From an uncultured Granulosicoccaceae bacterium (GTDB lineage Bacteria; Pseudomonadota; Gammaproteobacteria; Granulosicoccales; Granulosicoccaceae), in contig CALKXD010000084.1 of the NCBI GenBank assembly GCA_938003855.1, forward strand, positions 1-37,429: a stretch of 37,429 nt of DNA, in the 5' to 3' direction. The translations under genes were made by a program, and so were the position numbers. Positions 1 to 37,429 of this stretch are shown here, piece after piece; position 1 is the stretch's first letter, and every line of letters starts with the position of its first letter. A model generated the notes under the pieces. The model was given only the letters and a program-made list of their open reading frames with translations. It ran no database searches and was not told the origin of the DNA.

Positions 1-1
1 T

Positions 2-310
2 GGCGAGGATCGCCGCCCGACATTAAGTTGGCCGAGGCAAATTCCCTTAGGTGGCAAGCCCGCTGACGTTGTAAAGATCGCCAGTGATTATGCCGAATGG
101 ATGCAGCAAAATGATCTAGCCAAGTTGTTTGTCAATGCTGAACCCGGGGCGATATTAACCGGTACGGCACGCGAATTTTGCCGGCAGTGGAAAAACCAAA
201 GTGAAGTAACAGTGGCGGGCTCGCATTTTATTCAGGAAGATTCCCCCGCGCAGATTGCAACTGCCATAGAGCATTGGCTTGCAGAAAGAACAAAAGCAGA
301 GAACCACTAG
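2..310 (+). CDS. Haloalkane dehalogenase, C-terminal part (5' end outside window)
   Basis: The frame is open from the first bases of the window to a TAG at 308-310, so the gene begins upstream and only about 102 C-terminal residues are visible. The fragment carries NAEPGAILTG and, further on, GSHFIQEDSP, which match the C-terminal end of the alpha/beta-hydrolase fold in the LinB/DhaA (HLD-II) subfamily. The His of GSHFIQED is expected to be the catalytic base. The nucleophile Asp and the halide-binding Trp lie outside the window. Such enzymes hydrolyse a carbon-halogen bond to give an alcohol and halide in the cytoplasm. The stop codon directly abuts the ATG of the SDR gene, which suggests co-transcription and a possible alcohol-oxidising partner. 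Family assignment is firm; the substrate cannot be told. Confidence 0.9.
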   Translation, partial: GEDRRPTLSWPRQIPLGGKPADVVKIASDYAEWMQQNDLAKLFVNAEPGAILTGTAREFCRQWKNQSEVTVAGSHFIQEDSPAQIATAIEHWLAERTKAENH

Positions 311-1099
311 ATGGCAACGCCCAATTACACCAATACGCCATTCGACTTGACCGGGAAAACCGCATTGGTGACCGGGGCATCGGGTGGTCTCGGATCGCGA
401 TTCGCGTTAACGCTGGCGAGCGCCGGAGCCAATGTGGTGATTGCCGCTCGAGATGCCGCTAATCCGCAGTTGCAGCGCTTGCAGTCGCAGTTGCAGGAGA
501 CCGTAGAGGTCGCTAGTGTGTCGCTGGATGTGGCCAGTCAGGAGTCGATCAGCAATGCTTTTTCGCAGGCCGAGGATCAGTTAGGGCCAGTCGATGTGTT
601 GATTAATAATGCCGGCATCGCGATTCCGCAAACGGCGCTGAAGACCGATGAGCAATTATGGCAAAGCGTGTTGGGTACTAATCTTGGTGGCGCCTGGTTT
701 GTTGCGCGCGAGTTTGCCACCCGATTGGTGGCTGAAAAATTACCCGGTGCGGTGGTTAACATTACGTCTATTCTTGGTCAGCGCGTAAACAGTGGTGTGA
801 TGTCTTACGCTGTCTCGAAGGCTGGCCTTGAGCAAATGACGCGATCGCTGGCATTGGAATGGGCGCGACACAATATTCGGGTTAACTCGTTGGCTCCCGG
901 CTACATTATGACCGACATGAATCGCGATTACCTGCAGTCGGATGACGCGCTGCCGATGATTGGGAACATCCCGCAACGGCGCGTCGGTGATCCTGCCGAT
1001 CTGGATGGTGCTTTACTGTTGCTGGCGTCGGGTGCGTCGGCATTCATGACCGGCAGTACGGTGGTTGTGGACGGTGGCCATTTGCAGTCTTCACTATGA
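311..1099 (+). CDS. SDR family oxidoreductase
   Basis: This 262-aa protein has all classical short-chain dehydrogenase signatures: the cofactor loop TGASGGLG at about residues 21-28, NNAG at about 97-100, the catalytic Ser in NITS, and the catalytic YAVSK Tyr/Lys pair at about residue 160. A GGT/VDGGH C-terminal end is typical of FabG-like or gluconate/alcohol-oxidising members. The enzyme would oxidise or reduce a hydroxyl/carbonyl using NAD(P)(H) in the cytoplasm. The ATG starts immediately after the dehalogenase TAG with no intergenic base, so the two genes are very probably translationally coupled. A role in oxidising the alcohol released by dehalogenation is attractive but is inference. 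The exact substrate cannot be read from sequence. Confidence 0.93.
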   Translation: MATPNYTNTPFDLTGKTALVTGASGGLGSRFALTLASAGANVVIAARDAANPQLQRLQSQLQETVEVASVSLDVASQESISNAFSQAEDQLGPVDVLINNAGIAIPQTALKTDEQLWQSVLGTNLGGAWFVAREFATRLVAEKLPGAVVNITSILGQRVNSGVMSYAVSKAGLEQMTRSLALEWARHNIRVNSLAPGYIMTDMNRDYLQSDDALPMIGNIPQRRVGDPADLDGALLLLASGASAFMTGSTVVVDGGHLQSSL

Positions 1100-1318
1100 A
1101 CCGGCGTTATGCGAAAGTGCAGTGTAAGTCTGGTTTTTGAGTCTGCTGTCGTGGTGCGCCGGTGCTTGTCTGCCCAGGCCGAATCGCGTCGACTATGGTT
1201 GGTGTCGGGCAATCGCTGAATCAACCGCGCAATGGCTGACAGACATTAAATTAATCTATCCCACGACCGCTATCTTTTGAATAGCAGGACTAGGATATCG
1301 GTGACCTGATAAAATAAA

Positions 1319-1798
1319 ATGTGGGGAAAAATCGTATTTTGCATTGCCGTAGCGCTCTATTTGTATTCGTTGTTTACGATAACGGCGGTGGTGGGTGGTG
1401 AAAAATCGCTCATCGGTATAGAGACGTTCTATTACACCCTGCGATACGGCACAGCCGGCCTCTTCGGTGCGACCTCTACGGCGGATGTGGTGGTGAATTT
1501 CATCGCGTTGATTGCTGCAGCGGCAAACTTTGTATTTGTATTCTGGGCAATGCTGGTGTTTCTGCCTACACGGATTACTGCACTTAAGTGGTTTTGGTGG
1601 ACCAGTCTTGTTTTCCTGGTCGCGGCGTTATACACAGGTATGCAGGCGATATTCTCTGACAGAGTAACGTTGGCCACGGGATATTATGTGTGGATCATTG
1701 CGCTGGCGCTTATGCTGATGGCGCCGGTGATCGTACGCTATGAACACAAGCGATTGCGCCACGCAAACAATCGTCGCGCAAGCATGGATTGCGCTTGA
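1319..1798 (+). CDS. Small integral membrane protein of unknown function
   Basis: I do not recognise a family for this 159-aa protein. It contains about four hydrophobic helices: residues 3-25 (an N-terminal helix that could also be a signal anchor), 58-85, 92-113 and 121-142. It ends with a basic, soluble tail rich in Arg, His and Asn, so the C-terminus is probably cytoplasmic. Aromatic residues cluster around residue 93-98 (WFWW). No convincing Shine-Dalgarno sequence precedes the ATG, which sits in an A-rich stretch, so the start is less certain than the reading frame. A 219-bp gap separates it from the SDR gene. It converges with pncB. Confidence 0.65.
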   Translation: MWGKIVFCIAVALYLYSLFTITAVVGGEKSLIGIETFYYTLRYGTAGLFGATSTADVVVNFIALIAAAANFVFVFWAMLVFLPTRITALKWFWWTSLVFLVAALYTGMQAIFSDRVTLATGYYVWIIALALMLMAPVIVRYEHKRLRHANNRRASMDCA

Positions 1799-1813
1799 AG
1801 CCGCCAAACGTTG

Positions 1814-1836
1814 ACCCGATAAAAAACTAATCGGGT
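1814..1836. terminator. Weak hairpin between convergent genes
   Basis: A 7-bp perfect inverted repeat, acccgat (1814-1820) and atcgggt (1830-1836), has a 9-nt A-rich loop. It lies just after the small membrane-protein gene. There is no clear U-tract after it on either strand, so terminator function is only suggested by its position. Confidence 0.3.
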
Positions 1837-1849
1837 GCGTCGATAGATT

Positions 1850-1914
1850 GGTGTGATCGGTAAAAGAGTGCGTGGCTGAGTGGTACGCAGTAGTGCTTGA
1901 TTATGTATGGGTAC
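1850..1914 (-). repeat. Half copy of the dispersed inverted-repeat element
   Basis: Read on the minus strand, this stretch matches the left half of the element at 25117-25309. The core at 1870-1899 is about 28 of 30 identical, and similarity continues through the ATCTTTT and CCGA(C/T)CACA positions to about 1850, where it stops. The outer end is a diverged copy of the left terminal repeat (GTACCCAT against GTGCCCAT). The flanking TAATTA (1920-1915 on the minus strand) includes the pncB stop codon. The right half of the element is absent here. Confidence 0.7.
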
Positions 1915-1917
1915 TAA

Positions 1918-3222
1918 TTATACGGTTACTTCCGATGTTGTCAGGTGTTCGTCGCCAAATACCCGCAAATAGCGCTCGACCTCGGTCTTCGGGCCCATTG
2001 CTTTGGCCAGGTTGTCTGACAGCTTGACCGTTGCGCGACCATTCGCCTGAGTTACTTTGCACACCACCGAGAATGCCTTGAGGTTATCGTTGGTGTAAGG
2101 CGCGCAATCGCGAAAATCGTTGGTCAGGTTTGTTCCCCAGCCGAAGCTGGTTCGGACTCTGCCTTCGAAGTGATGATAGGTTGATTCGATGGTATCTATG
2201 TCGAGCCCGTCGGAAAAAATAAGCAGTTTCTGTTTTGGATCGCGGCCTTTCTGTTTCCACCAGTCGATGATCTCTTCGCCGCCTTCAATCGGCTCTTTGG
2301 AATCTATTCTAAAACCGCTCCAGTCAGCCAACCAGTCGGGGGCCCCTTTTAAGAACCTTGAGGTGCCATAGGCATCCGGCAGCGCGATCAGCAGATTGCC
2401 ATCGTAGGTTTTCTGCCATGCCTCAAGAACCTTATAGGGGGCTTGAGACAGGGCTTCGTCGTCTTCGGCGAGGGCGGCGGCTACCATCGGTATTTCGTGC
2501 GCATTGGTGCCGATAGCATCTAGATCGTGGTCCATCGCCAGCAGCACATTGCTGGTGCCGGTGAAGTTAGCTCCCAGGCCTTCTTTCAGTGCGTCGACAC
2601 ACCAGCGCTGCCATAGAAAGCTGTGACGACGTCGGGTGCCGAAGTCGGCAATTTTAAGGTTCGGAAGTTTTGCCAGTCGAAGTACTTTTTCCCACATCTT
2701 TGCTTTGGCACGTGCGTAGGTGACATCGACTTCAAATCTACCCATGCCGCGCATGGCGCTGCGTGAGCGCAACTCGCTTATGATAGCGAGTAATGGGATT
2801 TCCCACAGTGATACCTCGGCCCAGTTGCCGTGAATATCGATAAGGTACTGCCCGTCGCGTTTGGTTAGTTCGAACTCCGGCAGTTGATAGTCTCGCAGCC
2901 ACTGCAGGAAGTCGGCGCTGAATAGACGCTCTTTGCCGTAGAACGTGTTACCCGCCAGCCAGATATTTTCTTTTTTCGTTAAGCGAACGGTGCGCGCGTG
3001 TTCCAATTGCCAGCGCAGGTCGGCTTCGTCAATTTCTTCGGCAAGCCTGACCACTTTGCTGCGATTGATCAGGGAAAAGGTGACGGGTATGTCACGCCAT
3101 TGATTCCAGATCGTTTGCAGCATTAGCAATTTGTAGACGTCTGTATCGAGGATGCTGCGTACGATGGGATCGTCTTTGAACGTGTGGTCGTACACACGCT
3201 TTGCAATATCTATATGTACCAT
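1918..3222 (-). CDS. pncB: Nicotinate phosphoribosyltransferase
   Basis: This 434-aa protein catalyses nicotinate + PRPP (+ ATP) to nicotinate mononucleotide, the entry step of NAD salvage (Preiss-Handler pathway). It shows the family start DTDVYKLLM at about residue 27, then FSLINRS, the phosphoribosyl-site FGTRRRHS, and GTNAHEIPM. The last carries the conserved His that is phosphorylated during ATP hydrolysis in characterised PncB. Length fits the bacterial family (about 400-435 aa). The ATG at 3222 is preceded on the minus strand by GCGGAG at good spacing. Its TAA stop coincides with the edge of a repeat element. fdhD lies 94 bp upstream on the same strand, so co-transcription is possible but not needed for function. 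Confidence 0.96.
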
Positions 3223-3316
3223 GAAAAACTCCGCACTGCTCAGGCATCAGATTTGATTAAGTGCCTGTGCTGCAATCAGCGCAGGGCATTCGGCACCGGG
3301 CCGGTTAAATTTATTG

Positions 3317-4228
3317 CTAGCCGGATTTTAGATCGATCATGCCTTTGGTTGGTGGTGGTGTCATACGTTGAGGAGGGATAGCGTCAAACTCGATGTTTTC
3401 ATCGCCGTGATACACCATAAAGTGTTTGCCTTTGGCGCGCGCTATCATGGTTAGGCCAAGGTGCTGTGCCAGCTCTAGACCCATGTGGGTGACTCCGGAT
3501 CGGGACACCAGTGCCGGTATACCCATGAAGGCGGTTTTCATCACGATCTCTGAAGTCAGTCTACCAGTCGTGTAGAAAATTTTGTCGTCTCCACTGATGC
3601 CGTCAAGCCACATATGCCCTGATACCGCATCGGCCGCATTGTGCCGGCCAACGTCTTCCACGTGTATCAGTGACCGGGTTCCTTCACACAGGCCGCACCC
3701 GTGGACGGCACCTGCGCTTCGGTAGATGTCGTTGAGTTTTCCGACATCACGGATCAATTCATACAACTGGGATTGCTTGATGCTGGCGGGGGGCAGTTGT
3801 ACTTCATAGAGTTTGTCTATTGTGCAGCTGAATATCGTACCCTGGCCGCAGCCACTGGTAACGATCTTTCGATTGAGCTTTTCCTGCCAGTCCTCGATGC
3901 CCCCGCCGCTCTGGGTTTCCACGGTGACCAGTTCGCGGTCCCAATCGACATGTACGGATTTTATCTCGCTGATGTCATCAATGAGTTTTTGATTGCGGAC
4001 ATATCCGAGGGTCAACGCTTCCGGTTGTGATCCGAGAGTCATCAAGGTGACGATCTCGGTGTCGTCAACCCGAATGGTCAGGGGAAACTCGCCGGGTATG
4101 TGTTGCTCTTTCTTTTCCCCATACTCGTTGATCACGGTGACGGGGTGAGTGGGCCGTAAACCGGATTGGCTCATTTCCGGTTTGTAGGTGCTGCTGTTCG
4201 AAGTCTCGCCCAAGTTAGATCCTGTCAT
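3317..4228 (-). CDS. fdhD: Formate dehydrogenase accessory sulfurtransferase FdhD
   Basis: FdhD transfers sulfur from the cysteine desulfurase to the molybdenum cofactor before its insertion into formate dehydrogenase. The 303-aa protein shows the family blocks PLTIRVDD, TLMTLG, EALTLGYVRNQ, VEDVGRHNAADA, GRLTSEIVMK and SRSGVTHMGLELA. The sulfur-relay motif is CGQG, with Cys at about residue 127 and Gly where E. coli FdhD has the second Cys of CxxC; another Cys follows at about 135. The first 25 residues are not conserved, and an in-frame ATG at 4174 is an alternative start; neither has a strong ribosome site. It is divergent from the fdh structural operon across a 255-bp region likely to hold both promoters. 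Confidence 0.95.
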   Translation of the reverse strand: MTGSNLGETSNSSTYKPEMSQSGLRPTHPVTVINEYGEKKEQHIPGEFPLTIRVDDTEIVTLMTLGSQPEALTLGYVRNQKLIDDISEIKSVHVDWDRELVTVETQSGGGIEDWQEKLNRKIVTSGCGQGTIFSCTIDKLYEVQLPPASIKQSQLYELIRDVGKLNDIYRSAGAVHGCGLCEGTRSLIHVEDVGRHNAADAVSGHMWLDGISGDDKIFYTTGRLTSEIVMKTAFMGIPALVSRSGVTHMGLELAQHLGLTMIARAKGKHFMVYHGDENIEFDAIPPQRMTPPPTKGMIDLKSG

Positions 4229-4483
4229 TCGACTGATTAGTGGTGAACTGACGTGAAAGTTTAATGTTGCTGCGGGGTATCATACCGCCGCTTGGCGATT
4301 GCAGGTAACTCTTGTGCCGAAAATGCCCGCTCTTTTTCCCGGTTTAGGTGCTGGGAGTTTGCAATTATCGTCATATCTCTGCACCATTCGCGGGAAATTC
4401 AATAGTATTGGTCCGTCCGGACCGCATGCCGGAGAGAATCCTATTATCAATATTGCGCCGCGTCATCGCTGCCTGCACTTATC

Positions 4484-5029
4484 ATGAACGAAGGTCTGGT
4501 TGAAAGACGTGAAGCACCGACATTCCGCATTGATGTTGTTCTGGAGTGTCATTACCGGGTGCTGGTTGGCGGGTTCAGAACGCCGGTTTGGTCGCTCGCC
4601 GAGTTGATCGTCCGCGGTGAGACCGAGACAAAGGTTGATCGCCCGGAACGCACGGTGATTGCCACCAGTGATGACAGCGAGCGGTATTTATGGACCGGTC
4701 TGCACCTGTCTTTTTATCGGGATGGCGGGCAAAGCTACTGGCACACGATGGTCGGTCAGCAGCAGGAGTTGTTTGTTGTGTGTCAGGACAGTGAAGATGA
4801 GCGCGGTACCATGCCGATTCTGGTCACCGCCGACTACGACGAAGCGATGGCTTATCATGAGGCGGACGACACCGTCCTGACAGCACCGATGCCGGAGTTG
4901 ATCTACCAGACGCTGGAGCGATTTGTACTGGAAAATTACACACCGGAAGAAAAGAAGCGCCGCAAACGCAAAGACTGGCATAACAAGGAGGGCGCTGATG
5001 AGCCATTCGCCAAACGACCGAGACAATAG
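4484..5029 (+). CDS. DUF3305 domain protein of the formate dehydrogenase locus
   Basis: This 181-aa soluble protein resembles DUF3305, a family found almost only in formate dehydrogenase gene clusters beside DUF3306 and a ferredoxin. Visible hallmarks are the N-terminal beta-rich stretch VVLECHYRV..FRTPVWSLAELIV and the later LWTGLHLSFYRDGGQSYWHTM segment, followed by a very basic tail (KKRRKRKDW). Its biochemical role is not known; context suggests help in maturing or delivering electrons to formate dehydrogenase. The ATG at 4484 has no strong ribosome site. Its 3' end overlaps the next gene by 32 bp, which points to translational coupling. Confidence 0.8.
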   Translation: MNEGLVERREAPTFRIDVVLECHYRVLVGGFRTPVWSLAELIVRGETETKVDRPERTVIATSDDSERYLWTGLHLSFYRDGGQSYWHTMVGQQQELFVVCQDSEDERGTMPILVTADYDEAMAYHEADDTVLTAPMPELIYQTLERFVLENYTPEEKKRRKRKDWHNKEGADEPFAKRPRQ

Positions 5030-5726
5030 TGCGTCGGGATTTGTCGGGCGTTGGTCGCGCCGAAAGCTGCAGGATAAAGAAGCCGTTGCCGGTCCGGAGA
5101 TAGCGCTGCCACCTCTGCCTGGCGAGGCCGAAGAATCAGCACTGCAGCCGACCATGCCGCCAGTGCTGGAAGACAGGCAAGTGCTGGAAGATGAGCAAGT
5201 ACCGGTTGATCAGCCAGTTGCCCTGACTGATGCCGACATGCCGCCGTTGGAAAGCCTTGATGCCAACAGCGACTACAGCCCGTTTTTTTCAGAGGGTGTA
5301 AGTAAGCAATTGCGCAATCTGGCTTTGAAGAAACTGTTTTTCAGTGGCAAATTTGCCTCGCGTGACGGCCTTGATGACTACGACGACGATTTCACGCGGT
5401 TTGAACCTTTGGGCGATACCATCACGTCCGACATGAAATTTCATGAGCGGCGCAAAGAAAAAGCGCGGCTAGCGAAGCTTCAGGAAGAAGAAGAGCAGCG
5501 TCTGGCCGCTGAGCAGGAGGTTGAGGACGACGCCGGAGCTGAATCCACCGACACAGAGTCCGACGCGCCGCAAGACGAAGCACCACAGCAGAGCGAGCCT
5601 GCCTCCGACGATGGGGACACCACCGAGCCGGACGCCATATACGTGGCCGGTCAGACAGGTTCGGCAGCAGCCGGGGTTGACGGCGGTGACACCACAGATC
5701 CAGCAAACAAGGGAGGCGAGGCGTGA
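4998..5726 (+). CDS. DUF3306 domain protein of the formate dehydrogenase locus
   Basis: The start is set at 4998, because an AAGGAGGG ribosome site lies 6-7 bases upstream and the product then begins with the family-typical GFVGRWSRRKLQ block. The 242-aa protein has a conserved central region (about residues 80-155, with YSPFFSEGVSKQLRNLALKK and a DDYDDDF acidic motif). Its long C-terminal third is almost pure Glu/Asp/Ala/Gln and is probably disordered. DUF3306 proteins accompany DUF3305 in fdh clusters; no activity is established. It overlaps DUF3305 by 32 bp, and its TGA overlaps the GTG start of the ferredoxin gene, so the three are one translational unit. Confidence 0.8.
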   Translation: MSHSPNDRDNSASGFVGRWSRRKLQDKEAVAGPEIALPPLPGEAEESALQPTMPPVLEDRQVLEDEQVPVDQPVALTDADMPPLESLDANSDYSPFFSEGVSKQLRNLALKKLFFSGKFASRDGLDDYDDDFTRFEPLGDTITSDMKFHERRKEKARLAKLQEEEEQRLAAEQEVEDDAGAESTDTESDAPQDEAPQQSEPASDDGDTTEPDAIYVAGQTGSAAAGVDGGDTTDPANKGGEA

Positions 5727-7378
5727 CAGACGGCTCAGTCGATACTCTTCAATTCAGAGCATCAAACAGTATTCAAACCACCTCGCTGGTGGCGTACCAG
5801 TCCCGGGGGCATTGTTTGATCATTGCACCGCTGGACCGCGGTATTGACGTTGCCGCGCGGCTGGAAACTCCGGGTAAGACGCTGTTTGTCGCGGATGCTG
5901 CGTTCCCGGGGATAGACAAAAAGTCAACGGAAGACGGCCTGACTATCATTCAGGCTCGATTGGTCGAACTGCGTGGATACCTTGGTGCGTTTGATTGCGA
6001 CATAGGTGATCAGCAATCACCGGGTTCGCTGGCCAAAGTGGCTGGAGTGTCGCTGTTGGGCGGATTTGATCTGGTCCTTGATCTGTCTGAGACTCCTGTG
6101 CTGAAAGTCGATGTGCCTCCGTTCGGGTACTACGCGCCCGGTGATGACAGCGAAGCGCTCGACGCCGCGATGGCGGAAATGCTGGAGTTGCAAGGGGACT
6201 TCGAGAAACCCAAATACTTTGATTACGATGCTTCACTATGCGCGCATTCCCGCAGTGGCATAACCGCGTGTAGCAACTGTCTTGATGTCTGTGGCACCGG
6301 GGCGATCACCTCGAACGGAGAGGGTGTCTCCATTGAACCCTACCTGTGTCAGGGCTGCGGTAGTTGCACCAGTAGCTGTCCCAGTGGCGCGGTCAGTTAC
6401 GCGTATCCGGCACCGGCGGATGCAATGTCGCAATTGCAGACGTTGCTTGCAGAACATCGGTCGCAGGGTAATTCACAGACTATTGTGTTTTTGCATGATG
6501 CAGAGCAAGGCGCGGAACGCCTTCAGCAGTACCAGGCCGGGTTGTCAGCCGCAGTGCTGCCGCTGGCCGTTGAGGAAGTGGCCAGTCTTGGAATCGATAG
6601 CTGGTTCTGCGCACTGGCCTATGGCGCGGCGCTGGTGGTGATTGACGCCCCGCAGGCCGATAACGCCATGCAGCGTGGTCTGGCGTTGCAGGTCGAGATT
6701 GCCAACGAGATACTGGCCGGGGTCGGTCTGCACGATCGCCTGCGGATGCTTGACGCTGCTGACGCGGAGTCATTGAATGCGCTGGCCGCCACATCGTACC
6801 AGTGTGCGCCGCCAGCGAGCTTTACCACGTTTAACAACAAGCGCCAGACGACCCGTATGGCGATTGACCACTTGCGGCAGAATATGGATCAGTTTGCCGG
6901 GCCCGGTCATATAGCAAAGGAAGCAGTTGCGTTGCCGGCGGACGCCCCGTTCGGTGAAGTGATTGTCAATAAAGACGCTTGCACGCTGTGCCTGGCCTGC
7001 GTAACAGTGTGCCCGGCTCGGGCATTGCAGGATGGTGAAACACTGCCACAACTTAAGTTCATCGAAACAAACTGTCTGCAATGTGGCATGTGCGAAAAGG
7101 CCTGCCCGGAGAATGCTATCTCATTGCAGACCCGCTTCCTGTATGACTCGGAAACTGCCTTAAAACCGGTCATAGTCAACGAGGAAGAGCCGTTCAATTG
7201 CATTGTCTGCAACACGCCGTTTGCAACCCGGGCGATCATCGGGCGTATGCAGACAAAGCTTGCCAGTCATTGGATGTTTGGTGACGACTCGGCATTGCGA
7301 CGTTTGAAAATGTGTGAAGATTGCCGGGTAAAAGATATTTTCGAGAATGAGTCCGGGATCGATGTGCATAAAACCTGA
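5723..7378 (+). CDS. Multi-cluster 4Fe-4S ferredoxin-like protein of the fdh locus
   Basis: This 551-aa cytoplasmic protein carries two pairs of 4Fe-4S motifs. The first pair is at about residues 183-190 (CSNCLDVC, probably with Cys173) and 209-219 (CQGCGSCTSSC). The second pair is near residues 420 and 450 (CTLCLACVTVC and CLQCGMCEKAC). Near the C-terminus IVCNTPF and KMCEDCR could bind a metal as a four-Cys site. The middle segment has no Cys-rich motifs. Proteins of this build sit between DUF3306 and a TorD-like chaperone in many proteobacterial formate dehydrogenase clusters; an electron-transfer or maturation role is likely but not proven. The GTG start overlaps the upstream TGA (GTGA). 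Confidence 0.87.
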   Translation: MTDGSVDTLQFRASNSIQTTSLVAYQSRGHCLIIAPLDRGIDVAARLETPGKTLFVADAAFPGIDKKSTEDGLTIIQARLVELRGYLGAFDCDIGDQQSPGSLAKVAGVSLLGGFDLVLDLSETPVLKVDVPPFGYYAPGDDSEALDAAMAEMLELQGDFEKPKYFDYDASLCAHSRSGITACSNCLDVCGTGAITSNGEGVSIEPYLCQGCGSCTSSCPSGAVSYAYPAPADAMSQLQTLLAEHRSQGNSQTIVFLHDAEQGAERLQQYQAGLSAAVLPLAVEEVASLGIDSWFCALAYGAALVVIDAPQADNAMQRGLALQVEIANEILAGVGLHDRLRMLDAADAESLNALAATSYQCAPPASFTTFNNKRQTTRMAIDHLRQNMDQFAGPGHIAKEAVALPADAPFGEVIVNKDACTLCLACVTVCPARALQDGETLPQLKFIETNCLQCGMCEKACPENAISLQTRFLYDSETALKPVIVNEEEPFNCIVCNTPFATRAIIGRMQTKLASHWMFGDDSALRRLKMCEDCRVKDIFENESGIDVHKT

Positions 7379-7458
7379 GTGCCCATTACGTGTAAAGTAA
7401 TTGTGGTAAAAAAATCGCAGTAAGAGCAAAATACTGCAAGGTGGAAAGAAACATACGT

Positions 7459-8127
7459 ATGCATACCGACACAGCCGCAGAATCGGACTCTACACAGGGT
7501 TCACCACGCAAACTGGCGATTAAGGTGAGCACTGAAGACGAAGTCGCTGCGCGTGCAGCCGACCTCGATCGCGCCAATCTGTACACTTCGCTAGGGGCGT
7601 TGCTGGCGGCACCTGCCTCGGCAGAACACTGTGCCGCGCTGCGTGCATTGCCCCACATCGATCAACCCGAAACAGCACTCGAGATCGCCTGGTTGGTGCT
7701 TAGCGCCTCTGCGGGCTCCTGCACCCTTGAGCAGATCAACGACGAATACCACGAGCTATTCATCGGGGTCGGCCGGGGAGTAGTAGTACCCTACGGATCA
7801 TGGCACATCACCGGCTTCCTGATGGAAAAACCACTCGGTGCGCTGCGGGCTGATTTGCGTGCCATGGGCTTTGAGCGAGTCGACGGGGTAATGGAATCTG
7901 AAGATCATATTGCCTCGCTGTGTCAGGCGATGGCAGCTATAATCGTGGCGGAAGATATCGGTTTTGACACTGAAAAATCATTTTTTAATGATCATATTGG
8001 CGTTTGGGCTGAGCAGTTCTTCGACGAAGTCATGCAGGCAGGATGTGCCGATTTTTATCGTTCAGTGGCTCAACTGGGCAAAAGCTTCATTGAACTGGAA
8101 AAACACTACCTAGCGATGTCAGTATGA
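7459..8127 (+). CDS. TorD/DmsD-family molecular chaperone
   Basis: This 222-aa protein is a cytoplasmic redox-enzyme maturation chaperone, expected to bind the Tat signal of the formate dehydrogenase catalytic subunit and hold it for cofactor insertion. The family core is visible at about residues 95-165: DEYHELFIGVGRG followed by VVPYGSWH, then the diagnostic ESEDHIASLCQAM block. The ATG at 7459 is chosen because GGTGGAAAG lies about 10 bases upstream; a GTG at 7441 would add six residues with a poorer site. A gap of 80 bp separates it from the ferredoxin gene. It lies just before the two Tat-signal-bearing genes, as expected for its job. Confidence 0.88.
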   Translation: MHTDTAAESDSTQGSPRKLAIKVSTEDEVAARAADLDRANLYTSLGALLAAPASAEHCAALRALPHIDQPETALEIAWLVLSASAGSCTLEQINDEYHELFIGVGRGVVVPYGSWHITGFLMEKPLGALRADLRAMGFERVDGVMESEDHIASLCQAMAAIIVAEDIGFDTEKSFFNDHIGVWAEQFFDEVMQAGCADFYRSVAQLGKSFIELEKHYLAMSV

Positions 8128-8139
8128 TCGGGTATTTAT

Positions 8140-8171
8140 CGGGAACAACTGTCCCGTTAGAGCTTTTTAGT
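8140..8171 (+). terminator. Possible weak hairpin after the chaperone gene
   Basis: A 5-bp stem CGGGA/TCCCG (8140-8144 and 8152-8156) is followed after about 8 bases by a short T run. It is too small to be a convincing stop and may only attenuate transcription between the accessory genes and the structural genes. Confidence 0.25.
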
Positions 8172-8303
8172 GCCGGATCAATGAGCAGGTTTTATCGATC
8201 AACCGCCGATGCATACGCATTGTGCGTCTGACTTTCTTTATCCGTCGTCAGCGTGTAAGTTGACGCAGGGTGTATTGGACAATCCTTGGATTGGAGGAAT
8301 AGA

Positions 8304-8507
8304 ATGAAAAAAGAGATAAAATATATCGAAGACAATCGTCGGTCCTTTTTGAAAGGCGCCGTGGTTGCCGGTGGAGCGGCCGTAGTGGCACCGTCGGTGG
8401 TGATCGCCGCCGAAGAGCCGCTGGTGGAAGTTGATGTTTCTCCGGCTGACAAAGGCTATGAGGAAAACGACTACATCCGCAATTACTATGATCGCGCACG
8501 ATTCTAG
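8304..8507 (+). CDS. fdhX: Small Tat-signal protein of formate dehydrogenase region (FdhX type)
   Basis: This 67-aa protein consists of a twin-arginine signal (NRRSFLKGAVVAGG, residues 11-24, then a hydrophobic stretch ending near AAEEP) and a short acidic/aromatic tail ending NYYDRARF. It matches the 'formate dehydrogenase region TAT target' family that precedes the catalytic subunit in many proteobacteria. Its role is unknown. The ATG at 8304 has a GGAGG ribosome site 6 bases upstream; a TTG six codons earlier is in frame but overlaps that site and is unlikely. The gene is separated from fdhA by 34 bp and surely belongs to the same operon. Confidence 0.88.
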   Translation: MKKEIKYIEDNRRSFLKGAVVAGGAAVVAPSVVIAAEEPLVEVDVSPADKGYEENDYIRNYYDRARF

Positions 8508-8541
8508 TCGGCCTATCCAATCTTAGCGGGGAAAACATCTC

Positions 8542-11436
8542 ATGAAACTCAGAAGAAAAATCAGCGCAGATGCAGCTGACTCAAACGAGTCTGCCGGAGT
8601 CGGCCTATTCGGTCGGGCGGTTAATCGCCGTACCTTCCTGAGGCACTCGGGCGTGACAGCGGGTGGTGCCGCAATCGCCAGCATTGCCGCGCCGACCATG
8701 GTGAAAAAAGTTCGCGCGGCAGAAACCGCACCTAAAGCCGGTGCAGATACGGAAATCAAACTGTCAGTGTGCACGCACTGCTCAGTCGGTTGCGGTGTAG
8801 TAGCCGAAGTACAGGACGGCGTCTGGACTGGTCAGGAACCCGACTATGAGTCACCCCTGAATCTGGGAGCACACTGCGCCAAAGGTGCCTCGGTCAGAGA
8901 GCATGGTCACGGTGAGAAGCGCGTAAAATACCCAATGAAACTCACCGGCGGCAAGTGGAAGCGTGTCAGCTGGGAAGAAGCAATCGGCGACATCGGCGAT
9001 CAGATGCTGAATATCCGTGAAGAGTCGGGCCCTGACTCCGTCTACTGGCTGGGTTCTGCGAAATTCAACAACGAACAATCCTACATGTTCCGGAAGTTCG
9101 CGGCATTGTGGGGAACTAACAATGTTGATCATCAAGCGCGAATCTGTCATTCGACCACGGTTGCCGGTGTAGCAAACACCTGGGGCTACGGCGCCATGAC
9201 GAATTCCTACAATGATATGCACAACTCGAAGGCGATGTTCTTCATCGGTTCGAACGCAGCGGAAGCACATCCGGTTGCCATGCAGCATATCCTTCGGGCG
9301 AAAGAAAACGGATCAAAACTTATTGTGTGTGATCCGCGTTACACACGCACCGCAGCACATGCTGATCAATTCGTACGGTTCCGCCCCGGTACAGACGTTC
9401 CGTTGATCTGGGGTATTTTGTGGCACGTGTTTGAGAACGGCTGGGAAGATCAAGAGTTTATCAATCAGCGGGTTTACGGCATCGATGAGATCAAAGCCGA
9501 AGTCGCCAAGTGGAATCCTGCCGAGGTTGAGCGGGTAGCTGGTGTACCGGAAGCGGTGGTTAAAGAAGCCGCCGAAACTATGGCCAACAACCGCCCAGGC
9601 ACAATTGTGTGGTGCATGGGTGGCACACAGCACACGATCGGAAACAACAACACTCGCGCTTACTGCGTTATGCAACTGGCACTGGGTAATATGGGGACTT
9701 CCGGTGGTGGGGCGAACATCTTCCGCGGCCACGATAACGTCCAGGGTGCCACGGACTTCTGTATCCTTTCACACTCACTGCCAGGTTATTACGGCCTGTC
9801 GGCAGGTGCCTGGAAACATTGGTCCGGTGTTTGGGATCTTGAGTACGACTGGGTCAAATCGCGTTTTGATGCCGGCAGTTACGAAGAATCTAAAGGCAAG
9901 CCGGTCAGCCCGATGAATACCAAGGGTATGCCTGTTTCGCGCTGGATTGACGGTGTTCTGGAAGACCGCGGCAACATCGCCCAGAAAGACAACATTCGTG
10001 CGATGGTGCTATGGGGGCATGCACCAAACAGTCAGACCCGTGGACCTGAAATGAAAGAGGCGATGGAAAAACTGGAATTGATGGTCATCATCGATCCCTA
10101 CCCAACGCACTCGGCAGTTCTGCCGGATCGACAGGATGGCGTCTATATCCTGCCGGCCACTACGCAGTTCGAGACCTATGGGTCGGTAACGGCATCCAAC
10201 CGTTCACTGCAATGGCGTGAGAAGGTAATTGAGCCATTGTTCGAGTCGCTGCCTGATCACACCATCATGTACAAACTGGCGACTAAACTCGGTTATGCTG
10301 ATGAGTTCTGCAAAAACATTGAAGTCACCAATGACGAGCCGCTGATTGAAGACATCACCCGTGAGTTCAACACTGGCATGTGGACGATCGGTTACACCGG
10401 TCAAAGCCCTGAGCGACTCAAAGAGCACAAGAAATACCGTGGTATGTTTAACACCACAACCCTGATGGCCGAAGGCGGACCACTCGACGGTGAATACTAC
10501 GGCTTGCCATGGCCGTGCTGGGGTACCGCCGAGATGAAGCACCCGGGTACACCATTGCTGTATGACACCAGTAAGCCTGTTGCTGAAGGTGGCCTCTGCT
10601 TCCGTGCCAGATTTGGTGTTGAGCGTGAAGGCGTCAGCCTGCTTGCTGACGGTTCCTACCCGGTCGGATCCGAGCTTGAAGACGGCTATCCTGAGTTCAG
10701 CGCTGATGCACTGAAGTCACTGGGCTGGTGGGATGACCTCACTGTCGATGAAAAATCAGCCGCCGAAGGCAAGAACTGGAAAACCGACAAATCCGGTGGT
10801 ATCCAGCGAGTGGCCATCAAGCATGGTTGTGCACCCTTCGGCAATGCCAAGGCCCGCGCTGTGGTCTGGACATTCCCTGATCCGGTACCCATCCACCGTG
10901 AGCCGTTGTATACCAATCGGTATGATCTGGTCGCTGATTACCCGACCTACGAAGATCGTAAGTCTTTCTACCGATTGCCCACGCGATACGGGTCGATTCA
11001 GGCAACTGATCACTCAGGCGAATTCCCACTGATCCACACCAGCGGACGTCTTGTCGAGTACGAAGGTGGCGGTGATGAGTCTCGCTCAAATCCCTGGCTC
11101 GCTGAACTGCAGCAGGATATGTTTGTGGAAATCAATCCCGCAGACGCCAACGATGCTCAGATCGAAGACGAGCAAATGGTTTGGCTCGAAAGCCCGGAAG
11201 GCGGCAAGATCAAAGTCAAGGCGATGGTTACGCCTCGTGTTGGCCGAGGGGTCGTGTTCACACCATTCCACTTTGCGGGGCACTTCGAGGGCGTCGATCT
11301 GGAAGACAAATACCCGGAGGGTACTGCACCGTATGTTCGCGGCGAACCTGCGAACAATGCGTTTACTTATGGCTACGATTCCGTCACTCAGATGCAGGAA
11401 TCAAAAGTCTCACTCTGCAAAATTGTAGCGGCTTAG
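8542..11436 (+). CDS. fdhA: Formate dehydrogenase, molybdopterin catalytic subunit (Cys type)
   Basis: This 964-aa subunit oxidises formate to CO2, with a bis-MGD molybdenum or tungsten centre, on the periplasmic side. In order: a Tat motif NRRTFLR at residues 29-35 and hydrophobic segment to about 55; a 4Fe-4S motif with Cys77, Cys80, Cys84 and Cys112; and the active-site segment HQARICHST with Cys202 and His203. Cys202 is encoded by TGT at 9145-9147, so the metal ligand is cysteine and no selenocysteine machinery is needed. Length and large C-terminal molybdopterin-dinucleotide-binding domain agree with membrane-anchored FDH-N/FdhA-type enzymes. It is followed after 10 bp by fdhB. The signal is read by Tat together with the TorD-like chaperone encoded upstream. 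Confidence 0.96.
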   Translation: MKLRRKISADAADSNESAGVGLFGRAVNRRTFLRHSGVTAGGAAIASIAAPTMVKKVRAAETAPKAGADTEIKLSVCTHCSVGCGVVAEVQDGVWTGQEPDYESPLNLGAHCAKGASVREHGHGEKRVKYPMKLTGGKWKRVSWEEAIGDIGDQMLNIREESGPDSVYWLGSAKFNNEQSYMFRKFAALWGTNNVDHQARICHSTTVAGVANTWGYGAMTNSYNDMHNSKAMFFIGSNAAEAHPVAMQHILRAKENGSKLIVCDPRYTRTAAHADQFVRFRPGTDVPLIWGILWHVFENGWEDQEFINQRVYGIDEIKAEVAKWNPAEVERVAGVPEAVVKEAAETMANNRPGTIVWCMGGTQHTIGNNNTRAYCVMQLALGNMGTSGGGANIFRGHDNVQGATDFCILSHSLPGYYGLSAGAWKHWSGVWDLEYDWVKSRFDAGSYEESKGKPVSPMNTKGMPVSRWIDGVLEDRGNIAQKDNIRAMVLWGHAPNSQTRGPEMKEAMEKLELMVIIDPYPTHSAVLPDRQDGVYILPATTQFETYGSVTASNRSLQWREKVIEPLFESLPDHTIMYKLATKLGYADEFCKNIEVTNDEPLIEDITREFNTGMWTIGYTGQSPERLKEHKKYRGMFNTTTLMAEGGPLDGEYYGLPWPCWGTAEMKHPGTPLLYDTSKPVAEGGLCFRARFGVEREGVSLLADGSYPVGSELEDGYPEFSADALKSLGWWDDLTVDEKSAAEGKNWKTDKSGGIQRVAIKHGCAPFGNAKARAVVWTFPDPVPIHREPLYTNRYDLVADYPTYEDRKSFYRLPTRYGSIQATDHSGEFPLIHTSGRLVEYEGGGDESRSNPWLAELQQDMFVEINPADANDAQIEDEQMVWLESPEGGKIKVKAMVTPRVGRGVVFTPFHFAGHFEGVDLEDKYPEGTAPYVRGEPANNAFTYGYDSVTQMQESKVSLCKIVAA

Positions 11437-11446
11437 GAGAACACTC

Positions 11447-12034
11447 ATGGCTAGAATGAAATTTCTTTGTGACGCTGAACGCTGCATCGAGTGCAACGGC
11501 TGTGTAACGGCATGTAAGAACGAGCACGAGGTACCATGGGGCGTTAATCGACGTCGCGTGGTTACCATGGGGGACGGTGAAATCGGCCAGGAGAAATCAA
11601 TCTCTGTTGCCTGCATGCACTGCACCGACGCGCCCTGCCAGGCGGTATGCCCGGTCGATTGCTTCTACACCACTGACGACGGTATTGTGCTTCACGATAA
11701 AGACCTCTGTATCGGCTGCGGTTACTGCTTTTACGCCTGTCCGTTCGGTGCTCCACAATATCCAAAGCAATCCGCGTTCGGTGCTCGTGGTAAAATGGAT
11801 AAGTGCACCTTTTGTGCGGGTGGGCCCGACGATGATCTCTCCGATGCCGAGTACGAAAAGTACGGTCGCAACCGAATAGCCGAAGGCAAGCTGCCGTTGT
11901 GTGCAGAGATGTGCGCGACTAAAGCGCTCATCGCCGGTGACGGCGATAAAGTAGCCGACATCTACCGCGAGCGCGTGACCATGCGTGGTGGTCGAGCGTC
12001 GACCTGGGGTTGGGATACGGCCTACAAAGGTTAG
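11447..12034 (+). CDS. fdhB: Formate dehydrogenase 4Fe-4S beta subunit
   Basis: This 195-aa electron-transfer subunit has four cysteine clusters: Cys13/16/19/23, Cys56/59/64/68, Cys88/91/94/98, and Cys120/123 with Cys152/156. That is the four-cluster pattern of FdnH/FdoH-type subunits that pass electrons from the catalytic subunit to cytochrome b. Unlike E. coli FdnH (about 294 aa) it lacks a C-terminal transmembrane anchor, and it has no signal of its own, so it is probably co-exported with FdhA. The start has a clear AGGAG site. A strong hairpin follows the stop, before the lipoprotein gene. Confidence 0.94.
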   Translation: MARMKFLCDAERCIECNGCVTACKNEHEVPWGVNRRRVVTMGDGEIGQEKSISVACMHCTDAPCQAVCPVDCFYTTDDGIVLHDKDLCIGCGYCFYACPFGAPQYPKQSAFGARGKMDKCTFCAGGPDDDLSDAEYEKYGRNRIAEGKLPLCAEMCATKALIAGDGDKVADIYRERVTMRGGRASTWGWDTAYKG

Positions 12035-12059
12035 TAAGGTGATATCCGGGTATTGACAC

Positions 12060-12092
12060 AATCGGGCGGTCCAGGTGGCCGCCCGATTTGTT
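12060..12092 (+). terminator. Terminator-like hairpin between fdhB and downstream fdh genes
   Basis: A perfect 10-bp stem, AATCGGGCGG (12060-12069) and CCGCCCGATT (12079-12088), has a 9-nt loop and is followed by TGTTT. It looks like an intrinsic terminator or attenuator inside the operon. It would lower expression of the lipoprotein and fdhC relative to fdhA and fdhB, or protect the upstream message from 3' decay. Confidence 0.6.
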
Positions 12093-12139
12093 TACCCGAT
12101 AACCACCCACACCAACGTTCGTTCCTGCGGGGAAAGCTG

Positions 12140-12346
12140 ATGAAAAAACTCTATAAACTAGGCAGTGTGCTGTGTATTGTCATACTGACGGCTGTGGGTT
12201 GTGATTCAACTGAATCTACACCGGCCACTTACGACGCTGAAAGTTACACCTATAAAGGTGCGGCAGATCCATTGCTGAATACCTCTGGCGCCGACCGGGC
12301 TGGGGAGCTTGGCAGTCGGTTCGACCTGGTTCAAGGCAGACTATAA
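12140..12346 (+). CDS. Small lipoprotein encoded between fdhB and fdhC
   Basis: No family is recognised. The 68-aa product starts MKKLYKLGSV, has a hydrophobic core and a lipobox-like LTAVGC with the lipidated Cys at residue 21, then a polar Ser/Thr/Asp-rich tail with YDAESYTYKG and a conserved-looking DPLLNTSGADRAGELG stretch. The ATG at 12140 is supported by GGGGAAAG 3-10 bases upstream. It would be anchored in a membrane facing the periplasm, the side where the FDH catalytic unit works. Position inside the fdh operon, 28 bp before fdhC, implies a role in assembly or stability of the complex, but nothing in the sequence proves it. Confidence 0.7.
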   Translation: MKKLYKLGSVLCIVILTAVGCDSTESTPATYDAESYTYKGAADPLLNTSGADRAGELGSRFDLVQGRL

Positions 12347-12374
12347 AAACAAGTGGTATTTTCGGGGAAAAAAC

Positions 12375-13496
12375 ATGCGTAAAAAAGCGGATCCGGCGCG
12401 CGTCAAGCGTCGCAAGCGCATTGCGGTATGGAGCTTTGCGTTCATTATGGTGGCGTCCATCGCCGCACCGTTCAGCGGCTTTTTAATCACTGCAATTGAT
12501 GGTGCAATAGCGCAGGAAACTGCCGCTGCTGCTGGAGAAAGTAACCCGCGCGCTAACCTGTGGCGTGCAGTGAAAGGTGGTGTTGGTGGCTACAGTTCAG
12601 TGAAGGGGGCGGAGTCCGGTGTACTGATAAACCCCGCTGGCACTGACTGGGCTAACTTTCGCAAAGGCCCGGTGTTTACCAAGCTGCCGTGGATAGTCGC
12701 TGGCATGCTTGCACTGGTCGTCCTTTATCATCTGATGCACGGCAAAAACCGTTTGGAGCGACGGCCGTCAGGCATTCTGGTTAAGCGCTGGTCCTGGTTT
12801 GAGCGACTCGTACATTGGGTCACTGCGATCTCCTTTATTATCCTGTCGATTACCGGATTAAGCATGTTGCTTGGTCGCACGGTAATACTGCCTCTGCTGA
12901 GCGGACTCGATGGAGGCAAAGCGGCCTTTGCTGCCTGGTCGCAGTTGGCCATTCAGGCGCACAACGTCATGGGGCCGGTGCTGAGCGTTGGTATCGTGCT
13001 GATGATTGTTATGTGGATCTGGTACAACTTTCCAGGTCGGGGTGACTGGAGCTGGATTAAAGCCGGCGGTGGCTTGGTCGGTAATAAACATCCCAGTGCA
13101 GGGCGGATGAATTTCGGTGAGAAGATCTGGTTCTGGATTATCTGTACATTTGGTATGGCGGTGGTGATTACCGGCCTGGCGCTGGTGGCACCAAGTTATC
13201 CCGAAATGATGGAGTACCTGCCAATCGCTTTGACGCGTAACCTGATGCAGGACGCTAATGAGTACCATGTGATTGCCGGTCTGATCTGGATGGCTGTGGC
13301 TATTGGACATATTTATATCGGTACTGCGGGCACCGAGGGCGCGTTCCAGGGTATGTCAACCGGGTATGTGACAGCTGAGTGGGCACAGCAGCACCACAAC
13401 CTCTGGTTCAGAAAGCTGGAACGCAAGGGTAAAGTAGCGTCAGAGCCGAATCGCTATTCGCGTGGCCACAGCGCAGTGACTCAACGAACCCTATAG
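12375..13496 (+). CDS. fdhC: Formate dehydrogenase cytochrome b gamma subunit
   Basis: This 373-aa membrane subunit anchors the complex and passes electrons to quinone. It starts at an ATG at 12375 with GGGGAAA upstream. An N-terminal hydrophobic stretch (about residues 17-40) precedes a periplasmic segment with GESNPRANLWRAVKGG. Four core helices then follow at about 107-122, 147-170, 198-218 and 250-275, with a further one near 300-320. Histidines suited to haem b are seen in the RLVHWVTA, AHNVMGP and EYHVIAGLIWM/GHIYIG helices. The extra N-terminal domain is usual for proteobacterial FdhC compared with the shorter FdnI. A strong terminator follows 26 bp after the stop. Confidence 0.93.
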   Translation: MRKKADPARVKRRKRIAVWSFAFIMVASIAAPFSGFLITAIDGAIAQETAAAAGESNPRANLWRAVKGGVGGYSSVKGAESGVLINPAGTDWANFRKGPVFTKLPWIVAGMLALVVLYHLMHGKNRLERRPSGILVKRWSWFERLVHWVTAISFIILSITGLSMLLGRTVILPLLSGLDGGKAAFAAWSQLAIQAHNVMGPVLSVGIVLMIVMWIWYNFPGRGDWSWIKAGGGLVGNKHPSAGRMNFGEKIWFWIICTFGMAVVITGLALVAPSYPEMMEYLPIALTRNLMQDANEYHVIAGLIWMAVAIGHIYIGTAGTEGAFQGMSTGYVTAEWAQQHHNLWFRKLERKGKVASEPNRYSRGHSAVTQRTL

Positions 13497-13522
13497 GCCG
13501 AAGACGGCGGGACAGCAAATTG

Positions 13523-13549
13523 CGGCGGGCTAGATGCCCGCCGTTTTTT
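13523..13549 (+). terminator. Rho-independent terminator of the fdh operon
   Basis: A perfect 8-bp GC-rich stem, CGGCGGGC (13523-13530) and GCCCGCCG (13536-13543), has a 5-nt loop and is followed directly by six T residues. This is a textbook intrinsic terminator closing the formate dehydrogenase operon. Confidence 0.92.
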
Positions 13550-13633
13550 GTTCTGCTGACAAAATTAAACAAGCAAACGCTGGTGCCTTGCCATTGAACC
13601 AGCGTTGAAGCGTTCCGTGTACAAAGCGAGTCA

Positions 13634-14206
13634 GTGTTGGATAAATTTCCGCAATCAGTGATTGATGTGATGACCGGTGGAGGGGCCACCGTTACTTGTC
13701 TGCCAGTCAAGCTTGGCGAGACTCCATCGCAGAAAATCGCGTTTGACGGAGACCGCTGGCAGAGTGCGGTGTTTTTCCGGCTCGGCGGCAGTGAGTCTCA
13801 AAAAGATATCAGGCTGTTACGAAACAATGCCAAGGCCTACGCGGTCGGGATCGAAACCGACATCATTGAGCACGCGAATGCATCAGTGGTGATGCTGCGG
13901 CTGCAACTTTTTATCCAACCGGATGATCCACTGATTGGTGAAGTTCTGCTGACGCCCGGTGGCGCTGAAACCCACTACGAAGTCCTGGGCTTGCTGGGGG
14001 AACAGGAAACCCTGACCTGGTTTTGCTCTGATCAGGAATACAACTTAATTCATCAGCAACAACAGCCACTGTCGGATGAATGGCGCAAGGAATTTCTCGA
14101 CCTGCGTGCTGAGTCATTCAAGCGCGATGCTATTCTCCGGCTGGCCGGCAAATACAGCGCGCAGACAGCGTTTGCTGAGATTGTCTCGAACTACGGATTG
14201 CGCTAG
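13634..14206 (+). CDS. Conserved-looking protein of unknown function
   Basis: I do not recognise this 190-aa protein. It has no signal peptide and no transmembrane segment, and is predicted soluble with alternating beta-like segments, for example VVMLRLQLFIQPDDPLIGEV and a THYEVLGLLGEQETLTWF segment that would suit a small alpha/beta fold. The C-terminal 45 residues are helical and charged. It starts at GTG 13634 (TTG at 13637 is an alternative) about 85 bp after the fdh terminator, so it begins its own transcription unit. It is followed after 2 bp by the ankyrin gene. Function is not inferable; coupling to the ankyrin protein is likely. Confidence 0.7.
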   Translation: MLDKFPQSVIDVMTGGGATVTCLPVKLGETPSQKIAFDGDRWQSAVFFRLGGSESQKDIRLLRNNAKAYAVGIETDIIEHANASVVMLRLQLFIQPDDPLIGEVLLTPGGAETHYEVLGLLGEQETLTWFCSDQEYNLIHQQQQPLSDEWRKEFLDLRAESFKRDAILRLAGKYSAQTAFAEIVSNYGLR

Positions 14207-14208
14207 CG

Positions 14209-14964
14209 GTGATCCGTTGTCTGGTGCTCGGGTGTATGTTACTGGTGGCGTTAGTCGCGCACGGTGCGCCGGCGGCACCGGAGCTGCAATGGACACGGGC
14301 GATTGATCGCGATGATGCAACGTCGCTGTGGGCACTGATGCCGACGGTGGAAATCACCATTGGCAACGAGAAAGGCAAGACAGCGCTGATGGCGGCAGCC
14401 AAACTTGGCGACCGGAAAATGCTTGATGCCCTGATACACCGTGGCGCAGCCCTGCAGCGACGTTCCAAAACCGGTGGCACGGTGCTGATGTATGCGGTGC
14501 TCGGCAATAATATTGAGATGGTGCGCTACCTGTTTACGCTGGATGACGTCGAGCAAAGTACCACCATGATTGATGCCCAAAGCACCAATGGCTGGACTGC
14601 CGCGATGATCGCCGCCGCAAAAGGCTTTGATCAAGTACTTGGTTTACTGGTTGAACAAAATGCAGATCCCTGGCTCGCTGATGGATATGGCTGGAGTCCG
14701 CTGATGCGTGCGATTGACAACCGCCACCGTAACGTTGTGCGCTATCTGCTGGGCTTGCCCGATGTCTCCCTGAACAAGCAGAACGAAAACGGCTCGACGG
14801 CTCTGCATGTTGCTGTATTGACCGGCGATGTGGAATCTGTGCGACTATTGCTCAAGCGAGGTGCTGATCAGATGATTCGTGATAAAGCCAATAGAAGCGC
14901 GCTGGATATTGCCACAGAGATGAAGCTCACCGGGTTGATTGCCGCGTTAAGTGAAGGGAAGTAA
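14209..14964 (+). CDS. Exported ankyrin-repeat protein
   Basis: The 251-aa protein has an N-terminal signal peptide (hydrophobic core LVLGCMLLVALVA, probable cleavage at AHGAPA near residue 20). About five ankyrin repeats follow, recognisable by GKTALMAAAKLGDRKML, GGTVLMYAVLGNNIEMV, GWTAAMIAAAKGFDQV, GWSPLMRAIDNRHRNVV and GSTALHVAVLTGDVESV. Such periplasmic ankyrin proteins mediate protein-protein contacts. The GTG start lies 2 bp after the preceding stop without its own ribosome site, which suggests translational coupling to the 190-aa protein. DUF1272 follows 6 bp later. The partner protein cannot be told. Confidence 0.87.
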   Translation: MIRCLVLGCMLLVALVAHGAPAAPELQWTRAIDRDDATSLWALMPTVEITIGNEKGKTALMAAAKLGDRKMLDALIHRGAALQRRSKTGGTVLMYAVLGNNIEMVRYLFTLDDVEQSTTMIDAQSTNGWTAAMIAAAKGFDQVLGLLVEQNADPWLADGYGWSPLMRAIDNRHRNVVRYLLGLPDVSLNKQNENGSTALHVAVLTGDVESVRLLLKRGADQMIRDKANRSALDIATEMKLTGLIAALSEGK

Positions 14965-14970
14965 TTTGTT

Positions 14971-15204
14971 ATGCTGCAACTGAAGCCGAACTGCGAGTGC
15001 TGTGACCGGGATCTGCCTGCGAACTCGGAAGAAGCGATGATATGCACGTTTGAGTGCACCTTCTGCACGCGCTGCGCGAATGAAAAATTCCAGCTGGTGT
15101 GCCCGAATTGCACCGGCGGGCTGGTCGTGAGACCGGTGCGACCGGCCAGCCTGCTAGCGAAGTATCCGGCATCTACGGAGCGCTTCATCAGGCATCATGA
15201 GTAA
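14971..15204 (+). CDS. DUF1272 zinc-ribbon-like small protein
   Basis: This 77-aa protein matches DUF1272: MLQLKPNCECCDRDLP at the start, CTFECTFCTRCA in the middle and CPNCTGG near residue 47. The ordered CxxC pairs indicate one or two structural zinc sites. The family is widespread in Proteobacteria and has no assigned function. The ATG has AGGGAAG about 10 bases upstream, inside the 3' end of the ankyrin gene. It closes a three-gene unit and converges with the GlxA-type regulator. Confidence 0.9.
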   Translation: MLQLKPNCECCDRDLPANSEEAMICTFECTFCTRCANEKFQLVCPNCTGGLVVRPVRPASLLAKYPASTERFIRHHE

Positions 15205-15222
15205 TCCGTGCTTACGCCGGTT

Positions 15223-16179
15223 TTATGGGGCTGTGGGCGTAAAGCGCTTTACATAGTGATCCACTGAAGTACCGAGCTGTCGCTTGAATGCGCGTTGCAT
15301 TTGTTGTTGATCACTGAGGCCGCAACGGGACAGTACCGAAGCTAACGGTAGACCCGCTGAAATCAGCTCACAGGCCTTTGCAACCCGGGTTTTTTCAACA
15401 AAACGCTTGGGTGATGTTTGCAGCTGCGTACGAAATCGACGCGTCAGCGTGCGTTCGGTCATGTTGCAGAATTCTGCCATATGCTTAACCGACCAGGACC
15501 TGGTCGGATGCTCGGTGACAGCATTGACTAACAGCGACATGGCATCGTTACTTCGCATTTGCAGGTCAACAATTCCTGCAAATTGACTTTGGGTGCCAGG
15601 CCGCTGCATATAAACCACTAATTCACGGGCGACACTCAATGCGCATTCACCGCCGTGGTCGTTTTGGATGATGGCCAGGCTGAGATCAATTCCGGTCGAC
15701 ACACCGGCCGAAGAGTGGATGTTTCCATCGCTGACATAGAGTTGATCAATGGCCCAGTTTACGTCGGGGAATTGCTGCTGTGCCTGCGTCCTTCGGCTCC
15801 AGTGCGTGGTTGCACGGCGATTGTTCAATGTCCCTGAGTTGGCGAGTATCAACGCACCTGAACATACCGAAATTAATCGGCGGTCAGGTCGATCGGTCCA
15901 TTGTTTCAATACTTGCATCAGTCCGTCGTTTTGCATCGCCACATCTATTCCGTCGCCGCCGGGTATCAGCAAATCACTGGCATCGCTGTTTAGTGATACG
16001 GTGGCGTCGGCGCCTAGTCGCAGCCCGCAGCAAGCGGTTACCGGGTTGCCGTCCAGGGAGACGAAGCGGGTCTCATAGAGCGCTGAGCCGTTATCGTAGG
16101 CGCTGCTGAAAGCCTGAGCAGGCCCGGCAACATCCAGCAGGTTCACGTTGTCGAACAGGAGAAGATCAATTTTACGCAT
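15223..16179 (-). CDS. GlxA-family transcriptional regulator (DJ-1/PfpI + AraC)
   Basis: The 318-aa protein joins an N-terminal DJ-1/PfpI (glutamine-amidotransferase-like) domain to a C-terminal AraC-type double helix-turn-helix. The N-terminal domain spans about residues 3-175 and has LLLFDNVNLLDVAGPAQAF and the nucleophile-elbow region SVCSGALILANSG. The AraC part spans about residues 215-312, with MTERTLTRRFRTQL and the second-HTH GLSDQQQMQRAFKRQLG. Members often control uptake or catabolism of amines and amino-acid derivatives, where the PfpI domain senses ligand. It is divergent from the MFS gene across 92 bp, so it probably controls that transporter and itself. Confidence 0.93.
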   Translation of the reverse strand: MRKIDLLLFDNVNLLDVAGPAQAFSSAYDNGSALYETRFVSLDGNPVTACCGLRLGADATVSLNSDASDLLIPGGDGIDVAMQNDGLMQVLKQWTDRPDRRLISVCSGALILANSGTLNNRRATTHWSRRTQAQQQFPDVNWAIDQLYVSDGNIHSSAGVSTGIDLSLAIIQNDHGGECALSVARELVVYMQRPGTQSQFAGIVDLQMRSNDAMSLLVNAVTEHPTRSWSVKHMAEFCNMTERTLTRRFRTQLQTSPKRFVEKTRVAKACELISAGLPLASVLSRCGLSDQQQMQRAFKRQLGTSVDHYVKRFTPTAP

Positions 16180-16204
16180 AATTTGTCCATTTTTGACGAT
16201 AAAA

Positions 16205-16218
16205 TGTCATTTCAGACA
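16205..16218. promoter_or_regulatory. Possible operator between glxA-type regulator and MFS gene
   Basis: An inverted repeat TGTC-N6-GACA (16205-16218) lies midway in the 92-bp divergent spacer, next to a second TGAC...GTCA pair. Its position fits an operator for the divergent regulator, but such short repeats occur by chance. Confidence 0.25.
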
Positions 16219-16271
16219 AGCTGATCACGGTTAACGTATCACGGTCTGAGGTCTAACAGGATTGAGTATTG

Positions 16272-17450
16272 ATGTTGAGCCGAAATTTCATGTTGATTGT
16301 GCTGTCGAGCGTGGTGCTTGGGGCGCCCATGCCTATGCTGATTTTGCTGGGTGCGCTGGCGGGCGCGGCCTTAACACCGATACCGGCGTTAGCGACACTG
16401 CCAGCGTCTATTCAGATTCTTGCCGGTATAGCGGTGGCGATTCCAATGTCGGTGTATATGGGCCGATGCGGGCGGCGCAACGGATTTATTGTCGGTGCGG
16501 GGCTGATGGTCGCCGGTGGTTTGCTGGCTGCGCTGGCGTTGCTTATGGAGAGTTTCGTCGTACTGTGCATAGCTCACTTAATCCTCGGGGCGGCGCTCAT
16601 ATGTTTCAATTTTTTCCGCTTTGCGGCGGCTGAATCGGTACCAGAGCATTGGCGTGCAAAGGCTATTTCGTACATGCTTGCGTCGGGACTGATCGCGGCC
16701 TTGATCGGGCCGTTGATTTACACACATTTCAAAGACGCTCTTTTACCGATACCTTTTGCTGGTGCCTATCTGGCGTTAGCCTGTCTGGGCCTGGTTGGCT
16801 GCCTGCCGTTGCTGGCCATGGGGCGGATGTTGCCGGCGAGTGAATCCGTGCAGTCAGATTCGTCAACGCCTTTGGAGACAAAGTGGCAGATTCTGACTCG
16901 CCCGCCGGTGATGCTGGCGATTTTATCAGCGGCCTGTGCACAAGCAGCCATGGTGTTGTTGATGATTCCCACACCGTTGGCGATGGAAGCCTATGGTCAT
17001 GAGGGGACGCATGCAGCAGATGTTATTCGATGGCACGTTATTGCGATGTTTGCTCCCGGATTTTTCACCGGTAGCCTGATTCTGCGATTCGGTTGCATGA
17101 AAGTGATCACTGCGGGTTTTGTACTATTGATTGCTGCGGCAGCAGTCGCGACTTACGGGGTGGCTTTATTGCATTTTTACCTGTCGCTGGTGCTGTTGGG
17201 AGTTGGGTGGAATTTTGGATTTGTCGGCGGAACCTATCTATTGCAGGCGGCACTTGATGAGCGTGAAAAACCACTGCTACAAGGGATCAATGACACCTTG
17301 CTGGCGATCGCATCTTCGCTGGGTTCACTGTCGGCAGGCGTGTTGTACGCCGGTGTTGGTTGGTCGGCACTGGCCGCAACGACTATTGCGGTACTGGTGA
17401 TAGTGTCGGTGGTGTTCATGATCGGAAAAAGAAACATCATCTCCCCATGA
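16272..17450 (+). CDS. MFS transporter
   Basis: This 392-aa polytopic protein has about 12 hydrophobic helices in two groups of six, separated by a polar loop around residues 185-205 (SESVQSDSSTPLETK). The loop between helices 2 and 3 holds MGRCGRRNGF, the usual basic A-motif position of the major facilitator family. The ATG at 16272 is used, preceded by CAGGA at about 10 bases; a TTG codon immediately before is unlikely. Substrate cannot be told. Divergent arrangement with a GlxA-type regulator suggests regulated uptake or export of a small amine or amino-acid-like compound. Confidence 0.88.
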   Translation: MLSRNFMLIVLSSVVLGAPMPMLILLGALAGAALTPIPALATLPASIQILAGIAVAIPMSVYMGRCGRRNGFIVGAGLMVAGGLLAALALLMESFVVLCIAHLILGAALICFNFFRFAAAESVPEHWRAKAISYMLASGLIAALIGPLIYTHFKDALLPIPFAGAYLALACLGLVGCLPLLAMGRMLPASESVQSDSSTPLETKWQILTRPPVMLAILSAACAQAAMVLLMIPTPLAMEAYGHEGTHAADVIRWHVIAMFAPGFFTGSLILRFGCMKVITAGFVLLIAAAAVATYGVALLHFYLSLVLLGVGWNFGFVGGTYLLQAALDEREKPLLQGINDTLLAIASSLGSLSAGVLYAGVGWSALAATTIAVLVIVSVVFMIGKRNIISP

Positions 17451-17498
17451 GTGTGTTGCGTTATGTCTTGTGCGTGACGAGGTGCTGTTGCTGCTCAT

Positions 17499-17529
17499 GG
17501 GCAGTGTCAGGGAATCTCTGACACTGCCC
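17499..17529. terminator. Strong hairpin between convergent MFS and chemoreceptor genes
   Basis: A perfect 12-bp stem, GGGCAGTGTCAG (17499-17510) and CTGACACTGCCC (17518-17529), has a 7-nt loop and lies between two genes that run toward each other. No U-run follows on either strand, so it may act as a bidirectional structural stop or 3'-end stabiliser. Confidence 0.6.
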
Positions 17530-17552
17530 GCTAATGTCAATGCACCGCGTCT

Positions 17553-19313
17553 CTATGCGGCCCGGGCCAGATAATCTGATTGTGAATGATCACTTGAATC
17601 AAGCTTGAAGGATGAGACCAGACTGGTTAGTTCGTGCGCCTGGCCTTTGAGGTTGGCACTGGCCGCGGCTGCCTGCTCAACTAGTGCTGCGTTTTGCTGG
17701 GTTAAAGTGTCGATCTGATTGATTGCTTTGTTGACGCCGCTGATGCCATCAGACTGATCTTTACTGGCTGTCGCGATATTGCTGACAATACCGGTCACCT
17801 TCTCAACGCCGGCGACAATTTCGTCAAGGGAGTTGCCAGAGCGATTCACCAGTTCGCTGCTTTCATCGACGCGCTTGGCGCTGTCTTCTATTAACTCTTT
17901 GATCTCCTTTGCGGCGGTGGCGCTGCGCCCGGCCAGATCGCGAACTTCACTGGCCACAACCGCAAACCCGCGACCCTGATTACCGGCACGCGCGGCCTCA
18001 ACCGACGCATTCAGAGCAAGCAGGTTGGTTTGAAACGCGATATCGTTGATGACGCCGATGATGTCGGAGATCTTTTTGCTCGATTCATTCAGGCCGTTCA
18101 TTGCCTGAACTGCCGTCTCCACAATCACACCGCCCTTGCGCGCTTGCTCCGACGCGGATTGCACCAGTTCATTGGCGTTGGAGGCGTTGGCCGCGTTTTG
18201 TTGCACGGTGGTGGTCATCTCTTCCATGCTGGATGCAGTTTCCTGCAGATTCGCCGCTTGCTCAACGGTGCGCTCACTCAGGTTGATGTTGCCCTGGGCA
18301 ATGTCCGCAGAATCGGTGCTGACATTGTCAGCAACGTTTTTTATCTCGGACAGCGTCGTTTGCAATCGGTCGAAGCATGAGTTCACTGCGGTTTGAAGCG
18401 TGGCAAACTGACCGCTGAAGTTACCGCTCATGCGATGAGTGAGATCGCCGGCTTCCATTGACGTCATGGCGTTGAGTGTGCGCTCAAGGACATCTTCAAT
18501 GGTACGTTGCAATTGCTTTTGTGCGGTGATATCCGAGGCATACTTGACGACCTTGATCAGTTTGCCGTCGTTATCCATGATCGGGTTGTAGGAAGCCTGG
18601 ATCCAGATTTCGTTACCGCCTTTGCCTCTACGCTCGAATTCCCCTGCCTGGTACTCGCCTCTTCTCAGGCGCTCCCAAAAATCACGGTACTCGGCACTGT
18701 TAGAATATTCCGCCTCGACAAACATACTGTGTGGGCGGCCTTGAATCTCGTCAAGCCGGTAGCCCATGGCACCGAGAAAATTCTCATTGGCCGACAGAAT
18801 AGTGCTGTCCATGCTGAATTCGATCACGGCCTGTGATTTGTTTATCGCGTCAATCTGCCCGGTGAAATCTGCGTTTCTGGTGGCTTGCTCGGTGATGTCA
18901 GTCGCGTATTTAACGATTTTGATGGTTTTCCCGGCGCCGTCTTTGATCGGGTTATAGCTGGCCTGAATCCATATTTCCTTGCCGCCTTTGGCGATCCGCT
19001 TAAACTCCCGGGCAACAAATTCACCACGGTTCAGTCGCTCCCAGAACTGGCTGTATTCGTGGCTGTTTTTAGCTGCAGGGTCGACGAACATACTGTGGTG
19101 TCGGCCGGCGACCTCTTCGAGCGAGTACCCCATTACGTTCAGGAAGTTTTGATTGGCCGTGATGATCGTGCCATCGAGATTAAATTCGATCACTGCCTGT
19201 GAGGCATTGATTGCCTCTACCTGGCCAGCGTAGTCTGCGGTTTGAGCCTGCGCGGCGGCGAGAGCAGCCTTAGAGGTCGCTTTGCGGTAGAGTCCGCTGA
19301 ATCCGTTTCCCAT
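17553..19313 (-). CDS. Soluble methyl-accepting chemotaxis protein with two PAS domains
   Basis: The start is placed at 19313 ([11 protein letters not shown]), because AAGGAC lies about 7 bases upstream on the minus strand; an ATG at 19418 would add 35 unconserved residues. The 586-aa protein has two near-duplicate PAS domains at about residues 36-150 and 157-272, each with Nx[11 protein letters not shown] and a PAC-like [14 protein letters not shown] segment. A HAMP-like linker (about 275-330) and a full MA signalling hairpin follow, with [19 protein letters not shown] at the tip. No transmembrane segment is present, so it should sense an intracellular cue (redox or small ligand, Aer-like) and signal through CheA/CheW. 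It has no other chemotaxis genes nearby. Confidence 0.93.
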
Positions 19314-19918
19314 TGCAATGTCCTTTTGCGATTTCAGGTAGTACCCATCGGGCGAAATGACAGATTGATCGATCAGGGCGTTGTTGATCGATCTGGAATC
19401 TCCGGTCCGATGATCCATTCAGACGCAGCCACCACAGGCGAACAGCCCGGTGAAAAATTCCGTAATTTGTTGTAAATGGCGTCTCAATGCGGCATTTCTT
19501 TAATTTATCTGCACCGGCTACCGGCGAATTGAACGGGCGTAACAACGGTGCCGGCAGGACGCTGGGAATACAGAACCACAATGCACAGGAGCAACCGGGA
19601 AAGACACGAGCCTGGAACTGCGGGGCTCCGGTTCCGCCAGGCTGATCGCTGGATTTCTGCCGATCTCCCATGGCTGTCGGTGATTTTGCCGGAGAAATGC
19701 CGAGGATGAGCATAATCCGCATCCAGCCAGCGGCAATTTCCCGTAAAAATGATCAGTGCTGACAATTTTTGCGATATAGTCCCAGATGAGGAAAGGCCGT
19801 TTACATTCAGTGCCGGAATCCGATCGAAATGTCTCGATAACAAACCAGTGGCTGTCCGCGTCTGCGGAAAAGGTACCGGGCGGGACATTGCTGGGCAACT
19901 TCAACAGGAGCATTGCAA
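19314..19918. other. Intergenic region between chemoreceptor and peptide-binding protein genes
   Basis: About 600 bp separate two divergent genes. No frame here looks like a real gene; the readable frames overlap the chemoreceptor or have odd composition. It should hold promoters for both genes. I see no clear paired -35/-10 boxes, but an AGGAG at 19906-19910 serves the TTG start at 19919. Confidence 0.5.
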
Positions 19919-21514
19919 TTGAAAGTGACAATATCTAAACGCACGCTGCGCGCCGGGGCGATTATCGGCGCCTTGCTTGGTGGTTTGCTTACAACGGGCA
20001 TCGGCCACGCCGAAAAAGTGTTGCGAGTGAATATGCACTCGGATCTAAAGATCGTAGACCCGATCTGGACTACCGCTTATATGTCGCGGAATTACGGCTA
20101 TATGGTCTATGACACGCTGTTTGCGATGAATACCAAAGGTGAAGTTCTGCCACAGATGGTAGACACCTACAATGTTTCTGAAGACGGCCTGACCTACGAT
20201 TTCACTCTGCGTGACGGCTTGTTGTTTCATGATGACCAACCGGTTACCAGCGCAGATGTCGTGGCCTCTATTGGTCGATGGGGCGCAAAGGATGCCATGG
20301 GTCAGAAGATGATGTCCTTTGTTGCTGAGATGACCGCAACAGACGACAAGACCTTCCAATTCAAATTAAACGAACCCACCGGCCTGATCATTCAAGCACT
20401 CGGTAAACCGTCATCTAACGTGCCTTTTATTATGCCTGCTCGAATAGCCGCCACGCCACCTGGCGAGCAGATTACCGAGTACGTGGGTAGTGGGCCCTAT
20501 GTATTCCTAAAAGACGAATGGAAGCCGGGTAACAAGGCTGAGTTCGCCAAATTCGAAAATTACGTCCCGCGTGATGAGCCGGCAGACGGTCTGGCCGGTG
20601 GCAAGAACGTCTACGTCGATAAGGTGGTCTGGGTTGTTATTCGCGATCAGCAAACCAAAATGAACGCCCTGTCGAAAGGCGAGATTGACGTCATTGAATC
20701 ACCGGCACACGACTTACTGCCGCTGATGGAGCAGGACCCGAATATCCAGTTGGTCGACCTCAACCCCTTTGGCAATCAGTACACCTTTCGATTCAACCAG
20801 CTTCACCCTCCGTTTGACGACCCGAAAGTCCGGCAGGCATTGCTGTATGCATTTGATCAGGAAGAATTCCTGTTAGCTGCCATTGGTGATGAAAAATACT
20901 TCAAGCTTTGCAAAGCCATGTTCATCTGCGGAACACCGATAGCCAGTGAAATGGGTTTCGAAGATAAGCTCGAAGGTAATCTGAAAAAAGCCAAAGAACT
21001 AATCGCTGAGTCCAGCTACGACGGTACCCCGCTGATCCTGATGCATCCGACCGATCTGGCTGTGTTGGAGCCACTGCCACCGGTAGCCAAAGACTTCATG
21101 GAGAAAATCGGTTTGAAAGTCGATATGCAGGCGATGGACTGGCAGACGCTGGTTGGCCGTCGTAATAAGAAAGAAGCACCGGCTGATGGCGGCTGGAATG
21201 CGTTTATCACCTCGTGGAATTCTGTTGATAATGCCAGCCCGCTGACGACGCCGTTTTTGAATGCTGCGTGCGATCAAGCGCTGTTTGGGTGGCCGTGTGA
21301 TGACAAAATTCAGGAGTTACGTGATGAGTTTGCACGTGAGCCTGATGCCGGCAAGCAGCTATCTATCGTCGAGAATCTGCAGAATCGCGTCTCTGAAGCA
21401 CCTACGCATGTCCACCTGGGACAGTGGTATCAGCCAACCGCGATGGGCAAGAATATCTCCGGCGCACCGGTATCTCCGGTTGTTGCATTCTGGGGGTATA
21501 AGAAAGACGAGTAG
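19919..21514 (+). CDS. Peptide/nickel-type ABC transporter substrate-binding protein
   Basis: This 531-aa binding protein belongs to the DppA/OppA (SBP_bac_5) family. A signal peptide with basic start and hydrophobic core (about residues 8-28) ends at GHA before EKVLRV. The mature protein shows family blocks SDLKIVDPIW, YNVSEDGLTYDFTLRDGLLFHD and the VRQALLYAFDQEE region. TTG 19919 is chosen as start because AGGAG lies 8 bases upstream; the earlier in-frame TTG at 19913 is too close to it. The protein binds a peptide or similar solute in the periplasm. A stable hairpin follows the stop, as common for strongly expressed binding-protein genes. It leads a four-gene importer operon. Confidence 0.93.
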   Translation: MKVTISKRTLRAGAIIGALLGGLLTTGIGHAEKVLRVNMHSDLKIVDPIWTTAYMSRNYGYMVYDTLFAMNTKGEVLPQMVDTYNVSEDGLTYDFTLRDGLLFHDDQPVTSADVVASIGRWGAKDAMGQKMMSFVAEMTATDDKTFQFKLNEPTGLIIQALGKPSSNVPFIMPARIAATPPGEQITEYVGSGPYVFLKDEWKPGNKAEFAKFENYVPRDEPADGLAGGKNVYVDKVVWVVIRDQQTKMNALSKGEIDVIESPAHDLLPLMEQDPNIQLVDLNPFGNQYTFRFNQLHPPFDDPKVRQALLYAFDQEEFLLAAIGDEKYFKLCKAMFICGTPIASEMGFEDKLEGNLKKAKELIAESSYDGTPLILMHPTDLAVLEPLPPVAKDFMEKIGLKVDMQAMDWQTLVGRRNKKEAPADGGWNAFITSWNSVDNASPLTTPFLNAACDQALFGWPCDDKIQELRDEFAREPDAGKQLSIVENLQNRVSEAPTHVHLGQWYQPTAMGKNISGAPVSPVVAFWGYKKDE

Positions 21515-21532
21515 TATTTTCTAAAACACCAT

Positions 21533-21563
21533 ACGGTTGCGGCGGTGTCACTGCCGCAACCGT
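21533..21563 (+). promoter_or_regulatory. Intercistronic hairpin after the binding-protein gene
   Basis: An 11-bp perfect stem, ACGGTTGCGGC (21533-21543) and GCCGCAACCGT (21553-21563), has a 9-nt loop and lies between the binding-protein gene and the first permease. No U-tract follows. It probably stabilises the upstream message or partly stops transcription, giving more binding protein than permease. Confidence 0.6.
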
Positions 21564-21595
21564 GTTGTGTCACTCACCTACCTGCGTAAACACTC

Positions 21596-22537
21596 ATGTG
21601 GTCACACCTGTTAAAGCGAGTTCTCGCCGTCATTCCTGTATTGCTGGTTGTGATGGTGATCGTCTTTCTGATGCTGCGCCTGACGCCGGGCGATCCTGCA
21701 GCAAACATCGCAGGAGATGCGGCAACCTCAGAGGATATTGCCAAGTTGCGTATCGAGCTTGGCCTCGAAGAACCGCTGCCGGTACAGTTCGGTATTTACG
21801 TCAGCAATCTTTTACAGGGTGATTTCGGCGAGTCTTTTTACTACAAGCGCCCGGTCATAAGCATGATCGCCGACGGCATCGAGCCTACTTTATCGTTGGC
21901 GTTTTTTACCATAACACTCGCCTGCCTGGTGGCAGTGCCGCTGGGCACTCTGGCGGCCTACCGTCATGGCACCTGGCTTGACCGGATGGTCATGGGTTTT
22001 TCCGTGGTCGGGTTCTCGGTGCCGGTGTTTGTTATCGGCTATTTGCTGATCTATTTTCTGTCGGTGAAGCTGGGCTGGTTTCCGGTGCAGGGGTATCAGC
22101 ACATCAAGGAGGGCATCGGAGGGTGGGCTTACCGGCTGGTGCTGCCATCAGTCGCTTTGTCCGTCATCTTTATCGCATTGATTGCGCGTATGACACGTAC
22201 CAGTGTGCTGGAGGTATTAAATGAAGACTACATCCGTACTGCCAGAGCCAAAGGGTTGCCCCAGTCAAAAGTGCTGTTGAAGCACGCGCTGCGCAATGCT
22301 GCCGTGCCGATTGTGACCGTCATTGGCATTGCTATCGCCATACTTATCAGCGGCGTTGTGGTGACCGAGAGCGTGTTTGTGATACCGGGACTGGGCTTAT
22401 TAACGCTCGATGCCATTCAAGGCCGCGACTACCCGACGGTGCAGGCGTTGATCCTGCTGTTTTCGGTGGTGTATGTACTGATCAATCTCATTATCGACAT
22501 TATCTATACGATACTCGATCCCCGAATTCGCTATTGA
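21596..22537 (+). CDS. ABC transporter permease (DppB type)
   Basis: The 313-aa inner-membrane permease has the DppB/OppB N-terminus (RVLAVIPVLLVVMVIVFLMLRLTPGDP), about six helices, and the cytoplasmic coupling (EAA) loop EDYIRTARAKGLPQSKVL at about residue 205-222 that docks on the ATPase. The C-terminus ending ILDPRIRY is typical of the family. It pairs with the DppC-type permease 20 bp downstream. Confidence 0.94.
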   Translation: MWSHLLKRVLAVIPVLLVVMVIVFLMLRLTPGDPAANIAGDAATSEDIAKLRIELGLEEPLPVQFGIYVSNLLQGDFGESFYYKRPVISMIADGIEPTLSLAFFTITLACLVAVPLGTLAAYRHGTWLDRMVMGFSVVGFSVPVFVIGYLLIYFLSVKLGWFPVQGYQHIKEGIGGWAYRLVLPSVALSVIFIALIARMTRTSVLEVLNEDYIRTARAKGLPQSKVLLKHALRNAAVPIVTVIGIAIAILISGVVVTESVFVIPGLGLLTLDAIQGRDYPTVQALILLFSVVYVLINLIIDIIYTILDPRIRY

Positions 22538-22557
22538 CAAGAACGTAGATAAATAAC

Positions 22558-23487
22558 GTGTCAGCTACTATTATTTCCGAGGAATCCGCCGAATCGGTTG
22601 AGCTAGTCGACCAACCATCGATCTGGTCGCGATTGATCAGGCATCCCAGTGTTGTGATCGGTGGCGTACTGATCGCATTGATTGTGTCGCTGGTACCGGC
22701 AGCGCCGTTAATCACCACACTCGACCCCACCGATATCAGCCCGCGCAATCGCAACAAGCCCCCCGGTTTTGAAACCGTGCACCGTGATGACGAAGGCACC
22801 AAGTACACAGTCGTAGCCCATATGGGTACTGACAAACTAGGGCGTGATGTGTATTCACGCGTGATTCATGGCGCTAAAGTGTCTTTGATCGTCGGAGTGT
22901 CTGTTGCCCTGATTTCTATCAGTATTGGATTGTTTACCGGTATGCTTGCCGGGTACTTCCGGCTGATCGATGCGGTGGTGATGCGGGTGATGGATGGGCT
23001 CATGGCGATTCCATCTATATTGCTTGCTATAGCACTGGTGTCGTTGTCGGGTGCGTCACTGCTGACGGTGATTATAGCGATTGTTATCCCGGAGATTCCC
23101 CGGGTGGTTCGGCTGGTGCGTTCGATCGTACTGACGATTCGCGAAGAGCCCTATGTTGAAGCGGCGATCTCTGTGGGAACACCGACCTGGAAAATTCTAC
23201 TGCGCCATGTGCTGCCAAACACCATAGCCCCGTTAATCGTGCAGGGTACTTTTATTTGTGGCTCAGCCATATTGCTCGAAGCGATTTTGAGTTTTCTGGG
23301 GGTTGGGGTACCCCCGGAAATACCCACCTGGGGGAATATCATGGCGCAGGGCAGGGACCTGTTCCAGATTTATCCGCACAGCATATTTTATCCGGGAATA
23401 TTCCTGACTCTCACGGTATTGGCAATCAACATGCTCGGTGACGGGCTGCGAGATACTATTGATCCACGTATGTCGAAAGAAATCTAG
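22558..23487 (+). CDS. ABC transporter permease (DppC type)
   Basis: The 309-aa permease has a DppC/OppC layout. An N-terminal cytoplasmic stretch leads to one helix (about residues 35-55). A periplasmic loop follows with HMGTDKLGRDVYSRVIHGAK, then five helices with the EAA loop EEPYVEAAISVGTPTWKIL at about residue 198. It ends DTIDPRMSKEI. The start is GTG at 22558 with only a weak ribosome site, so translation may depend on coupling to the preceding gene 20 bp away. Its TAG stop directly abuts the ATG of the ATPase gene. Confidence 0.94.
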   Translation: MSATIISEESAESVELVDQPSIWSRLIRHPSVVIGGVLIALIVSLVPAAPLITTLDPTDISPRNRNKPPGFETVHRDDEGTKYTVVAHMGTDKLGRDVYSRVIHGAKVSLIVGVSVALISISIGLFTGMLAGYFRLIDAVVMRVMDGLMAIPSILLAIALVSLSGASLLTVIIAIVIPEIPRVVRLVRSIVLTIREEPYVEAAISVGTPTWKILLRHVLPNTIAPLIVQGTFICGSAILLEAILSFLGVGVPPEIPTWGNIMAQGRDLFQIYPHSIFYPGIFLTLTVLAINMLGDGLRDTIDPRMSKEI

Positions 23488-25113
23488 ATGACCACGACCG
23501 AACAAGAGCCAGTGTTATCGGTGAGCGGTTTAACTATCGACCTGCCGCGTAACGCAGATCGCAAGCACGCCGTAGAGAATATTTCCTTTGATGTTGCACC
23601 GGGTGAGGTTGTTTGCCTGGTCGGCGAATCAGGATCCGGCAAGTCAGTCATTGCGTTTTCTGTGATGGGGCTGCTGGCCTCAGCGCTTCAGGTATCCCGT
23701 GGTTCTATAAAGTTGCAGGGAACCGAGCTTACCGAACTCGACGACGATGCGATGCGCGCGCTGCGTTGTACCCGCATGGGCATGATCTTCCAGGAGCCAA
23801 TGACGGCACTGAACCCGGTGATGAACTGCGGCGATCAAATCGATGAAGTATTGCAGGAACACACTGATCTATCCTCGGCGCAGCGTCGAAGCAAAGTGCT
23901 GGCGATGATCGAGCAAGTGCATCTGCCTGATCCGGAGCGCATGTACAGCGCCTACCCGCATCAGCTGTCCGGTGGCCAGCGTCAGCGCATTATGATTGCC
24001 ATGGCCCTGATTCTGGAACCGGTGGTATTGATCGCTGATGAGCCAACCACAGCACTCGATGTCACAACCCAGGCGCAGATTCTACAGCTGATTCGTGAGT
24101 TGCAGGCTGAGCGGCAGACCGGTGTATTGTTTATCACGCACGACTTTGGCGTTGTCGCCGAGTTGGCAGACCGTGTCGCTGTGCTAAAGCAGGGACAGCT
24201 GGTGGAATTCGGCACCACGCAGCAGGTACTGGCCAATCCACAACACGCCTACACCAAGATGCTGATCGCTTCGGTTCCGCGTCACGAACCTCCCGTGCGT
24301 CGTGTCATTGCTGATGACGCTCCAGTGGTTCTGCAAACAGAGAACCTCGCCAAGCGCTATGTCTCATACGGATTCGCCGGTGCTAATAATGTGGTCGATG
24401 CAGCGGTAGATGTATCCATCGAAATCCGTCGTGGTGAGACACTGGGTATTGTGGGTGAGTCCGGCTCGGGTAAGTCTACTGTCGCGCGATGCATCACCTG
24501 GTTGATTGAATCGTCAGACGGGAAAATCTGGCTTGCCGGTGACAACATCGCAGAGTTATCAAAAGAGCAATTGCGCAGTCTGCGGCGTAAGGTGCAAATA
24601 GTGTTTCAGGATCCATACCGATCTCTCAACCCCAGGCGCACTGTCGGGCAGTCAATTATAGAGGGGCCGATGAATTACGGTATCAGTCATCGCGAGGCGA
24701 TTGCCGATGCGCGTGAGCTGATGCAATTGGTGCAGCTCGACCCCGACGGGCTTGACCGATATCCGCATCAGTTTTCAGGGGGGCAGCGGCAGCGTATCTG
24801 TATTGCCCGTGCATTGGCGATGAAACCAGACCTGTTGGTGGCGGATGAAGCAGTATCTGCGCTGGATGTTTCTGTACAGGCACAGGTTCTTAAGCTGCTG
24901 GAAGAGATTCGTGACCGCATGCAACTGGCTATGTTGTTTATCACACACGACCTCCGTGTTGCGGCTCAGGTATGTGATGTCGTCGCAGTGATGTCGAAAG
25001 GACGGGTGGTTGAGTACGGACCAGCACGTGAGTTGTTCAACAATCCTCAACATGAATACACACAGGCGCTGTTCGAAGCCGCCCCGGGTAGACATTTTGA
25101 ATTCGCGCGCTAG
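23488..25113 (+). CDS. ABC transporter, fused double ATP-binding protein
   Basis: This 541-aa protein fuses two nucleotide-binding domains (DppD-like then DppF-like, as in GsiA/YejF). Domain 1 has Walker A GESGSGKS at 46-53, signature LSGGQRQR and Walker [12 protein letters not shown]. Domain 2 (from about residue 275) has [17 protein letters not shown] and [10 protein letters not shown], with Ala in place of the usual Pro after DE. Each has its switch His (FITHD). It powers import through the two permeases. The ATG follows the permease TAG with no gap. The TAG stop of this gene (25111-25113) forms the first half of the TAGCTA direct repeat flanking the inverted-repeat element, so the element inserted exactly at the gene's end. 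Confidence 0.95.
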
Positions 25114-25116
25114 CTA

Positions 25117-25309
25117 GTGCCCATCCAGAAACAAGCGCTACTGCGTACCACTCAGACACGCCATCTTTTGCCGACCACATGTAGTTACTTAAGAACAACT
25201 AAGCGCCTACCACAGGTAGTTACTTAAGAACGACTAAGCGCCTACCTGTGGTAGGCAAAATCTCACGCACCTGAATGATCCTCGCGACACCCTGTATCTG
25301 GATGGACAC
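25117..25309 (+). mobile_element. MITE-like inverted-repeat element, copy 1 (193 bp)
   Basis: The element has imperfect terminal inverted repeats, GTGCCCATCCAGAAACA at the left (25117-25133) and TGTATCTGGATGGACAC at the right (25293-25309), differing at two positions. It is flanked by a perfect 6-bp direct repeat TAGCTA (25111-25116 and 25310-25315). Inside are two tandem 35-bp units (25181-25215 and 25216-25250). The second unit forms a 10-bp perfect stem (25210-25219 with 25242-25251) around a 22-nt loop. There is no coding frame. It closely matches the copy at 27614-27771. It looks like a non-autonomous transposable element or a structured intergenic repeat; no transposase is in the window. 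Confidence 0.82.
25181..25250 (+). repeat. Two tandem 35-bp units within element copy 1
   Basis: Units 25181-25215 and 25216-25250 share GTAGTTACTTAAGAAC and ACTAAGCGCCTACC and differ at only a few positions. Copy 2 has a single unit, so this is a local duplication that explains the length difference between copies (195 against 160 bp counting the TIR-adjacent bases). Confidence 0.85.
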
Positions 25310-25449
25310 TAGCTACCTTGGTCTTGAAATATAGATCGCAAGTCAGCTCCAGCACCTGCCTGAATCGTAAATCAAAACAACGGACAGCTGCCTGGTTAGT
25401 AAGTAGCCGCGAAGCTGAATGTGCCGTTCAGGACAGTGACCGTTAGGTG

Positions 25450-26322
25450 TTATCCATTGTGGCGATACAACGGTCGGGTCAGGCAGGTCGGGCCACCCTC
25501 ACAGCCGATGCATAGTGCGTCACCGGAGAAAATCTGCACATCGATACCGGCGTCCTGAAGTGCGCGTTTGGTGTCGGTAAATCCGTCAACCATAATACAG
25601 CGCCCGGGGGCTGTGGCCAGTACATTGGTGCTTAGTGTGCCGCTGCGGATGAATTCCTCATAGCTTGCTTCGATAAGCTGATAGCCGTATTCCTGTAGTA
25701 GTTCGTACAGGCCCACCGGCAGCAGTGGTGCACAGATCAGCGCCTTGCGTGTGTCGACCAGGCTGATCAGTGACATCAGGTGAAGGCAGGCTGACTGTCC
25801 CTGGTAATACGGCAAGTCATACTGACGAGTGGTTATATTGATCGATTTCATGATGTCTTTTATCTGGTCACAGCCGGCCTGATTAGTTCGAAAGCCGCGG
25901 CCGATGGCGAGCGTGGAATCATCTATCCAAAGGGTGTCGCCGGCCTCGGCTGTTGCCTGCGCGGTGATCCGGCCTATGACCGGTATGGTGTGTTGCTGGT
26001 AGAAGTCCTGATGCAGTTGCTGCTCCCCCTGTCGAAGCTTTTTGCCTGGCGACATCAACACCGCACCTTGTGGCGTCAGCAGTGATGCATCGTAGGTAAA
26101 TACCGCATCTGCGATACCGTGATCATCGTTGTCCATGTTGATCACCTCTATCTGCTGCTGTTGTAACAGGTCGATAAAGGTATCGTGTTCGGTCTGTACT
26201 GCAGCAGCATTAAAGCTGGCACCGTAGTGCCAGAGGGCAGCATCGGCGGTGAGCAGGGACTCACCGGGGCGCCGTACAGCAACGCGCTTAAGCGCAGCTG
26301 TCATCGAGGAGACGCCGTACAT
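25450..26322 (-). CDS. DDAH/arginine-deiminase-fold hydrolase (amidinotransferase family)
   Basis: The start is set at 26322, where ATG overlaps the upstream TAA (TAATG). The product is then 290 aa and begins with the family-like ALKRVAVRRPG. Blocks expected of dimethylarginine dimethylaminohydrolase-like enzymes follow. LWIDDSTLAIGRGFRTNQAG is the substrate-loop segment; CLHLMSLISLVD holds the catalytic His; and the C-terminal EGGPTCLTRPLYR holds the probable nucleophile Cys. These enzymes hydrolyse the guanidino group of arginine derivatives. The C-terminal CIGCEGGPTC is richer in Cys than the usual GGGGxxC. It is translationally coupled to the isochorismatase-like gene. Exact substrate is unknown. 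Confidence 0.82.
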   Translation of the reverse strand: MYGVSSMTAALKRVAVRRPGESLLTADAALWHYGASFNAAAVQTEHDTFIDLLQQQQIEVINMDNDDHGIADAVFTYDASLLTPQGAVLMSPGKKLRQGEQQLHQDFYQQHTIPVIGRITAQATAEAGDTLWIDDSTLAIGRGFRTNQAGCDQIKDIMKSINITTRQYDLPYYQGQSACLHLMSLISLVDTRKALICAPLLPVGLYELLQEYGYQLIEASYEEFIRSGTLSTNVLATAPGRCIMVDGFTDTKRALQDAGIDVQIFSGDALCIGCEGGPTCLTRPLYRHNG

Positions 26323-26942
26323 TATTCGTTGCCCTGAACCCGTTCGAGGTGGTCGGCATCGCGATGCATCAGAGACAGGGCATCCTGCGTGGTAACAGCG
26401 GTGCAAAATTCACCGTGCAGGCTTGCGATGGACAGTGCGTGCACCAGGTCGGGATCGTAGTCGGTGCCATCGATACCGGTGCTGTTCATGGTGGCGCAGG
26501 CATCGTGCACCAGGTAGGTGTCGAATCCCATGTTGCCTGCCATGCGCACGGTGGTCTCAACGCAGACGTTGGTAAAAAAGCCCGCGACGATCAAACGCTG
26601 GATACCGGCGCGGCGCAGATCGAGCTCCAGAGACGTGCCGATAAAGCCGCTGTTGACGTCTTTCACGACAACGATATCGTGATCCGCCGGTTCCAGGCCG
26701 GGCAGTTGCTGACCACTGTCCAGGGTGATTTTCAGTGGTGAATCTGCCTCGCGGGAATTGTGCCGGGTGAATGCGACCACACCGCGGGTTGCACGCCAGT
26801 CGTCCAGCAGGTTTTTAATTCGCTCTTCTGCGTGCGGGTTGTTACGCCGCCCATTCCTGCCGCCGTAGTAGTCAACGTTGTTGACGCCTTGCTGCACGTC
26901 GATCAACAACAGGGCAGTGCGTACGTCGAATCTGGCAATCAT
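26322..26942 (-). CDS. Isochorismatase-family cysteine hydrolase
   Basis: The 206-aa protein has the catalytic triad of the family: Asp15 in LLLIDVQQG, Lys94 in VVVKDVNSGF, and Cys127 in GFFTNVCVETT. The last sits next to the usual nonproline cis-peptide position. Such enzymes hydrolyse amides, ureido groups or N-carbamoyl compounds (nicotinamidase, N-carbamoylsarcosine amidase types). Its TAA overlaps the ATG of the DDAH-like gene, so both are made together. A joint pathway, guanidino hydrolysis followed by amide or ureido hydrolysis, is plausible but inferred. It lies divergent from the ICMT-like gene. Confidence 0.9.
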   Translation of the reverse strand: MIARFDVRTALLLIDVQQGVNNVDYYGGRNGRRNNPHAEERIKNLLDDWRATRGVVAFTRHNSREADSPLKITLDSGQQLPGLEPADHDIVVVKDVNSGFIGTSLELDLRRAGIQRLIVAGFFTNVCVETTVRMAGNMGFDTYLVHDACATMNSTGIDGTDYDPDLVHALSIASLHGEFCTAVTTQDALSLMHRDADHLERVQGNE

Positions 26943-27081
26943 TGGCGGTTTACTCGATTTCTTTTAAGGACTCTGTTTGGCTCTCATCATACAATGGAAA
27001 TTGAAGCGTTGAGAATTGTCTTGTTATGCGAATAGCGGCCTTACTGCGGTATCGGCGTAGGCAGGTAACCGGAAGCACTAC

Positions 27082-27546
27082 GTGATTAAAAATCTCGAAT
27101 TGAAAATACATCCGCCAGTGGTGGCGATGCTATTCGCTGCGGCCGGCTGGTTGGGCTCCCGACTGGCGTTTGGTGGCGAGCTGGTGCTGCCGTATCGCAA
27201 AGTACTGGTTGTGATGCTGGTGCTCGCCGGACTTGTGGTCGCGATGTCAGGGCTGTTGGCGTTTGTGCGCGCACGTACCACTGTAAACCCGAAAGCCCCG
27301 GAGCGCAGCAGTGCCGTTGTCAGCAGTGGTATTTATCGATACACCCGCAATCCGATGTACCTCGGCTTTGTGTTTCTATTAACTGCGTGGGCAGTGTATC
27401 TTGGCCACCTTGTTCCGTGGCTATTGATACCGCTGTTTATGGTTTTCCTGACACGTCTGCAGATACGTCCTGAAGAACGTGCGCTGACAAAATTATTTGG
27501 TGATGAGTACCGCGAGTACCGGCAGCGTGTGCGCCGATGGCTATAA
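27082..27546 (+). CDS. Isoprenylcysteine carboxyl methyltransferase/PEMT-like membrane protein
   Basis: This 154-aa membrane protein has about four helices and the family signature SSGIYRYTRNPMYLG (residues about 77-91) with RPEERALTKLFGDEYREYRQRVRRW at the end. The last is shown here as the SAM-binding and catalytic region of ICMT/PEMT-like methyltransferases. In bacteria the substrates are mostly unknown lipids or small molecules. The GTG at 27082 is preceded by CCGGAAG. It stands alone, with the repeat element 67 bp downstream in the same orientation. Confidence 0.9.
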   Translation: MIKNLELKIHPPVVAMLFAAAGWLGSRLAFGGELVLPYRKVLVVMLVLAGLVVAMSGLLAFVRARTTVNPKAPERSSAVVSSGIYRYTRNPMYLGFVFLLTAWAVYLGHLVPWLLIPLFMVFLTRLQIRPEERALTKLFGDEYREYRQRVRRWL

Positions 27547-27554
27547 CGCTGATG

Positions 27555-27587
27555 GTCGTCATTGCGCTGACTTCCCGTGATGACGAC
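27555..27587 (+). terminator. Hairpin after the methyltransferase gene
   Basis: An 8-bp stem, GTCGTCAT (27555-27562) and ATGACGAC (27580-27587), with a 17-nt loop begins just after the stop codon. There is no T-run, so it may be only a weak stop or a 3'-end stabiliser. Confidence 0.35.
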
Positions 27588-27613
27588 AACCGTCAGATCC
27601 TGCCGGTTTATTA

Positions 27614-27771
27614 GTGCCCATCCAGAAACAAGCGCCACTGCGTACCAGTCAGGCACGCAATCTTTTGCCAAACACATGCAGTGACTTAAGAACAACTAAG
27701 CGCCTGCATGTGGTAGGTAAAATCTCACGCACCTGAATGATCCTCGCGACACCCTGTTTCTGGATAGGCAC
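27614..27771 (+). mobile_element. MITE-like inverted-repeat element, copy 2 (158 bp)
   Basis: This is a second full copy with near-perfect terminal repeats, GTGCCCATCCAGAAACA (27614-27630) and TGTTTCTGGATAGGCAC (27755-27771), one mismatch. The flanks TTATTA and TCATCA agree at 4 of 6 positions, so a target duplication, if any, has decayed. It has one 35-bp core unit (27678-27712), which forms a 9-bp perfect stem (27673-27681 with 27704-27712) around a 22-nt loop of almost the same sequence as in copy 1. There is no coding frame. Confidence 0.82.
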
Positions 27772-27830
27772 TCATCAGAGAGGGTATTACACGCTCTGTG
27801 AAAGTCACCAGTGACAGGACCGCATAGCGC

Positions 27831-27863
27831 GGAACCGTTGGTAGATTCTACCAATCGGGTTCC
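27831..27863. repeat. Two-tier hairpin in the convergent spacer
   Basis: An outer 6-bp stem GGAACC/GGTTCC (27831-27836 and 27858-27863) encloses an inner perfect 7-bp stem TTGGTAG/CTACCAA (27838-27844 and 27848-27854) with a 3-nt loop. It lies between the methyltransferase and the convergent M20 peptidase. The rest of 27773-27948 shows nothing recognisable. It may serve as a bidirectional terminator. Confidence 0.5.
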
Positions 27864-27948
27864 GGCTATGGTAATTGCCTGTTGCGTTAAACCACCGATA
27901 CTTTCATTGTGATTTCGCGCTCACGCACGGGCGAGCGGCGGGTATTTG

Positions 27949-29079
27949 TCAGCTTAGCGTGGCGAGTAGACCGGCCATGAGTTTGCCACGCTCGATCAGG
28001 CTGTCTATTTCTATATGTTCGGTTAGGGTGTGCAAGCCTGCACCACGAACGCCGAGTGAATCCAGCGTCGGTATGCCCATCGCGCCGGTGAAGTTGCCAT
28101 CAGAGCCGCCGCCTGACATGGCAGGTGGTATATCAAAGCCCAGGTCTGTGGCGATTGCGGCGGCGTGTTTGTGCAGTGCTTTGGTTTGCTCATTGGGCTC
28201 CCAGACCGGCCGAGTAACACCGCGGGTCACGTGAAATCCGGCGTCGGGGCTAGGAGAATTCAGTGCCAGCATTTTGCGTACCCCGGCGTCTAGATCCTGC
28301 TGTCGCTTTGCCATTGACAGTGCTTCTGCGGTGCAGAGGTCGGCAACACAGTTAACCCATTGGCCTGCGTGCACAACTCCCACAGAAAATGTGCAGTCGT
28401 CGCTGGTCATCTCTTCGATTTCGAGAATCCGTTTTGCCATTTCCCGGATAGCTGATTTACCCAGTCGCGGGTCGACACCGGCGTGTATCGGCACACCGAT
28501 AGCATCGAGGTTAAAGCGTGCTATTGCATAGCGTCCCCAGGTGACACCGCCATCGGCACAGGCGGGCTCCGGTACCAGGACATATTTATTGACTCGAGCA
28601 GTCGCTTCGATTAGCTCGCGGGTGGATGGTGTGCCGACTTCTTCATCGGGAGTAAACAACACGGTTATAGGCAGTGGTGTCTCTATGCCGCTTTGTGTCA
28701 GTTGCCGAATTGCTTCCAGTGACAGGTAGTTACCGCCTTTCATGTCCTGTATGCCGGGCCCCCAGCACTTATTGCTCTCGCGTTTGAAGGGGAGTTTGTC
28801 GAGTGTGCCCAGCGGATGTACGGTGTCCATGTGGCCGGAAATCAGAATTCCCGGTTGCCCGGCGTTTGTGTGCGGAAACTGCGCCCTGATGCTGTCTGCG
28901 AAACCCATTCGACCGGCAATGCGCTCAACGCGCGCGCCCATCGCGATAAGATCGTAGGCGGCGAGATCCATCATTCTGTTAACTGCCGCGGCGTCGAAGG
29001 TAGGGCTTTCGCATTCTATCCAGGGACGCAGGCCGGCCAGCATTTGCTCTTCGTCGAACGGCAGTTGATTGAAGTCCAT
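27949..29079 (-). CDS. M20 family metallopeptidase (carboxypeptidase G2-like)
   Basis: The 376-aa protein shows the two-zinc site of the M20 family: His83 and Asp85 in SGHMDTVHP, bridging Asp112 in GPGIQDMKGG, and catalytic Glu with metal Glu in FTPDEEVGTPSTR (146-147). A dimerisation domain occupies about residues 185-295. The pattern is closest to glutamate carboxypeptidase/CPG2 and acetylornithine-deacetylase relatives, which cleave C-terminal glutamate or N-acyl groups. No signal peptide is seen, so it is cytoplasmic. It follows the second M20 gene by only 4 bp and must be co-expressed with it. Confidence 0.91.
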   Translation of the reverse strand: MDFNQLPFDEEQMLAGLRPWIECESPTFDAAAVNRMMDLAAYDLIAMGARVERIAGRMGFADSIRAQFPHTNAGQPGILISGHMDTVHPLGTLDKLPFKRESNKCWGPGIQDMKGGNYLSLEAIRQLTQSGIETPLPITVLFTPDEEVGTPSTRELIEATARVNKYVLVPEPACADGGVTWGRYAIARFNLDAIGVPIHAGVDPRLGKSAIREMAKRILEIEEMTSDDCTFSVGVVHAGQWVNCVADLCTAEALSMAKRQQDLDAGVRKMLALNSPSPDAGFHVTRGVTRPVWEPNEQTKALHKHAAAIATDLGFDIPPAMSGGGSDGNFTGAMGIPTLDSLGVRGAGLHTLTEHIEIDSLIERGKLMAGLLATLS

Positions 29080-29083
29080 AGCG

Positions 29084-30247
29084 TTATCCAGTAAGTGCGG
29101 TGCGTTGTTCGATCAGTTTTGCGTAGATTGAGGCACCGACCGGTAGTATTTCTTCGCCTAGAAAGAAACCGTCATTGTGCAGCGGCAGGGTGCCTTCATG
29201 ACCGACGGTACAGTAGGCACCGGGGATCACTCTCAACATGTCGGCAAAATCCTCTGAGCCAGTGACCACATCCGCAGTCACTGCGACATTGTCTTTTCCG
29301 ACAACATCGGCGGCAACATCAAGTAGCACTTGTGACAACGCCTCATCGTTTACCAGCACATCAAAGATCTCGCGAATTTCGATGTCGATCTCGATACCGT
29401 ATCCACTTGCCATCCCTGCACACAAGCTGCGCATCCGATCACGTACCTTGTTGGCAAGCGTGGTGTCGAAGTAACGCATAGTGCCGGAAATTGTGCAGTC
29501 AGACGGAATCACGTTATAGGCTGACCCGGCGTGGATCTGCGTGACTGACAGCACCAGCGGCTGTGTTGGTGGTGTGTTGCGACTGACAACTGTCTGCAGT
29601 TGCTGAACCAGCGAGGTAGCGATAACGATCGGGTCTATCGACTGATGTGGCATTGCGGCGTGTGACCCTGCGGCACGAATGTGGATGTCGAAAAAATCTG
29701 CACCGGCCATTGCCTGCCCGGGTTTTACAGCCACCTTGCCGGGCTTACCGGTCGGGCTGTTGTGCATGCCGTATATTTCATCGCAGGGGAAGCGCTTAAA
29801 CAACCCGTCGGCCAGCATCGCCCTGGCTCCACCAAGGCCTTCTTCGGCCGGCTGAAAAATAAACACAGCGGTGCCGGAAAAGTTGCGTGTCTCTGACAGG
29901 TAGCGCGCTGCGCCGAGCAACATGGTGGTGTGAGCATCGTGCCCGCAGGCGTGCATGACGCCGGGGTTTTTTGAAGCAAATGGTAAATTAGTTTTTTCAT
30001 CGATTGGCAGCGCGTCCATATCAGCGCGCAGACCGATAGTGCGGCCGTCGCCATTGCCCTTTAGAATTCCAACGACACCGGTGTTGCCGATGTCTCGATG
30101 CGTTTCAATGCCCCAGCGGTTCAGATGCTCTGCGACAACACCGGATGTTCGCACTTCTTCCATGCCAAGCTCGGGGTGCTCGTGAAGGTCGCGGCGAATG
30201 GCTATGAGTTCTTCTGTGTTGGCAGAGATCTTATCGATGACCGGCAT
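29084..30247 (-). CDS. M20 family amidohydrolase (hippurate hydrolase/N-acyl amino acid type)
   Basis: The start is placed at 30247, where GAGGAA lies about 5 bases upstream and the protein begins at the conserved region; a longer frame to 30379 adds an unrelated leader. The 387-aa enzyme has RRDLHEHPELG, LRADMDALPI, MHACGHDAHTTMLLG and FIFQPAEEGLGGA. This is the M20D pattern with the Cys-Gly-His-Asp metal ligand of IAA-amino acid, hippurate and N-acetyl-L,L-diaminopimelate amidohydrolases. It hydrolyses an amide bond of an N-acyl amino acid or dipeptide in the cytoplasm. With the second M20 gene and the peptide importer nearby, it fits a salvage route. Confidence 0.94.
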   Translation of the reverse strand: MPVIDKISANTEELIAIRRDLHEHPELGMEEVRTSGVVAEHLNRWGIETHRDIGNTGVVGILKGNGDGRTIGLRADMDALPIDEKTNLPFASKNPGVMHACGHDAHTTMLLGAARYLSETRNFSGTAVFIFQPAEEGLGGARAMLADGLFKRFPCDEIYGMHNSPTGKPGKVAVKPGQAMAGADFFDIHIRAAGSHAAMPHQSIDPIVIATSLVQQLQTVVSRNTPPTQPLVLSVTQIHAGSAYNVIPSDCTISGTMRYFDTTLANKVRDRMRSLCAGMASGYGIEIDIEIREIFDVLVNDEALSQVLLDVAADVVGKDNVAVTADVVTGSEDFADMLRVIPGAYCTVGHEGTLPLHNDGFFLGEEILPVGASIYAKLIEQRTALTG

Positions 30248-30556
30248 GATTTCCTCGCATTGTTGTAGGGCGTCGGTGGATGTTAACCAAGTCGTCAGGG
30301 TGCCGCAATTTTTACAGCGTGGTTGGTGCAGCGCTATCGCCTGCAGAAATTGCGTTGTTGTGGAAGCAATGTTTCTCACCGGTTTGAGAAATTGCCGCTG
30401 TGATCCCGAATTGCGTGTCAGCGGACAGTGTCATTGTCGGATCGAGATCGCCAAGTCGATTGTAAACTGCACTGGATATTCCGGTATTATTGCGGTCAGG
30501 GGAATCCGGCTGCTTTGGCAATTCCTATCGACAGCGTTGTAACACAGGTGCAAGCG
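30248..30556. other. Divergent intergenic region
   Basis: About 309 bp separate the M20 amidohydrolase and the Lnt-like gene, which run apart. It must hold promoters for both. Long in-frame extensions of both genes run into it, but their composition and lack of conserved residues argue they are not translated. I see no clear promoter pair or operator. Confidence 0.45.
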
Positions 30557-32038
30557 ATGACAACCCAGGGAGGCAAACCCAGCAGCCTCGAGAAATATGG
30601 CATGCTGCTGATGGGCGTGTTCCTGATCATTCTGGCAGGGGGGCGCTTTGTCACGCCTGCAGCGGCATTTCTAGCGCCGGTGTTCCTGCTGATGTTCACT
30701 CGTAACACGGGTCTCAGGCATGGTGCGATGGTGTTGTACGCCTTGCTGTTCCTGAGTCTACTGGTGCGGTTGCACGGCTATGTGCCGGAGCCAAAGCCGA
30801 TCTTCCTGACAATGGTCGCGTGCTTTGCTGCCATCGAAACACTGCCGTATCTGATTGATCGCAAGGTATCGCAAAAACTGCCGACTGCAGTGGTGCCGTT
30901 TGTGTTGCCGGTGGTGGTGGTTAGTCTGGGTTACATCGTCTCGGTGGCACTGCCATTCGGGGTAGCCAATGGCGCGGCCTACACCCAGTCCGACAACAAA
31001 GAACTATTGCAATTGGCATCCTCCACGGGAATCCACGGCATCACCTTTTTGATCTTCTGGTTTGCCTCGACGATGGCGTCATTGTGGGATTCGGGGTTTG
31101 CCTGGCGTCGCTGCCGTAAGCAATTTTTACCGATGTCAGTGGTGCTGATGATCGTTTTTGTCGGCGGTGGCTACCGGATTATCTTTGCGGACAACGAATC
31201 AGGCTCTGTGCGAGTCGCTGGTGTGGTGGCTAATCAGTCGGCTCTGTGGCAATCGCTAGCGGCGGCGGATGTAGCCGACGCTGGCGGTAGCGGCACGCCC
31301 GACGAGGCATTACGCAGTGCAATCCATAATTATCAGCACGAGTTGTTTGCTCTAACCCGAAAAGAAGCCGTTGCCGGTGCACGGATTATCTCGTGGGCCG
31401 AGGCCAGTGGTATTGTGCTTGAGGCAGATACCGCAGGATTTATTGATCGTGCTAAAGCACTCGCTGACCAACAGGACATCTATCTGGCAACCGACCTTGC
31501 GGTGCTGGCGTCGGGTGAGTTCAGGCAATTGGTGTTTGACCCCGACGGCAATGTGATTGTTGATCGGCGTAGAGCTGACCGGCAAACAGGCCTGCTTGGC
31601 TTGAAAGGTCAGAAGCCACTTGAATCCATAGAGACCGGGTACGGTAATGTTGTCTTTGCCAGCGGACTGGATTTGCACTCTGCCCGGGCAATGCGGCAGG
31701 CAGGAAACACGATTGATCTGATTGTGGCACAAGCGAGGGACTGGAAAACCAGTGCACCCCATTTGAGCACCATGGCGATGTTCCGCGGAGTTGAAAATGG
31801 TGCGTCGTTGTTACGGGTTGTTGAATCCGGTCGCCTGATGGTCAGTGACGAGCTCGGTCGAGTTCTGGCACAGACGGATTATGAGCCCGACTCGTCGCAG
31901 TCGATTGTCGCGTCTGTCAGGCAGGGTGGACGCACCGCGTTATACAGCAGATTGTCTGATTGGTTTGCCTGGCTGTGTGTCGTGCTTGCAGCGCTGGTGT
32001 TGTACCAGGGAATATTCCGGCGGCGGCTGAGCCGGTAG
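30557..32038 (+). CDS. Membrane protein with degenerate nitrilase domain (Lnt-like)
   Basis: The start is placed at ATG 30557 with AGGTG upstream, giving 493 aa. About six N-terminal hydrophobic helices (to about residue 210) are followed by a nitrilase-fold domain (about 215-460) and one C-terminal helix (about 467-485). This is the architecture of apolipoprotein N-acyltransferase. The Glu of the catalytic triad is visible in IISWAEASG. The nucleophile Cys position, expected near FASGLDLHSARAMRQAG, holds no Cys, and the whole nitrilase domain has none. It is therefore probably not a standard acyltransferase, and a housekeeping Lnt should exist elsewhere. Function unknown. Confidence 0.72.
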   Translation: MTTQGGKPSSLEKYGMLLMGVFLIILAGGRFVTPAAAFLAPVFLLMFTRNTGLRHGAMVLYALLFLSLLVRLHGYVPEPKPIFLTMVACFAAIETLPYLIDRKVSQKLPTAVVPFVLPVVVVSLGYIVSVALPFGVANGAAYTQSDNKELLQLASSTGIHGITFLIFWFASTMASLWDSGFAWRRCRKQFLPMSVVLMIVFVGGGYRIIFADNESGSVRVAGVVANQSALWQSLAAADVADAGGSGTPDEALRSAIHNYQHELFALTRKEAVAGARIISWAEASGIVLEADTAGFIDRAKALADQQDIYLATDLAVLASGEFRQLVFDPDGNVIVDRRRADRQTGLLGLKGQKPLESIETGYGNVVFASGLDLHSARAMRQAGNTIDLIVAQARDWKTSAPHLSTMAMFRGVENGASLLRVVESGRLMVSDELGRVLAQTDYEPDSSQSIVASVRQGGRTALYSRLSDWFAWLCVVLAALVLYQGIFRRRLSR

Positions 32039-32055
32039 CTGATTCGGATCTAAAT

Positions 32056-32080
32056 GCAGTGCCTGCCAGGCGGGCACTGC
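32056..32080. terminator. Hairpin between Lnt-like gene and dodecin
   Basis: An 8-bp stem, GCAGTGCC (32056-32063) and GGCACTGC (32073-32080), has a 9-nt loop and lies 18 bp after the Lnt-like stop, between convergent genes. No U-run; terminator role is by position. Confidence 0.45.
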
Positions 32081-32169
32081 AACGTTATTGCTTTGTAGAA
32101 ATCCTGCGTCGTGCAGCGGAATTCTACGGTCGGCAGGCGACCTCTATGACCGCTCTGCCTCGTAAGGTT

Positions 32170-32373
32170 TTAGTCGTTGAGTATAAACGTCACTTTCATC
32201 ACGACCCGATACTCCGTAACCTTGCCGTCGCTGACCAGCACCTTTTGATCTTTTACCCAGGCCGAGCTTATATTTTTAAGCGTTTTACCGGCCCGGCTGA
32301 TGCCTTGATTCACTGCATCATCAAAGCTCTTGTTCGATGAGGCGATTATTTCCGTAACTTTAGCTACTGACAT
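32170..32373 (-). CDS. Dodecin family flavin-binding protein
   Basis: The start is set at 32373, giving a 67-aa product that begins at the family's N-terminus (MSVAKVTEIIASSNKSFDDA). That fits the usual 65-70 aa, whereas a longer frame to 32460 does not. It shows the dodecin fold pattern strand-helix-strand-strand: KVTEIIASS, DDAVNQGISRAGKTL, then SAWVKDQKVLVSDGKVTEY and RVVMKVTFIL. The Trp in SAWVKDQ is where dodecins stack flavins. Dodecins form a 12-mer that stores riboflavin, lumichrome or FMN in the cytoplasm. It stands alone on the minus strand. Confidence 0.94.
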   Translation of the reverse strand: MSVAKVTEIIASSNKSFDDAVNQGISRAGKTLKNISSAWVKDQKVLVSDGKVTEYRVVMKVTFILND

Positions 32374-32537
32374 AACGGGGTGTTCCTCTGGATCAGTTAA
32401 GTGGGATGATTTCAGGGTGGGTACAGATCTCGCGATGCATTTGCATTTAGAGATATCCATGCCCCATCAGTAGACAACCGGGTACCGGGATGGTTTTTGT
32501 CTAATTGTAAAATCAACCCAATCCAGGGGTTATCCGG

Positions 32538-32999
32538 TCAGGAATTACTTTCCTGACTTTCGAAGTAGGCGTCAGTGCGGCGTTTGATTTCTTCGTTACT
32601 GAGTTTTTCGATTTCCTGCGAGATAATCCAGATGTGACCGTAGGGGTCAACCAATCGGCCGGACCGATGGCCATAGAATTGATCAACAATCGGGGCTTCC
32701 AGTTTGGCTCCGGCGGTTTGCGCACGACTGGCAGTGCCGTGGGCATCTGTGACCTGAAGGTTAATACGCACACTGGTGCCGCGCAGTGATTTCGGCCCTT
32801 TGTTGCCGAACTTTGGCATCTCTTCGGCAAGCATGATGGTGCTGTCGGCGAGTTTCAGCTCAGTGTGAATGATATTGCCCTGGCCATCTTCCAGTCGTGG
32901 CCCGATTTCTTCAAAACCAAATGCTGCTTCGTAGAATGTAATTGCCTCTTCGGCACGGTTTACCGTCAGGTAGGGCGTAATAGTGGGGCGCTCGGGCAT
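32538..32999 (-). CDS. VOC family protein (PhnB/glyoxalase-like)
   Basis: The 153-aa protein has the vicinal-oxygen-chelate pattern: TPYLTVNRAEEAITFYEAAFGFEE at the start, then HTELKLADSTIMLAEE in the first half-module, and YGHRSGRLVDPYGHIWIIS in the second. The acidic and His residues at HTE and YGHRSG are those expected to bind metal. PhnB-like members of this size are common and mostly uncharacterised. Not part of an obvious operon. Confidence 0.92.
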   Translation of the reverse strand: MPERPTITPYLTVNRAEEAITFYEAAFGFEEIGPRLEDGQGNIIHTELKLADSTIMLAEEMPKFGNKGPKSLRGTSVRINLQVTDAHGTASRAQTAGAKLEAPIVDQFYGHRSGRLVDPYGHIWIISQEIEKLSNEEIKRRTDAYFESQESNS

Positions 33000-33104
33000 A
33001 TCGATTCCAAAGGTATGTGCCGGGAAAGGGGTTATCGGCGAGAGAAAGCCAGTCGCCGTTTATGGTACCCGAATTTATCGGCTTTTTGTGTGTGCGGCCG
33101 GTTC

Positions 33105-34304
33105 TCAGTCCAGGTCTGTTGTCATGGCCAGTGCCTGTGCGGCGAAGTGAGCCGGTACATCCAGTTCGGCGGCGATATCTTCGATGGTTTTTAATTCTGC
33201 TGCCTGCACGGTGTGGTCTGCCCGGGCGATGGTGCACAGATCGTTTATCACCTGATTGCGCTGGGCAATCGTGGTAACGGCCTTGGTCTGGCTGATACGG
33301 TCAGCCAGTGTAGCGGCCAGTTTATCGATGTTGAGGTCGTCATTGAAAGACCGCTCGCCAAAGAATTTTTCAAACACGGCAATCTCTTGTTCGGAGATTC
33401 CGCCGCTGGCATTGGCCACCGCAATGGCAGAGGCAAACAGCAGCCGGCGCATGCTCTCGGCGGTGTCGGTTCGACCTTCAAGGTAGCTTGGTTCCATCAT
33501 GGTCATCAGTACTTGAACGCGGGTTTCGAGATCATCGACACTGCAGCCGTTTTCGGTTGCCAGTACTGAGGCGTTGTAGTGGTTGAGCGCTCGTACTCGC
33601 AAGGGGCTGAACGGGTGTGTCATGAACCAGTCTTCGGTGGGGGCTCCCTGTCCAGGCTCGGCATCGGCGACTTGCATTTCGTCGACCTGCTGCATGAATT
33701 CGTCGATGTTGAACTCTACCAGTTTGCCACTTAACCCCGACGCGAGCTTGAACAAGGCTCTTGCCACGCCGATTGGATCGCGGGCGCAATGTGCTCCTGC
33801 GCGATCAGCCGAGATTTCCGCGTAGCGTGACCAGGTAGTGAGCTGAAGCGCCAGTTTGGGGCTGGGGCGTGCCTTGCCGTTGAGCAGGTAGCCAATCGGA
33901 ATATCGTGATGGCCGTACAGGTAGTGGCCTAGTTCGTGGCCGAGTACAAAGCGCAGTTCCGGACCTTCGAAGGCTTCCAGCAGGCTGGACGAAAACATAA
34001 TAAACAGACGGCCGTCTTCGGGTTTGACGCAGGCGGCGTTAAAGGAAGGACTGGCGTAGACGTAGAGTTCGAGCGGTATGGTGACACCCAGTTTTTCGAT
34101 GCAATCGTCGGCCATCTCGTGCAGCCATGGTGCCATTGAGCGGCTGAGACGAACTGAAGTGGCCAGTAGCCGGCGACGCGTGCCCATGGGGCCTTTTTCT
34201 TCACGCTTTTCAATCGCCTCGTTAATTTTCCGGACGTCGGAAACCTCCATCAACTGTCTGGCGATTTCGCGGTCCTGCCGTGATCGTAATTCGTCTGCGT
34301 TCAT
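33105..34304 (-). CDS. Soluble M48-family metalloprotease with TerB-like C-terminal domain
   Basis: The 399-aa protein has a zinc-protease motif HELGH at residues 123-127 within LRFVLGHELGHYLYGHHD, and the third ligand Glu in YAEISADRAG (about 163), as in the M48 (Ste24/HtpX) family. No transmembrane segment or signal is seen, unlike HtpX, so it should be cytoplasmic. From about residue 285 on there is a helical, acidic region (ISEQEIAVFEKFFGE..., then DLCTIARADHTVQAAELKTIEDIAAEL). This resembles the TerB tellurite-resistance fold, in which acidic residues can bind metal. The combination suggests a regulated protein-quality or metal-stress protease; substrate unknown. Confidence 0.85.
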   Translation of the reverse strand: MNADELRSRQDREIARQLMEVSDVRKINEAIEKREEKGPMGTRRRLLATSVRLSRSMAPWLHEMADDCIEKLGVTIPLELYVYASPSFNAACVKPEDGRLFIMFSSSLLEAFEGPELRFVLGHELGHYLYGHHDIPIGYLLNGKARPSPKLALQLTTWSRYAEISADRAGAHCARDPIGVARALFKLASGLSGKLVEFNIDEFMQQVDEMQVADAEPGQGAPTEDWFMTHPFSPLRVRALNHYNASVLATENGCSVDDLETRVQVLMTMMEPSYLEGRTDTAESMRRLLFASAIAVANASGGISEQEIAVFEKFFGERSFNDDLNIDKLAATLADRISQTKAVTTIAQRNQVINDLCTIARADHTVQAAELKTIEDIAAELDVPAHFAAQALAMTTDLD

Positions 34305-34442
34305 GGAGCGCTACCCCTGTATGAGTTATCGAGTTGCCTGCAGTGCGGTCAGCTTCGCAGGGCATCAATTTTGACGACTATTGTAACTTGTGCCTGACGG
34401 TGCGAGTAGAGGAAGCGTTATACTGGCAGGCAATTCGTTACG

Positions 34443-34925
34443 GTGCATTACATAGTGAGTGAAAGTAAATCTATATACAGTGACCTGAAGCAGCTTGGTC
34501 AGCATGTCAAGCCCCCGGAATCACCGGAAGAGGCGGTGCTGGAAACAGTCTCGAACCCGCACCCCGACGTGGATTTTTGTGTTCGATTCACGGCACCGGA
34601 ATTTACCTCGCTTTGTCCTCTCACAGGTCAGCCCGACTTCGCACACCTGGTGCTGGATTACGTACCGGATGCGCTGATGGTCGAGAGCAAGTCGTTAAAA
34701 ATGTATCTTGGTTCGTTTCGAAACCATGGTGCATTCCATGAGGCCTGCACCGTGGGTATCGCACTCAGGCTGGTGGCTGAACTCAGCCCAAAGTGGCTGC
34801 GACTTGGGGGGTACTGGTATCCGCGTGGTGGTATCCCGATTGATGTGTTTTTCCAGTCGGGTGAGTTGCCAGACGGAGTCTGGGTGGCCGATCAAGGGGT
34901 GCCCACCTATCGGGGGCGTGGCTGA
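34443..34925 (+). CDS. queF: NADPH-dependent 7-cyano-7-deazaguanine reductase, one-domain type
   Basis: QueF reduces the nitrile of preQ0 to the amine preQ1 in queuosine biosynthesis. This 160-aa form has the catalytic Cys58 and Asp65 in [14 protein letters not shown], the family signature [15 protein letters not shown] (81-95) and the substrate-binding FHE (99-100). It is the short (B. subtilis-type) form, not the two-domain E. coli type of about 280 aa. Start codons GTG at 34443 and GTG at 34455 are both possible; ribosome sites are weak. It is divergent from the protease gene. No other queuosine gene is in view. Confidence 0.95.
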
Positions 34926-34952
34926 TCGAATTACAAGCACCAACGTGTCTGC

Positions 34953-35696
34953 TCAGTGCAGATTCCGGCTGGCAAGTTCTTCATTGACCCACTTCAGCTG
35001 GCGATCGACGTCAATCGTCAACTGGCTGGTTATTTCGAGGTTGCGATCTTCGTAGACATCAGTGCCCTGGTGTGACTGTGCCCATTGATCGATGGTCTGG
35101 TCACGGACCTTCAGCAGCCATTCAACCTGTGGTCTGAAAAGCTTCATGGTTGCGGTGATCCATATGTTGACCGGCCACGACGGATACAGCAAGTCCATTT
35201 CGAAATTGTCCAGCATTTGGATAACGTGCTCAGCGCTGTAAAAGGTCTCTCCTGTGACCCATCGGTTAGTGGAAAACAAACCAATGGGATAGCCTTTGGG
35301 GTCCATCGAGATGGCAATAATATGGCTTAGCGCGTCGTCGCCTTTCGGCCAGTCGGCATCGCCGGTATAGGGTGCTGGTGATACACCTGAGGGCATGCCT
35401 TTTGACCTTAGGAACGTGTGAAAGTGACCGTTTTCACCGTTGAGTCCCCGGTGCGCATGGTAAAAATACTGCGAGTAGGAGTCCCCGTCGTGAACATCGC
35501 CCTTGGGGTAGTGGTCATACTCGACAAATTGACCCTGATCGCGCAGCACCTCCCGAACGACGTTGCCATAGTTTTCGTGTTTTTGGAGTAATCGATAACA
35601 GCGGTGGATATCAGTGCCGGCAGTTAGCATGTCGCGCAGTTGCTGTTCAGGCAGAACGGACAGGTGTGATCTGTTAAATTTATTGTTTGTGCTCAT
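34953..35696 (-). CDS. Uncharacterised protein, DUF6969-like
   Basis: The 247-aa protein appears to belong to the uncharacterised DUF6969 group, judged from the HYPKGDV, YSQYFYHAHRG and GHFHTFLR blocks (residues about 62-98), which are rich in His and Tyr. A later ISMDPKGYPIGLFSTNRWVTGETF segment looks like a conserved beta core. No signal peptide or membrane segment. The His-rich HAHR...HFH cluster could bind a metal. It is translationally coupled to the upstream sulfatase-modifying-fold lipoprotein (ATGA overlap), so it belongs to the Cys-rich cytochrome operon. Function unknown; family label is from memory of motifs. Confidence 0.7.
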   Translation of the reverse strand: MSTNNKFNRSHLSVLPEQQLRDMLTAGTDIHRCYRLLQKHENYGNVVREVLRDQGQFVEYDHYPKGDVHDGDSYSQYFYHAHRGLNGENGHFHTFLRSKGMPSGVSPAPYTGDADWPKGDDALSHIIAISMDPKGYPIGLFSTNRWVTGETFYSAEHVIQMLDNFEMDLLYPSWPVNIWITATMKLFRPQVEWLLKVRDQTIDQWAQSHQGTDVYEDRNLEITSQLTIDVDRQLKWVNEELASRNLH

Positions 35697-36583
35697 CGGG
35701 TAACCAGTCTAAATCCAACAAGGATATGTTTCAAATCTTTGGGGCGGGCATGTCGGGCGGCTGGCCGGCAAACCCCGCAACCGCTGTCATCCCAGGAACC
35801 GCCCTTAACCCAGGCGCGCCCGGCGTTCGGTGTATCGATCCATTCAAAAACCTGCCCGGCGGCATCAAGCAAGCCATAGGGGCTTGGTGTAGATATAGAC
35901 CCGACAGGCACGGTATCAAAGGGGCCGGAGTCGTGGCTGTTTAGGTGTCGGGCGTTAAATTCGTCCCCCCACGGAAAAGTCCTGCCGTCGTTTCCACGTG
36001 CGGCTTTGGTCCACTCGTTTTCCGTTGGCAGGTGCCATACTGTGCCTGTTTGTTTCGACAGCCATTTTGCATAAGCGTTCGCGTCGTGATAGCTCACCAG
36101 TACTACCGGGTGAAACTCACGGCCAACAGGTGGGCGCTGATCTACCCAGGCATGGCGACGGGTTCTCTGGAAGGGATGGACGAGGCCGTAGGATACCCAG
36201 GTGTCAGGATCGACGTCCGGTGCTGGATGCGCAGTGGCGGCAACGAACCGCTGGTACTGCTGATTGGTGATTGGTGTTGTAGTGATGCGAAAGGCATCGG
36301 TGCTAGCGGCGCTGCGTGGAGCTTCCCGATCATACCAGCCGGCGTCACGGGTCCGGCTGTGACCATACGCTTGCTCATCAAGTTGGTAGGCGTAGTCACG
36401 CTCGCGTTGATCCGAACCACGAATGAACTCACCGGCTGCAACTTCGACAGTGGCCGGCGCATGGAACGGTGATTCAAGCGGTTTCAGCGTTGTGGCGGAG
36501 CAGGCCGTCGTGGCCACGGCCAGGAGGCCAATAAGCCAGCATGAGTGGGCTCCGCGAACGGAGCCCATTCCAGACCGTGCCAC
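35693..36583 (-). CDS. Lipoprotein of formylglycine-generating enzyme (SUMF1) fold
   Basis: This protein has up to 296 aa (GTG at 36583; an ATG at 36568 gives 291). It has a lipoprotein signal with Cys28 in LLAVATTAC. The FGE-sulfatase domain follows, with VEVAAGEFIRGSD, ITTTPITNQQYQRFV, VLVSYHDANAYAKWLS, LPTENEWTKAARG, FPWGDEFNARHLN, GQVFEWI, VKGGSWDDSG and GFRLV. Near the C-terminus Cys269 and Cys272 (GCGVCRPAAR) lie near the catalytic region. By hand alignment one matches the second copper-binding Cys of true FGE and the first is replaced by Asp. It could modify proteins in the periplasm, or only bind. It lies 15 bp downstream of the Cys-repeat cytochrome gene and overlaps the DUF6969-like gene. 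Confidence 0.88.
   Translation of the reverse strand: MARSGMGSVRGAHSCWLIGLLAVATTACSATTLKPLESPFHAPATVEVAAGEFIRGSDQRERDYAYQLDEQAYGHSRTRDAGWYDREAPRSAASTDAFRITTTPITNQQYQRFVAATAHPAPDVDPDTWVSYGLVHPFQRTRRHAWVDQRPPVGREFHPVVLVSYHDANAYAKWLSKQTGTVWHLPTENEWTKAARGNDGRTFPWGDEFNARHLNSHDSGPFDTVPVGSISTPSPYGLLDAAGQVFEWIDTPNAGRAWVKGGSWDDSGCGVCRPAARHARPKDLKHILVGFRLVTR
36547..36566 (-). promoter_or_regulatory. Hairpin at the start of the FGE-fold gene
   Basis: A perfect 8-bp stem, GGGCTCCG and CGGAGCCC on the minus strand, has a TTCG loop and begins directly after the in-frame ATG at 36568. If GTG 36583 is the start, it lies a few codons in. There is no T-run. It may restrict translation initiation or mark an RNA processing point between the cytochrome and FGE-fold genes. 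Confidence 0.45.
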
Positions 36584-36598
36584 TAGAGGGTGTGCCTG

Positions 36599-37429
36599 CT
36601 AGTTTTTAGCTGCGCAAGGGTTGCAGGGATTGCAGGGGTTGCAAGGATTACACGCCTTTGCCGCGCAAGGGTTACAGGCACTGGCCGCGCAAGGGTTGCA
36701 TGCTTTAGCCGCGCAAGGGTTGCAGGCACTGGCCGCACAAGGGTTGCATGCTTTAGCCGCGCAAGGGTTGCAGGCACTGGCCGCACAAGGGTTGCATGCT
36801 TTGGCCGCGCAGGGGTTACAGGCACCGGCCGCACAAGGGTTGCAAGCCTTGGCAGCGCAAGGATTGCAGGCGTTTTTGGCCGCACAGGGGTTGCCGGCAG
36901 CACACGGGTTGAAGCCGGCTTGCAGCTCAAGAGTGTAAGCTGAAAGTGCCAGCAGTTCCTGCGAGTTCCAGCCCAGTGGTGCTGCCTGCATTGGAGCGAC
37001 CATGCAGAAATTAACCATTTCGTCGACGTCCACTGAGCCGACGCCAGCCATTTGCTTGGGCATGGCTACTTCATGCGGGTAGGGTTCTGCGAATGTCGCA
37101 TTCAGCAACGCACCACCATTGTGGCAGGAGTTACAGGACAAGCCATTGGTGCTCAGACTTGTGTCATTCCAGAGGCGCTTGCCGAGCGCTGCCTGGCTTG
37201 CGATTGAGTCAGTATCTATTTGGATGCTTGCCGGTCTTACAAATTGTGATGCCTTGATACCGCCAGCACCACAGGGGTTGCAAGGGTTGCAGGCATTGGC
37301 TGCACATGGATTGCAAGGGTTGCATGCTTTAGCCGCGCAAGGATTGCAAGGGTTGCATGCTTTAGCCGCGCAGGGATTGCAAGGGTTGCATGCTTTAGCC
37401 GCGCAGGGATTGCAAGGGTTGCATGCTTT
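36599..37429 (-). CDS. c-type cytochrome flanked by Cys-rich Asn-Pro-Cys repeats (5' end outside window)
   Basis: The frame is open from the window edge to TAG at 36599, 276 codons visible. From the N-side come five 11-residue units of the type [11 protein letters not shown], then a linker, then a cytochrome c domain. The haem site is CNSCH (about 37121-37135). Downstream of it are MPKQMAG and a [27 protein letters not shown] end. A C-terminal array follows with nine octads CNPCAA(K/S/G)A and a terminal NPC run. The last about 103 residues hold about 25 Cys. The cytochrome part resembles SoxA-like c-type cytochromes, including a lone Cys that might ligate haem (inference). The N-terminal signal is not in view. 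Function unknown; metal binding or thiol chemistry in the periplasm is plausible. Confidence 0.8.
36601..36911 (-). repeat. 24-bp tandem repeat array (C-terminal Cys repeat)
   Basis: The DNA encoding the C-terminal array is a tandem of 24-bp units, often alternating in a 48-bp higher-order period (the Lys-type and Ser-type octads). Units are nearly identical at the base level, which points to recent expansion by slippage or recombination. It ends in a run of 9-bp NPC codons. Confidence 0.9.
37259..37429 (-). repeat. 33-bp tandem repeat array (N-side Cys repeat)
   Basis: Five units of 33 bp encode C-NPC-NPC plus a 4-residue spacer (AAKA three times, then AANA, then GAGG). The three upstream units are almost identical and continue to the window edge, so more may lie beyond. 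Unit length differs from the 24-bp array on the other side of the haem domain. Confidence 0.9.

Follow-up and report, generated by a model that had tools for sequence, protein, structure and literature searches.

A putative peptide-modifying metalloenzyme, DUF6969, accompanies exported cysteine-repeat proteins, including a probable haem lipoprotein of a marine Granulosicoccaceae bacterium

An exported haem protein, encoded at one end of a 37,429-nucleotide stretch of DNA (the window) from a marine bacterium of the Granulosicoccaceae, carries its cytochrome c domain between dozens of cysteine repeats. Encoded close by is a member of the unstudied family DUF6969, which in many Pseudomonadota is usually a neighbour of one or another exported Cys-repeat peptide. 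This linkage suggests that DUF6969 and such peptides are an enzyme and its substrate, a pair so far undescribed, in which cysteines would be modified in the service of metal or sulfur handling. Judging from sequences and structure models, we lean towards the view that arrays modified by DUF6969 hold a thiophilic cargo, metal or sulfur, beside a redox haem. The positions of the features are compiled in Table 1.

Table 1. Features of the cysteine-array locus, in window coordinates.
Feature	Position	Strand	Basis or remark
DUF6969 protein	34953..35696	-	PF22308, 2.8e-77, 259.3 bits against a cut-off of 27; start overlaps the FGE-like stop by 4 bp
FGE-sulfatase-like exported protein	35693..36583	-	PF03781, 1.9e-41; 15 bp 3' of the array gene
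Array/cytochrome c lipoprotein (probable), C-terminal 276 residues and stop	36599..37429	-	5' part on contig C201
C-terminal array, 24/48-bp (8-residue) units ACNPCAA[KSG]	36602..36899	-	Tandem Repeats Finder
SoxA/TsdA-type cytochrome c domain	36908..37267	-	Pfam PF21342, AlphaFold, Foldseek, VIA
Cys142, candidate second haem ligand	37004..37006	-	Invariant; lines up with the Cys of SoxA MINAC
Haem-binding site CNSCH, residues 99-103	37121..37135	-	Invariant in 40 relatives
N-terminal array, 33-bp (11-residue) units	37272..37429	-	Tandem Repeats Finder; runs off the contig end

The reading frame, on whose upstream integrity the preliminary description had made its proposal depend, is open over all 276 visible residues. 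In this visible part of the gene, from an assembly in which the array copy number is not readable, we counted 43 Cys and 25 NPC motifs around a single CNSCH site, with 15 Cys and 10 NPC before the haem site and 26 Cys and 15 NPC after it. The earlier claim of two different Cys-rich NPC arrays around a cytochrome c domain, with about 40 Cys, is thereby confirmed. The window stops within an array because its contig, C84, stops there. The 5' part of the gene lies on another contig of this genome, C201 (L009, positions 2-388, minus strand), where it begins with MKNDLPSPKFPRKRLSTAILSGTLAMAGAAVLITAGC (MKNDLPSP...LITAGC), a lipoprotein-like signal that is followed by the arrays; the signal peptide that had been expected is present. 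The genes flanking this part on C201 stand in the order found upstream of orthologues, and the ends of C84 and C201 have a repeat of 49-80 bp in common. Based on the signal-bearing start, the orthologous gene order, and the common end repeat, we infer that C84 and C201 join into one gene, whose product is probably a lipoprotein with the order array, haem domain, array. The earlier prediction from the letters of the window is supported in this respect: the protein is a polythiol, is exported, and has its haem domain between two arrays.

A search of the genome located other NPC-coding DNA solely near the ends of C201, C137, C43, and C278, as is expected when an assembler breaks inside repeats. 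The pieces on C137 and C43 (L010, 3-302; L011, 3-176) probably represent both ends of a second gene for an NPC-array lipoprotein, likewise broken in the assembly, and a third, short NPC peptide is encoded in the same genome (L012, 2595-2879). Elsewhere in the window, a short tandem repeat of 35 bp is present in 2.2 copies (25170-25246).

The spacing of the cysteines in the arrays is regular, with 24 steps of +3 (C-x2-C), 13 of +5 (C-x4-C), and two of +6 (C-x5-C). The units, described earlier as nearly identical in their DNA, turned out to be only 75-92% alike. When the nine 8-residue units were compared pair by pair, the codons of their core, ACNPCAA, differed 99 times, always synonymously and never with a change of amino acid; variation among the units is confined to the eighth residue. 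What is kept is therefore the peptide, and the core of the repeats is under purifying selection. A pattern scan for the unit over the whole genome gave 25 matches (0 in the control), nearly all of them in the window gene and one paralogue. The expectation that copy number varies between strains held in the form of differences between species of the genus, whose orthologues have 9-29 NPC motifs before the haem site and 12-22 after it. Judged by these sequences, the array length is free and the motif is constrained. The likeness of the units (75-92%) and their varying number would also fit a recent, meaningless expansion without function, to which we attach next to no probability: the purely synonymous differences in the core, together with the conservation of the arrays across families, refute it. 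A Pfam Cornifin match on the arrays (34.7 bits, just below the cut-off) was discarded as a low-complexity artefact.

The haem domain matched PF21342 (SoxA-TsdA_cyt-c) with 36.5 bits against a curated cut-off of 27, as did all 40 of the representatives compared (40/40 above the family threshold). Its AlphaFold model (pLDDT 93) gave TsdA or SoxA proteins as all of the best 13 Foldseek matches (E 0.009 to 0.2, probability 0.92 to 1.00), and VIA superposed it on SoxA (1h31) with Z 9.1 and 3.1 Å over 93 residues. In an alignment of 40 haem domains, C45, C48, H49, and C88 (alignment numbering) were invariant, as was a further His, and C88 aligned with the SoxA Cys. The fold, the PF21342 match, and this invariant Cys are what the domain has in common with SoxA/TsdA cytochromes; the window protein differs from them in having one haem only and in the missing catalytic residues of TsdA. 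The active site of TsdA needs Arg109, Arg119, and Ser127 around Cys123 (PMC4423706). By spacing from the Cys, their equivalents are absent from the 40 domains: position C-14 is F, A, or Y, C-4 is M (39/40), and C+4 is P (40/40). We therefore call the domain a Cys-containing SoxA/TsdA-type domain and not a thiosulfate dehydrogenase. We saw no SoxX or TsdB partner for the window haem protein. The haem is probably His/Cys-ligated and of low potential.

The haem domain was detected in 13 of 57 related genomes; within the genus, 9 of the 13 genomes besides that of the window have it. When one genome was scanned for each species, 104 relatives were found, of which 80 were retained, and these carry one of two kinds of array. 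Proteins with NPC arrays occur in Granulosicoccaceae, some Marinobacter, Oceanisphaera, Zobellella, one Pseudomonas, and several Betaproteobacteria. Proteins of the second kind, in which the domain follows an acidic GEAEG array and which have about three Cys each, occur in other Marinobacter, Halomonadaceae, and some Alphaproteobacteria. The repeats are kept in close relatives, where they had been required by the preliminary description, with the same architecture in Granulosicoccaceae, Marinobacter, Oceanisphaera, and Betaproteobacteria, and the orthologues with the same neighbours that it had sought do exist. No relative was found in the viral contigs searched, and among plasmids there was one weak, unannotated match, in a Cupriavidus megaplasmid.

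Our strongest result concerns the neighbours: the two kinds of array differ in the genes that accompany them. Among 50 whole genomes, some incomplete and all counted as related genomes and not as independent events, DUF6969 was present in 21/27 with NPC arrays versus 0/23 with GEAEG arrays, and a TTL-PqqD ligase in 0/27 versus 23/23. At the fetched loci, to be read with the same reserve, DUF6969 occurred in 23/36 of the NPC type versus 0/42 of the GEAEG type, and TTL-PqqD in 0/36 versus 22/42. On the tree of the haem domain, array type has to change only 2-3 times, which makes the counts dependent on one another. The change at locus L207 is informative despite this kinship: an NPC protein lies there inside the Halomonadaceae GEAEG group, DUF6969 adjoins it, and the genome is without TTL-PqqD. 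The ligase is a fusion of TTL (Pfam, 2.7e-56) with a PqqD-like part (22.6 bits, just below the cut-off of 23.4); it takes the corresponding place beside the Glu-array form of the same haem protein and was not found in the genome of the window. That array and putative enzyme switch together while the haem domain stays the same amounts to a natural experiment, which is rare for unknown enzymes. Neither this switch nor the DUF6969 neighbour figured in the preliminary description. The TTL-PqqD genes at L068 (2120-4525), L079 (2973-5369), and other loci may belong to a system that modifies glutamate arrays, and at L072 an extra small GEAEG peptide is encoded nearby. Of the 27 NPC genomes, six are without DUF6969, and in five of these its place downstream is taken by a multihaem cytochrome gene. 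We noted C554/MtrC-like multihaem cytochromes 3' of the NPC haem gene at L047, L049, L062, L069, L085, and L100, mostly without DUF6969.

Throughout the genus, the array gene is followed by the FGE-like gene and then by DUF6969, closely packed in the window (a 15-bp gap, then a 4-bp overlap); outside the genus, DUF6969 alone usually remains near the array gene. FGE itself is a copper enzyme that uses a Cys pair with C-x4-C spacing and targets the motif CxPxR. The FGE-like protein matches the profile of the FGE/PvdO/EgtB superfamily (PF03781), and the arrays contain C-x-P, the start of CxPxR. It differs from FGE in its export and in its Cys pair, which is invariant as GCGVC in the alignment and has C-x2-C spacing, and the arrays of the window are without the Arg of CxPxR. 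Two genomes of a further genus, one that lies outside the class, also have DUF6969 together with an FGE-like protein and an NPC peptide (L220, L221). We also weighed a structural role, in which NPC arrays would form disulfide-linked surface material and GEAEG arrays an acidic coat, with the haem domain or the FGE-like partner only aiding oxidation. Low-complexity repeats of varying length, on a protein that is exported or lipid-anchored and in some loci neighboured by multihaem cytochromes, accord with such a role, which nevertheless appears very unlikely to us: the strict conservation of so unusual a haem domain, its extra Cys invariant, exceeds the needs of a scaffold.

DUF6969 is encoded in 26 of 274 genomes of the class and in 20 of 398 of the phylum. 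The peptides encoded beside it are small and exported, and their Cys repeats are of mutually unlike sequence (NPCA, GGNPCAPSAR, SPCSL, CAATTCAAT, CCGCCG, CAAKKP, CCAAEG, AACAAG, and CGAK). By a strict rule, a Cys-repeat peptide was present at 22/41 DUF6969 loci versus 0/67 windows of the same genomes lying away from DUF6969 and 24/600 windows from other loci; an earlier automatic rule, which required a signal-like segment, gave 20/41. Reading each locus, which involves judgement, raised the number to about 35/41. The remaining loci without Cys repeats (about 6/41) include the second DUF6969 gene of the window's genome (L138, 5000-5836), which has no Cys-repeat neighbour within about 5 kb. In about 8-9 loci, a sulfur transporter (YeeE/YedE), a Cys peptide, DUF6969, and a rhodanese form a row, the flanks of two having been assigned by Pfam; the row, with a short Cys-repeat peptide, recurs at L133-L137 and L213-L216. 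A thioredoxin gene is present at the DUF6969 locus L140, and at L225 (5637-9161), MNIO, DUF2063, DoxX, a CGAK peptide, and DUF6969 follow one another in a bufferin-like operon.

The DUF6969 protein has no signal peptide. Alignment of 42 family members showed H80, H82, E88, H91, and H93 to be invariant and H125 to be 98% conserved (HxH-E-HxH-H). In the AlphaFold model (pLDDT 88), the conserved His and Glu lie on or beside three strands, their clustering being deduced from strand order only, and this arrangement suggests a metal site. The model had no significant match in the PDB (Foldseek best E 0.34; VIA best Z 4.7 over 51 residues), an absence that does not prove a new fold. We found no characterised homologue of DUF6969, and our literature search found no paper naming DUF6969 or the repeat (NPCAAK, CNPCAA). 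The conserved His and Glu, together with the gene linkage, lead us to regard DUF6969 as a putative enzyme. As a tentative proposal, in which we place somewhat less confidence than in the cargo-holding arrays, DUF6969 may found a new class of metalloenzymes that modify peptides and have a fold absent from the PDB. Their targets would be exported Cys-repeat proteins of diverse kinds, with the haem-array protein as one product; TTL-PqqD would be a second pathway, for Glu arrays, and one redox domain would serve two unrelated array chemistries.

How the parts might work together can be outlined from sequence comparison. The Cys arrays of the lipoprotein, which would reside in the outer membrane or the periplasm, would constitute a substrate like those of RiPPs, which are ribosomally made, enzyme-modified peptides. 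DUF6969, as a predicted metalloenzyme of the cytoplasm, would modify or protect the array Cys, and the protein would then undergo Sec export, lipidation, and haem insertion. The exported FGE-like partner may, with less assurance, act further on the C-N-P motifs. The finished array would hold a thiophilic cargo, a Cu(I)-like metal or sulfane sulfur, and the haem beside it would move electrons to or from that cargo. Modification of the array Cys before export is what we infer from the association of DUF6969 with Cys repeats regardless of their sequence, from its replacement by a peptide ligase where the arrays are of Glu, and from its occurrence in an MNIO operon.

A close known parallel is with the bufferins of MNIO systems, which chelate excess copper and of which a Buf1-Cytochrom_C-FGE-sulfatase fusion is reported (PMC12452194). 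Like the present arrays, bufferins are Cys-rich peptides that are made by the ribosome and exported, at times in repeated form; they have a modifying enzyme of their own (PMC12452194), the part proposed here for DUF6969, and at L225 DUF6969 sits in such an operon. The repeats of the window differ in being NPC and not EGKCG or DUF2282, and DUF6969 (PF22308) is a Pfam family separate from MNIO (PF05114). There is no MNIO gene beside the window gene; the single one of the genome is on contig C110. We rejected MNIO as the general array-modifying enzyme, since it is present in only 9/20 genomes and absent from 11/20. A rival reading is that the exported arrays act as a plain metallothionein-like sponge for Cu(I), Zn, or Hg, without enzymatic modification, and that DUF6969 is a metal chaperone. 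The 43 Cys in regular C-x2-C/C-x4-C spacing, the His-rich DUF6969, the operon at L225, and the copper chelation and Buf1 fusion reported for bufferins (PMC12452194) are in keeping with this idea. We judge it quite improbable, as it leaves unexplained the switch to TTL-PqqD, a typical peptide-modifying set-up, with Glu arrays, and we recognised no known gene for copper handling among the conserved neighbours.

A sulfur carrier is another reading: the array Cys would carry persulfide or thiosulfonate as in SoxY, the haem domain would load or oxidise them, and DUF6969 would be a sulfur-transfer helper. We regard it as unlikely. The TsdA residues Arg C-4, Arg C-14, and Ser C+4 are here Met, Phe/Ala, and Pro, this haem domain serves beside Glu arrays without Cys as well, and the conserved neighbours of the window gene did not include a recognisable Sox or rhodanese gene. 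Its attraction lies in the best fold matches, which are to TsdA and SoxA only, in the YeeE/YedE and rhodanese genes at DUF6969 loci and the thioredoxin at L140, and in the mechanism of TsdA, which employs a Cys S-thiosulfonate on the haem ligand (PMC4423706).

For arrays modified by DUF6969 and holding a cargo, analogy can be drawn in two directions. The TsdA/SoxA-like fold and the sulfur-gene and thioredoxin neighbours of DUF6969 would favour sulfur as the cargo; the bufferin-like operon, the FGE-like partner, and the reported Buf1-Cytochrom_C-FGE fusion would favour metal. That this haem domain is also combined with Glu arrays argues against a chemistry that needs array thiols, and metal holding is thereby slightly favoured. 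Through the linkage, DUF6969 gains a definite substrate that can be tested in Marinobacter and Oceanisphaera, which are culturable. If our reading of DUF6969 is true, an enzyme family would be added, beside MNIOs, to those acting on exported Cys-rich peptides, and the TTL-PqqD proteins of Halomonas and Marinobacter would likewise gain a candidate substrate. A further arrangement was seen at L226 (4744-5838), where NPC arrays are fused to a cytochrome P460-like domain (22.3 bits, below the cut-off) and adjoin DUF6969; this is perhaps a second haem type joined to NPC arrays.
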